From Reyranella sp. (GTDB taxonomy: Bacteria > Pseudomonadota > Alphaproteobacteria > Reyranellales > Reyranellaceae), in NCBI GenBank assembly GCA_029946105.1, contig JAQSDW010000065.1:1-52968 (forward strand): 52,968 nucleotides of DNA, written 5' to 3'. The position numbers were made by a program, and so were the translations under genes. The stretch's first letter is position 1. The number at the start of each line of letters is the position of its first letter. The notes under the pieces are model-generated. The model had not been told where the DNA came from. It did no database searches and saw only the letters and a list, made by a program, of their open reading frames with translations. Positions 1 to 52,968 of this stretch are shown here, in pieces.

Positions 1-834
1 CACGTCATCTCGGGCGCCCTGCAGCAGCAGATCGGCCGATCCGTCACCATCAGTTACAAGCCCGGCCCCTCCGGTACCGGGGCCGGCGACCAACTCAGGA
101 AGGCCGCGCCGAACGGCAACACGCTCGCCTTCATTCCGAGCGCCACCATGGTCGGCAAGCTCGTCAAACCCGACTTCCCGTTCGATCCGCTGACCGATCT
201 CCAGCCGCTGACGCTCGCCGGCATCTACCCCACCGCCTTTGCCGTCTCGCCCAAGATCGAGGTCTCGACCTTGGCCGAATACATCCAATGGCTGAAGGCC
301 GGCGACCCGCAACGCGCCCGCTTCGGCACCACGACACCGGATTCCTTCACACAGTATTTCGGCACCATGGTGGGGCGCGAGATCGGCGTGCCGCTCGAGG
401 CCGTCGCCTATGCAGGCGCCCGGCCATTGGTGGCGGACCTCGAGGAGGGCCGCATTCCGGCCGGTACCGGCGGCATCACCTCGTTCCTCACCCCAGCGCG
501 CGGCGGCCGGCTGAAAGTGCTGATGATCTCCGCCGCCCGGCGCCTCAAGGTGGCGCCGAAGCTCCCGACGGTTGCCGAGTTGGGCTATCCCAAGCTCGAG
601 CAGAGCAACTGGTACGGGTTCTTCGCACCGCCCGGCATGGCGGCGCCCCTGGTCACGGCCTGGGCCTCGGAACTCAGGAAAGTTCTCCAATCGAAGGAGG
701 TCTCGGAACAGTTGGGACAAATGGGCTTCGAGGTCCAGACGTCCTCACCGGAGGAACTGGCGGAACGGCTTGCATCGGATATGAAGAGCTGGAAACAGTT
801 GCTTGACTCTCTCGGCCTCAAGACGACCAATTGA
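1..834 (+). CDS. Bug-family tripartite tricarboxylate receptor (5' truncated)
   Basis: This is the C-terminal 277 residues of a periplasmic solute-binding protein of the Bug/TctC family. The frame is open from the first base of the window, so the ATG at 148 is internal and the signal peptide lies upstream. Typical family features are the early K-P-G-x-S-G-T-G-A-G segment, a middle part on commercial-type ligand-lobe folds such as R-F-G-T-T-T-P, and the late G-Y-P-K-L-E...W-Y-G-F-F-A-P-P-G segment. Bug proteins bind small carboxylates for TctAB transporters or for sensing. No TctA or TctB gene lies nearby, so this is one of two orphan receptors in the window (the other is at 30374). The ligand cannot be told. 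Confidence 0.85.
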   Translation, partial: HVISGALQQQIGRSVTISYKPGPSGTGAGDQLRKAAPNGNTLAFIPSATMVGKLVKPDFPFDPLTDLQPLTLAGIYPTAFAVSPKIEVSTLAEYIQWLKAGDPQRARFGTTTPDSFTQYFGTMVGREIGVPLEAVAYAGARPLVADLEEGRIPAGTGGITSFLTPARGGRLKVLMISAARRLKVAPKLPTVAELGYPKLEQSNWYGFFAPPGMAAPLVTAWASELRKVLQSKEVSEQLGQMGFEVQTSSPEELAERLASDMKSWKQLLDSLGLKTTN

Positions 835-858
835 CACCCTATTGGACGCCCCACGATC

Positions 859-863
859 AGGAG
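859..863 (+). promoter_or_regulatory. Shine-Dalgarno AGGAG fixing the start at 870
   Basis: AGGAG lies six bases before the ATG at 870. It matters because a TGA follows after only eleven codons. A site this good in front of an otherwise pointless 11-codon frame supports the view that translation begins here and continues through the TGA. Confidence 0.7.
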
Positions 864-869
864 CATCGC

Positions 870-1634
870 ATGCCGCCCTTCAAGGTGTTCTGGCAGCCCG
901 GTTGAACCAGCTGTCTGAGACTCAAAGAGTTTCTATCGGTCCGTGGGATCGACTTCGTTTCCGTCAACGTTCTTGAAGATCCGGCCGGCCTGGCCGAACT
1001 GCAGAAGCTCGGCGCCCGCTCGGTGCCGGTGCTGTCGCGCGGCGACAAATTCACCTTCGGCCAGAGCACCAAGCAGATCGTCGACTTCCTCGGCATCGAC
1101 GAGAAGTCGGGGCCCGAGCTCTCGCCGACCGAACTCCAGGCCCGCCTCGACAAGTTCATGACCGCGGCGCTCGAGCTGCTGCCGCTGATGCCCTACGACC
1201 GCCTCGACACCCATGTGCCGGGCCGGCCGCGCAGCTATCGCACGCTGGGCTTCCATCTCTTCCGCGTCGTCGACGCCTTCCTCGACGCCAATCAGGGCAT
1301 CACCCTCGTCCAGGCGATGTTCCGCGAGGAGCCCGCGCCCGATGCCGATACCGCGGCCCTGGTGGCCTACGGCACCAAGGTGCGCCAGCGCTTCCGCGAC
1401 TGGTGGGCCGCCTGTGAAAAACTGGGCGGAGATACAGCCGGCACGCGCACGCTCGACACCTACTATGGGCCGCAGAGCCTGCACGAGCTGCTCGAGCGCA
1501 CCACCTGGCATTCCGGCCAGCATGTGCGGCAATACATGATGCTGCTCGAGCGCGAGGGGCAGAGCCACAGCCGGCCGCTGGTCGAGGCCGACTTCGCGCG
1601 CCTGCCCATGCCCCAAAACGTCTGGGACGGCTAA
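870..1634 (+). CDS. Candidate selenoprotein: glutaredoxin-like domain (UxxC) fused to DinB-like domain
   Basis: The frame from ATG 870 to TAA 1632-1634 encodes 254 residues if the TGA at 903-905 is read as selenocysteine. Residues 1-75 look like a glutaredoxin: a beta strand F-K-V-F-W, then P-G-U12-T-S-C15, a helix, and the cis-proline motif S-V-P53. The TGA occupies exactly the first cysteine of the expected CxxC. Residues about 85-240 resemble a DinB/YfiT-like four-helix bundle, with candidate metal ligands His129, His214 and His218 (W-H-S-G-Q-H). DinB-like proteins include thiol-dependent S-transferases, so a thiol or selenol redox role is inferred. No other stop or frameshift interrupts the frame. 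Without readthrough, restart at the GTG at 1023 would lose the whole active site. The alternative is a Cys-to-stop mutation. selA, selB, selC and selD are not in the window. Confidence 0.75.
917..952 (+). promoter_or_regulatory. Candidate SECIS hairpins just after the in-frame TGA
   Basis: Two adjacent 7-bp hairpins follow the TGA. The first pairs 917-923 with 927-933 around an AAA loop and includes one G-U pair. The second pairs 936-942 with 946-952 around a GUG loop, also with one G-U pair. Bacterial SECIS elements lie inside the coding region soon after UGA and usually have a G near the start of the apical loop, roughly 16-37 bases away. The second loop has that G, at 943 (37 bases after the TGA), which is the outer limit. 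The first is better placed but lacks the G. Codons here (TGT, AGA, AAA, TTT, CTA) are rare for this genome, which hints at selection on the RNA. Neither hairpin is proven. Confidence 0.45.
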
Positions 1635-1714
1635 CAAAGCAATTCGAGCCGGGCAACCTCGCACCGGCTTGAGCGTTCTCTCGGGAGGAATTCACCCCCG
1701 AACGGAGAAGCATC

Positions 1715-2092
1715 ATGCGCGCCAACGGCACGGCCACGGCCAACAGCACCAGGGAGCTGGTCAAGGAAATCTCGGTCCTCAAGGCGCAGCTCAAGAAGCT
1801 GTCGACATCGATCGAGAAGGACGCCAGCAACGGCCTCAACGGCGCGTTGAGCGACATCCAGGCCAAGAGCAAGGAAACCATCGACGAGGTCATCGAGACG
1901 GCACAGGCCTTCATCGAAGACTATTCCGACGGCGCCAAGGAAGCCACCAAGGCACTGATGGAGAAGTCGGCCAAGCTGCGCGACGACGCCACCGACACGC
2001 TGATCGAGACCGTCAAGGAACGCCCGATCGCCACGCTGGCCGCCGTCGTCGGCATCGGCTTCGTCGCGGGGTACCTTTGTCGGCGGAGCTAG
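1715..2092 (+). CDS. DUF883 (ElaB/YqjD-like) membrane-anchored protein
   Basis: This 125-aa protein has a long charged amphipathic helical region (residues about 12-100, with coiled-coil spacing), then one C-terminal membrane helix (T-L-A-A-V-V-G-I-G-F-V-A-G-Y-L) ending in C-R-R-S. That is the plan of the DUF883/ElaB/YqjD family, whose E. coli members sit in the inner membrane and bind ribosomes in stationary phase. The start is supported by GGAG upstream. It is followed after 61 bases by a small membrane protein gene, a common partnership in alphaproteobacteria. It is probably a stress or stationary-phase gene. Confidence 0.85.
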   Translation: MRANGTATANSTRELVKEISVLKAQLKKLSTSIEKDASNGLNGALSDIQAKSKETIDEVIETAQAFIEDYSDGAKEATKALMEKSAKLRDDATDTLIETVKERPIATLAAVVGIGFVAGYLCRRS

Positions 2093-2153
2093 GGTCGTCG
2101 GCGCCAGGCGGGCGGCACCCACAGCCCGGAAAAGCCCCAGCGGCATTTCAGCG

Positions 2154-2417
2154 ATGATCGCTCCCCTGCTCCGCCTCGCCGTCGCCTCGGCGGCCGCGCG
2201 CACGATGCGCAATACCGCGGCGGATATTGCGCTTCGCCTGATGCTGACCCTGGGCGCTGTCCTGGCCGGCGCCATCGGCGTGTTCTGCTTCAGCTATGCC
2301 GGCCTCACGCTTCTCGAGCGCCAGCTCGATCCCGCCGCGGCATGGGCCATCATGGGCGGCCTCTATGCCGTGGCCGGCCTTGCACTTTACCTGGTGGCGA
2401 CCCGCCGCCGCACCTGA
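2154..2417 (+). CDS. Small membrane protein, holin-like (two TM helices)
   Basis: An 87-aa protein with an amphipathic N-terminus and two hydrophobic helices (about residues 25-50 and 62-82), ending in R-R-R-T. It resembles the small putative holin-superfamily/YqjE-like membrane proteins that follow DUF883 genes. The specific function is unknown. No strong ribosome site is seen, so translation may depend on the upstream gene. The last 31 bases overlap the convergent permease gene. Confidence 0.65.
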   Translation: MIAPLLRLAVASAAARTMRNTAADIALRLMLTLGAVLAGAIGVFCFSYAGLTLLERQLDPAAAWAIMGGLYAVAGLALYLVATRRRT

Positions 2418-3598
2418 GCCGCCCTCACCTGAACCGGAGGGCGCTTCACCGAGGCGAGCGGCGGCTTGACCGAGAGCCGTTCGCTCACCGGCCTTTCATC
2501 CGCCAGCATCACTTCCAGCCAGCGCAGCGACGGCAGATGGGCGGCCACGGTGCTGAGCAGAATCAGCAGCGGCACCGCCACGATGGCGCCAATCACGCCC
2601 CACATCCAGCCGAGCAACGCGATGCCCACGAACACGCCCACGGTGTTGAGCGCGCAGCGCCTGCTCACGAAGAAGGGCGTGATGAACTGCGATTCGGCGA
2701 GATGAATGAGCGTGAGCGCGGCCGGGGCGGCCACGATCAGCATCCACTCGTCGAAGGTGACGAGCGCCACGGCGGCGACCATCGCGATCAAAACAGGCGC
2801 GCCCACGAACGGAACGAAGGAGGCGAGCCCCATCAGGAAGCCCCAGATGACGGCATTGGGCAGGCCTAAAACGGCCAGGGCCGTCGCCGAGCACGCCGCG
2901 ACACAGGAATAGATGACGGCGAGCGAGAAAAGGTAGTGGCCGACCCGCTCGTTGATGTCGCGCATCACGCGCGCCAGCCGCACCCGGGTGGCGAACGTCA
3001 GCGGGACGCGCAGAAGCTGGCGCCGGTGGTCGTTACGATGCACCAGCAGCATGAAGGCCAGCACCGCGGCGTAGCCCAGCTGCAGCACGACGCCGGGCGT
3101 CGTGCTGGCCAGCTGACCCAGCAACGTCTTGCCATCGTGGACCACGACCTTCTCGACGGCCGGCGCGGCCGGGCTCGCCGGCGCTGCGGAGGTCGTTGCT
3201 TCCTCGACCTGCTTGGTCACTTTCTGAAGGATCGCGATCGACTCGCGCACGCCCTCAAGTTTTTTCTCCAGCCGGTAGGTGAGCGTGGGCGCATCGGCGA
3301 TCCAGCCCGCGATCGAGGGGACGGCCAGCGCCAGGAGGCCCCCCACGACGATCGCCAGCAACGACACCGAGGCGGCAGCGGCCAATATCTTCGGCACGCG
3401 CAGGCGCTCCAGCGCATTGGCGACCGGCATCAGCATCAACGCCAGAACCATCGCGCCGGCCGTGGGGATGAGAAAGTCGCGCGCGAGATAGCCCACGACG
3501 CCCACGGCGCAGACGGCCAAGACGATCAAGGGGCGGCGAATCGCCGAACTCCCGCGCAGGTGGACGGTCTGTACGCGAACTGTCGATTTTTCGGCCAC
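2387..3598 (-). CDS. AI-2E family (PerM/YdiK-like) transporter
   Basis: About 403 residues with several membrane segments: two near the N-terminus (V-L-A-V-C-A-V-G-V-V-G-Y-L and G-A-M-V-L-A-L-M-L-M-P), a third pair after them, a long soluble region (about 115-190, with an Ala/Pro-rich linker), then four more C-terminal helices containing G-x-P-N-A-V-I-W-G and the F-V-P-F-V-G-A-P motif. These are family traits of the AI-2E/PerM permeases, which export small molecules or act in Na+/H+ exchange. The frame is open to 3754, but that extension has no family similarity and collides with the divergent gene at 3738. The GTG at 3598 is preferred. The start is uncertain. Confidence 0.8.
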   Translation of the reverse strand: MAEKSTVRVQTVHLRGSSAIRRPLIVLAVCAVGVVGYLARDFLIPTAGAMVLALMLMPVANALERLRVPKILAAAASVSLLAIVVGGLLALAVPSIAGWIADAPTLTYRLEKKLEGVRESIAILQKVTKQVEEATTSAAPASPAAPAVEKVVVHDGKTLLGQLASTTPGVVLQLGYAAVLAFMLLVHRNDHRRQLLRVPLTFATRVRLARVMRDINERVGHYLFSLAVIYSCVAACSATALAVLGLPNAVIWGFLMGLASFVPFVGAPVLIAMVAAVALVTFDEWMLIVAAPAALTLIHLAESQFITPFFVSRRCALNTVGVFVGIALLGWMWGVIGAIVAVPLLILLSTVAAHLPSLRWLEVMLADERPVSERLSVKPPLASVKRPPVQVRAAQVRRRVATR

Positions 3599-3737
3599 CC
3601 TACCCTCGCTGATCGGCGTCAACGCCGAACGAGGCCAATAGTTCCTGGGGATAGACGGGAACCGGCAGAAACCGCGAGACCGGCCGGGCGTTGTATGGGC
3701 ACTCACGTCAAGGAGGCGCACTGCAAGGAGGTGTTCG

Positions 3738-4160
3738 ATGATCTTCAATCTCAAAATTCACCCGATTCTCGCCGCTGGCCTTCTCGCGGGCTTCGCCGCG
3801 CTGACGGCTCCCGGTCTCTCGGCCAATGCCCAGAACCTGGCCGCGGCAGCGCCAAGCAACAGTGTCGCCAAGCCGCGCCCCGGCTACATGATCTTCTTCG
3901 AGCCGAGCAGCACCGAGGTCTCGCCGACGGCGGCCGGCACGATCCGCACCGCCGCGCGCGCGGCGCGCGCGAACAAGGCGCCCATGGTCCGGATCGTCGG
4001 ACGGGCCGACCATGCCGAGGCGGTGAAGGCCGAACTGGTGCGCCAGGGCATCTCTGCATCGTCGATCTTGCTGGTCGGCCGCGACGACACCGGCCCGCTC
4101 GTCCGCGCCTCGACCGGCGTCGCCGAGCCGATCAACCGGCGTGTCCTGATCGCCTTCTAA
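3738..4160 (+). CDS. Secreted OmpA-like C-terminal domain protein
   Basis: A 140-aa protein with a clear signal peptide (cleavage near A-N-A-Q, residue about 32). The mature part resembles a shortened OmpA/MotB peptidoglycan-binding domain: F-F-E-P-S-S-T-E-V-S replaces the usual F-F-D-x-x-S, followed by I-V-G-R-A-D-H (family: V-x-G-H-T-D) and the final N-R-R-V-L-I. It lacks other domains. A strong AAGGAGGT sits seven bases before the ATG. It is likely periplasmic or outer-membrane associated. The usual acidic ligand positions differ, so peptidoglycan binding is an inference. Confidence 0.75.
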   Translation: MIFNLKIHPILAAGLLAGFAALTAPGLSANAQNLAAAAPSNSVAKPRPGYMIFFEPSSTEVSPTAAGTIRTAARAARANKAPMVRIVGRADHAEAVKAELVRQGISASSILLVGRDDTGPLVRASTGVAEPINRRVLIAF

Positions 4161-4244
4161 GGGTTCCTCTGTGCGGGACCGTAGGTTTGCCGCGAGCTCC
4201 GCGAGAGTTCTAGGCTCCCGCGGACGCCCTCGAGGACAAGCCCC

Positions 4245-4988
4245 ATGCCGATGCTCAAGCGACCCGATGCCGAGATCCACTACGAGGTTCACGGCAAGGG
4301 CTTTCCTATTCTGCTCTATGCGCCCGGCGGTCTGCGCTCGAACGTCGAGTTCTGGGGCCCCGCCCCCGACGGGACGCCACGCTCCTGGATGGACCCCCGC
4401 ACCGCATTGGCCGACCGATTCACCGTGATCTCGATGGACCAGCGCAACGCCGGCAGGTCGGTGGCCGAAGTGAAACCCGATCACGGCTGGCACACCTTCG
4501 CCGCCGATCATCTGGCGTTGATCGATCATCTCGGATTCGAGAAGTTCCATGTCATGGGCGGCTGCATCGGCGACAGTTACTGCTTCGAGGCCATAGAGCA
4601 GGCGCCCGACCGCGTCGCCGCGGCGGTGCTGCAGAACCCGATCGGCCTGCATGAAAACCGCGACACCTGGGATGCCGCGGTCAAGGCCTATGGGGAGACC
4701 GTGCGGGCGCGCGATCCCACGATCCCGCAGTCGGCCATCGACATCTTCGGCCACAACATGTTCGGCAACGATTTCGTCTTCTCGGTCACCCGCGATTTCG
4801 TGAAGGCCTGCAAGACGCCGCTCTTCCTCCAGCCCGGCATCGACAAGCCGCACCCCGCCCCGACCAGCGCCGAGATCGCAGCCCTCGCGCCCGACATCGT
4901 GGTCCAGAGGGACTGGCGCGGGCCTGAGTTCCTGGCCCAATCGATCAGGCGCGTCGGCGACTTCCTGGTGAAGCACACGCCGGCGTGA
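4245..4988 (+). CDS. Alpha/beta hydrolase with Cys at the nucleophile elbow
   Basis: A 247-aa alpha/beta hydrolase fold: oxyanion-side P-G-G near residue 28, the strand-4 motif D-Q-R-N-A-G-R-S (65-72), and the nucleophile elbow H-V-M-G-G-C107-I-G. The usual Gly-x-Ser-x-Gly is Gly-Gly-Cys-Ile-Gly, as in cysteine-nucleophile relatives such as dienelactone hydrolase. A typical final G-H histidine is not obvious near the C-terminus, so the catalytic set may be altered. The start follows GAGGA. The substrate is unknown. It stands alone, ending right beside the convergent broken STAS-like gene. Confidence 0.8.
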   Translation: MPMLKRPDAEIHYEVHGKGFPILLYAPGGLRSNVEFWGPAPDGTPRSWMDPRTALADRFTVISMDQRNAGRSVAEVKPDHGWHTFAADHLALIDHLGFEKFHVMGGCIGDSYCFEAIEQAPDRVAAAVLQNPIGLHENRDTWDAAVKAYGETVRARDPTIPQSAIDIFGHNMFGNDFVFSVTRDFVKACKTPLFLQPGIDKPHPAPTSAEIAALAPDIVVQRDWRGPEFLAQSIRRVGDFLVKHTPA

Positions 4989-5411
4989 TCACTTCTCTTC
5001 CGGGTCGGGTCGCCCTGACCCCTCCGGAAAAAACTTCGGCATGTTCTCGCGCACCCACGCGCGGGCGTGGCGGAGGCTGTTGAAGACCTTCACCGGCCGC
5101 TCCCCCGCCGTGAGCTCGGCGAATTTCCGGGCCTACTCGCCGCTTTTGGGATCGACGACGAAAGCCAGCGGACCGCGGGTTCCGGCATGGGGATCGGCGC
5201 GCATGAACGCGGCAATGGCCGCCATCCGTCCGTCGTCGATGGGAGAAGTCGCCGCCGTGGTGTCGATGATCTTGCCGTAGTGCTGCCGGCCCGTCTTCAG
5301 GAACTCGCGCGCGACGTCGGCGATATCGTCCGGCGTGATCTCGCCGAGGCCGACGGCGATCACGAGCCGATGGAGATCGGAGATATCGAGATGGATGGGC
5401 ATGGGCGCCAT
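4989..5411 (-). pseudogene. STAS-like small protein, broken by an in-frame amber codon
   Basis: The first 92 codons (M-A-P-M-P-I-H-L-D-I-S...) give a small alpha/beta protein ending S-G-E, then TAG (5133-5135). The same frame carries on for 47 more codons with the rest of the domain (F-A-E-L-T-A-G-E-R-P-V-K-V-F) to a TGA at 4989-4991. The neighbour at 5466-5848 has the same two halves joined (F-A-E-L-T-T-G-E-R-P-V-K-V-F), so the TAG breaks an ancestral gene of about 140 residues. The family resembles small STAS/SpoIIAA-like proteins common in alphaproteobacteria. A truncated product is possible. Confidence 0.65.
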
Positions 5412-5465
5412 TTTAAGGAGCTTTGACCGCCGTACCAGTGCGCGGTGGCGAGATCGCGGCAGCCG

Positions 5466-5848
5466 TCAGCGTCGTGGCTGGATCGCCGCACTCTCGTCGA
5501 GCCACTTCCGGGCGGCGTGGAGGGTGCGAAAAACCTTCACCGGCCGCTCCCCCGTCGTCAGTTCGGCGAATCTCTCGGCGACCGGGCTCCCCGCGGCATC
5601 GACGACGAAGGCCAGCGGGCCTCGGACGGTCATGGCGGGATCGGTTCTCAGCACGGCGGCGGCAGATGCCAATTCGGCGTCGTCGACGAGCAGGTTGGCG
5701 GCCGTGATATCGACGATCTTGGATAGGGCATCATGTCGGCGTCCGCGAACTGATGCGCCAGGGCCAGCAACTCGCCGGCCCTGGCATCGCCGATGATGAC
5801 AACCATTACGAGTCTGTTGAGACGGGAGATATCGAGATGGATCGCCAT
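5466..5848 (-). pseudogene. STAS-like paralogue, broken by a one-base deletion
   Basis: The N-terminal half (M-A-I-H-L-D-I-S-R-L-N-R-L-V) is read in one frame and the C-terminal half (K-I-V-D-I-T-A-A-N-L...F-V-V-D-A-A-G-S-P...) in another. Aligning with the upstream-strand paralogue places the shift at about 5722-5723, where one base is missing between codons for Tyr and Lys (TAT-CC-AAG). A single restored base would give about 128 residues. This is either a real frameshift or a sequencing error. The gene is a tandem duplicate of 4989-5411. Confidence 0.65.
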
Positions 5849-5902
5849 GGGGGCTCACGAAACTGTCGGCCGACCATGCGCCAGCGGCTCGCCTGAAGCT
5901 AT

Positions 5903-5931
5903 CCCATATTCTACGCCTTTGTAAATCTCAA
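5903..5931 (-). promoter_or_regulatory. Sigma-70-like promoter for the STAS-like pair
   Basis: On the minus strand, TTGAGA (5931-5926) and TATGGG (5908-5903) are separated by 17 bases in a locally AT-rich patch upstream of the gene starting at 5848. It is a fair match to the -35/-10 consensus and is seen by eye only. Confidence 0.35.
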
Positions 5932-5968
5932 CTGAAATACAACCCGGGCTGCTGCCGATGGGCCGACC

Positions 5969-7075
5969 TCAGCCCAGGGCCGGGAACACCACCTCGCTCA
6001 GGACCGCAAGATTGACTCGGTTCTGCTCGATACCGGGTTTGCGATAGTTACCGCAGTTCATCGCCACGACGAGATCGAGGCCGGGGAAGACATAGAGTTT
6101 CTGGCCGCCCCAGCCGATGCCGCCGAACCAGTACTGCCGCCGGCCGTCGACCATGTCGTCGTAGATGTACCAGTGGTAGCCGTAGCTGCGCGGCCCCCCG
6201 ATGTGGACGACGGGCGTGGTGATACGCTTCACCCAGTCTGCCGGCACGATTTGCTTGCCCTGCCAGACACCACCGGCCAGTGCGAGTTGGCCCAGTTTCA
6301 GCATATCGCGCGGCAGCAGCCGGCAGCCCGACGCCGCGCGCGGCTCGCCATCGGCACTGACCGCCCATTCGCTGGGGCCAAAGCCCATCGGGTCGAACAG
6401 GACGCGGCGGGCATAGGCCGGCAGCCTCTCACCCGTGCCCTTGGCGATCAACCGTCCGAGAATCGCGGTCGCGGCGCCGCAATAGGTCCACTTCACGCCG
6501 GGCTCGCCCACGATCGGTAATCCGAGGATGAAGCGGAAGCGGTCGGGCGCTGCCTCCATCGCGATCTCGCTGTTGCGCAGATCGCTGCCATAGGGAACCG
6601 TGAGTTCATCCCACTCCAGGCCCATCGTCATGCTGAGCACGTGGGCAATCGTGATCTTGTCGCGGCCGGGCTGCTGGGCGAGGTCGGCATAGTCGGGGAA
6701 CTGCTCGTAGAGCTTGGCCTCGGGCGGCGGCACCTTGCCTTGGGCGAGCGCGATGCCATAGGCGAGACCGACCACACTCTTGGATACGGATCGGAGGTCG
6801 TGCAGCACCTCGGGCCCGAAGCTGGTGATGCCGCCGTCGTTGCGCGATATGTCCTCGTACTGGCCCCGCCCGTAATGCTCGAACAACGTCTTGCCGCCCC
6901 GATTAACCAGCAAAGCGTCCAGGCCGTTCACCTTGCCGCTCTGCTCGGCCACCGCGAGACGTTGCGCGAAATCGCCGGCGGCGAAGGCGCGGCGCGTGGG
7001 GGTGGTCAGGAAAGGTGCAGTCAAGAGTCCGGCTCCGAGAACGGTCAACAGATGGCGGCGGTCGAGAAGGAACAT
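5969..7075 (-). CDS. Serine hydrolase, beta-lactamase class C / esterase family
   Basis: A 368-aa exported enzyme. The N-terminus has R-R-H-L-L-T-V-L-G-A-G, a Tat-like signal. The catalytic S-x-x-K is S96-V-S-K99. A later Tyr (T-Y-C-G, about residue 215) stands in for the Y-x-N motif, and G-G-I-G-W-G-G near the C-terminus replaces the K-T-G region. The family includes class C beta-lactamases, D,D-peptidases and esterases such as EstB; the altered second and third motifs argue for an esterase or 6-aminohexanoate-dimer-hydrolase-like enzyme. ATG 7075 has GGAG upstream, so it is chosen over the GTG at 7078. Confidence 0.85.
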   Translation of the reverse strand: MFLLDRRHLLTVLGAGLLTAPFLTTPTRRAFAAGDFAQRLAVAEQSGKVNGLDALLVNRGGKTLFEHYGRGQYEDISRNDGGITSFGPEVLHDLRSVSKSVVGLAYGIALAQGKVPPPEAKLYEQFPDYADLAQQPGRDKITIAHVLSMTMGLEWDELTVPYGSDLRNSEIAMEAAPDRFRFILGLPIVGEPGVKWTYCGAATAILGRLIAKGTGERLPAYARRVLFDPMGFGPSEWAVSADGEPRAASGCRLLPRDMLKLGQLALAGGVWQGKQIVPADWVKRITTPVVHIGGPRSYGYHWYIYDDMVDGRRQYWFGGIGWGGQKLYVFPGLDLVVAMNCGNYRKPGIEQNRVNLAVLSEVVFPALG

Positions 7076-7162
7076 CACTTTATCTCCGGTGGGCGATGCC
7101 CTGGAGTGAGCCTCCGCAGTTTCGCTGTCTTTTCGCTTGGGTAAAGTTGTGTAAAGGCCGCA

Positions 7163-8143
7163 TCACCCGTGCTGCGCCTGCTCCGCGCGCCGCCAGGTGG
7201 CAGGTGCTGCGCCGAACTTCTTCTTGAACGCCCGGGAGAACGCGGCCTCCGATTCATATCCGACCTGTTCGGCGATCCGAACCAGCGGATCACCGCTGTC
7301 ACGCAGTTTCTGAGCGGCGACCTGAAGGCGCCAATCGGCGAGATAGTGCATCGGCGCCATGCCGATCACACGCGTGAACCTTTCGGCGAGGCCGGAGCGG
7401 GATATTCCAACCTCGCGGCCGAGTTCGTCGACGCTCCAGCCATGGACGATGTTTGCATGCATGAGCCCCAACGCCCTGGAAACAGCCGGATCGCGCAGGC
7501 CGGCAAGCCAGCCGGTTTGCCCGTCGGGGATTCCTTGCACGTACTGCCGCACGGCCTCGACGAACAACAGCTCTGAAAGCTTGGAGAGGACCGCCGTGGA
7601 ACCGGTCCGTCCGCTCGCGACTTCATATGCCGCGTACTGGAACGTCGAACGGATCCAGTCTGCCGCGGGCGTGTCGTCCACCTTCAGGATCATCGCCGAG
7701 GGCAATGTAGAGACGATCGGATTGGCAAGACCGCTGTCGCAGCCCAGGAAGCCGCACACCATGTGGACCCTGTCCCCACCACCGCCGTGGAGAACCGTCT
7801 GAACCATCTTGTCTCCCTCGGGCACGATGATGGAGGCGGCCGAGACCGGGGGCAGGCTTATATCGCTGCCCATCAGGTAAAGATCGTTGTGGGGAAAGAT
7901 CACGACTTCGCCGCGGCGGACCTGCTGCCGCCGACCTTTGGGCTCGGCGACATAAAGCTCGCCGTCGACGACGTAATGATAGGGAATGAGATGGGCCGCC
8001 GCCCCGAGAAAGGGCGCGCAGTGCTCCGGCGACATCTGGCCGATCATGCACCAGGGCGCCGAGAACTCGGCGTTGAGGAACACGCCGCTGCTGAGACGGG
8101 AAACGCGCAGAATGTCCGACAACGCATCCATTGGGGCATCCAT
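7163..8143 (-). CDS. AraC family regulator with cupin sensor domain
   Basis: A 326-aa regulator. Residues about 15-200 form a cupin_6-type effector domain (S-A-P-W-C...Y-H-Y-V-V-D-G-E-L). The C-terminus holds two helix-turn-helix motifs: V-D-E-L-G-R-E-V-G-I-S-R-S-G-L-A-E-R-F and R-I-A-E-Q-V-G-Y-E-S-E-A-A-F-S-R-A-F-K-K. Such proteins activate neighbouring oxidoreductase or catabolic genes. It is divergent from the diiron protein gene (8278), leaving a 134-base shared promoter region, so that gene is the likely target. ATG 8143 is preferred over the GTG just before it. Confidence 0.88.
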   Translation of the reverse strand: MDAPMDALSDILRVSRLSSGVFLNAEFSAPWCMIGQMSPEHCAPFLGAAAHLIPYHYVVDGELYVAEPKGRRQQVRRGEVVIFPHNDLYLMGSDISLPPVSAASIIVPEGDKMVQTVLHGGGGDRVHMVCGFLGCDSGLANPIVSTLPSAMILKVDDTPAADWIRSTFQYAAYEVASGRTGSTAVLSKLSELLFVEAVRQYVQGIPDGQTGWLAGLRDPAVSRALGLMHANIVHGWSVDELGREVGISRSGLAERFTRVIGMAPMHYLADWRLQVAAQKLRDSGDPLVRIAEQVGYESEAAFSRAFKKKFGAAPATWRRAEQAQHG

Positions 8144-8277
8144 CACGCGGCTTTTCGTTTGGAGGATTCGTCAATTCTTCCAGCGTCCGGATCATAGCGG
8201 GACCGGCCCCCCGGAGATACATCCGCCCTCACAGCACGGGTTATCCGTAACCGTGACACAACCGGATGGAGACAGAC

Positions 8278-9222
8278 ATGAACGCGATCATTCCGAACGC
8301 CATCGTTTCCCTGGCCGATACCGCAAGATACGCGCGGACCATCGCAGCCTCCAAGGCCGTGCGCTGGGACATCGACAAGGACGTCATCAAGGGGCGAGCC
8401 TTCGACGCCGCCAAGAAATACCTGCCCGACGGCCTGTCGCTGGTCCGGGAAATGGCGCTTTCCGAGGCCGAGATGCGCTTCGCCAGCCAGATCCAGGGCC
8501 GCACCTACGCCAACGTCTTCGGCCTGGTCGAGCGCTTCATCACGGCGAAGCTCATCGACGTGAGCCGGGAGCACACGCTGGGCGACCAGAACGCGCTCGA
8601 GGCGCTGGTTCGGTTCAGCGACGAAGAGATCAAGCACCAGATCCTCTTCCGGCGTATCGAGGCGATGATGGCCGAGACGATGCCGGCGGGCTATCGCTTC
8701 GATGTCGATCCCGACGCGGTTGCGCACGCCGTCCTCGCCAAGAGCACCTGGTCTGTGCTCGTGCTCACCCTTCACATCGAGCTGTTCGTGCAGCTCCACT
8801 ATCGGGAGAGCATCGAACCGGACAGCGGACTCTCCGACCTGTTCAAGGATGTGTTTCTCTTCCACTGGAAGGACGAGGCCCAGCACTCGGTTCTCGATGA
8901 GCTCGAGTTGAAGCGCCACGACGCAACGCTCTCCCGGGAAGAACGCGACCGGGCGGTTGGCGAGTTCATCGAGCTGGTGGTGGCCGTCGATTCGATCCTG
9001 CAGGTGCAGGCCAAGGCGGATGCGGCCTACTTCGGCATGAACTGCGGACGAGTGCTGCAGCAGGCCGAGGTCGAGCAGGTCGGCCGGCACTTCCTGAAGG
9101 CCTATCGCTGGCAGTACATCTTCTCGGGTGCCGGCCATCCGCGCTTTCAGGGCATCGTGAGGGGCCTGATCGGCGCGGACCAGATGATGCGCATCGAGGC
9201 GGCCCTCGGCACGCTCGTTTGA
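8278..9222 (+). CDS. Ferritin-like diiron oxygenase-type protein
   Basis: A 314-aa mostly helical protein with carboxylate/His motifs expected of a ferritin-like diiron site: V-E-R-F-I-T, D-E-E-I-K-H, H-I-E-L-F-V-Q-L-H and K-D-E-A-Q-H. The spacing (ExxH in two helix pairs) resembles AurF-like or other diiron N-oxygenase/hydroxylase proteins, but the exact family is not certain. ATG 8278 has GGAG six bases upstream; an ATG at 8266 is weaker. It is divergent from an AraC regulator that probably controls it. No ferredoxin or reductase partner is adjacent. Confidence 0.7.
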   Translation: MNAIIPNAIVSLADTARYARTIAASKAVRWDIDKDVIKGRAFDAAKKYLPDGLSLVREMALSEAEMRFASQIQGRTYANVFGLVERFITAKLIDVSREHTLGDQNALEALVRFSDEEIKHQILFRRIEAMMAETMPAGYRFDVDPDAVAHAVLAKSTWSVLVLTLHIELFVQLHYRESIEPDSGLSDLFKDVFLFHWKDEAQHSVLDELELKRHDATLSREERDRAVGEFIELVVAVDSILQVQAKADAAYFGMNCGRVLQQAEVEQVGRHFLKAYRWQYIFSGAGHPRFQGIVRGLIGADQMMRIEAALGTLV

Positions 9223-9276
9223 TCGCACGCTCGTTCGATCCGAGGCGGATTCCGTTCCCGGCCGGCCTGCACCCCA

Positions 9277-9300
9277 GGTCGCGCCGGGCGCCTTGCGACC
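9277..9300. terminator. Weak hairpin between convergent genes
   Basis: GGTCGC (9277-9282) can pair with GCGACC (9295-9300) in the 79-base gap between the diiron gene and the convergent DUF2218 gene. There is no T-run. It may help end transcription, but the evidence is weak. Confidence 0.25.
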
Positions 9301-9301
9301 G

Positions 9302-9691
9302 CTACGCGTCCTGCCAGTTGAACGGCAGCGGCGCTTCGCGAAAGGCGAAGCGGTCGAGATGGCGGGCGACGGCGCCCTTGAGCCCTTCCAGTTGGCCCGG
9401 CGAACTCGCCGCCAGGCGGCATTCGATCGCGCCGTCGTGCGCCAGCAATTCCAAGGTCGCATCGCCCGGCCACTCCGCGCCGCGCGCGTTGCGCGGAAAG
9501 ACTACCGTGCCCTTGGTCTCGTCGAAGGTGACGGCAAGGTTGTAGGTCCAGTGCTTGCAGAGCTGCTGGAGGTAGCGGCTGGCGTGCGCGGTCGGCACGC
9601 GTGCGGTGCTGCTGGTGGCCATGGCTGCTCCATCGGGCAAGGGTCCGGGAAGGCCGAGCTGCTTTCGCAGTATCTCGAGTCGCGTGGTCAT
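9302..9691 (-). CDS. DUF2218 domain protein
   Basis: A 129-aa protein whose core (A-R-V-P-T-A-H-A-S-R-Y-L-Q-Q-L-C-K-H-W, then G-T-V-V-F-P and the final F-N-W) matches DUF2218. In many alphaproteobacteria this domain occurs beside or fused to siderophore-interacting ferric reductases. Its start ATG shares its A with the TGA of the PadR gene upstream (TGATG), so the two are translationally coupled. Coupling to a His-rich PadR regulator suggests a role in iron or nickel homeostasis, which is inference. Confidence 0.82.
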   Translation of the reverse strand: MTTRLEILRKQLGLPGPLPDGAAMATSSTARVPTAHASRYLQQLCKHWTYNLAVTFDETKGTVVFPRNARGAEWPGDATLELLAHDGAIECRLAASSPGQLEGLKGAVARHLDRFAFREAPLPFNWQDA

Positions 9692-10311
9692 CACAGGCGC
9701 TCGATCTTCTGCGCGGCGTCATCGAGGATCGAGGCCACCTGGTGAAGCGTCTCGGTCTTGGCGTCGCCGCTCTCGAGGCGCGAGATCAGCACCATCTTGA
9801 GGTTCTGCATCGCCCGGCGGATCGGGCCGCCATCGCTGCGTTCGCGCGCCGTGGCGAGCTCGGCGAGGCGGGCGAACAGCGCGTCCACTTCGACTTTCTT
9901 TGCCACGAGCAACTGGGTGCCATCGGCAGTCGCCGCGAAGGCCTTGCGTGCGCCGCCGGAAGCCGCCTCTTCGATCTGGCCCATCTCGTGCAGCATGGTG
10001 AGCGTCGGGTAAACGACGCCGGGGCTCGGCACATAGAAGCCGCCGGTCAGTTCCTCGATCGCGCGGATGAGTTCGTAGCCGTGCCGCGGCTGGTCGGCGA
10101 TCAGTTTCAGCAGGACGAGGCGAAGCTCGTTCGAATCGAAGACCCGACGGCGCCGGCCGCCCCGACCCTCCTCGGGCCCGCGCCAGTCGCCGCGGCCGAA
10201 GCCGTGCCGCTCGCCGCGGGGTCCGAAGTGACGGCCCTCATGGCGGCCGGAGTGGTGCCCGGGATGATGATCCTGCCGGCCGTGGCCGTACGAGTGATGA
10301 GAAGAATGCAT
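9691..10311 (-). CDS. PadR family repressor with His-rich N-terminus (YqjI-like)
   Basis: A 206-aa regulator. Residues 1-50 are very rich in His, Gly and Arg (M-H-S-S-H-H-S-Y-G-H-G...), a likely metal-binding tail. Residues about 57-140 are a PadR winged helix: E-L-R-L-V-L-L-K-L-I-A...R-H-G-Y-E-L-I-R-A-I...P-S-P-G-V-V-Y-P-T-L-T-M-L. This is the plan of E. coli YqjI, a nickel-sensitive repressor of a ferric-siderophore reductase gene. ATG 10311 follows TGAGGT; the frame extends nine codons further but with a poorer site. It is likely autoregulated through the palindromes upstream. Confidence 0.85.
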   Translation of the reverse strand: MHSSHHSYGHGRQDHHPGHHSGRHEGRHFGPRGERHGFGRGDWRGPEEGRGGRRRRVFDSNELRLVLLKLIADQPRHGYELIRAIEELTGGFYVPSPGVVYPTLTMLHEMGQIEEAASGGARKAFAATADGTQLLVAKKVEVDALFARLAELATARERSDGGPIRRAMQNLKMVLISRLESGDAKTETLHQVASILDDAAQKIERL

Positions 10312-10338
10312 TGAATACCTCAGTATGTGTTTAGACAT

Positions 10339-10373
10339 GTATAAGATATATCTTGATACAGTTAAATATCAAG
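10339..10373. promoter_or_regulatory. Palindromic operator region of the PadR-DUF2218 operon
   Basis: A perfect 12-bp palindrome AAGATATATCTT (10343-10354) sits inside a near-perfect 21-bp dyad, GTAT...ATAC (10339-10359, one extra base). A second inverted repeat, CTTGATA (10352-10358) with TATCAAG (10367-10373), overlaps it. The patch is sharply AT-rich in GC-rich surroundings. On the minus strand TTGATA and TATATC lie 16 bases apart, as a promoter would. This fits autorepression by the adjacent PadR protein. Confidence 0.6.
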
Positions 10374-10520
10374 TGATCATCCGAAATGCCTCAATCTTTC
10401 CTTAATTGCCGAGGGGCACGCAGACGTCGTCCCCTTCTCGATCGGCCTATTGATTCCTATTATAGATTCCAATATTCCTATCAACACTGGCAATTTGCCG
10501 AAGGAAAGGAGACCGGAACC

Positions 10521-10643
10521 ATGTCCGCACAACCCTGGCACCGTGGCACCCCCGAGCGCGATCCGGCCGAGCTGGCCGAGGAATCGGCACGCCGCCGCGC
10601 CGAAGCGGCGCTCGAAGACTGGGCGCGCAAGCCGATGACCTAA
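10521..10643 (+). CDS. Small hypothetical protein (40 aa)
   Basis: The sequence M-S-A-Q-P-W-H-R-G-T-P-E-R-D is followed by an Ala/Glu/Arg-rich helix and ends K-P-M-T. AGGAG lies nine bases upstream of the ATG, which is good support for translation. It shares the reading frame with the HTH coding frame downstream, separated only by the TAA at 10641-10643. It could be an independent small protein or the severed head of one larger gene. The function is unknown. Confidence 0.5.
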   Translation: MSAQPWHRGTPERDPAELAEESARRRAEAALEDWARKPMT

Positions 10644-10793
10644 AATCCCATCAACAATCCACCGGGCAGCCCGCAGCCGCAGGCAAAGACCGCGGCCGCG
10701 GCCGACAGGCTGACCCCGGCGCTGGAGCGCGCGCTCGCCAATCCGCGGCGGCTGAACACGCCGCGCCGCCAGCAGGCCGCCTTCCTGCGCCAG

Positions 10794-11225
10794 GTGCCGC
10801 GCTGCGCGACGATCGCCGAGGCGGCCGTCTGCGCCGGCGTCAACCGTGGCACGCTCTATCGCTGGCGCGCCCGCGATCCGCGCTTCGCCGCGAAGTGGGA
10901 CGCCGCCGTCGCCTGCCACGCCGCAGAGGTCTCCGGCAACATCGCGCTGGAAGCGAACAGGGTGGAGCTCCAGCCGGTGTTCTATCGCGGCAAGCAGATC
11001 GGCGAGCGGCGGCGGCTCAACATGCGGCTGCTGATCCACGTCCAGACTCGCCTCGATGCCGATCGCCGCCGCGCCGAGGATCGCATCGAGCGTCGCGAGC
11101 TGCTCGTGCTGCGGGCCGAACTGGCGGAGCGGAATTTTAAAATGCGACGTTTGGCGACTCCTGCCGCGACGCCTGTTGTGCCGGAAATGTGCAGCGAAGA
11201 CCTGGGCTTACCCGCCGCCGCGTGA
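10794..11225 (+). CDS. Helix-turn-helix protein, terminase-small-subunit-like; start unclear
   Basis: The frame encodes a clear HTH: A-T-I-A-E-A-A-V-C-A-G-V-N-R-G-T-L-Y-R-W-R-A-R-D-P-R-F, like the homeodomain-type small-terminase relatives found scattered in Rhodospirillales genomes. The first helix (R-R-Q-Q-A-A-F-L-R) lies before the GTG at 10794, and the frame is open back to the TAA at 10641-10643 with no ATG, GTG or TTG between. So either a non-standard start (CTG) is used, or an upstream ATG (10635 or 10521) has been cut off by the TAA. It may be a pseudogene. Nothing else is seen in 11226-11292. Confidence 0.45.
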   Translation: MPRCATIAEAAVCAGVNRGTLYRWRARDPRFAAKWDAAVACHAAEVSGNIALEANRVELQPVFYRGKQIGERRRLNMRLLIHVQTRLDADRRRAEDRIERRELLVLRAELAERNFKMRRLATPAATPVVPEMCSEDLGLPAAA

Positions 11226-11292
11226 CTCCGGAAACCGTGCGAAAAGCGTGACTCCGTTGCAGCCCCAACAAGGTGTCCCGCGGTCCGTTGAG

Positions 11293-12519
11293 TCAGTTCC
11301 CCTTCAGGATCTTTGCCGCCGCGTCGGTGAAGACCTGGCAGCCCAGCACGATGTCGGCATCGTCGGTGTTTTCGGTGAAGTGATGCGAGATGCCGCCGAT
11401 CGAGGGCACGAACATCATGGCCGCCGGAATCTTGAGGCCGATCACCTGCGCGTCGTGGCCGGCGCCGGACGGCATGCGCACATGCTTCGCCGGTGCGTGC
11501 GCCATGGCCGACTCCTCGATGGCGTCGAGGAAGCGGCTGTCCATCACCAGCGGCATGGTGCGAGAGAGGTTCACGCACTCCACCGTGCACGGGCCCTTCT
11601 TCTGGTGGTCGGCGACGATCTCCATCAGCTTGGCCTCGAAGGCCTGCAGGACCTTGATGTCGGCGTCGCGGAACTGGAGGACCATCTCGGCCCTGCCGGG
11701 GACGATCGCGGGCGCGCCGGGCTCGATCGACATCTTGCCGACCGTCCACACGCTCCTCGGGCCGGAGACCGCGGGGAACTTGTCCATCACGTCGTTGTAG
11801 AGCCGCATCATCGCGGCGCCGGCATCCTTGCGGATCGGCATCGGCGTCGTGCCGGCATGGTTCTGGATGCCGCCGAAGATCAGGCGGAACTGCATGATGC
11901 CGACGATGGCCGTCACGATGCCGATGCGCTGCTCGCCCGCTTCGAGGAGACCGCCCTGCTCGATATGGGCCTCGAGATAGCCGCGGTACCTGCCCTCTTC
12001 CAGGTGCTCGCGCGGCACGCCTTCGAGCCCGGCCGCCTTCAGCGCCTCGCGCATCGGCGTGCCCTCGTCGCGGTGCCTGGCCTTGTCGATGTCGGCGTCG
12101 GAAAACAGGCCGACAAAGGAGCGGCTGCCGGTCATCTGGCCCCAATGGCCTTCCTCGTCGGCCCACGAGGCGACGTCGACGGCGAGATGCGCCGTATCAG
12201 GGTCCTCGGCCAGCGCGCGGGCGACTTCGAGGCCGTAGATCACGCCCATCACGCCGTCGAGCCAGCCGCCGCGCGGCTGGGTGTCGGAGTGCGAGCCGAT
12301 CAGCAGGCGCGGGCCGGTCTTGGGACTCTTGCCGATCACCGTGCCGATGCCGTCGATCACCGGCTCGAGCCCGGCCTCTTTCATGCGTCCCGCCAGCCAG
12401 TGCCGGCTCTCGACATCCTGCGGCGACAGGTGCGGGCGATGGACGCCGGTCTGGTAGCGGCCGAAATCGGCGATGCGACGCAGATCGGCCAGCAGTCTTT
12501 CACCGTTGATCCTGGGCAT
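11293..12519 (-). CDS. M20 family Zn-dependent hydantoinase/carbamoylase
   Basis: A 408-aa metallohydrolase of the N-carbamoyl-amino-acid hydrolase/allantoate amidohydrolase group. Metal ligands are visible: H77-S-D79 in I-G-S-H-S-D-T, bridging D88, and E-E at 122-123 (D-E-E-G-H-W-G). A-H-I-E-Q-G-G-L-L-E follows in the dimerisation part, and the late S-G-A-G-H-D-A-Q segment carries the last His. These enzymes hydrolyse ureido or amide bonds in the cytoplasm. It lies nine bases after the first of two amidase genes, in one operon. The likely role is stepwise breakdown of an amide or ureide nitrogen source. Confidence 0.88.
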   Translation of the reverse strand: MPRINGERLLADLRRIADFGRYQTGVHRPHLSPQDVESRHWLAGRMKEAGLEPVIDGIGTVIGKSPKTGPRLLIGSHSDTQPRGGWLDGVMGVIYGLEVARALAEDPDTAHLAVDVASWADEEGHWGQMTGSRSFVGLFSDADIDKARHRDEGTPMREALKAAGLEGVPREHLEEGRYRGYLEAHIEQGGLLEAGEQRIGIVTAIVGIMQFRLIFGGIQNHAGTTPMPIRKDAGAAMMRLYNDVMDKFPAVSGPRSVWTVGKMSIEPGAPAIVPGRAEMVLQFRDADIKVLQAFEAKLMEIVADHQKKGPCTVECVNLSRTMPLVMDSRFLDAIEESAMAHAPAKHVRMPSGAGHDAQVIGLKIPAAMMFVPSIGGISHHFTENTDDADIVLGCQVFTDAAAKILKGN

Positions 12520-12528
12520 GTCGTGACC

Positions 12529-13812
12529 TCAGTCGAGATGCGCCGCGACCCACGCGGCGGTGGAGAACAGGCGGTCGTCGGCGTGGCGCAAGCCGACGAG
12601 CTGGAGGCCGAGCGGCAGACCCTTCGAGCCGGTGCCGGCCGGCAACGTGACGCAGGGCGTATGGGCGAGCGTCCAGATCGAGTTGAACACGGGGTCGCCG
12701 GTGAAGGCGATGCCCTCGGGAGCCTCGCCCGGCGCGCTCGGCGTCAGCAGCACGTCGACCTTGTCGAACAGGGAATCGACATGGGCGCGGAAGGCCACGG
12801 CCTTGCGCTGGGCCGCGACATAGCGTTCGAAGCTGACGGCGAGGCCGCGCTTCATCGGCCCGTCCTTGATCTCGGCGCTCATCTTGTCGGGATTGCGCAG
12901 CCGCTCGTCGGCATAGTTGCGCACGCTCTCCCAGCCGGTGATGGCCGCATGGTCGTCGATGATGTCGCGGTACTCGGGCGCGAAGCTCACATCGACGATG
13001 CTGGCGCCCTTGGACGAAAGCACGGTCGCGGCGCGGTCCAGCAGCGCCACCGTGTCGGGCAGCGCCTTGTCCCACACTGGCGAGCGGCAGAAGCCGATGC
13101 GCGGCGCGGACGCCTTGTGGTCGCCCCTCCTGTAGCCAATCGCCACAGGCGGAAGCTTGAGCACGACGCCGCGGAACAGTGCGATGTCGTCCAGCGTGCG
13201 GGCCATCAGGCCCAGCGTGTCGACCGAGTGGCACTGCATCTTGATGCCGACGCGGTTGAAGTCGCCGTAGGTCGGCTTGTAGCCGATCACGCCGCAATAG
13301 GCCGCGGGCCGGATCACCGAGCCGCCGGTCTGCGTGCCGAAAGCGAGCGGCACCTGGCCGTCGGCCACCGCGGCGGCCGAGCCGGACGAAGAACCGCCCG
13401 GCGTGTGGGCCGCGTTGTGCGGGTTGGTGGTGGCGCCGGCATGGCGGTTGGCGAACTCGGTCGTCACCGTCTTGCCCATGATCACGGCATTGGCGGTCCG
13501 GCAGAGCGCCACGCAGGCGGCATCGCCGAACGGCACCTTGCCTTCGAAGATCGGCGAGTTGTGGCCGGTCGGCATGTCGTACGTGTCGATTATGTCTTTT
13601 ATGCCGACGGGAATGCCCCGCAGCAGGCCGCCCTTGGTGGCATCGGCTGCCTGCGCTTGTGCGATCGCCTTGCCGGGATCGAGATGGGCCCACGCCTTCA
13701 CGACGCCGTCGCGCTCGGCGATGCGATCGAGACAGTCGCGCACAAGCTTTTCGGAAGTGAGCGTGCCGGCCTCGATGGCGGCGACTGCTTCGGTGGCAGA
13801 GAGCGGCTTCAT
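12529..13812 (-). CDS. Amidase signature family enzyme
   Basis: A 427-aa amidase. The Ser-cisSer-Lys triad is visible: K72 in V-G-I-K-D-I-I-D, the G-G-S-S-S-G-S loop around 139-145, and nucleophile S165 in T-Q-T-G-G-S-V-I-R-P-A. It is a close paralogue of the upstream amidase, overlapping it by four bases (ATGA). The family cleaves amide bonds; the specific substrate cannot be read from the sequence. With the carbamoylase downstream it forms a three-gene hydrolase operon. Confidence 0.9.
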   Translation of the reverse strand: MKPLSATEAVAAIEAGTLTSEKLVRDCLDRIAERDGVVKAWAHLDPGKAIAQAQAADATKGGLLRGIPVGIKDIIDTYDMPTGHNSPIFEGKVPFGDAACVALCRTANAVIMGKTVTTEFANRHAGATTNPHNAAHTPGGSSSGSAAAVADGQVPLAFGTQTGGSVIRPAAYCGVIGYKPTYGDFNRVGIKMQCHSVDTLGLMARTLDDIALFRGVVLKLPPVAIGYRRGDHKASAPRIGFCRSPVWDKALPDTVALLDRAATVLSSKGASIVDVSFAPEYRDIIDDHAAITGWESVRNYADERLRNPDKMSAEIKDGPMKRGLAVSFERYVAAQRKAVAFRAHVDSLFDKVDVLLTPSAPGEAPEGIAFTGDPVFNSIWTLAHTPCVTLPAGTGSKGLPLGLQLVGLRHADDRLFSTAAWVAAHLD

Positions 13813-15089
13813 GACAGCGCTCCCTTCACCCAGGCGGCGATGTCGAGCAGGCGCGCATCCTCATGCTGACGGCCGACCAGTTGAATGCCGATGGGCAAGC
13901 CGGCCGGTCCCTTGGCAAAGGGCAGCGTCACGCAGGGCATCCAGAGGTAGGTCCACAGCAGGTTGAACGTGGCATCGCCGGTCCGTTCCAGACCGAGCGG
14001 CGCCTCACCCTTGGCCGGCGCCGTCAGGATGACGTCGATGTCGTCGAACAGTGCATCGACCGCCGCGCGTCCCGTATCGCCCAGCTTGCGGGCCGCGACC
14101 CAGGTCGCGTAGTCGATCTTCGACCCCACCTCGAGCTTGTCCTTCTTGAGGCTCTCGCTCAGCAGATGCGGGAAGCGGCGCGCCTCGTCGGCATGGGCGC
14201 GCGGGCCGTCGAAGGCGCTCAGCGTCTTCTGGCCGTCGCTCATGGCACGCACCGGCGCCGGCAGCTCGATCTCCTTCACCTGCGCACCCGCCTTGGCGAG
14301 CGCGGCGGCGGCATCGTTCACCGCCTTGGTGCCCTCAGCCGAGAGCTCGTCGCGGTGATGGGTGAAGCAGACGGCGATGCGCGGCGGCGAAGCGACCTTG
14401 GCGATCGGCGCGAAAGGGATCGCCATGAGGGCAGCACGGAACAGCGCGATATCCTCGATGCTGCGGGCATAGGCGCCGATCGTGTCGAGCCATTCGGTGT
14501 TGGCCTTCATGCCGGCGGTCGGGAAGTGGCCGTAGGTGGGCTTGTAGCCCACGACGCCGCAGAAGGCCGCCGGCCGGATCACCGAGCCGCCGGTCTGCGT
14601 GCCGGTGGCCAGCACGATCTGGAAGTCGGCCACGCCCGCGGCCGAGCCCGACGACGAGCCGCCCGGCGTGTGGGCGGGATTGTGCGGATTGCGGGTCGGA
14701 CCGGGATGCCGGTTGGCGAACTCGGTGGTCACCGTCTTGCCCAGCAGGATCGCACCGGCGTCCCGGGCAAGCGCAATGGTGGCGGCGGCGGCCAGCGGCT
14801 GGTGGGTCTTGTAGATGGGCGAGCCGTAGGTCGTCGGCTGGTCGACCGAATCGATGATGTCCTTCACGCCCATCGGGATGCCGTGCAGCAGCCCCTTGCG
14901 TGGACCGCGATCGAGCACCCTGGCGCGTTCGAGGGCAGCATCGCGGGCGAGATGCGACCAGGCGAGCACGTCGCCGTCGCGCTGATCGATGCGGTCGAGA
15001 TGGGCGCGCACGATGGCTTCGGCCGTCACCGCGCCGGAGTCGATCTGTTGCGCGAGTTCGGTGGCGGTGAGCGTGTTGGGCGTGGGCAT
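13809..15089 (-). CDS. Amidase signature family enzyme (paralogue)
   Basis: A 426-aa amidase with K76 (M-G-V-K-D-I-I-D), G-G-S-S-S-G-S (143-149) and S169 (T-Q-T-G-G-S-V-I-R-P-A). The two amidases share long identical blocks, so they arose by tandem duplication and have diverged, mainly in the region about 185-330 that shapes the substrate site. ATG 15089 is chosen because it lines up with the start of the paralogue. ATGs at 15098 and 15101 and a TTG at 15125 are possible. The promoter is shared with the divergent solute-receptor gene at 15174. Confidence 0.88.
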   Translation of the reverse strand: MPTPNTLTATELAQQIDSGAVTAEAIVRAHLDRIDQRDGDVLAWSHLARDAALERARVLDRGPRKGLLHGIPMGVKDIIDSVDQPTTYGSPIYKTHQPLAAAATIALARDAGAILLGKTVTTEFANRHPGPTRNPHNPAHTPGGSSSGSAAGVADFQIVLATGTQTGGSVIRPAAFCGVVGYKPTYGHFPTAGMKANTEWLDTIGAYARSIEDIALFRAALMAIPFAPIAKVASPPRIAVCFTHHRDELSAEGTKAVNDAAAALAKAGAQVKEIELPAPVRAMSDGQKTLSAFDGPRAHADEARRFPHLLSESLKKDKLEVGSKIDYATWVAARKLGDTGRAAVDALFDDIDVILTAPAKGEAPLGLERTGDATFNLLWTYLWMPCVTLPFAKGPAGLPIGIQLVGRQHEDARLLDIAAWVKGALS

Positions 15090-15173
15090 GGGCGCCATCA
15101 TGGCAGCAAGAAGCATGCCGCCCAAATGCTGGCGCGCTTCATGCTTCGTGTATCGGAACTCCGGAGGTTCCGC

Positions 15174-16802
15174 ATGATCACCCGTCGCGCCACCCTGCTC
15201 GCCAGTGCCGCCCTACCCCTTGCCGCCCTTCCCTTGGCCGCCTCGTCGCTCGCGCGCCCGGCCGCGGCACAACAGCCCTCGACGCTGCGCATCGCCATGA
15301 CGTTGGCCGACATCCCGGCGACCGACGGGGCACCCGACCAGGGCACCGAGGGCATCCGCTTCATGGGCTACACGCTCTACGACCCGCTGGTGGCGTGGGA
15401 CCTGTCCTCGGCCACGGAACCCGCCAGGCTGGTGCCCGGTCTCGCCACCAAGTGGTACCAGGACCCCGCCGACCCGACGAAATGGATCTTCGAGCTGCGC
15501 CAGGGCGTGAAGTTCCATGACGGTTCGACCTTCAACGCCGACGCGGTGATCTTTACGCTTGAGCGGGCACTGAACGACAAGTCTCCGGCCTTCGATCGCC
15601 TCGGTCGCAGCGTGCTGGTCGCCTCGCTGTGGCCGCTCGTAGGCTACCGCAAGATCGACGACTACAAGGTCGAGATGCAGACCAAGGGCGTCGACACGCT
15701 GATGCCGTCGCTGCTCAACCGCGTGCCGATCGCGAGCCCGGCCAACTTCGAGAAGGTCGGCCGCGACTGGCAGGCCTTTAGGAAGTCCCCTTCGGGAACG
15801 GGGCCGTGGAAAATGGTGGCTTGGACGCCACGGGAGAAAGCGGAGCTCGCGCGCAACGCCGACTACTGGAACACGGACCGCATCCCCAAGAGCGAGCGCA
15901 TGGTGCTGCTGCCGATCCCCGACGTCTCGACGCGCACGGCCGCCCTGCTGTCGGGTCGCGTCGACTGGATCGAGGGGCCCGCGCCCGATTCGCTCGACAA
16001 GCTGCGCGCCGGCGGCTGCAAGATCGAGACGAACGCCATCCCGCACATGTGGCCCTACACGCTGAACCTGCTGCCCGGCCAGGCCACCGCCGACATCCGC
16101 GTGCGCAAAGCGATGAACCTCGCGATCGACCGCGACTCGATGGTGAAGCTGCTGGGCGGGCTCGCCGCGCCGGCGGTGGGTTGCGTGCCGGCGGACCATC
16201 CTTGGTTCGGCACGCCGTCCTTCAAGATCAATTACGACCCGGCCGAAGCCAAAAAGCTGATGGCCGAGGCGGGCTATGGGCCGCAGAAGCGGCTCAAGAC
16301 CAAGGTCGCGATCTCGACCTCGGGCTCGGGCCAGATGTATCCGCTGATCATGAACGAGTATATCCAGCAGCAGTTCGCCGAAATCGGCATCGACATGGAG
16401 TTCCAGGTGATGGACTGTAACGCGCTCCTGAACACGATGCGCCAGGGCGCCAAGTCACCGGAGGGCAGCCAGTTCGGCGCCATCAACGTGAGCTGGAACA
16501 CGATGGACCCGCACAATGCCTTCATGCGCTTCGCCGACAGCCAGATGGTGCCGCCCAAGGGGTCGAACTGGGGCTACATCAACGATCCCGAATTCGACAA
16601 GCTTTGTGCCGAGGCCCGCACGACGGCCGACCCCGCGGCGCTCGACAAGGTACTGGCCAAGATCAACACGCGCATGGTCGACGAGGCGGTGTTCGTCTGG
16701 GTGGTGCACGACGTGTGGCCCAACGCCATCTCGGGGAAGGTCAAAGGCTATGTGCATCCCAAGAGCTGGTACGTTGACTTCTCGCCGGTGACGGTGAGTT
16801 AG
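15174..16802 (+). CDS. ABC transporter substrate-binding protein, family 5 (peptide/nickel type)
   Basis: A 542-aa periplasmic receptor with a Tat-like twin-Arg start (M-I-T-R-R-A-T-L-L-A) and a signal peptide to about A-A-A-Q-Q. Family 5 signatures include L-A-T-K-W...D-P-T-K-W-I-F-E-L-R-Q-G-V-K-F-H-D-G and F-N-A-D-A-V. GGAGG precedes the ATG by six bases. No permease or ATPase gene is adjacent, so it must borrow components encoded elsewhere. Divergence from the amidase-carbamoylase operon suggests that it captures their oligopeptide-like or amide substrate. Confidence 0.9.
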   Translation: MITRRATLLASAALPLAALPLAASSLARPAAAQQPSTLRIAMTLADIPATDGAPDQGTEGIRFMGYTLYDPLVAWDLSSATEPARLVPGLATKWYQDPADPTKWIFELRQGVKFHDGSTFNADAVIFTLERALNDKSPAFDRLGRSVLVASLWPLVGYRKIDDYKVEMQTKGVDTLMPSLLNRVPIASPANFEKVGRDWQAFRKSPSGTGPWKMVAWTPREKAELARNADYWNTDRIPKSERMVLLPIPDVSTRTAALLSGRVDWIEGPAPDSLDKLRAGGCKIETNAIPHMWPYTLNLLPGQATADIRVRKAMNLAIDRDSMVKLLGGLAAPAVGCVPADHPWFGTPSFKINYDPAEAKKLMAEAGYGPQKRLKTKVAISTSGSGQMYPLIMNEYIQQQFAEIGIDMEFQVMDCNALLNTMRQGAKSPEGSQFGAINVSWNTMDPHNAFMRFADSQMVPPKGSNWGYINDPEFDKLCAEARTTADPAALDKVLAKINTRMVDEAVFVWVVHDVWPNAISGKVKGYVHPKSWYVDFSPVTVS

Positions 16803-16826
16803 GGCGGGCCGGCTAAGACGGAGTGG

Positions 16827-17708
16827 CTAACTCCGCTTGCGCTGGGCAAAGCCGATGTAGAGGCCGGAGGCCACGATGATGGCGGCACCGACCCAGCCCA
16901 GGAAGTCGGGGAAGTCGCCGAAGAAGAGGTAGCCCACGATCACCGAGCCCAGGAGCTGCGTGTACTGGAACGGCGCCACGACGTTGGCCGGCGCGTAGGC
17001 GAGCGCCCGGGCGACGAAATAGTGGCCCATCGCGCCCAGCACGCCGAGGCTGCAGAAGTAGGCGATGTCGCGCAGGCCTTCCGGCGTCTTCCACACGAAC
17101 GGCAGCACGAGGAACATGCCGAAGCCGCCGACGACCGAGCTGTAGATCGCCGAGGTCTCCGGCGTGTCGATATTGGAGATGAGCCGCGTCAGCACCTGGT
17201 AGACGGCGTAGCAGGCCGCACTCAGCAGCGAGAGCAGCGAGGCCCAATGGAACAATTCGGTGCCGGGCTGGATCAGGACCAGAACACCCACGAAGCCGAC
17301 ACCGAGCGCCACCATCGCGCCGACGCTGGAACGCTCGCGCAGCACGACCCAGGCCAGCGGCAGGACGAGCAGCGGCGCCATCATCGTGATCGCCGACGCC
17401 TTGGCGAGCGGGATGAAGACGATGGCGAGGAAGCTCGCGGCGTTGGAGGTGAAGAGCATCGTCGAGCGCGCGAGCTGCGTGAGCGGCCGGCGCGTGCGCA
17501 GCATGCCGACCCCGAAGCGCGGCACGAAGAAGATCAGCATGAAGACGATATGGCCGAAGGCGCGCGCCCACGAGATCTGAAGCGTGTTGTAGTCGGCGCC
17601 CAGGAACTTGGCGAAGCCGCTCATGACGGGAAAGAGAAGACCGGCACCGCACATGAAAAGAATACCGGCCAGGATGCGCTGGCCGGGGCGTGCCTTCTCC
17701 TCGATCAA
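16827..17708 (-). CDS. DMT superfamily (EamA) permease
   Basis: A 293-aa inner-membrane protein with ten predicted hydrophobic helices in two EamA repeats (first about 15-140, second about 155-285). EamA proteins export or import amino acids and metabolites. It starts with TTG at 17708, inside the TGA of the dehydrogenase gene (TTGA overlap), so the two are co-translated. The last gene of the Rieske-dehydrogenase-permease operon may move a substrate or product. Confidence 0.85.
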   Translation of the reverse strand: MIEEKARPGQRILAGILFMCGAGLLFPVMSGFAKFLGADYNTLQISWARAFGHIVFMLIFFVPRFGVGMLRTRRPLTQLARSTMLFTSNAASFLAIVFIPLAKASAITMMAPLLVLPLAWVVLRERSSVGAMVALGVGFVGVLVLIQPGTELFHWASLLSLLSAACYAVYQVLTRLISNIDTPETSAIYSSVVGGFGMFLVLPFVWKTPEGLRDIAYFCSLGVLGAMGHYFVARALAYAPANVVAPFQYTQLLGSVIVGYLFFGDFPDFLGWVGAAIIVASGLYIGFAQRKRS

Positions 17709-20041
17709 CGCCGCGAGCCGGCCATTGCCAGGGATTCCCAGATACGTGCCGGCGTCGCCGGCATGTCGAGCGCCATGACGCCGGCGGGCCGCAGCGCATC
17801 GAGGATGGCGGCCATGATCGTCTGCGGAGCGGCGATGCAGCCGGCCTGTCCCGAGCCTTTGACGCCCAGAGGATTGGCGGCGGTCGGTCGCTCGATCAGG
17901 TCGATGTCGAAGGAGGGAAAGTTGTCGGCGCGCGGCAATGCGTAGTCCATCAGCGAGCCGCTCAGCAGCTGGCCGGACTGGGGATCGTAGACCGTGTGCT
18001 CCATCATCGCCTGACCAATGCCCTGGGCGACGCCGCCCTGCACCTGGCCCTCGGTCAGCATCGGGTTGATCAGCCGGCCATAGTCGTCGACGGCGGTATA
18101 GCGCAGCAGTTCAGCAGCACCGGTCTCGGGATCGATCTCGACCTCGGCCACATGGCAGCCACTCGGGAAGGTGAAGACGTCGGTGATGTTCAGCACGTGC
18201 TCGCCCAGTCCCTTGCCGGTCTCGGGCGCCATGCCCTCGGGCAGGTTCGCTGGATCCTGGGCACTCAGCGCCAGCGCCGCGAGATCGATGCCGCGGCCCG
18301 GCGTATCGGCGGCGCCGCGCACGGTGAAGCGGCCTTGGTCATAGTCGAGATCATCCCCCGACGCCTGCAAGAGATGTGCCGCCAGCCGCCGCGCTTTTGC
18401 GAGAGCTGCATCCATCGCTTTCACCAGCGCCGCGCCGCCCATGTGCATGGAGCGCGCGCCGCCATGGCCCGCGCCGCTCTTCACCTGGCGCGTGTCGGCC
18501 TGGACATAACGGAAGGCGCCGATCGGCAGGCCGAGATGCTCCGAAGCGATCTGGGCGAAGGACGTCTCGTGGCCCTGGCCGTTGGATTCGGTGCCCAGTG
18601 CGATCATGACCGTGCCGTCGGTCTCGAAGCGCACTTCGGCGCCTTCGTTTGGTGCCCCGCGCGAGGTCTCGAGAAAGCAGCCGACGCCGATGCCAAGCAG
18701 CCGGCCGCGTGCCTTCGCCGCCGCGCGCCGTGCCTCGAAGCCCTTGGTGTCGGCCCGCACCACGGCAGCGTCGAGATTGCCGACGAAGCCGCCCGAATCG
18801 ATCGCCATGCCCATGGCGGTCTTGTGCGGGAACGATGCGATCAGGTTCTGCCGCCGCAGCCCGGCCGGGTCGCGGCCGATCACGCGCGCGGCCGCCTCGA
18901 TACAGCGCTCGGTGATGTAGTTGGCCTCGGGCTTGCCGGCGCCGCGATAGGCATCGACCGGCACCGTGTTGGTGAAGGCGCCACGGACATCGACGGCGAT
19001 GGCGGGAATGTCGTAGACGCCGCCGTGCGCCGTCGAGGCAGCGATGGCCGACGCGCCGGGCCCGTTGCCCGACAGATAGGCGCCGAGGTTGGCGACCATG
19101 GCGACATCGAGCGCCAGGATGCGGCCTGTCGCATCGAGCGCAATCCGTGCCGTGGCCGCGATATCGCGGCCCTGCGCTCCCGATACGAACTCCTCGGCGC
19201 GATCGGCGATCCAGCGCACCGGCTGGCCGAGCTTGCGCGCCGCCCACAGCAGCAGCACCCATTCGGGATAGAGGAAGTTCTTCATCCCGAAGCCGCCGCC
19301 GACATCCGGTGCATGGAGTTGGATGCGCTCGGGCAGCACCTTGAAGACGAACTCGGCGAGCTGACGGCGGATGCCGTGCAGCCCCTGCCCCGTCAGCTCG
19401 AGGTCCATGGTGTCGGTCGCGGCGTCATAGCGGGCAATGCCGGCACGCGGTTCGATCGGCACGACGACGACGCGGTTGTTCATCACCTCGACGGCAACGA
19501 CGTGGGCCGCCTCCTTCATCGCCCGCGCCACGGCGTCGTGGTCGCCCTTCTGGAGATGGAAGGCGAGATTGCCCGGTGCCTGCTTCCACAGGGTGGGAGT
19601 CCCATCCGCAAGGGCTGCCCGGCCATCGACGACGGCCGCCAGCGGATCGTAGTCGACCTCGATCAACTCGGCCGCTTCGCGCGCGGCCTCGACACTGTCG
19701 GCCACGACGAAGGCCACCGGATCTCCGACATGGCGCACGCATCCGTCGGCCAGCGCCGGGCGTGGCGGCACGATCAGCGGCTTAACCGCCGCCAGGCACG
19801 GCAGGGGACCCAGGCCATCGGCCGCAAGATCGGCGGCAATGGCGACCAGTCGCACGCCCGGCAAAGCAACGGCCGGCGCGATATCGATCCGCCTGATCAG
19901 CGCATGGGCGTGTGGCGAGCGCAGGACATGGCCGTGCAGCTCACTGGTGTTGGCGATGTCGTCGACGTAGCGACCGCGACCCATAAGGAAGCGGACATCT
20001 TCGAGACGGCGAACCGAGCGGCCGGGCTGATGATCATTCAT
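17705..20041 (-). CDS. Xanthine dehydrogenase family molybdopterin-binding large subunit (CoxL-like, form II motif)
   Basis: A 778-aa molybdenum hydroxylase large subunit: N-terminal R-R-L-E-D-V-R-F-L-M-G-R-G-R-Y-V-D-D-I, Q-G-x-H/G substrate region, G-G-G-F-G-M-K-N, and the active-site loop A-Y-R-G-A-G-K-P-E. True form I CO dehydrogenases have A-Y-x-C-S-F-R, so this is a form II-type enzyme that hydroxylates an unknown organic molecule. The FAD-binding and 2Fe-2S subunits it needs are not in the window. It sits between a Rieske oxygenase gene and a permease gene. Confidence 0.9.
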   Translation of the reverse strand: MNDHQPGRSVRRLEDVRFLMGRGRYVDDIANTSELHGHVLRSPHAHALIRRIDIAPAVALPGVRLVAIAADLAADGLGPLPCLAAVKPLIVPPRPALADGCVRHVGDPVAFVVADSVEAAREAAELIEVDYDPLAAVVDGRAALADGTPTLWKQAPGNLAFHLQKGDHDAVARAMKEAAHVVAVEVMNNRVVVVPIEPRAGIARYDAATDTMDLELTGQGLHGIRRQLAEFVFKVLPERIQLHAPDVGGGFGMKNFLYPEWVLLLWAARKLGQPVRWIADRAEEFVSGAQGRDIAATARIALDATGRILALDVAMVANLGAYLSGNGPGASAIAASTAHGGVYDIPAIAVDVRGAFTNTVPVDAYRGAGKPEANYITERCIEAAARVIGRDPAGLRRQNLIASFPHKTAMGMAIDSGGFVGNLDAAVVRADTKGFEARRAAAKARGRLLGIGVGCFLETSRGAPNEGAEVRFETDGTVMIALGTESNGQGHETSFAQIASEHLGLPIGAFRYVQADTRQVKSGAGHGGARSMHMGGAALVKAMDAALAKARRLAAHLLQASGDDLDYDQGRFTVRGAADTPGRGIDLAALALSAQDPANLPEGMAPETGKGLGEHVLNITDVFTFPSGCHVAEVEIDPETGAAELLRYTAVDDYGRLINPMLTEGQVQGGVAQGIGQAMMEHTVYDPQSGQLLSGSLMDYALPRADNFPSFDIDLIERPTAANPLGVKGSGQAGCIAAPQTIMAAILDALRPAGVMALDMPATPARIWESLAMAGSRR

Positions 20042-20059
20042 GGCCTTTTGTGGCGCACT

Positions 20060-21127
20060 TCAGGTCATGGAGTCACGTCGGATAAGATCCGGCTGGCCGT
20101 CATGATCGAGCAGCGTCTGCACGAGGCGCCGGAACTGAGTGGGCCCTGCGTCGAGGCTGGTCGGCAGCATGCGGCGCGCGGGATCGAGATCGATCAACCT
20201 CTGCTGCGCCTCGATCAGCGCCTTGTCCTCACCGAAGGCTGCTTCGACCACGCCGAACAGACGGCCGAGGCGGTCCGGATCAATATCGGCGCTGCGCGCG
20301 CCGGCGGCGTAGAAGTAGCGTGTCGTGCGGTTGCTCATCGGCGTCACGGCCTGATCGTCGTAGCGCAGGAAGAGCGGCGCTTCCTCTGGAGGTGCCAGCT
20401 TGCAGCGCTCGGCGGTGCCCGCCGCATAGAAGGAAGTGCGCAGCAGGAAGATGCCGGGGAAGAGAAAGTCGTAGCTGTTCCAGAGGTCGAGCGTGTCGCC
20501 CCAGCGCTTCATGAAACTGCGCGACGGCTGGCCGCGCAGCCAGCGCTGGACGCGCAGCCCGCGCTCGAGCGGCAGAATGCGCGGCCGCTCGTCGGCCCAC
20601 TGCGGCATGTCGAGGCCCAGCGTTTTCTCGTGCGCGAAGCTGAGATGCGAGAGATCGAGCAGGTTGTCGTCGATCAGGAGATAGTGCGCGGCATAGTCCA
20701 TCTGGCCGCTTTGCATACGATAGACGGGGTCGTCGAGCCGCACCGAATCGGGAATCGATACCGGATCGGCCGCCGCCGCCTCGCCCATCCAGACCCAGAT
20801 CCAGCCGCCGCGCTCGACGGCGGGATAGTGCCGCACGAAGGCGCTTTGCGGAATGAGCTTCTGCCCCGGGATTTCGACGCAACGACCATCGGGCGCGAAC
20901 TTCAGCCCGTGATACATGCAGCGCAGGTCATCCCGTTCGAGCCGGCCCATGGAGAGCGGCGCGAAGCGGTGGCAGCAGCGATCTTCCAGGACCACGACCT
21001 CGCCGTCGGTCTTGCGGTAGAGCGCCAGCGGCTGATCGATGATCTGACGGGCCTCGATGCGACCGCCCGGCAGCTCATGTGACCAGCCGGCGACGTACCA
21101 GGCGTTGTTGACCCATGCGTGGCTCAC
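20060..21127 (-). CDS. Rieske aromatic ring-hydroxylating oxygenase alpha subunit (VanA-like)
   Basis: A 355-aa oxygenase. The Rieske 2Fe-2S ligands are C51-x-H53 and C70-x2-H73. The mononuclear iron motif is D-D-N-L-L-D-L-S-H-L-S-F-A-H (about 150-163). Its length and sequence resemble VanA-type O-demethylases and phenoxy-acid oxygenases. A reductase partner is not nearby. It is the first gene of a likely operon with the molybdenum hydroxylase 18 bases downstream, which suggests a shared oxidation pathway for an aromatic or heterocyclic compound. Confidence 0.88.
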   Translation of the reverse strand: MSHAWVNNAWYVAGWSHELPGGRIEARQIIDQPLALYRKTDGEVVVLEDRCCHRFAPLSMGRLERDDLRCMYHGLKFAPDGRCVEIPGQKLIPQSAFVRHYPAVERGGWIWVWMGEAAAADPVSIPDSVRLDDPVYRMQSGQMDYAAHYLLIDDNLLDLSHLSFAHEKTLGLDMPQWADERPRILPLERGLRVQRWLRGQPSRSFMKRWGDTLDLWNSYDFLFPGIFLLRTSFYAAGTAERCKLAPPEEAPLFLRYDDQAVTPMSNRTTRYFYAAGARSADIDPDRLGRLFGVVEAAFGEDKALIEAQQRLIDLDPARRMLPTSLDAGPTQFRRLVQTLLDHDGQPDLIRRDSMT

Positions 21128-21249
21128 TTGGCAATCCTCCGGTGATCCTGCCGGACCCTCTCGTTGCCGGCACCATACACCATTGACGAACCCGGGCGAC
21201 CGTCCGACGCTCAGTGCCAGTGGCTCACGCCCCCAACACCGGAGGAACC

Positions 21250-21975
21250 ATGATCGATCTGCATTACTGGCCGACGCCCAACGGCAAGAAGGTCACCATC
21301 CTGCTCGAAGAACTGGGTATGCCCTATAAGATCGTGCCCGTGAATATCGGACGCGGCGATCAGTTCAAGGACGCATTCCTCGAGATGAATCCCAACCACC
21401 GCATGCCGGTGATGGTCGACCATGAGCCAACCGGTGGCGGCAAGCCGATCGTCATCTTCGAGTCGGGCGCCATCATGATGTACATCGCCGAGAAAGGCGG
21501 GAAGTTCTATCCGCAGGACGTCCGCACCCGCTACGAAGTTAACCAGTGGCTGATCTGGCAGATGGCCAACCAGGGGCCGAAGTCGGGCGAGTGCGGCCAC
21601 TTCCGCCGCGTCGACCAGGCGAAGGAAGGCGAGCAGAAGTACGCTATCACCCGCTTCACCGATGAAGTGAACCGCCTCTATGGCGTGCTCAACAACCGGC
21701 TCCACAAGCACAAGTATCTCGCCGGCGACCAGTACACGATCGCCGACATGATCTGCTACCCGTGGACGATCAACTGGAAGTTCCAGGGCCAGGACATCGA
21801 GGAGTTCAAGTACTTCAAGCGCTGGTTCGAGGAACTGGGCGCCCGCCCTGCCGTCCAGAAGGGCATGGCGGTCGGCGCCGACCTCTCGGTCGAGCGCGAC
21901 AAGCTCCCGCCCGAGGAACAGGCCCGCATCCGCAAGATGATGTACAACCAGCGCGCCCGGCCGGTTCCCGCCTGA
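21250..21975 (+). CDS. Glutathione S-transferase, YghU/Ure2-like
   Basis: A 241-aa protein with an N-terminal thioredoxin-like domain (I-D-L-H-Y-W-P-T-P-N-G-K-K-V-T-I-L-L-E-E-L; F-E-S-G-A-I-M-M-Y-I-A-E-K) and a C-terminal helical GST domain (L-A-G-D-Q-Y-T-I-A-D-M). T-P-N-G-K-K and the Q-G-P-K-S-G-E segment are typical of the Ure2/YghU group, which has disulfide-reductase activity with glutathione. GGAGG lies four bases before ATG 21250, so that start is preferred over the earlier one at 21214. Confidence 0.88.
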   Translation: MIDLHYWPTPNGKKVTILLEELGMPYKIVPVNIGRGDQFKDAFLEMNPNHRMPVMVDHEPTGGGKPIVIFESGAIMMYIAEKGGKFYPQDVRTRYEVNQWLIWQMANQGPKSGECGHFRRVDQAKEGEQKYAITRFTDEVNRLYGVLNNRLHKHKYLAGDQYTIADMICYPWTINWKFQGQDIEEFKYFKRWFEELGARPAVQKGMAVGADLSVERDKLPPEEQARIRKMMYNQRARPVPA

Positions 21976-21986
21976 AGTGGGCCCGC

Positions 21987-22814
21987 CTAGAGCGGACCGT
22001 AGGCGGCGGGAAACTCGGCGATGTCGAGCGTCGGCACGCCGGGCACCCGCACCAGCCGGCTCGCGTGGGTACCATCGGGCTCGAGAAGATGTTCGACATA
22101 GCCCACCTCCTTGATGCCGTAGCGCGGCTGCCGCGCGTCCGGAATGACGAACGCCGTCGACGTGCCCCACACATGGCGCACGCCGTCGGCCCAGGTCTCG
22201 CGAAACTGATGCACATGGCCACAGGCGATCAACGCCGGCACGACGCCATCCAGCGCCTTCAGCAGCAGCTGGCGCGGCACGGGATTGATGAAGCGGCCAG
22301 TGATCGTCGTTTCATCGACGGCGCGGTCGAACAGCGGCTTGTGCAGGAAAAGCACCAGCCGACGCTGACCCAGGCTCGCGATCGCAGCGGCCACGTCGCG
22401 TTCCTGATGCTTTGTCGCCGCCAGGTCGCTGCCGAGCAATTGCGCGTTGATGCCAAGCAGCCGCCACCCCGGCACGTCGAGGGTCCACCAATCGGCGCCG
22501 AAATGGCTGAGGTAGCGCGCGCGACGATCGGCATCGATCGCACCTTCACCGTGCGCCGGCGCATCCTGGCTATCTCCAAGACCGTGGTTGCCGGGCAGGA
22601 AGCGCATCGGCAGGCCCAGACCGTCGTGCAGGGCGCGGGCCACCGCCAGATCGGACTCGCTCGATGCTCCATCGAGGGAAATATCGCCGGTGTTCAGCAC
22701 GAGATCTGGGCCGCTGATGCGCAGCGCCTCGCCGATGCGCACGAAATTGTCGACGAAGAAGGGCTTGTCGTCGCTGAGATGAGTGTCCGAAATCTGCGCA
22801 ATGCGGAAGGTCAT
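21987..22814 (-). CDS. Calcineurin-like metallophosphoesterase (CpdA-like)
   Basis: A 275-aa metallophosphoesterase with the whole signature set: D-T-H in I-S-D-T-H, G-D in N-T-G-D-I, G-N-H in L-P-G-N-H, and G-H-V-H in A-C-G-H-V-H. It resembles the CpdA/GpdQ group acting on cyclic nucleotides or phosphodiesters in the cytoplasm. It is convergent with the GST gene and stands alone. Confidence 0.87.
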   Translation of the reverse strand: MTFRIAQISDTHLSDDKPFFVDNFVRIGEALRISGPDLVLNTGDISLDGASSESDLAVARALHDGLGLPMRFLPGNHGLGDSQDAPAHGEGAIDADRRARYLSHFGADWWTLDVPGWRLLGINAQLLGSDLAATKHQERDVAAAIASLGQRRLVLFLHKPLFDRAVDETTITGRFINPVPRQLLLKALDGVVPALIACGHVHQFRETWADGVRHVWGTSTAFVIPDARQPRYGIKEVGYVEHLLEPDGTHASRLVRVPGVPTLDIAEFPAAYGPL

Positions 22815-22868
22815 ACCACCAAGCCTAGGCGCGGATTGTTTCAGTATAGCGAAGACGTCGGAACCGGC

Positions 22869-24347
22869 CTATGGCCGTGAAGAGAGGGGCGGCGCTACCT
22901 CCTCCAGCGGCTTGCACTCCGCGGCAACGCCGAGCTTCAAGGTCACCAGGGCAGCAACGATCATCGTTGCGGCGCCGAGCAGGTAGCCGGCGACGATGTC
23001 GCCGCGGTCACCACCCTCGATCAACACGCCGAACAGCCACGGCCCGCCGACGCCGCCCAGCAGCGTGCCGAAGGCGTAGAACAGCGCAATGGTGAGCGCC
23101 CGGATCTCCAGCGGGAAGCACTCGCCCACCGTGAGATAGGCAGCACTCGCCGCCGCCGAGGCGAAGAAGAAGACGATGCTCCACATCGCCGTCTGCGTCG
23201 TGGCATCGAGCAGGCCGGCCTCGAACAGCCAGGCGGTGCCGGCCAGCAACAGGCCCGACAGGCTATAGGTCGCCGTGATCATCGTCTTGCGGCCGAGCGT
23301 GTCGAACAGCGGGCCGAGCAGCAGCGGCCCAATGAAGTTGCCGACGGCGAACGGCAGGATGTAGAGCCCGATCTTGTCGGCGGGCACGGCGTAAAAACGC
23401 GTCAACACCAGCGCATAGGTGAAGAAGATGGCATTGTAGATGAAGGCCTGCGACGCCATCAGCACCAGGCCGAGTGTCGTGCGGCCGGGATACTGGCGCA
23501 GCAGCGTGCGGGCCACGGAAACCAGCGTCGTCTTGTGGCGATCGCCGAGTGCCAGGGTCGTGGTGACCGGCGACAGGGTCACGCGCTCGCTCGCCATGAT
23601 GCGCGCTTCGATCTCGCTCACGATCCGCTCGGCCTCCTGCGGCCGGCCATGAATCATCAGCCAGCGCGGACTCTCGGGCAGGAAGCGCCGCAGATAGAGA
23701 ATCACCAGGCCAAGCACCGCGCCACTGCCGAACGCCACCCGCCAACCCATGTCGGGATCGAGGAAAGCCGGATCGAGCAGCCAGACCGACAGCAATGCGC
23801 CGCCCGCCGCGCCGACCCAGAAACTGCCGTTGATGGCGAGGTCGATGCGACCGCGCAGCCGCGCCGGAATCAGTTCCTGGATCGCCGAATTGATCGCCGA
23901 GTATTCGCCGCCGATACCCGCGCCCGTGAGGAAGCGAAAGAACAGGAAACTGGTGAAGTCCCACGAGAAGGCGGTGAGCGCCGTGGCCACGAGATAAACG
24001 CCCAAGGTGACGTTGAAGAGCTTCTTGCGACCCAGTCGATCAGTGAGGTGGCCGAAGAACAAGGCGCCCAGCACGGCGCCGGCGAGGTAGGCGCTCCCGG
24101 TGAGACCGACCTGCTCGGCCGTGAGGTGGAGCCGCGGGCTGGTCTGCAGAGCAGCCGCGACCGAGCCCGCGAGCGTCACCTCGAGGCCGTCCAGAATCCA
24201 GGTGACGCCGAGTGCCACCACGACGAGGCGATGGAAGCGACTCCACGGCAGCCGATCGAGGCGTGCCGGTACGTCGGTCCGAGTAATGGGGGTCCGAGTA
24301 ATGGGGCTCCGAGTAATGGGGGTATGGGGCGCGCGTTCAATAACCAT
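22869..24347 (-). CDS. MFS transporter, sugar/metabolite porter type
   Basis: A 492-aa protein with twelve membrane segments. The MFS A-motif is G-H-L-T-D-R-L-G-R-K-K-L (after helix 2), and R-F-L-T-G-A-G-I-G-G-E-Y follows helix 4, as in the metabolite-H+ symporter/sugar porter subfamily. The central loop is long (about residues 220-270). The frame is open to 24590, but ATG 24347 starts just before an odd I-T-R-(S/T)-P repeat and is preferred. It is divergent from the Fsr-like permease, sharing a 105-base region. Confidence 0.85.
   Translation of the reverse strand: MVIERAPHTPITRSPITRTPITRTDVPARLDRLPWSRFHRLVVVALGVTWILDGLEVTLAGSVAAALQTSPRLHLTAEQVGLTGSAYLAGAVLGALFFGHLTDRLGRKKLFNVTLGVYLVATALTAFSWDFTSFLFFRFLTGAGIGGEYSAINSAIQELIPARLRGRIDLAINGSFWVGAAGGALLSVWLLDPAFLDPDMGWRVAFGSGAVLGLVILYLRRFLPESPRWLMIHGRPQEAERIVSEIEARIMASERVTLSPVTTTLALGDRHKTTLVSVARTLLRQYPGRTTLGLVLMASQAFIYNAIFFTYALVLTRFYAVPADKIGLYILPFAVGNFIGPLLLGPLFDTLGRKTMITATYSLSGLLLAGTAWLFEAGLLDATTQTAMWSIVFFFASAAASAAYLTVGECFPLEIRALTIALFYAFGTLLGGVGGPWLFGVLIEGGDRGDIVAGYLLGAATMIVAALVTLKLGVAAECKPLEEVAPPLSSRP
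24281..24325. repeat. 15-bp tandem repeat, three copies, in MFS N-terminus
   Basis: The unit GAGTAATGGGGGTCC occurs at 24281-24295, 24296-24310 (one change) and 24311-24325 (ending differs). On the minus strand it encodes a repeating I-T-R-(T/S)-P pentapeptide in the cytoplasmic N-terminal tail of the MFS protein. The copy number could vary by slippage. Confidence 0.85.
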
Positions 24348-24452
24348 ACTGATCGGGGCAATAACGCCCGGCGACGAAGGACGTTCCTTGCTGCAACGCA
24401 GGCCTGCCGGGGTGCGGTGGCTCCGACCAGGCCCGGGGACTATCATGGCCAG

Positions 24453-25757
24453 ATGAGCGACAACACCATGACGGCGGGCGGCGCACCTGCCGCGCCACCG
24501 GCAGCCACCACTGCCACAGCCTCCACCAGCAATACGGCTTCCGCCAACAGCACGACCTTCGCGGTCATCCTCTCGCTCAGCTTCTGCCACCTGCTGAACG
24601 ACATGATGCAGTCGCTGGTGCCGGCGCTCTATCCGATCCTCAAGGATTCATACGCACTGAGTTTCGGCCAGATCGGCCTGATCACGCTGGCCTTCCAGTG
24701 CACCGCCTCGATGCTGCAGCCGGTGGTGGGCATGTACACCGACAAGCATCCCCAGCCCTATTCCCTGATGGTCGGCATGGGTTTCACCCTGGTCGGCCTG
24801 CTGCTGATGTCCCAGGCGGACACCTATCCGCTGATCCTGTTCGCCGCGGCGCTGATCGGCATGGGTTCCTCGGTGTTCCATCCCGAAGCCTCGCGCGTCG
24901 CGCGCATGGCGGCGGGCGGACGCTACGGCCTGGCGCAGTCGCTGTTCCAGGTCGGCGGCAACATGGGCTCGGCCGCGGGCCCGCTGCTGGCGGCCTTCAT
25001 CGTCGTGCCGGCCGGACAGCGCAGCATCGTGTGGTTCTCAGGCGCGGCCTTCGTCGCCATGGCCGTGCTGTTCCAGGTCGGCGGCTGGTACAGCCGTCGG
25101 CGAGCTGAATCGAAGAGGGCCGAGTCGAAGGGCGCCGCGAAGCCGGCCGCGCGCGGCAAGGCCGGCGCCGCGGGGCCCACCATCTCGACCCTGTCGCGCC
25201 GTCGCGTCACCGGAGCCGTGCTGGTCCTGGTGGCGCTGCTGTTCTCCAAGAACGTCTACAGCGCCAGCCTCGGCAGCTACTTCACCTTCTATCTGATCGA
25301 GAAGTTCGGCGTCGAAGTACAGACGGCGCAGCTCTACCTGTTCGCCTTCCTGGTCGGCATCGTCATGGGCACGATTGCCGGCGGCGTCGTGGGCGACAAG
25401 GTCGGCCGCATCCCGGTGATGTGGTTCTCGATCGTGGGCGCGCTGCCCTTCGCCCTGATGCTGCCCTACGCCAATCTGTTCTGGACCGGCGTACTTGCGG
25501 TCGCGGTGGCGATGATCATGGCCTCGGCCTTCTCCGCCATCCTGGTCTATGCCCAGGAACTTCTGCCCGGTCGGGTCGGGCTGGTGGCCGGCATGTTCTT
25601 CGGCTTCTCCTTCGGCCTGGGCGGCCTCGGCGCCGCAGCCCTTGGCCAGCTCGCCGACCTCACCAGCATCGAGACCGTCTACAAGCTGACGCCGTTCCTG
25701 CTCCTGCTCGGCCTGCTGACGGCGTTCCTGCCGCGTCATCCTGGTCGCGCGGCATGA
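24453..25757 (+). CDS. MFS transporter, fosmidomycin-resistance (Fsr) type
   Basis: A 434-aa permease. The N-terminal cytoplasmic tail is Ala/Thr-rich; helix 1 carries the Fsr trait H-L-L-N-D-M-M-Q-S-L-V-P-A-L-Y-P. Later V-F-H-P-E-A-S-R and Q-V-G-G-N-M-G also match Fsr. The loop between the halves (about residues 215-250) is very basic (R-R-R-A-E-S-K). Members export fosmidomycin and perhaps other compounds. The start has a weak ribosome site. The DmpA-type peptidase gene follows after 36 bases, possibly in the same transcript. Confidence 0.87.
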   Translation: MSDNTMTAGGAPAAPPAATTATASTSNTASANSTTFAVILSLSFCHLLNDMMQSLVPALYPILKDSYALSFGQIGLITLAFQCTASMLQPVVGMYTDKHPQPYSLMVGMGFTLVGLLLMSQADTYPLILFAAALIGMGSSVFHPEASRVARMAAGGRYGLAQSLFQVGGNMGSAAGPLLAAFIVVPAGQRSIVWFSGAAFVAMAVLFQVGGWYSRRRAESKRAESKGAAKPAARGKAGAAGPTISTLSRRRVTGAVLVLVALLFSKNVYSASLGSYFTFYLIEKFGVEVQTAQLYLFAFLVGIVMGTIAGGVVGDKVGRIPVMWFSIVGALPFALMLPYANLFWTGVLAVAVAMIMASAFSAILVYAQELLPGRVGLVAGMFFGFSFGLGGLGAAALGQLADLTSIETVYKLTPFLLLLGLLTAFLPRHPGRAA

Positions 25758-25793
25758 ACCTTCGCTGAAGACCGAGGCGTGAAGAGAGAAGCA

Positions 25794-26906
25794 ATGCCTC
25801 GTGCGCGCCTGCGCGATCTCGGCCTCAAAGTCGGGACTCTGCCACCCGGACCACTCAACGCTATTACCGATGTGGCGGGCGTCAAAGTGGGCTACTCGAC
25901 CGTCATCCAGGATAGACCACGGAATGCCCGGACGGGGGTCACTGCCATCTGGCCGCGCGGGCAGGAAATCTGGACCGACTACGTCTTCGCCGGCACGTTC
26001 TCATTCAATGGCAACGGCGAAATGACCGGCCTTCCGTGGATTGCAGAGCAGGGCCTGCTCGGCGCGCCGATCGGGATCACCAACACCTATCAGGTCGGAA
26101 TCGTCCGTGACGCCATCACGGCCATGGCGGTTCGCGATGGCGCCTCCCAAGCCTTTCATCTGCCGGTCGTCGCCGAGACCTACGATGGCTGGCTGAGCGA
26201 TATCCAGGGTTTCCCACTGACGCAGGAGCACGCATTCGCCGCGTTCGACAGCGCGGTCGGCGGCTGCGCTATCGCCGAAGGCAATGTTGGCGGCGGTACC
26301 GGCATGATCTGTCACGAGTTCAAAGGCGGGACCGGTACGGCATCGCGCGTCATCATCGAGAATGGAGAGCGCTATACGGTCGGCGCGTTGGTGCAGGCGA
26401 ACTATGGCGCGCGCGATCTGTTGCGCGTGGATGGCGTGCCGGTCGGCCGGGAAATCGGACCAGACGTGGTGCCGGCACATCGCTCAGGCATAAGCGCGGT
26501 TCCACCGCCGGCCACCGAAGGATCAATCATCGTTGTTCTTGCGACCGATGCGCCTCTCATTCCGATTCAATGCCAGCGGCTCGCTCGGCGGGCAACGACA
26601 GGGCTCTCGTGGGTAGGCGGCATCGGCGCGAATGGAAGTGGCGATATCTTCATCGCGTTTTCGACGGGCAATCATATCGGCCAGAATGACAGGATCAGCA
26701 ACGTCAACATGCTCGCACCCGACGCGATGACGAGCCTTTTCCGGGCAGCGGCCGAAGCAACCGAAGAGGCGATCCTCAACGCAATGTGCATGGCCGAGAC
26801 CATGTCCGGCCGAGACGGCCGCACCGTCCACGCGCTGCCGCTCGACCTCCTGCAAGAGGTGATGCGGAAGTACCGGCCCGACCAACGGGCGGGAGCATTG
26901 CGTTAG
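25794..26906 (+). CDS. P1 family aminopeptidase (DmpA/BapA-like, self-cleaving)
   Basis: A 370-aa N-terminal-nucleophile hydrolase. Family segments include I-T-D-V-A-G-V-K-V-G-Y and G-G-G-T-G-M. The self-processing site is visible at Gly243-Ser244 in T-E-G-S-I-I-V-V-L-A-T-D-A-P-L, giving alpha and beta chains with Ser244 as nucleophile. DmpA enzymes act on D-amino-acid amides and beta-peptides. The GTG at 25779 is rejected in favour of ATG 25794. It fits a genome rich in D-amino-acid and amide hydrolases. Confidence 0.9.
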   Translation: MPRARLRDLGLKVGTLPPGPLNAITDVAGVKVGYSTVIQDRPRNARTGVTAIWPRGQEIWTDYVFAGTFSFNGNGEMTGLPWIAEQGLLGAPIGITNTYQVGIVRDAITAMAVRDGASQAFHLPVVAETYDGWLSDIQGFPLTQEHAFAAFDSAVGGCAIAEGNVGGGTGMICHEFKGGTGTASRVIIENGERYTVGALVQANYGARDLLRVDGVPVGREIGPDVVPAHRSGISAVPPPATEGSIIVVLATDAPLIPIQCQRLARRATTGLSWVGGIGANGSGDIFIAFSTGNHIGQNDRISNVNMLAPDAMTSLFRAAAEATEEAILNAMCMAETMSGRDGRTVHALPLDLLQEVMRKYRPDQRAGALR

Positions 26907-26908
26907 CC

Positions 26909-27766
26909 CTAGGCGAGACCCGCCGCCACGATCCTTCCTGCGTCGGCGATCACCGCGCTGCGCGCCTCGTCGGAGATCGTCGAGCCCGTGAAGTAGACCG
27001 TGACGAGGATCGGAGCCCCCGCCGGCGGCCAGGCGACGGCGACGTCGTTGGCGGATCCGTTGCCACCGGTCCCCGTCTTGTCGCCGACTCGCCAGTGGGC
27101 CGGCAGGCCGGCCCGCAGCCGCTTGGCGCCGGTCTTGCTGGCCACCAACCAGCCAATGAGATGTTCGCGTGACCCGCCTGACAGAGCATTGCCGACCAAG
27201 AGCCGCTGCATGGTGCCCAGCATGGCGGCAGGCGAGGTGGTGTCGCGCGGATCGCCGGGCGTCCCCTCGTTCAGCTCCGTCTCGATGCGGTCGAGGCGCG
27301 TGATCCCGTCCCCCAGCGTGCGTAAGTAGGCCGTCAACGCCGCCGGGCCACCGAAGCTCGCCAGCATCAGGTTGCCCGCCGTGTTGTCGCTCAGCGTCAC
27401 TGCGGCATCGCAGATTTCCGCCATCGACATGCCGTTGGATCCGACATGCTCCTTGGTCACCGGCGAATAAGTGACGAGATCACGTTCGGAAAACACGACG
27501 CGCCGATCGAGCCGTTCTTCGCCGCGATCGACCCGCGCCAGGACAAATGCCGCGGCGAGGAACTTGAACGTGCTGCACAGCGGGAAGCGCTCATCGGCGC
27601 GATAGCCAAGCTGGCGCCCGTTCCTCGTATCCAGCGCCGACACGCCGAGGCGGCCACCATTCTGTCGCTCGAGATCGGCGAGCCGCGAAGCAACATCGTC
27701 GGCGAAAGCCGGCAACGCCAGGAGTGATCCGGCAAACACCGCGCGGCGCGTCATCGACACAGTCAT
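26909..27766 (-). CDS. bla: Class A beta-lactamase
   Basis: A 285-aa enzyme with all class A motifs: S65-T-F-K68, S126-D-N128, E162-x-x-L-N166, and K230-T-G232. A Tat-like signal peptide (M-T-R-R-A-V-F-A-G) ends near A-F-A, so it is periplasmic. GGAGAG precedes the ATG. It is a chromosomal penicillinase-type enzyme; the spectrum cannot be judged. No LysR-type regulator is adjacent. It is convergent with the DmpA gene and divergent from an SDR gene. Confidence 0.93.
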   Translation of the reverse strand: MTVSMTRRAVFAGSLLALPAFADDVASRLADLERQNGGRLGVSALDTRNGRQLGYRADERFPLCSTFKFLAAAFVLARVDRGEERLDRRVVFSERDLVTYSPVTKEHVGSNGMSMAEICDAAVTLSDNTAGNLMLASFGGPAALTAYLRTLGDGITRLDRIETELNEGTPGDPRDTTSPAAMLGTMQRLLVGNALSGGSREHLIGWLVASKTGAKRLRAGLPAHWRVGDKTGTGGNGSANDVAVAWPPAGAPILVTVYFTGSTISDEARSAVIADAGRIVAAGLA

Positions 27767-27849
27767 GTTCTCTCCGTGTTGGGGAAGACCTGACTATTTC
27801 GCGAATATGGCGATAGAGTGAGCGCATCAGGATCAGGGAGGCGAAGGCG

Positions 27850-28821
27850 ATGAAGGATTTTGCAGGCAGGATCGCCGTCATCACCGGAGGCGGCACCGGC
27901 ATGGGCCGCGAGCTTGCCCGGCAGTTGATTGCGGAGGGCTGCAACATCGCGCTCTGCGACGTCTCCGCCGCTGCGATGGAAGAGACACGGCGCCTCTGCA
28001 CAGTCGACGGGCTGCGCCAGGGCCAGCGCATCACCGCGCATGTGGCCGACGTCTCCGACCCGGTTCAGGTGCGCGGCTTTCGCGATGCCGTCGCCCGCGA
28101 TCAGGACACCGACCGCATCCATCTTCTGTTCAACAACGCCGGCATCGGCGGCGGCGGCAGCCTCATCGTCAACGGCCAGGACGAGTGGGAGCGGACCTTC
28201 AATGTCTGCTGGGGCGGCGTCTACAACTGCACCCGCGCCTTCATGCCTCTGCTGCAGAAGGCCGACGCCGGGCACATCATCAACACCAGCAGCGTCAACG
28301 GCTTTTGGGCCGCAATCGCGCCGCACATTCCGCAGACCGCCTATGCGGCAGCGAAGTTCGCGGTAAAAGGTTTCACCGAGGCGCTGATCACCGATCTCCG
28401 CATCAACGCCCCGCACATCAAGTGTTCGGTGGTGATGCCGGGCCACATCGGCACCTCGATCGTGGCCAACTCGCGCAAGGTCCAGAGCGGCAACGATTCA
28501 GATGTCATGACACCCAAGGAACTCGCCCAGGCGCGGGCACGCATCGCCTCGATGGGCCGGGACGCGACGGCACTGTCCGACGACGACGTGCGCAAGATCG
28601 TGGCCGATCGCGCCAAGCGCTTTCTCGAGGAAGCGCCGACGTCGGCTGCCGAAGCCGCGCGTATCATTCTGGACGGCGTCAGAACCGAACGCTGGCGCAT
28701 CCTGGTCGGGAAAGATGCCGAGCAGCTCGACGCCCGGGTGCGCGCCGCGCCCGAGCGCGCCTACGAGCCCGACTTCTTCGAAAGCTTCGAGAACGAGGTC
28801 GGCTGGCGCCTCGGCCGCTGA
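27850..28821 (+). CDS. SDR family oxidoreductase
   Basis: A 323-aa short-chain dehydrogenase. The cofactor motif is T-G-G-G-T-G-M-G (about 14-21), N-N-A-G near 95, and the catalytic Y-A-A-A-K near 162-166. It has an extra C-terminal part of about 70 residues compared with the usual 250. The D after strand 2 (L-C-D-V-S) suggests NAD(H). The substrate is unknown. Confidence 0.88.
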   Translation: MKDFAGRIAVITGGGTGMGRELARQLIAEGCNIALCDVSAAAMEETRRLCTVDGLRQGQRITAHVADVSDPVQVRGFRDAVARDQDTDRIHLLFNNAGIGGGGSLIVNGQDEWERTFNVCWGGVYNCTRAFMPLLQKADAGHIINTSSVNGFWAAIAPHIPQTAYAAAKFAVKGFTEALITDLRINAPHIKCSVVMPGHIGTSIVANSRKVQSGNDSDVMTPKELAQARARIASMGRDATALSDDDVRKIVADRAKRFLEEAPTSAAEAARIILDGVRTERWRILVGKDAEQLDARVRAAPERAYEPDFFESFENEVGWRLGR

Positions 28822-28831
28822 GCGCTCAGCG
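28816..28831. terminator. 16-bp perfect palindrome spanning two stop codons
   Basis: CGCTGAG-CG-CTCAGCG is perfectly symmetric and contains the TGA of the SDR gene (28819-28821) and, on the other strand, the TGA of the lyase gene (28828-28826). It may act as a bidirectional terminator hairpin or a protein site. There is no T-run. Confidence 0.4.
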
Positions 28832-30187
28832 AGCGGAGCGTTCGATCACCCGATCGACCATGCGCGGCGCCATGCCGAGATAGTTCGCGGGATCGGTCAG
28901 CCGGCCGAGCGCGGCCCGGTCGAGATGCCTGTTGATCTCGGGCACTTTGGTCAGAGCCTCTGCCAGTTCGCCGCCGCTCTCGGCCACGGTCCGGCAGGCG
29001 GTGTAGACGACATCGTGGGCCTGCTGGCGACCTAGGAACGGCGCCAACCCCATCATCACCGCTTCGGCCACGATCAGGCCCTTGGACATGGCGAGGTTGG
29101 CGGCCATGCGGCGCTCATCGACGATCAGGCCACCCAGCGCCGTCTTCGCCTGGTGCAGCGCGCCCGCGGTGAGCACGAAGCTCTCGGGCACCGCCATCCA
29201 TTCCGCATGCCACGGGCCGGTCGCGCGTTCGAAATCCTGCACCATGGCATCGAGCATGAGCCCGGCATGCTGGCGCACGGCCTTGCCGGCGGCCAGCATC
29301 AGCTCGGAGGAGATCGGGTTGCGCTTCTGCGGCATGGTCGAGGAGGCGCCGCGGCCGGTGACGAAGGGCTCGTAGACCTCGGCGAATTCGGTCGAGCACA
29401 TGATCATCACGTCGAGCGCGATCTTGCCCAGCGAGCCGGTGACGAGGGCAAGGAAGTTCACCGCTTCGGCAAAGCCGTCGCGCGCCACGTGCCAGGTCGA
29501 GGCCGGCTCGGCCAGGCCGAGCTCGGCGCAGAGGGCGGCCTGCACGTCGAGGCCCTTGTCGCCCAGCGACGCCAGGGTGCCGGCAGCGCCGGCGAACTGG
29601 CCGACCAGTACGCGCGGCTTCAACTGCTCCAGACGTTCGGCATGGCGGTCGAACATGGCGAGCCAGATCGCCACCTTGTAGCCGAAGGTGATGGGCAGCG
29701 CGTGCTGCAGATGGGTGCGGCCCGCCATCGGCGTGTCGCGGTGTTTTCGCGCGAGGCTTACCAGGATGGCGCGCACGGCCGCGATATCCTCGCCCACGAT
29801 GCGCAGGCCTTCGCGCAACTGGAGGACGACGGCGGTGTCCATGATGTCCTGGGTGGTGGCGCCCCAATGAACGAAGCGACCGGCTTCGCCGCACTGCTTG
29901 GAGAGTTGATGGACCAGCGGCAGGATCGGATAGCCCACGATATCGGTCTCGCGGCGCAGATGATCGTAGTCGAGGCTTGTCGCATCGCTCCGCCGGGCGA
30001 TCTCCGCCGCCGCATCCGCCGGGATCACGCCGCAGCGCGCCTCGGCCTGGGCGAGCGCCACCTCGACCTCGACACAGCGCGCGATGAAGGCCGTATCGGA
30101 AAAGACCTCGCGCATGGCGGGCGTTCCGAAGGCATCGCGAAACAGGATCGAGTCCAGCACCGTGGTCGAACTCTGGAAGGCCGCCAT
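28826..30187 (-). CDS. Fumarase/aspartase-superfamily lyase, PcaB-like
   Basis: A 453-aa lyase or cycloisomerase of the class II fumarase/adenylosuccinate lyase fold. The superfamily signature S-S-T-M-P-Q-K-R-N-P is clear, as are T-T-Q-D-I-M-D-T and G-R-T-H-L-Q-H-A. Length and sequence are closest to 3-carboxy-cis,cis-muconate cycloisomerase (PcaB) of protocatechuate breakdown. No other pca gene is adjacent, so the assignment is tentative. GAGGAG sits nine bases before ATG 30187; the longer frame to 30658 is unsupported. Confidence 0.85.
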   Translation of the reverse strand: MAAFQSSTTVLDSILFRDAFGTPAMREVFSDTAFIARCVEVEVALAQAEARCGVIPADAAAEIARRSDATSLDYDHLRRETDIVGYPILPLVHQLSKQCGEAGRFVHWGATTQDIMDTAVVLQLREGLRIVGEDIAAVRAILVSLARKHRDTPMAGRTHLQHALPITFGYKVAIWLAMFDRHAERLEQLKPRVLVGQFAGAAGTLASLGDKGLDVQAALCAELGLAEPASTWHVARDGFAEAVNFLALVTGSLGKIALDVMIMCSTEFAEVYEPFVTGRGASSTMPQKRNPISSELMLAAGKAVRQHAGLMLDAMVQDFERATGPWHAEWMAVPESFVLTAGALHQAKTALGGLIVDERRMAANLAMSKGLIVAEAVMMGLAPFLGRQQAHDVVYTACRTVAESGGELAEALTKVPEINRHLDRAALGRLTDPANYLGMAPRMVDRVIERSAR

Positions 30188-30373
30188 CACATCTGCTCCT
30201 CTGCGAACGATCGACCCATACCCTATTGTGGAATAGCCCTCGCCAGGAAAAATTCGGCCGGTGCGGGCAATGGCCTCGGGTCCGAGCATCGACCATGATG
30301 GTGCTTGTCCGGCCAACGCCTCGGCGGTGCGGAAATTCAAGCAAGAAACGAAACATACTGGGAGCAAGACGAC

Positions 30374-31351
30374 ATGGTTACGATGAACAGACGCTCGGTC
30401 CTTGCCCTGGGGCTCACCGCGCCGGCCCTGGCAAACCAGGCGTTCGCTGCCGATTATCCGACGCGCGCGATCCGCATCGTCGTTCCCTATGCGCCGGGCG
30501 GTGGCGCCGACGCCGTGGCCCGCGTCCTCGCCCGCAAGGTCGGCGAAAGCGTGGGCCAGACGATCGTGGTCGAGAACAAGGGCGGCGCCGGATCGATCGT
30601 CGGCACCGAGCTGGTCGCCAAGGCGGACCCCGACGGCTACACGCTGCTGCTCGGCCAATCAGGGCCGATCTCGATCAATCCGGCTGTCTACAAGTCCCTG
30701 CCCTACGATCCGGCCAAGGACTTCGCGCCGATCACGATGACGAATTCCTACCCCTACGTGCTGGTCGTGAACCCCAGCCTGCAGGCCAGGACGCTTCAGG
30801 AGTTCGTGGCCCTGGGCAAGAGCAAGCCGGGCACGATGAACTACGGCACGACCGGCGTCGGCGCCGCCAATCATCTCGTGAGCGAGCTGTTCTGCGCCAA
30901 GGCCGGCCTCAAGATGACCCACATCCCCTATCGCGGGACGGCGCTCGCAGTGGCCGACCTGGTCGCCGGTCAGGTGACGATGGTGTTCGGCGATCCGGTG
31001 AGCGTGCTGCCGCACGTGAGGGCCGGCCGGCTGGTTGCCCTCGCGGTGACCAGCCCGCAGCGATCGCCGGTCGCCCCGGAAATCCCGACCATGGCCGAAG
31101 GCGGCTACCCTGCCGTCGAAGCGGTGGCCTGGCACGGCATCCTGGCGCCCGCCAAGACGCCGCCGGAAATCATCAAGAAGCTCAACACGGAAATCGTGAA
31201 GGCCCTGCAGGATCCTTCGGTCAAATCGCTGCTCGACAATCAGGCGATGCAGGTCGTCGGCGACACGCCGGAGCAATTCGCGGCCTTCATCCGCAAGGAT
31301 ACGGCAATGTGGAAGACGGTCGCTGCGGCCGCAAACGTCTCGGTGGAATAG
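30374..31351 (+). CDS. Bug-family tripartite tricarboxylate receptor
   Basis: A 325-aa periplasmic receptor with a signal peptide (R-R-S-V-L-A-L-G-L-T-A-P-A-L-A...A-F-A) followed by D-Y-P-T-R-A-I-R-I-V-V-P-Y-A-P-G-G-G-A-D, the hallmark of the family. GGGAG precedes the ATG. An aldo/keto reductase gene follows after 15 bases, in the same operon. No TctAB is present. It is the second orphan receptor in the window. Confidence 0.92.
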   Translation: MVTMNRRSVLALGLTAPALANQAFAADYPTRAIRIVVPYAPGGGADAVARVLARKVGESVGQTIVVENKGGAGSIVGTELVAKADPDGYTLLLGQSGPISINPAVYKSLPYDPAKDFAPITMTNSYPYVLVVNPSLQARTLQEFVALGKSKPGTMNYGTTGVGAANHLVSELFCAKAGLKMTHIPYRGTALAVADLVAGQVTMVFGDPVSVLPHVRAGRLVALAVTSPQRSPVAPEIPTMAEGGYPAVEAVAWHGILAPAKTPPEIIKKLNTEIVKALQDPSVKSLLDNQAMQVVGDTPEQFAAFIRKDTAMWKTVAAAANVSVE

Positions 31352-31366
31352 GTCAAGGAGCGCGTG

Positions 31367-32323
31367 ATGGAATATCGGCCCCTCGGAAATACCGGCCTCA
31401 GCGTCAGCGTCGCCGGGCTCGGTTGTGGCGGCAACAGCCGCCTGGGCCTGAGCCGCGGCGCCAGCTTTGACGACTGCGTGGCGGTCGTGCGCACGGCTGT
31501 CGATCTCGGCGTCAATTTCCTCGACACCGCAGAGGCCTATGGCACCGAGGAGATCGTGGGCGCCGCCGCCCGGTCATACGACCAGGACAAGCTGGTGATC
31601 TCGACCAAGGCGATCTTCAGGGGAGCCGACGACACGGGTGAAGCGGTGGTCCGCCGGGTGGAGGCCGCGCTGCAACGATTGGGGCTCGATTACGTCGACA
31701 TCTTCCATTTCCACGCCGTCAATCCGGTGGCCTACGAACATCATCGCGATGTCCTGGCCCCTGCCCTCATAAAGCTCAAGGAGCAGGGCAAGGTGCGCCA
31801 TATCGGCATTACCGAAACAGGCCCCCGCGATCCCGAACAGAAAATGCTGGCGCAGGCGATCCAGGAGGCGCCCTGGGAAGTCATCATGCTGGCCTACAGC
31901 CTCATGAACCAGGGCGCGCGTCACAACATCTTCCCGGTGACTCGGCGCCGCGGGATCGGCACGCTCCTGATGTTCGTCGTCCGCAATATCTTCAGCAACG
32001 CCGCCTATCGCCGCGACGTCTCCGCCAAGCTGGTCGAGCAGGGCCTTCTCGACGCGGCGGTTCTCTCCGACGGCGATCCGCTCGGGTTCCTCGTTACGGA
32101 AGGTGCCGCGGAAAACATCACCGATGCCGCCTATCGCTACGCGCGCCACGAACAGGGCGCCGATGTCATTCTCTTCGGCACCGGCAACAAGGATCACGTC
32201 AGGGCAAATATCGAGTCGATCCTTCGCCCGCCCCTGGCGCCGCCGGTCATCGAGCGGCTTCACGCCTCGTTCGGGCACCTGACCGGCGTCGGGCTCGACC
32301 TGCCAGGACCTGTCAAGGCTTGA
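31367..32323 (+). CDS. Aldo/keto reductase
   Basis: A 318-aa NADPH-type reductase: M-E-Y-R-P-L-G-N-T-G-L-S-V-S, then F-L-D-T-A-E-A-Y-G (catalytic Asp and Tyr), K-x-I-F and H-F-H for Lys and His. The C-terminus lacks a second domain. CAAGGAG lies six bases upstream of the ATG. It follows a Bug receptor in operon, so it may reduce the imported compound. Confidence 0.88.
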   Translation: MEYRPLGNTGLSVSVAGLGCGGNSRLGLSRGASFDDCVAVVRTAVDLGVNFLDTAEAYGTEEIVGAAARSYDQDKLVISTKAIFRGADDTGEAVVRRVEAALQRLGLDYVDIFHFHAVNPVAYEHHRDVLAPALIKLKEQGKVRHIGITETGPRDPEQKMLAQAIQEAPWEVIMLAYSLMNQGARHNIFPVTRRRGIGTLLMFVVRNIFSNAAYRRDVSAKLVEQGLLDAAVLSDGDPLGFLVTEGAAENITDAAYRYARHEQGADVILFGTGNKDHVRANIESILRPPLAPPVIERLHASFGHLTGVGLDLPGPVKA

Positions 32324-32335
32324 TAGAGGGCCGGT

Positions 32336-34054
32336 TCAGCCCGTCGACCTGACCAGCTTGCCGGGCCTGGCGCCGGTCTCTTCACCCTTCTCGAAGATCG
32401 GCACGCCCGAGCAGATCGTCATGTCGTATCCATCGACATGCTGGACCAGGCGTCGTCCGCCGGCCGGCAGGTCGAAGATCATCTTCGGCGAATGGAGATT
32501 GAGCCCTTCGAAGTCGATGACGTTCACATCGGCCTTCTTGCCCGGCTGGAGCCGGCCGCGGTCCTTGAAGCCGTAAAAATCCGCCGTCGAGCTCGTCATG
32601 CGCCTGACGGTGTTCTCCAGCGGCATGCGCGGTCCGCGCGTGCGGTCGCGTACCCAATGGGACAGCATCGAAGTGTTGAGCGAGGCATCGCAGATTACGC
32701 CGCAATGCGCACCGCCGTCGGACAGGCCGAGGATGGTGTGCGGGTCCTCGATCAGTTCGCGCACCACCTCGAGGTCGCCATGCACGTAGTTGGTGACGGG
32801 GAAGTAGACCATCCGGCTGCCGTCGCCGCCGACCAGATAGTCGTAGCAGAACTCATCCGGGCCGACGCCGTCGCGCGCCGCCATGGCGGCGATGCTGCGC
32901 TCCGGCGGCGGCTCGTAGTCCGGTGACTCGCCCAAGAGGTACATGCGGTCCCAACGCGTCGCGATCTGGCGCGACAGAGGCGGCAACACCTCGAGCAGCC
33001 GGGGCGAGGCCTCCTGCGACAGCACGAGGCGACGCATCTCGGGCGTGCGCAGCTTGGCCAGCATTTCGGCCGGTGGCAGCTTGGAGGCCTCGGCAAAGGC
33101 CTCGCGCAGTGCGAAGGGATTGAGCGAGGTGCCGAGGCCCAGGGTCAGCCCGACCGGACGTCCGGCCACCTGGGCGAAGAGCGGCAGGTTGTCGGCGCGC
33201 GCGGCGCGGACGCCGTTCATCAGGCGGCGCCAACGATCGGGGTCGTAGCTGCGATCGGTGAGCAGGAACCAGACGGGCCGGCCGCTGTCCTTTGCCACCT
33301 GGCGCATCCACTGGAACTCGGTCGCCTCGTCCTCGAAATCCGAGAGCATGCCGAACGTGCCGCGACCGGTGCGGCCCATGGCCTTGCCGATGGCGATCAG
33401 TTCCTCATGCTCGGCGTAGCGTCCGGGCACCAGCTCGCCGGCCAGCGTCTTGTGCTGGTCGCTGCGGCTGGTGGTGAAGCCGACCGCGCCGGCCTTCAAG
33501 GCCTCCTCTGTCAGCCGGCCCATGGCGGCGATGTCCTCGGCCGTGGCCTGCTCGCGGGCGATGGCGCGGTCGCCCATGACGTAGACGCGCAACGGATGAT
33601 GGGCGACCTGCGCCGCGATGTCGATGGTGCGCGGCAGGCGCGACAGCGCGTCGAGGTATTCCGGGAAGCTCTCCCAGTCCCACTTGAGGCCTTCGGACAG
33701 CACGATGCCGGGGATGTCCTCGACGCCTTCCATCATTTCGATCAGCGCCTGCTGGTGCTGGCGGCGGACCGGGGCGAAGCCCACTCCGCAATTGCCGAAC
33801 ACGATGGTGGTGGCGCCGTGCCAGGAGGACGGAGCCAGGACGGGATCCCAGGTGGCCTGGCCGTCATAATGCGTATGCACATCGACCCAGCCCGGGGTGA
33901 GGAGCCGCCCGTCGGCGTTGACTTCGCGCCGGCCGGGACCGGCCTTGCCGCCGACCTGGACGATCCTCTCGCCGTCTAGGGCGACGTCGCCCTGGAACGC
34001 CGGCGCTCCCGTGCCGTCGACGATGTTGCCGCCCCGGATGACGATGTCGTGCAT
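32336..34054 (-). CDS. Amidohydrolase, N-acyl-D-amino-acid deacylase-like
   Basis: A 572-aa metal-dependent hydrolase with the amidohydrolase beta-sandwich ends and H-T-H-Y-D-G-Q (metal ligands) near residue 62. [10 protein letters not shown] matches the Cys ligand region of D-aminoacylases, and S-D-G-G-A-H-C-G carries the late Asp. These enzymes remove acyl groups from D-amino acids. ATG 34054 is the right start; the open frame to 34159 is unsupported. Confidence 0.87.
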
Positions 34055-34151
34055 GGCCTGTTCCGCCCTTTGAGTTGTGGCCGAGAGCTTTCCACACATC
34101 GCTGGACACAGGAAGCCGGGAGTCCAGTAGAGTCTGCAAAGGAGGTTCCCG

Positions 34152-35003
34152 ATGCCCATTATCGATTCGCAAGTCCACGCCTACGAGGCGAACACGCCGA
34201 AGCGGCCCTGGGCCACGCAGCCGAACTGGCCTCCTCACGTCACCGGCGACGAGATGGTCGCGGCGATGGACAAGGTCGGCGTGGACGGCGCGATCTTCAT
34301 CTCCGCCTTCTCCCAGTATCGCTACGACGCCAGCTACGCGGTGGAAGTGCAGCGCGCGCATCCCGGCCGGATGGCCATCGTCAAGCCGGTCGACCCGGAC
34401 GATCCGGCAGTGGCCGATGTCGTGGCCGAGTGGAAGAAGAACCCGGGCGCGGTCGGCATCCGCATCATGCTGACGAAGGAAAACGGGCGCGGGCCCGATC
34501 ATCCCGGCCTCGGTCGCATTGCACGCGCCGCGGTCAAACATGACTTCCCCGTCAACGTCCTGTGCTGGGACAATGTCGACGCGGGCACCGCGCTGGTCGA
34601 TCGCTACCCGGAGACCCGCTTCATCATCGATCACCTCGCCATCCTGCAGCCGCGCCAGCCGCCCGCGCCGCCGCAGCCCTGGGCCGACCTGCCCAAGGTG
34701 TTGGAACTCGCCAAGCGCCGGAACGCGGTCATCAAGGTGAGCGGCGCCTGCACGCTGTCCAAGGAGCCCTATCCATTCCCGGACATCTGGGATCCGCTGA
34801 AGCGCGTGTTCGATGCCTGGGGCTTCGAGCGTTGCCTATGGGGCACGGACTGGACGCGCGCGTTCGCCGTCGTCAACTATGAGCAAGCGGTCAAGCCCTT
34901 CCTCGAGACCAAACGCCTGAGCGACAGCGAACGATCCATGCTGATGGGCGGTGCCTGCGCCAAGGCCTATGGCTGGTCGCCTACGCCAAGCGCGTCGCGG
35001 TGA
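34152..35003 (+). CDS. Amidohydrolase_2 family TIM-barrel hydrolase
   Basis: A 283-aa protein starting M-P-I-I-D-S-Q-V-H-A-Y-E, with the single His of the Amidohydrolase_2 group, D-H-L-A-I near residue 160 and W-G-T-D-W-T-R near 235. The group includes 2-pyrone-4,6-dicarboxylate lactonase and sugar lactonases. AAAGGAGG precedes the ATG. An oxidoreductase of the Gfo/Idh family follows after 39 bases, as part of a plausible catabolic operon. The exact reaction is not known. Confidence 0.83.
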   Translation: MPIIDSQVHAYEANTPKRPWATQPNWPPHVTGDEMVAAMDKVGVDGAIFISAFSQYRYDASYAVEVQRAHPGRMAIVKPVDPDDPAVADVVAEWKKNPGAVGIRIMLTKENGRGPDHPGLGRIARAAVKHDFPVNVLCWDNVDAGTALVDRYPETRFIIDHLAILQPRQPPAPPQPWADLPKVLELAKRRNAVIKVSGACTLSKEPYPFPDIWDPLKRVFDAWGFERCLWGTDWTRAFAVVNYEQAVKPFLETKRLSDSERSMLMGGACAKAYGWSPTPSASR

Positions 35004-35042
35004 CACTCGCCCCGAGGAGCTGGGACCTCGAAGACGGATCGG

Positions 35043-36020
35043 ATGGGCATGAAGAACGCTAGCGTGGCGATCGGTGTCATCGGCGCCGGCATCATGGGCG
35101 AACGGCTGCTCAACGCGATTCTCCAGCAGGAGCCGGACTTGCTGCACGCCTGCGGCATCTGGGATCCGGCGTCGACAGCGATGCAACGCATGGAAAAGAC
35201 CTTTCCGCAGGTGCCGCGAATGGCCGATGCGTCCGCGGTCATCGCTGCCAGCGACTGTGTCTACATCGCCTCGCCGCCCGCCTCGCATCTCGATCACGCC
35301 CGCGCAGCCCTTGCCGCGGGCAAAAGCTTCTTCGGCGAGAAGCCGCTGGCCATCGACGTTGCCGATGCGCGCGCCTTCGTGGCGCAGGCCGGCAACAGAG
35401 GCGCCGTAAACTTTCCCTTCGCCTCTTCCTTCGCCGTAGCGGCGATCAAGGACTGGATCGAGAAGGGCGAGATCGGCAGGCCGCGGCGCATCGAGATCGA
35501 TGTGGGCTTCGCTGCCTGGCCGCGTCCCTGGCAGGCGGATGCGGTGGGCTGGCTGGACAGACCGATGCAGGGTGGCTTCACGCGCGAGGTCGTCTCGCAT
35601 TTCCTGTTTCTTTCGCGGCGGCTCGTCGGACCGCTGCATGGCCTGAGCGGCAAGGCGTCTTTTCCGGAAGCGGGCAAGTCCGAACGCCGCATCGCGGCGA
35701 CCCTGCGGGCCGGTGACCTGCCGGTGACACTCGCCGGGGCCGTCGGCGAGACGGCGAAGGACGATCACAATATCTGGATGCTGGAAGGTGACAGAGGTGC
35801 CGTACGGCTCTGCGACTGGTCGATCGCGGAGCGGCGCCTGCCGGATGGTGCCTGGCAGCGCGCAGCGGATGCTCTGCCGAACGAGCAGGCGCGGCCGCTG
35901 GCACTGAAGCGACAGTTGGAGGGCGTGGTGAGCCTCGCGCGTGGCGAGCCACACCATCTCGCGACGCTGGCCGAAGCGCTCAACGTGCAGGAGATCGTCG
36001 AAGGTATTCTCGCCGGATAA
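35043..36020 (+). CDS. Gfo/Idh/MocA family oxidoreductase
   Basis: A 325-aa NAD(P)-dependent dehydrogenase. The N-terminal Rossmann motif is G-V-I-G-A-G-I-M-G, and F-G-E-K-P-L-A-I near residue 97 is the family E-K-P motif. The C-terminal half is the substrate domain. With the TIM-barrel hydrolase upstream it recalls protocatechuate 4,5-cleavage enzymes (LigC is in this family), but sugar oxidation is equally possible. Confidence 0.87.
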   Translation: MGMKNASVAIGVIGAGIMGERLLNAILQQEPDLLHACGIWDPASTAMQRMEKTFPQVPRMADASAVIAASDCVYIASPPASHLDHARAALAAGKSFFGEKPLAIDVADARAFVAQAGNRGAVNFPFASSFAVAAIKDWIEKGEIGRPRRIEIDVGFAAWPRPWQADAVGWLDRPMQGGFTREVVSHFLFLSRRLVGPLHGLSGKASFPEAGKSERRIAATLRAGDLPVTLAGAVGETAKDDHNIWMLEGDRGAVRLCDWSIAERRLPDGAWQRAADALPNEQARPLALKRQLEGVVSLARGEPHHLATLAEALNVQEIVEGILAG

Positions 36021-36080
36021 ACCGCCGAGGCCGAATCACTTAGCTTCCTGGTGAGTCATTGATCGGAAAGGATTGATCTC

Positions 36081-36476
36081 ATGACCCTTAGCCTCGCGGA
36101 TGCCAATCGCGTGATCGCCGGCGCCATCGAGAAGGCAAACCAACTCGACACGAAGATGAATATCGCCGTGTGCGACGCCGGCGGACGGCTCCTTGCCTTT
36201 CAGCGCATGGATGGCGCCATCTGGGCGGGCTCCTTCGGCAGCCAGGGCAAGGCCATGGCTTCGGCCGCCTTCGGACGCCCGAGCGGCGAGCTGACGCCAC
36301 GCGCCGACCATCCGACCTTGCGCGGCATCGCTGCGGCCGAAGGCAACCACATGTTCTATGGCCAAGGCGCCGTTCCAATCTTCCGGCAGGGTGTCCTGAT
36401 CGGTGCCTGCGGCGTTGGCGGTGGCACCGCGCAGGAAGACGAGGATTGCGCCCGCGCCGGGGTCGAACGGCTCTGA
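36081..36476 (+). CDS. GlcG/HbpS family heme-binding-like protein
   Basis: A 131-aa protein with the family traits A-N-Q-L-D-T-K-M-N-I-A-V-C-D-A-G-G-R-L-L-A-F-Q-R-M-D-G-A and the C-terminal G-V-G-G-G-T-A-Q-E-D-E-D-C-A. Members are often found in catabolic operons and can bind heme or small molecules. GGAAAGGA lies upstream. It is the last gene of the plus-strand run. Confidence 0.82.
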   Translation: MTLSLADANRVIAGAIEKANQLDTKMNIAVCDAGGRLLAFQRMDGAIWAGSFGSQGKAMASAAFGRPSGELTPRADHPTLRGIAAAEGNHMFYGQGAVPIFRQGVLIGACGVGGGTAQEDEDCARAGVERL

Positions 36477-36479
36477 GGC

Positions 36480-36920
36480 TTACTTGATCCCCAGCAGCTC
36501 GACATCGAAGATCAGCGTGGCGTTGGGCGGAATGACGCCGCCGGCGCCGCGCGCTCCATAGCCGAGTTCCGGCGGAATGATCAGCGTCCGCTTGCCGCCG
36601 ACCTTCATGGTGGCGACGCCCTCGTCCCAGCCGCCGATGACGCGCTTCATGCCGATGGGAAACTCGAAGGGCTGGCCGCGATCGACGGAAGAATCGAATT
36701 TCTTGCCTTTCGCGCCTCCTTCGGAGAGCCAGCCAGTGTAGTGCATGACACAGGTCTGGCCGCTCTTGGGGCTCGCGCCCGTGCCGACGGTCGTGTCGAT
36801 GAATTTCAGGCCGGTGTCGGTTGTCATGGTTTTTCCTTGCGTTTGCGCGCCAGCCGGACGGGTGGCGGCGAGAGCTGCGAGAGTTGTAGTCGCGATAATG
36901 ACACGACGGGTCATTGGCAT
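36480..36920 (-). CDS. Secreted FKBP-type peptidyl-prolyl isomerase
   Basis: A 146-aa exported FKBP. The signal peptide ([16 protein letters not shown]) ends at about G-A-Q. The FKBP core is complete: M-H-Y-T-G-W-L, F-D-S-S...[42 protein letters not shown] lies eight bases before ATG 36920. It helps fold periplasmic proteins. Confidence 0.92.
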
Positions 36921-37035
36921 GTGGCTTTTCCTCGGGAAGTTCCGTGGGCGAGATCGCGGGCGGGGCCATCGATACGAAACAATGTCGAGGAAGCCAACCC
37001 CGATCACGCGCATTGCATCGCGGACGGTCGAAGCG

Positions 37036-37626
37036 CTAAACGCCCAAAGGGGCGTCCTGACCGACAACCTGCTTGTACAGCGCACGCACCTCTTCCGAGA
37101 CGCGGTGCGTGTCTTCCTTCAGGTTGCGCGGCGTGATCGCGATGAAGGCGATTTCCCAGTTGTCCGGTTTGGGCACGCCTACTTTCGGCACGAAGGCGTG
37201 CGGCGCGCCGGGCGCGTTGTGGAAATGGCCTCCATCAACCACCGGCGTCAGCACCGGCCTGCCATTCTCGTCGATGAAAAAGCCTTCCGCCTCGCCCATG
37301 ACATACATCGGGAACTGATCGGTGCGGCTGGCGATGTGTATGTGAAGCTCTACCTTCGGCAAGAACACCGCCGCAACGCCGCGACCGTGCCGGTTCTGGC
37401 CCAGACGCCACGGGCCGGGTCCGGTCAAATCCGGCGCGGCGGACAAGTGATATTCCGCGCGGGCCAGAATGGCGCGCAGAGCTTCCTTGGGGCTGAATTC
37501 GGAACCGGCCGCGGCGCGGGACTTGCTGAAGTCCGCGTAAACGGACTTCATCCACTGAAGCTCGTCATCGGCCAGTTCGTGGTCGAGAACCGGGAGGGTC
37601 GCGCCATTGGGCATGGAAGGGGGCAT
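37036..37626 (-). CDS. Cupin-like hypothetical protein
   Basis: A 196-aa soluble protein. Residues about 95-160 look like one cupin barrel ([23 protein letters not shown]) with His residues that could hold a metal. The N-terminal 80 residues are helical and of unknown type. GAGGAG sits six bases before the ATG. The function is not recognised. Confidence 0.72.
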
Positions 37627-37784
37627 GGAAGGCTCCTCTGCCTTGTTATTCCATCTTTCTTTTTATCCGGGATTCCCCAGATAGTCAGCGATTTATGCCG
37701 TTCGTTGCCAACAAGGCGGTGCTCGCCGGATCGATGCGACGTATCGTAGAGGCGCGTTTCTCAATGCAATGAAAGGGGACGAAC

Positions 37785-38552
37785 ATGGGAAGGCTCGACG
37801 GCAAAGTCGCAGCGGTGACGGGCGGGGCATCCGGGATTGGCGAGGCGACGGTCAGGCGTTTCATCGCCGAGGGCGCGAGCGTGGCATTCTGCGATCGGGA
37901 CGGCGAGCGCGGCCAGCGCGTGGCAGCCGAGCTCGAGGCGTCCGGGGCCAAGGTCGCCTTCACCCAGGCAGACGTTGGTACCGAGGCTGCGTGCCTCGCC
38001 TTCGTCAATGGTGCCGCGCAGAAGTTCGGGCGCATCGACATCCTCGTCAACAATGCCGGCATCCGTAAATACGAGAAGATCGACGAGGCGAGTGCTGCCA
38101 GCTGGAACGAGATCCTCAACATCAACCTGATGAGCTACGCCTTTTGCGCCAAGGCGGCGGTTCCGCTCATGCGCCGCAACAAGAGCGGCGCCATCGTGAA
38201 CGTGGCCTCCGTACGTTCCGTCGTCGCGGGCGGCGGCAACCTGCTGTACGACACCACCAAGGCCGCGATCGCGGGCCTGACACGGGCGCTCGCCGCCGAC
38301 CATTCGGCGGAGGGCATTCGCGTAAACGCTGTCGGCCCAGGTCCGATCTTCACACCGTTCCATCAGCGCCGTATCGAAGCCGCCGGCGAGACCGTCGCTC
38401 AGTACAACGCCAAGGCCGCGGAAGGCACCATGATGAAGCGCCCGGGCAAGGCCGAGGAGGTCGCCGCCGCGATCCTGTTTTTGGCCTCCGACGACGCCTC
38501 CTACGTTACCGGTGCCCTGCTGTTCGTGGACGGCGGCATGACGGCGCTATGA
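37785..38552 (+). CDS. SDR family oxidoreductase
   Basis: A 255-aa classical short-chain dehydrogenase: T-G-G-A-S-G-I-G (12-19), N-N-A-G near 90, V-A-S-V with catalytic Ser, and Y-D-T-T-K near 157-161. F-C-D-R-D after strand 2 suggests NAD(H). The substrate is unknown. It ends before a bidirectional hairpin and the tRNA gene. Confidence 0.9.
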   Translation: MGRLDGKVAAVTGGASGIGEATVRRFIAEGASVAFCDRDGERGQRVAAELEASGAKVAFTQADVGTEAACLAFVNGAAQKFGRIDILVNNAGIRKYEKIDEASAASWNEILNINLMSYAFCAKAAVPLMRRNKSGAIVNVASVRSVVAGGGNLLYDTTKAAIAGLTRALAADHSAEGIRVNAVGPGPIFTPFHQRRIEAAGETVAQYNAKAAEGTMMKRPGKAEEVAAAILFLASDDASYVTGALLFVDGGMTAL

Positions 38553-38582
38553 GGCAGGTATCCGATCTCGCGAACGGATAAA

Positions 38583-38603
38583 CGGCCCTCACGACAAGGG
38601 CCG
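38583..38603. terminator. Hairpin terminator between SDR gene and tRNA-Phe
   Basis: CGGCCCT (38583-38589) pairs perfectly with AGGGCCG (38597-38603) around a 7-base loop. On the minus strand it follows the tRNA and is succeeded by TTTAT, as in an intrinsic terminator. It could serve the SDR gene as well. Confidence 0.6.
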
Positions 38604-38640
38604 GAAACAACATTTTGATATTGCGAGAGAATTTGGCGAA

Positions 38641-38716
38641 TGGTGCCCAGGGGCGGAGTCGAACCACCGACACTGCGATTTTCAGTCGCATGCTCTACCA
38701 GCTGAGCTACCTGGGC
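38641..38716 (-). tRNA. tRNA-Phe (anticodon GAA)
   Basis: A 76-nt cloverleaf with acceptor stem GCCCAGG/CCTGGGC, D arm GCTC...GAGC, anticodon stem TGCGA/TCGCA holding GAA (38683-38681), T loop GGTTCGACTCC and an encoded CCA end. It lies downstream of yacG on the same strand, as in other alphaproteobacteria. Confidence 0.97.
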
Positions 38717-38752
38717 GTACCACATCGGCTAGCGGCGGGCTTATAGGACGCA

Positions 38753-38983
38753 CTAGCCCGTCTGTCTAGTTGACCCCGGCTCGGCCCCGTCGCCGCCATC
38801 CTCGCTCGGGGCCTCGTCGGTGGCGACGCGGTACCCCTCCTTCAGCCAGCGGCCGAGGTCGACGTTGGCGCAGCGCTTGGAGCAGAACGGGCGGAATTGA
38901 ACGATCCCGGGCTTTTCGCAGATCGGACATTTGGCGGCGATCCGGACGGCGCGCAGCGGGGGAGTGGCGGTTCGGTCAGTCAT
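38753..38983 (-). CDS. yacG: DNA gyrase inhibitor YacG
   Basis: A 76-aa zinc protein with C-P-I-C and F-C-S-K-R-C, followed by the family motif D-L-G-R-W-L-x-E-G-Y-R-V. YacG binds GyrB and inhibits gyrase. ATG 38983 overlaps the end of the RNase gene by eight bases. It is the last protein gene of the infA-maf-rng-yacG operon. Confidence 0.93.
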   Translation of the reverse strand: MTDRTATPPLRAVRIAAKCPICEKPGIVQFRPFCSKRCANVDLGRWLKEGYRVATDEAPSEDGGDGAEPGSTRQTG

Positions 38984-40166
38984 CGCTCTTCTCAAGTGCC
39001 TCGAGCTGGGCCTTCAGCGTCGCGCCACGGCGCGCGCGCGTCAACTCGAAGTGACCGAGCCGGGTAAAACCATAGAGCTGGGTCGGCACGGGGTCGTCGG
39101 CCAGCGCCTCGGCCAGCGCCGCCTGCACCTTGTCGCGATCGTAGGTGCTGCGCATGGTGACGAAGTCGATCACCACGGCGCCGGCGAGATTGCGCAGCCT
39201 GAGCTGCTGGGCGATCGCCGGCGCCGCCTCGAGATTGACCTCGATCGGCCGGCGCGGCGCGCGACCCAGTCGGCCGCCGGCCGTGGCGCTGTCGACATCG
39301 ATGGCGCACAGCGTTTCGCCGGGTTCGAACAGCAGCTCGATGCCGCTTTCGAGCACGATGCGCTCGGCCAGCGCGGTATCGATCTGGCCCGCCACATCAT
39401 CGATGTCGAACGCCGGCATCGGCCCGTTGTGCCAGCGCACGCGGATCGGCTCGCCCAGCCGGTCCATCTCGTCCTGAAGACTGCGCGCCATCGCACGATC
39501 GTCGAGGATGACCTCCTCGAGGGTGGAGCCATGGTCGCGCAACATGCGGGCGATAGGATCGCGCTCGCCCGGAATGCGGGCGGTCAAGTCGGCGGGCGGT
39601 TGCGAGTCGAAGGCCTGGCGGCGGATCTTCTCCCAACGTTCCATGACCTCGGTCGCGTCGGTGCGCAGCACGTCGAGCGAGGCGCCTGAAGCGGCGGTGC
39701 GCAGCACGATGCCACCCTCCAGCAGATCCTCGACATGGCCGCGCAGACGCTCGCGCTCGGACTCGTTTTCGATGCGACGCGAGAATGTCACACCGGCACC
39801 GACCGGATGGTGGACGAGATAGCGGCCGGTGACGGCGAGGTTCATCGACAGTCGCGGGCCCTTGCCGTTCTCACCTTCGCCGTCGTTGCGTACCTGAACC
39901 AGGAGAGGGGCGCCGGGCGGCGGCCAGTCCTCGATCCCGGCTCGGTCGGCGGCGCGCAGGAAACCGGCATGGCCGATGCCGATGTCGACGAAGGCCGCAT
40001 CCAGTTCGGGCATCACCCGTTCGAGTCGGCCAAGGAATATGCTGTCGATATGCGAAGGCCTGTCGCGCCGCACGACCTTGAGTTCCGCCAGGCGCCCGCC
40101 GGCGGTGAGCGCCATCAGGAACGCCTTCGGCAGCACATGACAGATCAGCCGATCGACGCGGCTCAC
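38976..40166 (-). CDS. rng: Ribonuclease E/G family protein (RNase G-like)
   Basis: A 396-aa endoribonuclease. An S1-like part (S-I-F-L-G-R-L-E-R-V...A-F-V-D-I-G) comes first, then the catalytic core with A-I-D-V-D-S and V-I-D-F-V-T-M (usual metal Asp residues) and N-L-E-A-A...R-Q-L-R-L-R-N. The C-terminus stops after T-R-A-R-R, before the C-P-x-C zinc link found in RNase E/G of E. coli. It starts with GTG 40166, overlapping the maf stop (GTGA). It takes part in RNA processing and decay. Confidence 0.88.
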   Translation of the reverse strand: MSRVDRLICHVLPKAFLMALTAGGRLAELKVVRRDRPSHIDSIFLGRLERVMPELDAAFVDIGIGHAGFLRAADRAGIEDWPPPGAPLLVQVRNDGEGENGKGPRLSMNLAVTGRYLVHHPVGAGVTFSRRIENESERERLRGHVEDLLEGGIVLRTAASGASLDVLRTDATEVMERWEKIRRQAFDSQPPADLTARIPGERDPIARMLRDHGSTLEEVILDDRAMARSLQDEMDRLGEPIRVRWHNGPMPAFDIDDVAGQIDTALAERIVLESGIELLFEPGETLCAIDVDSATAGGRLGRAPRRPIEVNLEAAPAIAQQLRLRNLAGAVVIDFVTMRSTYDRDKVQAALAEALADDPVPTQLYGFTRLGHFELTRARRGATLKAQLEALEKSDD

Positions 40167-40744
40167 GACAACCCCGGCTTCAACAGTTTCATCGTCTCGA
40201 ACAGCGGCAGGCCGACGACATTGCTGTAGGAGCCGGAGATGAAATCGACGAAGCGCGCGGCGCGGCCCTGGATCGCATAGCCACCCGCCTTGCCGCGCCA
40301 TTCGCCACATCGCAGATAGTCGTCGACCTCGGCCTGTTCGAGCCGCTTGAAGCGGACAACGGTCTCGACCAGGCGCGTGCGCACCGTTCCGTCCGGATAG
40401 CCCACCGCGACTGCCCCCAGCACGCGGTGTCGGCGGCCCGACAACCGGCCGAGGCAGACCCGCGCCTCGGTTTCGGTTTCAGCCTTCGGCAGAATGCGCC
40501 GGCTGCAAACGACCACGCTGTCGGCGGCCACGATCACCGACCCGGGATGACGCGGTGCCACGACGGCGAGCTTCGAGGTCGCCATCCGCAACGCATAGGC
40601 GCGCGGCAGCTCACGCAGGCGAGGCGTTTCGTCGACGTCGGGAGGATCGATCTCGGAAGGTTCGAGTCCGACCTGTCGCAGCAGGTCGAGCCGGCGCGGT
40701 GACGCGGAGGCCAGGACGAGCGGAGGGATCGGCGGAGCGGCCAA
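40163..40744 (-). CDS. maf: Maf family nucleotide pyrophosphatase
   Basis: A 193-aa protein with L-A-S-A-S-P-R-R (8-15), A-D-S-V-V and a G-Y-A-I-Q-G motif. Maf enzymes hydrolyse non-canonical or excess nucleoside triphosphates. It lies four bases after infA and overlaps the RNase gene by four bases. Confidence 0.94.
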   Translation of the reverse strand: MAAPPIPPLVLASASPRRLDLLRQVGLEPSEIDPPDVDETPRLRELPRAYALRMATSKLAVVAPRHPGSVIVAADSVVVCSRRILPKAETETEARVCLGRLSGRRHRVLGAVAVGYPDGTVRTRLVETVVRFKRLEQAEVDDYLRCGEWRGKAGGYAIQGRAARFVDFISGSYSNVVGLPLFETMKLLKPGLS

Positions 40745-40747
40745 CGC

Positions 40748-40966
40748 CTACTTGAAGCGGAAGGTGATGCGACCCTTGGTCAGGTCGTATGGCGTCATTT
40801 CCACGGTGACGCGGTCGCCCGCGAGGACGCGAATGCGGTTCTTGCGCATCTTGCCCGACGTGTGGGCAAGAATCGTGTGATCGTTGTCGAGCTTCACCCG
40901 GAACATGGCGTTGGGCAGCAGCTCGGACACGACACCGTTGAACTCAATCAGATCTTCTTTGGCCAT
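40748..40966 (-). CDS. infA: Translation initiation factor IF-1
   Basis: A 72-aa S1-fold protein, full length: [33 protein letters not shown], and the ending R-I-T-F-R. It binds the 30S A site. It heads the maf-rng-yacG operon. The 164-base gap upstream separates it from a divergent secreted-protein gene and must carry both promoters. Confidence 0.97.
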
Positions 40967-41130
40967 CCGGCCTCCGGCTGGAGTGAAATTGTGGAAGGAA
41001 GCGGGCGGAAAATGGGCCGCACCGGGGATTTAGTCAATGGACCCAAGAGGATAGAAACGCAACCTGCCCTTCTCAGCGGCCCGCGCGTCCCCTATATCTG
41101 GGGTCCGGGGAAAGCTGAGGGATCGCCAAT

Positions 41131-41886
41131 ATGAAAATCCACCGACTGTCTGGCCTCTTAGCTGTGGCGTTGCTTGCGCCCGGGCTGGCTTTGGCTCAGA
41201 CGCCCGCTCCCCAGGCCACGCCGAACGCCGTCACTGCGCCGGCCCAGAAGACGATCGGCACGCCCTCGAACAGGAAATATTCCTCGTCGCTGATCGTGGT
41301 GAACGCCCGCGGCGCCAAGCTGCAGGGCCAGAAGCTCACCCTCGAAGGCGTATCGCCCAGCGCCGTTTTCTTCACCACCCGCCCGGCACGCGGCGTCGGC
41401 CACATGCTCACGCCCGACATGGTCGATATCTGGACGACCGGCAGCTTCGCCAAGGATCCTCCCAACGCCACCGTATCGGTGTTCCAGAAGGACGGCGGCG
41501 GCGTGTCCGACATCGTAGCCGTCCTGAAGTCGCCCAAGCTCGACGGCGACAAGCTCACCTTCGACGTCCAGGTCCTCGAAGGCAACCTCGCCAATTCCGA
41601 CGGACCAGCCTCGATCTTCATTGACACGATCTGGTTCGGCGTCGGCGGTTCCCAGGGCCTGACCTATCTCGGCCAGAACCAGACCGTGTCGGACGCGCCG
41701 GCCATCGGCAGTCGCTACGACACCAGCGCCTACGGCAACGATCAGTGGTCCAACCCGTCACCGACCCGGGCCTACAACTCCGGCCTGTCGTACAGCGGCA
41801 GCGCGGGCGCCCCGCCGCCGCCGGACCTCGACCCGCGTTACGGGCCGAAGCGCTGCGGCGCACCGCCCCTGATGCCCTGCTACTGA
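41131..41886 (+). CDS. Secreted hypothetical protein (tandem paralogue 1)
   Basis: A 251-aa exported protein with a signal peptide ending near A-L-A-Q. The core (V-V-N-A-R-G-A-K-L-Q-G-Q-K-L-T-L-E-G-V-S-P-S-A-V-F-F; S-F-A-K-D-P-P-N-A-T-V-S-V; L-E-G-N-L) is shared with the next gene. The C-terminal 70 residues are Gly/Pro/Tyr-rich and end with a C-G-A-P-P-L-M-P-C-Y motif that could form a disulfide. No known family is recognised; the role may be in the envelope. Confidence 0.78.
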   Translation: MKIHRLSGLLAVALLAPGLALAQTPAPQATPNAVTAPAQKTIGTPSNRKYSSSLIVVNARGAKLQGQKLTLEGVSPSAVFFTTRPARGVGHMLTPDMVDIWTTGSFAKDPPNATVSVFQKDGGGVSDIVAVLKSPKLDGDKLTFDVQVLEGNLANSDGPASIFIDTIWFGVGGSQGLTYLGQNQTVSDAPAIGSRYDTSAYGNDQWSNPSPTRAYNSGLSYSGSAGAPPPPDLDPRYGPKRCGAPPLMPCY

Positions 41887-41905
41887 TCCGCGTCGGAGCC
41901 AATCG

Positions 41906-42472
41906 ATGACTTTGCCTCGTCTCGCCGCCGCCCTCGTTGCGGCATCGACACTTATTGGCCTGGCGGGATCCGCCAGCGCACAGACCGCTGGGGCGCCACA
42001 AAGCGCACCGCTTCCCGCCAAGGTGATCGGCAAGCCGCAGCAGCCGCAAATCGTTCCGTCGATGATCGTGCTCAACGCCCGGGGCGCCAAGCTAGCGGGG
42101 CAGAAGCTCGTCCTCGAAGGCATCGCGCCGAACGCCATCGTTTTCGCCGACCGGCCGGTCCGGTCGGCCGGCCACGCGCTCACGGCACACCTGCTCGAGG
42201 AATGGAGTGCTTCTTCACCCGACAGCTTCGCCAAGGATCCGCCCAACGCCACGGTGTCTGTGCTCAACAAGGCCAAGGGCGATGTGGTCGACGCCGTCAT
42301 GGTGCTGAGGTCGCCCAAGCTCGAGGGCGATCGGCTGACCTTCGACGTCGAGGTCATCGAGGGCAATCTGGCGGGCGGCGATGGCGCCGTCTCCGTCTTC
42401 CTCGACATCATCAACCTGCCGATGGCACGGCGGACCTCGCACCGCGCCGCCTGGTACGCCGGCGCCCAGTAG
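41906..42472 (+). CDS. Secreted hypothetical protein (tandem paralogue 2)
   Basis: A 188-aa exported protein, signal peptide to about S-A-S-A-Q. It shares with the gene 19 bases upstream V-L-N-A-R-G-A-K-L-A-G-Q-K-L-V-L-E-G-I, D-S-F-A-K-D-P-P-N-A-T-V-S-V and V-I-E-G-N-L. The long low-complexity tail of its partner is missing. It arose by tandem duplication. GGAG precedes the ATG. The function is unknown. Confidence 0.78.
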   Translation: MTLPRLAAALVAASTLIGLAGSASAQTAGAPQSAPLPAKVIGKPQQPQIVPSMIVLNARGAKLAGQKLVLEGIAPNAIVFADRPVRSAGHALTAHLLEEWSASSPDSFAKDPPNATVSVLNKAKGDVVDAVMVLRSPKLEGDRLTFDVEVIEGNLAGGDGAVSVFLDIINLPMARRTSHRAAWYAGAQ

Positions 42473-42679
42473 AGTCTCTCGCGGGACATGGCAACGAGCG
42501 ACGTTCGTTCGAACGGCGCCTCAACTTTTTGGGCACTTACGTTCTGACAATTGCCTGACAATCGCTCGAAGCGGACGGATTTCTTTTTCACTCCCGCAGT
42601 TCGAGTGAACCACAATCTCTGCACAATCTGGAACGGCAATGGCATCCGGGAATCTTCCCCGGTGTAAAGGAGTCGTTTC

Positions 42680-42985
42680 ATGATTCGCACAACTCGCACG
42701 ATCGCACTGCTGGGCGCCTTCGCCATCACTGCGGCCACCACGACAGCACGGGCGCAGGACATGCATTCCGGCGTGTACCCTGTTCCCAATCCCAAAGGTG
42801 CCGAAGCGACTTGGACGCCGTCGGCTGAAGGAAGCTACGTGAAGTCGGTCATCCACGATGCCGGCTTCTCGGCCATCAGCGACATGGCGCGCGGCCCGGA
42901 TGGGACGTGGCATGCCCATGCAATGAAGAACAATGCCGCGGTCGATGTCACGGTCGACCGATCCGGCCACATCGCCACGAACTGA
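42680..42985 (+). CDS. Small secreted protein (PepSY-like, tandem paralogue A)
   Basis: A 101-aa protein with a signal peptide (to about A-R-A-Q). The mature part reads W-T-P-S-A-E-G-S-Y-V-K-S-V-I-H-D-A-G-F, then D-G-T-W-H-A-H-A-M-K-N-N-A-A-V-D-V-T-V-D-R-S-G, which has the helix-then-hairpin look of a single PepSY-like module. Its leader (GGTGTAAAGGAGTCGT) is nearly repeated ahead of the next gene. The role is unknown, possibly periplasmic. Confidence 0.75.
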   Translation: MIRTTRTIALLGAFAITAATTTARAQDMHSGVYPVPNPKGAEATWTPSAEGSYVKSVIHDAGFSAISDMARGPDGTWHAHAMKNNAAVDVTVDRSGHIATN

Positions 42986-43145
42986 CGATCTGCGGCTCGC
43001 TTCTTCCCTGGCGTCGTCATGCGCCGGGGAAGAAGCGGTGCGGCGATGTGCACCGAATCCGCAGGCCGCCTGAACCTTACTCTCATCATATTCGAGGGCG
43101 CCTATGGCTCCGGGGAAAGTTCCCCGTGTAAAAGGAGTCGTCTTC

Positions 43146-43439
43146 ATGAATCGTGCGTTCCTCACCATTGCCGTGCTCGGCGCTTCCGTCCTCGCCGCTA
43201 CCGGAGCCCAAGCACAGTCCAGCGCGCCAAACGCAGAGGCCAATCCCAGGGGCCAGATGTCGTCGTGGACGCCGACGGCCGAATCGAGCTACGCGAAGTC
43301 GGCCATTCAGAGCGCCGGCTACAGCTCGGTCAACAGCCTGATGCGCGCTTCGGATGGCTCGTGGCATGCCGTGGCGATGAAGAACAACGCCAAGGTCGCC
43401 GTCACGCTCGATCGCGCCGGCCAGGTCACGGCAAACTAG
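43146..43439 (+). CDS. Small secreted protein (PepSY-like, tandem paralogue B)
   Basis: A 97-aa paralogue of the gene before it: signal peptide, then W-T-P-T-A-E-S-S-Y-A-K-S-A-I-Q-S-A-G-Y and D-G-S-W-H-A-V-A-M-K-N-N-A-K-V-A-V-T-L-D-R-A-G. AAAGGAG lies before ATG 43146. The first stop TAG is followed by a repeated 15-base unit that carries a second in-frame stop (TAA, 43452-43454). Confidence 0.75.
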   Translation: MNRAFLTIAVLGASVLAATGAQAQSSAPNAEANPRGQMSSWTPTAESSYAKSAIQSAGYSSVNSLMRASDGSWHAVAMKNNAKVAVTLDRAGQVTAN

Positions 43440-43453
43440 GTCACGGCAAACTA
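43424..43453 (+). repeat. 15-bp direct repeat over a stop codon
   Basis: GGTCACGGCAAACTA occurs twice in a row (43424-43438 and 43439-43453). It duplicates the codons for V-T-A-N and the stop, giving a second in-frame stop. It is probably a replication slip. Confidence 0.85.
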
Positions 43454-43477
43454 ACTCTCCGAAAACCAGCTCTGCCG

Positions 43478-43506
43478 CCCCGTTCCTCGCTCGACGAGGA
43501 GCGGGG
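43478..43506. terminator. 12-bp hairpin between convergent genes
   Basis: CCCCGTTCCTCG (43478-43489) pairs with CGAGGAGCGGGG (43495-43506), with one G-T pair and a 5-base loop. It lies between the plus-strand secreted-protein genes and the convergent phosphatase gene. There is no T-run on either side, but the stem is strong and well placed. Confidence 0.5.
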
Positions 43507-43508
43507 TA

Positions 43509-43970
43509 TCAGGGCGACGGACCCGAGGGGCTCCCGAACCGGGCTTTTAGACGGGTCATGATCAGATCCCGCGCCTGACGATAGGCATCGAGCTGCGCCT
43601 CGCGCGTACCCTCGACCGCACTGGGATCGGGCAATGGCCAATACTCGACCTCGGCCGCCGTGCCACGGGTGAATTCCAGCGCCCGGTGGTGCGCCTCCGG
43701 CGACAGGGTGACGATCAGTTCAAACGACGCCGGATCGATGTCCTCGAAGGTCTGCGCATGATGGCGATGGACGTCGATTCCCAGTTCGTCGAGAGCAGAG
43801 ATGACGAAACCATCGACGTCACGCGCGCGCACACCGACCGATTCGACATAGACCGCCTGACCATAGAGGCGCTTGGCCAGCGCCTCGGCCATCGGCGACC
43901 GTACTGAATTCTCACTGCAGGCAAAGAGCAGGCTGGAAGGCAATCCGTTCAACACCTGCACGCGACTCAC
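43509..43970 (-). CDS. Low-molecular-weight protein-tyrosine-phosphatase/arsenate reductase-like
   Basis: A 153-aa enzyme of the LMWPc fold. The P-loop C-x5-R is C18-S-E-N-S-V-R24, followed by S-P-M-A-E-A, and the general acid Asp lies in P-L-P-D-P-S near residue 114. It is either a phosphatase or an arsenate-reductase relative. It overlaps the UPF0262 gene by four bases, in the hisG-hisD-UPF0262 operon. Its place between UPF0262 and infA is typical. Confidence 0.9.
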
Positions 43971-44440
43971 GATTTGATGTGAAGGGCGCAGATCAGGGTG
44001 AACAGCCGCCGGGCGGTGTCGTGGTCGACCTCGATCTTGCCGTCGAGCCGCTCGCGCAGCAGATCGGATCCCTCGTTGTGCAAGCCGCGCCGCCCCATGT
44101 CGAGCGCCTCGATCTGCGATGGCCCGAGCTTCTTGATGGCGGCGTAGTAGCTCTCGCAGATCAGGAAGTAATCCTTGATGACCTTCCGGAACGGCGTCAG
44201 CGACAGCACGATGTCGCGCAGCTTGCGGTCGTCGCCATCGCGGACGTCGAAGACGAGCCGCTGTTCGAAGATGCCGACCCGCAACCTGTAGGGACCGGGC
44301 TCGCCTCCGATCAGATGGAAATCGTTCTCCTCGATGAGATCGAACAACGCAACGGCGCGTTCGTGCTCGACCTCCGGCGCGCGCCGCGCCACCGACTGTT
44401 CATCGAGGACGATATCGACGATGCGGCGCGATTTCGGCAT
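43967..44440 (-). CDS. UPF0262 family protein
   Basis: A 157-aa protein with [45 protein letters not shown] and [12 protein letters not shown], the core of UPF0262. The function is unknown, but the gene is conserved beside hisD in alphaproteobacteria. It begins eight bases after hisD. Confidence 0.92.
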
Positions 44441-44448
44441 CGCCGGTC

Positions 44449-45756
44449 TCAGCTGCGACGGTTCAGCCGGATCGAGATCGACCGGCCATGGGCCTCGAGC
44501 CCTTCCGCCCCTGCCAGCGCCAATGCCGCCGGACCGAGGGCGGCGAGCGAAGCCGGTGTGCAGGACACCAGGGAAGTGCGCTTGAGGAAGTCGGCGACGC
44601 CCAGGCCGCCCGAGAAGCGCGCGGCACGCGACGTCGGCAGGACGTGGTTGGTCCCGGCGACATAGTCGCCGATCGCCTCCGGCGTGTGGCGACCGAGGAA
44701 GATCGCGCCGGCATGGCGGATCCGGCTCGACAAGGCCTCGGCAGCCGGCATCTCCATCGCCAGCTCGACATGCTCGGCGGCAATGCGATCAACGATCGGC
44801 GCACATACAGCGATGTCGGGGACCAGGATGATCGCGCCATTGTCGCGCCAGCTCGCCGCGGCGATCTCAGCCCGCTTCATCGCCTTGAGTTCGCTTTCGA
44901 CGGCACGCGCCACTGCGTCGGCAAAAGCGCGGTCGTCGGCGATCAGCACGGACTGTGAAGAGGGATCGTGCTCGGCCTGCGACAGCAAGTCGGCCGCGAT
45001 CCAGGACGGATCGTTCAGCTTGTCGGCCACCACCAGGATTTCCGACGGACCCGCGATCAGGTCGATACCAACCTGGCCGAAGACGCGACGCTTGGCGGCG
45101 GCGACGTAGGCGTTGCCGGGGCCGGTGATCTTGTCGACCGGCTTGATCGATCGGGTGCCGTAAGCGAGCGCCGCCACCGCCTGGGCGCCGCCGATGCGCC
45201 AGATCTCATCGGCGCCGGCGATCCCTGCCGCCAGCATGACCAGCGGATTGAGTACGCCATCCGGCGTCGGCACGACCATGACGATGCGCTGCACGCCGGC
45301 GACCTTGGCCGGCACGATGTTCATCAGGACCGACGACGGATAGGCCGCAGTGCCGCCCGGCACGTAGACGCCGGCCGCATCGACCGGCCGGTAGCGCGCA
45401 CCGAGCCGCGTGCCGGTGGCATCGGTGAAGTCGACGTCCTTGGGCAGCAGCGTGCGGTGGAATGCCTCGATGCGCCTGGCGGCGAACTCCAGCGCCTCGC
45501 GCTCCGCCGGCAGGACCTGCGCCGCGGCTTTGGCGCGCTCGCCTTCGCTGACGCGCAAGCCCGCCACATCGGTCTCGAAGCGGTCGAACTTACTCGTGTA
45601 GTCGACCAGCGCCGCGTCGCCGCGGGCGCGCACGTCGGCCACGATGTCGGCCACGACGCGGTCGACATTCTCGTCGGTGTCCCGATTGCGCCCGAGGAAG
45701 GCCGAAAAACTCCCTTCGAAACCCGGCGCCGAGGCGTCGAGCCTAAGCGGCAACAC
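44449..45756 (-). CDS. hisD: Histidinol dehydrogenase
   Basis: A 435-aa full-length enzyme of the last two steps of histidine synthesis (histidinol to histidine, with two NAD+). Motifs: [38 protein letters not shown] and the G-T-N-H-V-L-P zinc-site region. It overlaps the end of hisG by 14 bases, so the two are coupled. Confidence 0.96.
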
Positions 45757-46414
45757 GGGCGACCTCGCGAAAGCGGTCTATCCAGCGGCCGACCCGTTCC
45801 GGCTGCGTCTTGAGCGCGGCGCGGTTGACGATGAAGCGCGAGGTGATGTCGGCGATGTGCTCGATCTCGACCAGGCCGTTTTCCTTGAGCGTGCGACCCG
45901 AATCGACCAGATCGACGATGCGGTGGCTGAGCCCGAGCGAGGGCGCCAGTTCCATCGCCCCCGAGAGTTTCACGCACTCGGCTTGCACGCCACGCGCGGC
46001 GAAGTGCTTGCGCGTCACCTCGGGATACTTGGTGGCGATGCGGACGTGGCTCCACCGCCGCGGATCGTCGCTGCCCGCCATCTCGACCGGTTCGGCAACG
46101 GCCAGCCGGCACTTGCCGATGCCGAGATCGATCGGCGCGTAGATCTCGGAGTAGTCGAACTCCATCAGCACGTCGGCACCGGCGATTCCGAGATGGGCGG
46201 CGCCGAAGGCGACGAAGGTCGCCACGTCGAACGAGCGCACGCGGATGATGTCGAGGTCGGGATGATTGGTCGTGAAGCGCAGCTGACGGGCATCGGGGTC
46301 GGCAAAGGCGGCCTCGGGCTCGATGCCGGCGCGCGCGAAAACCGGCGCCGCTTCCTTCAGGATACGGCCCTTGGGGATCGCCAGAATCAGCTTCTCGTTT
46401 GGCTCGCTCGACAC
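45743..46414 (-). CDS. hisG: ATP phosphoribosyltransferase, short form
   Basis: A 223-aa enzyme of the first step of histidine synthesis. I-P-K-G-R-I begins the domain, and G-I-A-G-A-D-V-L and E-I-A...D-S-G-R-T-L are visible. Being short, it lacks the C-terminal regulatory domain, so it must work with HisZ, whose gene is not in this window. The start follows TTGGAGAA. Confidence 0.93.
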
Positions 46415-46439
46415 GACATTTCTCCAATAACGAATGCCC

Positions 46440-46454
46440 GCCCCTGGTCGGGGC
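46440..46454. terminator. Small hairpin between DUF2948 gene and hisG
   Basis: GCCCC (46440-46444) pairs with GGGGC (46450-46454) around a 5-base loop, next to CCTCTAGAGG (46454-46463), itself a palindrome. It could weakly end or attenuate transcription into hisG. There is no clear T-run or leader peptide. Confidence 0.3.
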
Positions 46455-46463
46455 CTCTAGAGG

Positions 46464-46889
46464 CTATTCGACCGGATGAGCGGGCTTCCACGGGGTGGGC
46501 CAAGGCTCACCCACATCCCCCAAATGGCATGCGAGGCGGCCGATTTCCAGCCGGATAGCCCGGCCGGCGGCAAAGCGCAGGGCGACTGAACGGTCGTTTT
46601 CCAGGGTAATCGCCAGCAATTCCAGCATCCGATCAGGCTCGCCGAGCGGGATATTGTGGTGCTGGACCGCCGTCACTTCGTTGAAAACGAGGGCCGAATG
46701 GGTGCGCGAATGGGCCGACTCGATGCTTGGATCGGCCTCCCACTGGAAGCGGTTCAGCAACAGGACGAAGCGTTTTTCGTCCTTGAAGTAGACGCAATCG
46801 CGCACCGCCACCAGGGCGTCCTGGACGGCGGCCGAGACCACGCCGAGGTCGTCGGCATCGAGCGCCGAGAGTTTCAGCTTGCCCAACAT
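46464..46889 (-). CDS. DUF2948 family protein
   Basis: A 141-aa protein: L-K-L-S-A-L-D-A-D-D-L, V-S-A-A-V-Q-D-A, F-K-D-E-K-R-F-V-L-L-L-N-R-F-Q-W-E, then L-E-I-G-R-L-A-C-H-L-G-D-V-G-E-P-W-P. These match DUF2948, which sits next to murA in alphaproteobacteria. The function is unknown. It starts four bases after murA ends. Confidence 0.9.
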   Translation of the reverse strand: MLGKLKLSALDADDLGVVSAAVQDALVAVRDCVYFKDEKRFVLLLNRFQWEADPSIESAHSRTHSALVFNEVTAVQHHNIPLGEPDRMLELLAITLENDRSVALRFAAGRAIRLEIGRLACHLGDVGEPWPTPWKPAHPVE

Positions 46890-46893
46890 CGGC

Positions 46894-48174
46894 TCAGCCC
46901 TTCAGCCGTTCGATGTCGGCACCACAGGCGGCGAGTTTCTCCTCCAGCCGCTCGAAGCCGCGATCGAGGTGATAGACGCGATGCAGTGTCGTATCGCCCT
47001 CGGCTGCGAGGCCGGCGATGGCCAGCGACACCGAGGCGCGCAGGTCGGTCGCCATGACGTCGGCGCCGCGCAGCTTGGGCACGCCGCGCACCAATGCCGA
47101 TTCGTGATGGATGGTAACGTTGGCGCCCATGCGCGCAAGCTCGGGCACGTGCATGAAGCGGCTCTCGAAGATCGTCTCGGTGATCATCGACGCACCCTCG
47201 GCCCGCGTCATCAGCGCCATCATCTGGGCCTGCAGGTCGGTCGGGAAACCGGGATAGGGCTCGGTCATCACGTCGACGCCGTGCAGCCCGTTGGCGCGGG
47301 TGACGCGGAAGCCACGATTGGTCTTGTCGAGGACGACGCCTGCGGCCCGCAGGGTCTGGGCGGCAGCCTCCATCAGATCGAGGCGCCCGCCGACCAGTTC
47401 GACATCGCCCGCCGTCATGGCCACGGCCATCGCATAGGTGCCGGTCTCGATGCGATCCGGCACGACCGAGTGCGTCGCGGCCTTGAGCTGCTCGACGCCC
47501 TCGATGGTAAGGGTCTCGGTGCCGATGCCGGTGATGGGCACGCCCATCTTGGCGAGGCACTCCGCAAGGTCGATGATCTCGGGCTCGCGCGCGGCATTGG
47601 CGAGCACGGTGGTGCCCTTGGCGAGCGCCGCCGCCATCATCAGGTTCTCGGTGGCGCCCACCGACACCTTCGGGAAGGTGTAGCGCGCGCCTTTCAAGCC
47701 TTTCGGTGCGCGCGCGACCATGTAGCCGCCGTCGATGTCGATCTCGGCGCCCATGGCCTTGAGGCCCGCGATGTGCAGGTCGACCGGCCGCGCGCCGATG
47801 GCGCAGCCACCGGGCAACGACACCCGCGCCGCGCCTTCGCGTGCCAGCAACACGCCCAGCACCAGCACCGAGGCGCGCATCTTGCGCACGATGTCGTAGG
47901 GCGCCGTCGTCGACGTGATCTTGGCGGCGCGCAGGGTCAGCGTCGTGCCATGGGCATGCCCGTTCTCGCCAGGTGCTGCCTGGATCTCGACGCCATGCTG
48001 CTGCAGGAGCTGGATCATGGTCGAGATGTCGGCAAGCCGCGGCACATTCTTCAGCGTGAGCGGCTTGTCGCTCAGCATCGACGCCACCATCAGCGGCAAG
48101 GCCGCGTTCTTGGCGCCGGACACGATGATCTCGCCTTTTAGCTGGCGGCCGCCTTTGATTCGAATGCGATCCAT
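46894..48174 (-). CDS. murA: UDP-N-acetylglucosamine 1-carboxyvinyltransferase
   Basis: A 426-aa full-length MurA, the first committed step of peptidoglycan synthesis in the cytoplasm. K22-N23 (G-A-K-N-A-A-L-P) and the catalytic Cys124 ([11 protein letters not shown]) are present, so it should be fosfomycin sensitive. A short inter-gene gap (29 bases) joins it to dcd upstream. Confidence 0.96.
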
Positions 48175-48203
48175 GAGAGGGGGACTCCTGAGATCTTGGC
48201 CGG

Positions 48204-48758
48204 TTAGATTTTGGGCAGGGTGACGCCGCGCTGGCCTTGGTATTTTCCGGCCTTGTCGCGGTAGGAGACCCCGCAGGGCTCATTGCCCTGGAGGAAGAGA
48301 AACTGGCAGGCGCCTTCGTTGGCGTAGATGCGGGCAGGCAGCGGCGTGGTGTTGGAGAACTCCAGTGTCACATGGCCCTCCCACTCCGGCTCCAGGGGCG
48401 TCACGTTCACGATGATACCGCAACGCGCATAGGTCGACTTGCCGACGCAGATCACCAGCACGTCGCGCGGGATGCGGAAATATTCCACGGTGCGCGCCAG
48501 GGCGAAGGAATTCGGCGGAATGACGCAAATATCGGTCGTGCGGTCGACGAAGCTGTCCTGGTCGAAATTCTTCGGATCGACCACGGCCGAGTTCACGTTG
48601 GTGAAGATCTTGAAGTCGTTGCCGACGCGCGCGTCGTAGCCGTAGGACGACAGGCCGAAGGAGATGACGCCTTCGCGCTTCTGGGCATCGACGAAGGGCT
48701 CGATCATGCCCTTCTCCTGCGCCATGCGGCGGATCCAGCGGTCGGAGAGGATTGTCAT
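48204..48758 (-). CDS. dcd: dCTP deaminase
   Basis: A 184-aa trimeric enzyme making dUTP from dCTP. Motifs: [40 protein letters not shown] (catalytic Glu), and A-C-Q-F-L-F-L-Q. The C-terminus K-Y-Q-G-Q-R-G-V is intact. It heads the minus-strand housekeeping run. Confidence 0.95.
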
Positions 48759-48810
48759 TTTCTTGTTTCCGGAGGGTAGAGGGGGCTTCTAGACGAGCCG
48801 GCTGGAGCAC

Positions 48811-48957
48811 TCAACCTTGCTTCTTGCCGCCGGGCTCCGGAGGCTGCTTTTTCGCCCGGGCCTGCGCCTTGCGTCGCTTGAGATTTTCCCGCAAAGCCAC
48901 GGCCAATCGCTCCGCACGCTCGTCTCCGGAGGGGCTGGATTTCGGGGGGCTATTCAT
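48811..48957 (-). CDS. Small Arg/Lys-rich conserved protein
   Basis: A 48-aa protein (M-N-S-P-P-K-S-S...E-R-L-A-V-A-L-R-E-N-L-K-R-R-K-A-Q-A-R-A-K-K) of a kind frequent in alphaproteobacterial genomes, with a charged helix and a basic tail. The function is unknown. Its ATG (48957-48955) overlaps the ATG of the divergent dehalogenase gene (48956-48958), so one of the two starts may be different. Confidence 0.6.
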   Translation of the reverse strand: MNSPPKSSPSGDERAERLAVALRENLKRRKAQARAKKQPPEPGGKKQG

Positions 48958-49861
48958 GGTCAGGGAGGATACACCATTGGCCGAGGTCCTGCGCACACCG
49001 GATGAGCGCTTCGCCAGCCTTCCCGGCTGGACTTACACGCCACGCTATTTCCAGCGCCCGGACGGACTTTGGCTGCATTATCTAGACGAGGGCCCGCGGC
49101 AGGCCGCCCGGACCTGGCTCTGCCTGCACGGCCAGCCGACCTGGAGCTATCTCTACCGTCGGATGATCCCGGTCTTCGCCGCCGCAGGCGACCGGGTGGT
49201 GGTGCCGGATTTCCTGGGCTTCGGCCGCTCCGACAAGCCCGTCGACGAGGCCGCCTATACCTTCGGTTTCCACCGCGATTCGCTCCTGAGCCTGATCGAG
49301 ACCCTCGGCCTCCGGAACATCGTGCTGGTGGTCCAGGACTGGGGCGGCCTGATCGGCCTGACGCTGCCCATGGCTGCGCCCGCGCGCTACGCCTCGCTTC
49401 TGGTCATGAACACGACACTGGGCACCGGCGACCAGCCCCTGGGCGAGGGCTTCCTCGCCTGGCGTGCGTTCTCAAACAAGAACCCCGACATTGACATCGC
49501 CGGGCTGATGCGGCGCGCCTGCCCGCACCTCTCCGACGCCGAGGCGGCGGCCTATGCCGCCCCCTACCCCGACGCCACCTACAAGGCGGGCGTGCGGCGC
49601 TTCCCCAACCTGGTGCCCGACCGGCCCGATGCCGGCGGCGCCGCGCTGTCGCGCCAGGCCCGCGACTTCTGGCGTGGGACCTGGACCGGCAGGAGCCTGA
49701 TGGCGATCGGCATGAAGGACCCCGTGCTGGGCCCGCCGGTGATGCGTGCCCTGCACGACGTGATCCGCGGCTGCCCGCCGCCGATGGAAATCGCTGAGGG
49801 CGGCCACTTCCTCCAGGAATGGGGCGAGAACATCGCTCACGCCGCTGCACGCGCACTCTAG
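48956..49861 (+). CDS. Haloalkane dehalogenase (DhlA-like)
   Basis: A 301-aa alpha/beta hydrolase. H-G-Q-P-T-W (58-63) is the oxyanion loop, Asp128-Trp129 in V-V-Q-D-W-G-G is the nucleophile and first halide-binding Trp, and the cap Trp lies in E-G-F-L-A-W. The acid Asp is in I-G-M-K-D and the His in E-G-G-H-F. It closely follows DhlA of Xanthobacter along its whole length (R-T-P-D-E-R-F, D-K-P-V-D-E), so subfamily I is likely. It hydrolyses carbon-halogen bonds to alcohols. Confidence 0.9.
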   Translation: MVREDTPLAEVLRTPDERFASLPGWTYTPRYFQRPDGLWLHYLDEGPRQAARTWLCLHGQPTWSYLYRRMIPVFAAAGDRVVVPDFLGFGRSDKPVDEAAYTFGFHRDSLLSLIETLGLRNIVLVVQDWGGLIGLTLPMAAPARYASLLVMNTTLGTGDQPLGEGFLAWRAFSNKNPDIDIAGLMRRACPHLSDAEAAAYAAPYPDATYKAGVRRFPNLVPDRPDAGGAALSRQARDFWRGTWTGRSLMAIGMKDPVLGPPVMRALHDVIRGCPPPMEIAEGGHFLQEWGENIAHAAARAL

Positions 49862-49910
49862 GTCTACAGCGCTCTTGTGAAGGCCAGATCGCCAACCTAG
49901 CCTGCCGTCG

Positions 49911-50606
49911 ATGCTCTCCTTCACCTATGTCTGGCCCTACATGGGCATGGGCGCGGCGCTCCTGCTGGCGTTGCTGCTCGCGACCGATCTCCTGCGCAGC
50001 GACCGCAGCGTTTCGCGCTGGCGGGATCTCGTCTGGCTCGCCTGGGCGGGTATGCTGGTCTATCTCGTTCACCAGTTCGAGGAGCACGGCATCGACGCCG
50101 AAGGCAGGCACTATGCCTTCCGCGCCTTCCTCTGCACCGGCGTGGGCTTTGCCGATCCAAAGGCTTGCCTGGTGCCCTACTCCTTCATCACGTCGGTGAA
50201 TGTCGCCGCGGTGTGGCTGGCGGGGCCCGCGGCGGCGCTGCTCGGTCGGCGCTGGCCGGCGCTCGCGCTCAGCTATTTCTCCATCCCCTTCATCAACCTG
50301 TTCGCCCATGTCGGCCCAAGCGTGGCCAGCGCCACCTATAATCCTGGAGAAGCGACGGCCATCGTGCTTTTCCTGCCGTTGTCGCTCTGGACATTCCACG
50401 TGGCACTCACGCGTTACCGCCTGGGCTGGCGCGCCATCGTGGCCACCGTCGCGGCCGGCATTGTCCTGCATGCGATCCTGATGGGGTCGCTGCTCGCCTT
50501 CCTGCATCACCTGATCGGCAGCGATCTGCTGAACCTGATGCAGATCGTCAATCCGGCGATCGCCGGACTGATCGTCTATCTGGCGACCCGAAAGTGGACC
50601 GCTTAG
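49911..50606 (+). CDS. HXXEE domain membrane protein
   Basis: A 231-aa integral membrane protein with about six hydrophobic helices. The motif H-Q-F-E-E-H near residue 54 is the HXXEE signature, and a His in F-A-H-V-G and another in L-H-A-I-L may complete a metal site. The function of the family is unknown. It ends by overlapping the convergent AtuA-type gene by four bases. Confidence 0.8.
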   Translation: MLSFTYVWPYMGMGAALLLALLLATDLLRSDRSVSRWRDLVWLAWAGMLVYLVHQFEEHGIDAEGRHYAFRAFLCTGVGFADPKACLVPYSFITSVNVAAVWLAGPAAALLGRRWPALALSYFSIPFINLFAHVGPSVASATYNPGEATAIVLFLPLSLWTFHVALTRYRLGWRAIVATVAAGIVLHAILMGSLLAFLHHLIGSDLLNLMQIVNPAIAGLIVYLATRKWTA

Positions 50607-52405
50607 GCCACCAACTTCCTCGCCATCTCCGCCGGCACCCGCACCGGCATGTCGAGCAGCATCTGGGCAAAGGCCTTGGCCAGGGGATCGGCCTTGAGCG
50701 AGGCCATGCCGCCGCCGCCCAGCGCCTGGCGCAACAGGAAATTGAAGCCGTTGATGCCGGGCAGGCGCCATCGGCTCACCTTGCCGTTGATCCGGTGGGC
50801 GAAGTACGTCGCCACCGCCTCCTCCGTCACCTCGGCATCGAGGATCGGCTGATACTCGGGCTTGCGCGCGAAGATGCCGATGTTGGCGTTGTCGCCCTTG
50901 TCGCCGGAGCGACCGTAGGCCAGCGCCACCAGCGGCACGGCCTCTGTCGCACCCGACGACGGTGATGCCGGAGGTGGCGCTTCGACCGGCAGCGACTTCG
51001 CATCGAAGCCGCCGCTGCGGGCGCCCTCCTGCATCGCGATCCGATGGCCATCAACGTCGACGGTGACAGGCACCTGGCTCTTGGGCACCAGGCAGGAGAA
51101 CATGCGAATCACCGGCGAGGGCGAGACGCGGCCGGCGCCGAAGCTGCCGGTCATGCCGACCACGCCGCCGGTCGACATCGGCGCGATCTCGCGCCCGAGC
51201 AGCGACAGCGCTTCCTTCTGGTCGTGCTTGGCCGCGATCTTCACGACCACCTCGCGGCTATCCTGGGCGCGCGAGTGCGGACCGTAGGTCGCCTCGGCGC
51301 CGATCACCTCGATACTGACGTCGCGGAAGTCGGCCATGCCCTTGTCCTTGAACATGCGGCGCGTCTTCTTGACGATCGATTCGGCGCTGTGCCTGCCCTT
51401 CGCTGCGGCCTCGCGGCCTCCCAGCATGAAGATCGAGGCCAACTTGAAACCATCGGGGAACGTCGTCGACACCTTGTAAGTGTCGGTCGGCGGCCGCCCG
51501 CGAGCGCCTGATACGCGCACACGATCCTTGCCCACCTGCTCGTAGCGCGCCTCGGTGAAGTCGCACACGACGTCGGGCACGATGTAGGCGCGCGGATCGC
51601 CGATCTCGTAGAGCATCTGCTCAGTCACCGTGGCGGTGGAGATCAGGCCGCCGGTGTTATCGGGCTTGGAGAGCACGAAGGAGCCGTCGCTCGAGACTTC
51701 GGCGATCGGGAAGCCCATGTTGTCGTAGTCCGGCACCAGCTGCCAGTCGGTGAAGTTGCCGCCGTTGCACTGGGCGCCGCACTCGATGATGTGGCCACAG
51801 AGCGTGCCAGCGGCTAGCCGGTCGAGATCCTCCGGCATCCATGTGAAGGCATGGATCAGCGCGCCCAGCGTGACCGCCGAATCGACGCAGCGGCCGGTGA
51901 TCACCACGTCGGCGCCTTCGCTGAGGGCACGGGCGATCGGGAAGCCGCCGAGGTAGACGTTCATGCTGACGATCTTCGCCGGCAACTCGGCGCCCGTGTC
52001 CATCTCGCGGATGCCGGCAGCGCGAAGCTCCTCGGCACGCGGCAGGATGTCGTCGCCCAGCACGACGGCGACCTTGAGTTTTACGCCCGCCGCCTCGCAG
52101 GCCTTGAGGACGGCATCGCGGCAGGCTTGCGGGTTCACGCCGCCGGCGTTGGTGATGACCTTGATCTTCTTCTCGGCGATCTCACGGGCGAGCGGCGCCA
52201 TGACCGCCGTGACGAAATCCACGGCATAGCCCGCCTGGGGATTGCGCAGCTTCTGCGCCGCCATGATCGACATGGTGACTTCGGCGAGATAGTCGCTCAC
52301 CAGGTAATCGACGTTGCCGTGACGCACGAGCTGAACGGCGGCGGTCTCGGTATCGCCCCAGAAACCCGAGTGGCAGCCGACGCGGACTGTCTTGGCGTTG
52401 TTCAC
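50603..52405 (-). CDS. AtuA/DUF1446 family protein
   Basis: A 600-aa protein. The N-terminal 450 residues (R-V-G-C-H-S-G-F-W-G-D, I-T-N-A-G-G-V-N-P, V-I-T-G-R-C-V-D-S-A) are DUF1446/AtuA. The C-terminal 110 residues (A-Y-G-R-S-G-D-K-G-D-N-A-N-I-G) are the linked C-terminal module. AtuA belongs to acyclic terpene (citronellol/geraniol) catabolism in Pseudomonas, but homologues are common beside acyl-CoA genes. An enoyl-CoA hydratase gene precedes it with a four-base overlap, fitting acyl-CoA breakdown. Confidence 0.88.
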   Translation of the reverse strand: MNNAKTVRVGCHSGFWGDTETAAVQLVRHGNVDYLVSDYLAEVTMSIMAAQKLRNPQAGYAVDFVTAVMAPLAREIAEKKIKVITNAGGVNPQACRDAVLKACEAAGVKLKVAVVLGDDILPRAEELRAAGIREMDTGAELPAKIVSMNVYLGGFPIARALSEGADVVITGRCVDSAVTLGALIHAFTWMPEDLDRLAAGTLCGHIIECGAQCNGGNFTDWQLVPDYDNMGFPIAEVSSDGSFVLSKPDNTGGLISTATVTEQMLYEIGDPRAYIVPDVVCDFTEARYEQVGKDRVRVSGARGRPPTDTYKVSTTFPDGFKLASIFMLGGREAAAKGRHSAESIVKKTRRMFKDKGMADFRDVSIEVIGAEATYGPHSRAQDSREVVVKIAAKHDQKEALSLLGREIAPMSTGGVVGMTGSFGAGRVSPSPVIRMFSCLVPKSQVPVTVDVDGHRIAMQEGARSGGFDAKSLPVEAPPPASPSSGATEAVPLVALAYGRSGDKGDNANIGIFARKPEYQPILDAEVTEEAVATYFAHRINGKVSRWRLPGINGFNFLLRQALGGGGMASLKADPLAKAFAQMLLDMPVRVPAEMARKLVA

Positions 52406-52968
52406 GTCGTCCTCTTGCGGTTCACGAACGCCGTCATGGGCACGATATGCTCGCCGTCGCTCACCGACTGGGCAAAAGAATCGATGCCGGCCTGCACGGC
52501 CTCGTCGAGCGACAGCCGCTCCCAGCGCCGCATCAGACGCTTCTGCGCCCGTATCGCCAGCGGTGTGCCCTCGACGATCGAATGCACGCAGCGCTCGACC
52601 GCCTCAGCGATCTTGGCGACCGGCACGACCTCCTCGACGAGGCCCCAGGCCTCGGCCTTGGCGGCACCGATGTTCTCGGCCGTCAGCAGCATCCACGAGG
52701 TCCGGCCCCAACCGATCAGGCGCGGCAGCAGCGCCGCCTCGACCACCGAGGGAACTCCGACCTTGACCTCGGGCATGCCGAAATGGGCGTTGTCGGCCGC
52801 GATGCGCAGGTCGCAGGCCGCCGCCACTTCCAGGCCGGCGCCCAGCGTATAACCTTCCATCCGGCAGATCACCGGCACGGGACAGTCGCGGATCGACTGG
52901 CAGAGCTTGTGGATCAGGGTGATGAAGGCGCGGCCTTCCTGGGATTGGCGCATCGCCGCCATGTGGTT
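52402..52968 (-). CDS. Enoyl-CoA hydratase/isomerase family protein (5' truncated)
   Basis: The frame runs off the right edge, so the true N-terminus is missing. The visible 188 codons hold the crotonase core: G-Y-T-L-G-A-G-L-E-V-A-A-A-C-D-L-R-I-A (oxyanion-hole region), F-G-M-P-E-V-K-V-G, and V-E-E-V-V-P. It sits in an operon with the AtuA-like gene. It acts on acyl-CoA, perhaps in branched-chain or terpene degradation. Confidence 0.88.
   Translation of the reverse strand, partial: NHMAAMRQSQEGRAFITLIHKLCQSIRDCPVPVICRMEGYTLGAGLEVAAACDLRIAADNAHFGMPEVKVGVPSVVEAALLPRLIGWGRTSWMLLTAENIGAAKAEAWGLVEEVVPVAKIAEAVERCVHSIVEGTPLAIRAQKRLMRRWERLSLDEAVQAGIDSFAQSVSDGEHIVPMTAFVNRKRTT

Follow-up and report, generated by a model that had tools for sequence, protein, structure and literature searches.

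A probable selenoprotein of Reyranella and related Alphaproteobacteria that joins a selenocysteine glutaredoxin to a DinB domain

The DNA analyzed here (the window) covers positions 1 to 52,968 of contig JAQSDW010000065.1 in a Reyranella genome, assembly GCA_029946105.1. It carries a gene that very probably encodes a selenoprotein, in which an in-frame TGA at 903-905 would be read as selenocysteine (Sec). The predicted 254-residue product combines a glutaredoxin domain, whose redox motif would begin with Sec, and a DinB domain. We favor the Sec reading because TGA alternates with Cys codons among homologues, a hairpin after the codon is restricted to the TGA forms, selection acts on the downstream frame, and most of the Sec machinery is present. 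The sequence-only reading had already taken this TGA for a Sec codon, and these comparisons, together with the co-occurrence of selB, support that assignment. The gene and its signals are:

870..1634, + strand: coding sequence of the proposed glutaredoxin-DinB selenoprotein, from the ORF reading and 63 TGA sequences without a further stop
859..863, + strand: ribosome binding site AGGAG, six bases ahead of the ATG at 870
903..905, + strand: in-frame TGA, codon 12, first position of U-x-x-C; proposed Sec codon, from the codons of homologues
912..914, + strand: Cys15, fourth position of UxxC, invariant in a 33-sequence alignment (A3)

The frame opens with ATG at 870 and closes with TAA at 1632-1634. 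Its sole internal stop is the TGA, within the peptide P-G-U-T-S-C. Both the single interruption and the AGGAG ahead of the start had been described from the sequence alone, and reading the frame confirmed them. GGAG occupies the ribosome binding position in all six upstream stretches compared (the window and five relatives). By analogy, Cys15 would be the resolving Cys. Translation with table 11 yields only a 203-aa ORF in this frame (1023-1634, GTG start); conventional translation stops the gene at the TGA, and the gene would therefore be easily overlooked.

We scanned contigs with peptide patterns that avoid codon 12 and recovered 45 loci, one of which (L052) is a 3′ fragment short of codon 12 and was dropped. 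TGA is present in all 44 loci that reach the codon, and thus occurs there far beyond chance. The records are titled Reyranella, Enhydrobacter aerosaccus, Rhodospirillales, Alphaproteobacteria and Proteobacteria bacterium, with a few metagenome-assembled genomes titled Asaia or Rhizobium. They include Reyranella soli NBRC 108950 (L031), Reyranella massiliensis 521 (L049) and Enhydrobacter aerosaccus ATCC 27094 (L026). The recurrence of TGA in these named strains makes the chance of a sequencing or assembly error in place of TGC or TGT negligible, even though the window's assembly is in 242 contigs.

Within Reyranellaceae, the gene was found in 54 of 61 genomes, with exactly one TGA inside each match (its position was not read in this survey). 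In one genome (G432) the gene is split into two pieces. Another (G433) has an additional stop-free copy (G433:C372:1398-2141) with 39% identity; this genome is 4% contaminated and the copy may be foreign.

The frame past the TGA is under purifying selection, judging from its substitutions. Across 43 pairs with the window, median dN/dS was 0.21 and the maximum 0.33, calculated for the region past codon 17 after the TGA and with one fragment (L053) excluded. No second stop occurs in any of the 63 TGA sequences. The sequence-only reading had proposed conservation of the downstream frame, as opposed to decay, as a check, and conservation is what we found. A nonsense mutation, after which the gene would either be decaying as a pseudogene or yield just a DinB protein from the GTG at 1023, would account for the 203-aa ORF and would take a single base (TGC to TGA). 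It would not be expected to leave the same TGA in 44 of 44 loci and one TGA in each of 54 family carriers, a dN/dS of 0.21 with conservation across genera, and a hairpin that accompanies only the TGA forms (below), and we consider it exceedingly improbable. Codon conservation and selection led us to reject the pseudogene, sequencing-error and split-gene readings alike.

Homologues were also sought in a class-wide draw of 385 genomes. Matches occurred in 55 genomes, 23 of which had weak or partial matches only (E about 6e-6 to 1e-3) and do not enter the counts. The remainder gave 33 full-length homologues in 32 genomes, 19 with TGA and 14 with TGC or TGT; one genome (G306) holds both forms, a TGA copy and a Cys copy (L143, L159). 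Of all 77 homologues spanning the site, 63 have TGA, 10 TGC and 4 TGT, with no other codon detected, so that the alternation of Cys and TGA that the sequence-only reading proposed to look for is present (63 TGA and 14 Cys codons). The 63 TGA sequences are pooled from two collections that possibly share genomes, and comprise 56 distinct rows over the 69 bases from the TGA onward. A phylum-wide draw of 398 genomes yielded the gene in two, namely the window's genome and a congener; at most six candidates were scored per genome, and carriers may have been missed.

One TGA form (L157), 74% identical to the window protein, lies in a genome of another family (G093, family code f93), and another f93 genome (G295) has the Cys form. 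Transfer is a possible explanation for the TGA form in f93. The tree requires at least four Sec/Cys changes. By an approximately unbiased (AU) test, a single Sec clade is compatible with the data (p 0.287), and we thus do not claim recurrent switching between Sec and Cys.

Downstream of the TGA we identified a SECIS-like hairpin and, with less certainty, a second one:

936-941 / 947-952, + strand: stem of the SECIS-like hairpin, loop 942-946 (CGTGG), from pairing across TGA forms
917-923 / 927-933, + strand: second, less certain hairpin, from pairing across rows and the minimum-energy fold

The first is a stem-loop soon after the TGA with a small loop and a conserved G, features on which we class it as SECIS-like. 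All 63 TGA sequences (56 distinct rows) form the full set of six stem pairs; none of the 14 Cys sequences does, the best of them forming four. CCGTG (941-945) has the same distribution, 63 of 63 versus 0 of 14. Among the 56 TGA rows, the 936-952 hairpin beats every slid version on all five measures, whereas in the Cys set only 38.8% of cells pair at the hairpin positions, no better than shuffled or slid versions. Two of these stem pairs, and also an optional outer pair (935/953), changed on both sides. The change at pair 38/46 occurs in three rows that are close relatives and could reflect a single event, and the window is among the 43 of 56 rows in which the outer pair does not form. RNAalifold, run on 58 rows, predicts just the 936-952 hairpin. 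The loop begins 36 bases past the TGA, towards the long end of the spacings usual in bacteria. Rfam gave no match to any family at the TGA and hairpin site.

Synonymous variation marks the same stretch. Among 44 Reyranella-type sequences, with the fragment L053 again excluded, the 17 codons that follow the TGA have a synonymous diversity of 0.070, versus 0.349 for the 210 later codons (Mann-Whitney p 4e-8), and the lowest later 17-codon window has 0.156. Codons 1, 3 and 7 after the TGA do vary (0.30, 0.49 and 0.30) and the others hardly at all. The freeze ends where the hairpin ends. All 63 TGA forms have CGT at codon 25; none of the 14 Cys forms does, their codons being CAC (7), AAC (4), and TCC, CGC and CAG (one each). 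As codon 25 and CCGTG are fixed in the TGA forms, the protein sequence there seems to be set by the RNA.

The 917-933 hairpin has 87.8% of cells paired, is kept in the Reyranella-type rows and also appears in the fold of lowest energy for the window sequence. None of its pairs has changes on both sides. When it was added to the model, slid versions matched or exceeded the both-sides changes (3 pairs and 11 cells at +2, and 5 pairs at +3, versus 3 pairs and 9 cells). For the single window sequence the minimum energy is unremarkable (z -1.25; 27 of 200 shuffles were as good), and we dropped its long minimum-energy hairpin, as only 936-952 is supported across sequences.

The sequence-only reading had named selA, selB, selC (tRNA-Sec) and selD as the genes to look for in this genome. 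We identified a tRNA-Sec (71.4 bits, anticodon TCA) adjoining a full selB (454 bits), and selD (297.7 bits); the selA part of the expectation returned only a weak partial match (36.6 bits), with no complete selA found in this assembly. A second tRNA match above the Rfam cut-off is a tRNA-Ser according to ARAGORN. The selD match lies within a 741-residue frame (L184:153-2378, G000:C111) that has a pyridine nucleotide-disulphide oxidoreductase domain in front, and an open frame encoding RTX calcium-binding nonapeptide repeats (L001:1876-3090) adjoins the tRNA-Sec. The same genome encodes fdhA, the formate dehydrogenase alpha subunit, an established selenoprotein with the Sec motif UHxP (PMC13188914); its in-frame TGA sits at the Sec position, in U-H-G-P (L182, G000:C203:2835-5885, minus strand).

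SelA scored above the cut-off in 55 of the 61 Reyranellaceae genomes, the window's genome being one of the six misses. In two genomes (G358 and G280) the gene order is fdhA, 2.6-2.7 kb, selA, 0.8 kb, selB. In the window's genome, the fdhA contig (C203) ends 2.8 kb past fdhA and the selB contig (C80) begins about 37-38 bases before selB. As these contig ends fit the order in the other two genomes, we infer that the missing selA probably falls in the assembly gap between them. The one plausible SelA query (L099) matched neither contig end; the longest ORFs of L096, L100 and L102 are not plausible SelA queries.

Across the class-wide draw, the TGA form and the Sec machinery occur together. SelB was detected in 18 of 19 TGA genomes (G306 included) versus 3 of 13 Cys-only genomes (Fisher p 4e-5), and tRNA-Sec in 17 of 19 versus 3 of 13 (Fisher p 2e-4), related genomes being counted separately in both tests. 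The exceptions are G011 (77% complete), a TGA-form genome with neither selB nor tRNA-Sec, and G366, which lacks tRNA-Sec. Among 14 control genomes, the selB search matched two (both above the cut-off) and the tRNA-Sec search three.

In the mechanism we propose, SelB carrying Sec-tRNA-Sec would bind the hairpin after the TGA and the ribosome would insert Sec at residue 12, giving a Sec12-Thr-Ser-Cys15 motif within the glutaredoxin domain. Alternatively, the TGA could be read through without selenium, by insertion of Trp or through a near-cognate tRNA; the hairpin would then promote read-through, which might serve as a regulatory switch. We judge this very unlikely given that the site alternates with Cys codons exclusively, that the TGA form co-occurs with selB and tRNA-Sec, and that TGA is an ordinary stop here, ending the upstream TctC receptor gene at 832-834. 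That same terminal TGA, and the position of the in-frame TGA of fdhA at a Sec site, led us to reject a reassigned TGA. Sec insertion is thus the reading we adopt for the protein below.

Both halves of the predicted protein were recognized by profile and by structure:

870..1100, + strand: glutaredoxin (thioredoxin-fold) domain, residues 1-77, from Pfam and VIA-align
1113..1592, + strand: DinB/YfiT helical domain, about residues 82-241, from Pfam and VIA-align
1254..1256, 1509-1511 and 1521-1523, + strand: His129, with His214 and His218, invariant in A3

The good domain signals mentioned in the sequence-only reading hold up in Pfam, where Glutaredoxin (PF00462) scores 40.5 bits over residues 6-60 (cut-off 22.9) and DinB_2 (PF12867) passes narrowly, with 25.5 bits (cut-off 24.8). 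An AlphaFold2 model built with 35 sequences has a mean pLDDT of 83 and a pTM of 0.79. Using VIA-align, residues 1-77 matched 3zit (Z 12.9), 7c10 (Z 11.9, residues 1-75) and NrdH 1h75 (Z 10.8). Residues 80-238 matched 6iz2 (Z 15.2, rmsd 2.7, 145 aligned), and the DinB part also matched the mycothiol maleylpyruvate isomerase 2nsg (Z 13.7) and the M. tuberculosis mycothiol S-transferase 8f5v (Z 12.4), although mostly helical models may reach a Z of about 14 by arrangement alone. The best Foldseek match is also 6iz2 (E 4.3e-4), and Pfam and Foldseek both put DinB first. A family profile searched against PDB sequences found glutaredoxins and no DinB chains at E 1.

Residues U/C12, C15, P53, H129, H214 and H218 are invariant in the 33 diverse sequences of A3. 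PF00462, the thioredoxin fold, the CxxC/UxxC motif and the invariant P53, which we take to be the cis-Pro position of glutaredoxin, place the first domain among glutaredoxins. The narrow PF12867 match and a four-helix fold place the second among DinB proteins. Such His residues bind metal in DinB proteins, and their conservation makes His129, His214 and His218 the probable metal ligands here.

Bacillithiol and mycothiol S-transferases belong to the DinB-family enzymes, which are reported to be widespread among glutathione producers as well (both from the available part of PMC4360819). On the structure matches, the invariant residues and these S-transferase activities, the function we favor is a Sec glutaredoxin serving a DinB site. 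Tentatively, the protein might be a redox or transferase enzyme that depends on glutathione: a metal-dependent DinB domain would hold a disulfide or electrophile, and the glutaredoxin domain would attack or reduce it, a proposal we rate somewhat below an even chance. Such an enzyme would correspond, in a single chain, to the glutaredoxin-type and DinB-type enzymes that other bacteria use separately with small thiols.

The gene neighborhood provides no support for this function. A + strand ORF of the TctC cluster recurs in 39 Reyranella-type loci. Outside the Reyranella-type group, no neighbor cluster was found in more than 4 of 28 loci; examples of neighbors are gamma-glutamyltranspeptidase, MsrA, a GST C-terminal domain, a chromate transporter and a YmdB-like protein. 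The neighbor ORF lists are rich in spurious high-GC frames, and weak links may be missed. Just downstream of the gene, a 125-residue ORF (1715-2092) has no Pfam match at 1e-5, and members of its cluster are found on the + strand in 39 Reyranella-type loci.

Sec-containing glutaredoxins (PF00462, UxxC) are already known (PMC13188914) and share with the window protein the glutaredoxin domain with Sec at motif position 1; the novelty is the fusion, as the window protein adds a C-terminal DinB domain in a 254-residue chain. UXX-star and YruB-type glutaredoxin-like (seleno)proteins have weak similarity to the glutaredoxin domain, and the NCBIfam models all scored below their curated cut-offs (NF041212, 33.6 vs. 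66; NF041211, 23.6 vs. 100; NF047338, 29.8 vs. 97; NF041114, 16 vs. 72). UXX-star family 1 is UxxT (PMC13188914), whereas the family reported here has an invariant Cys at motif position 4. The DinB thiol S-transferases (YfiT, BstA and mycothiol S-transferase) and mycothiol maleylpyruvate isomerase share the fold of residues 80-241; the matched chains cover the DinB part only, whereas in the window protein it is fused to a Sec glutaredoxin. The three His residues invariant in the family may be a further likeness to DinB S-transferases. Glutathione S-transferases also have a thioredoxin-fold domain followed by a helical domain and gave weaker Foldseek matches, but the helical domain here is DinB-like and whole-chain Foldseek alignments to them are poor (rmsd about 10-16.5).

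The DinB fusion has no entry among the 119 families and subfamilies in Table 1 of a 2026 review, in which the word “DinB” occurs 0 times (PMC13188914). The word is likewise absent from the available parts of PMC12013277, PMC9312934, PMC1088965 and PMC2398784, and we found no title or abstract opening in the open-licence literature that describes a glutaredoxin-DinB selenoprotein. Ocean metagenome surveys list UxxC sequences as “Grx” or “Grx-like,” with 42 Grx-like and 2 Grx in the GOS set (PMC2398784) and 10 Grx in the Sargasso list (PMC1088965), going by the available parts of both papers, and these groups may overlap with the sequences reported here. That the selenoprotein was already counted among them seems unlikely to us, given a review table without a DinB entry and the absence of the word from the review and from the main texts of both surveys, the surveys being compared by their available text. 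Whether the gene represents an unlisted selenoprotein architecture, with a Sec glutaredoxin and a metal-dependent DinB thiol-transferase domain joined in one chain to carry out detoxification or redox chemistry in two steps, we regard as evenly balanced.

The gene also bears on why Sec decoding is kept in this family. Formate dehydrogenase (TIGR01553) was not detected at E 1e-50 in 18 of the 61 Reyranellaceae genomes, with at most 11 candidates scored in each. Of these 18, 16 carry the TGA gene, with selA above the cut-off in 15 and partial in one; two (G066 and G403) are single-contig genomes with the TGA gene and without detected TIGR01553. Five other genomes (G390, G394, G397, G408 and G434) have formate dehydrogenase and lack the glutaredoxin-DinB gene, which is thus not the sole reason for the Sec machinery. 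The gene may help explain why Sec decoding has been kept in genomes without detected formate dehydrogenase. The residues apparently dictated by the hairpin in the TGA forms would offer a natural experiment on how a SECIS element constrains a protein. In combination, the results likely add a new selenoprotein family for Alphaproteobacteria, named isolates included.
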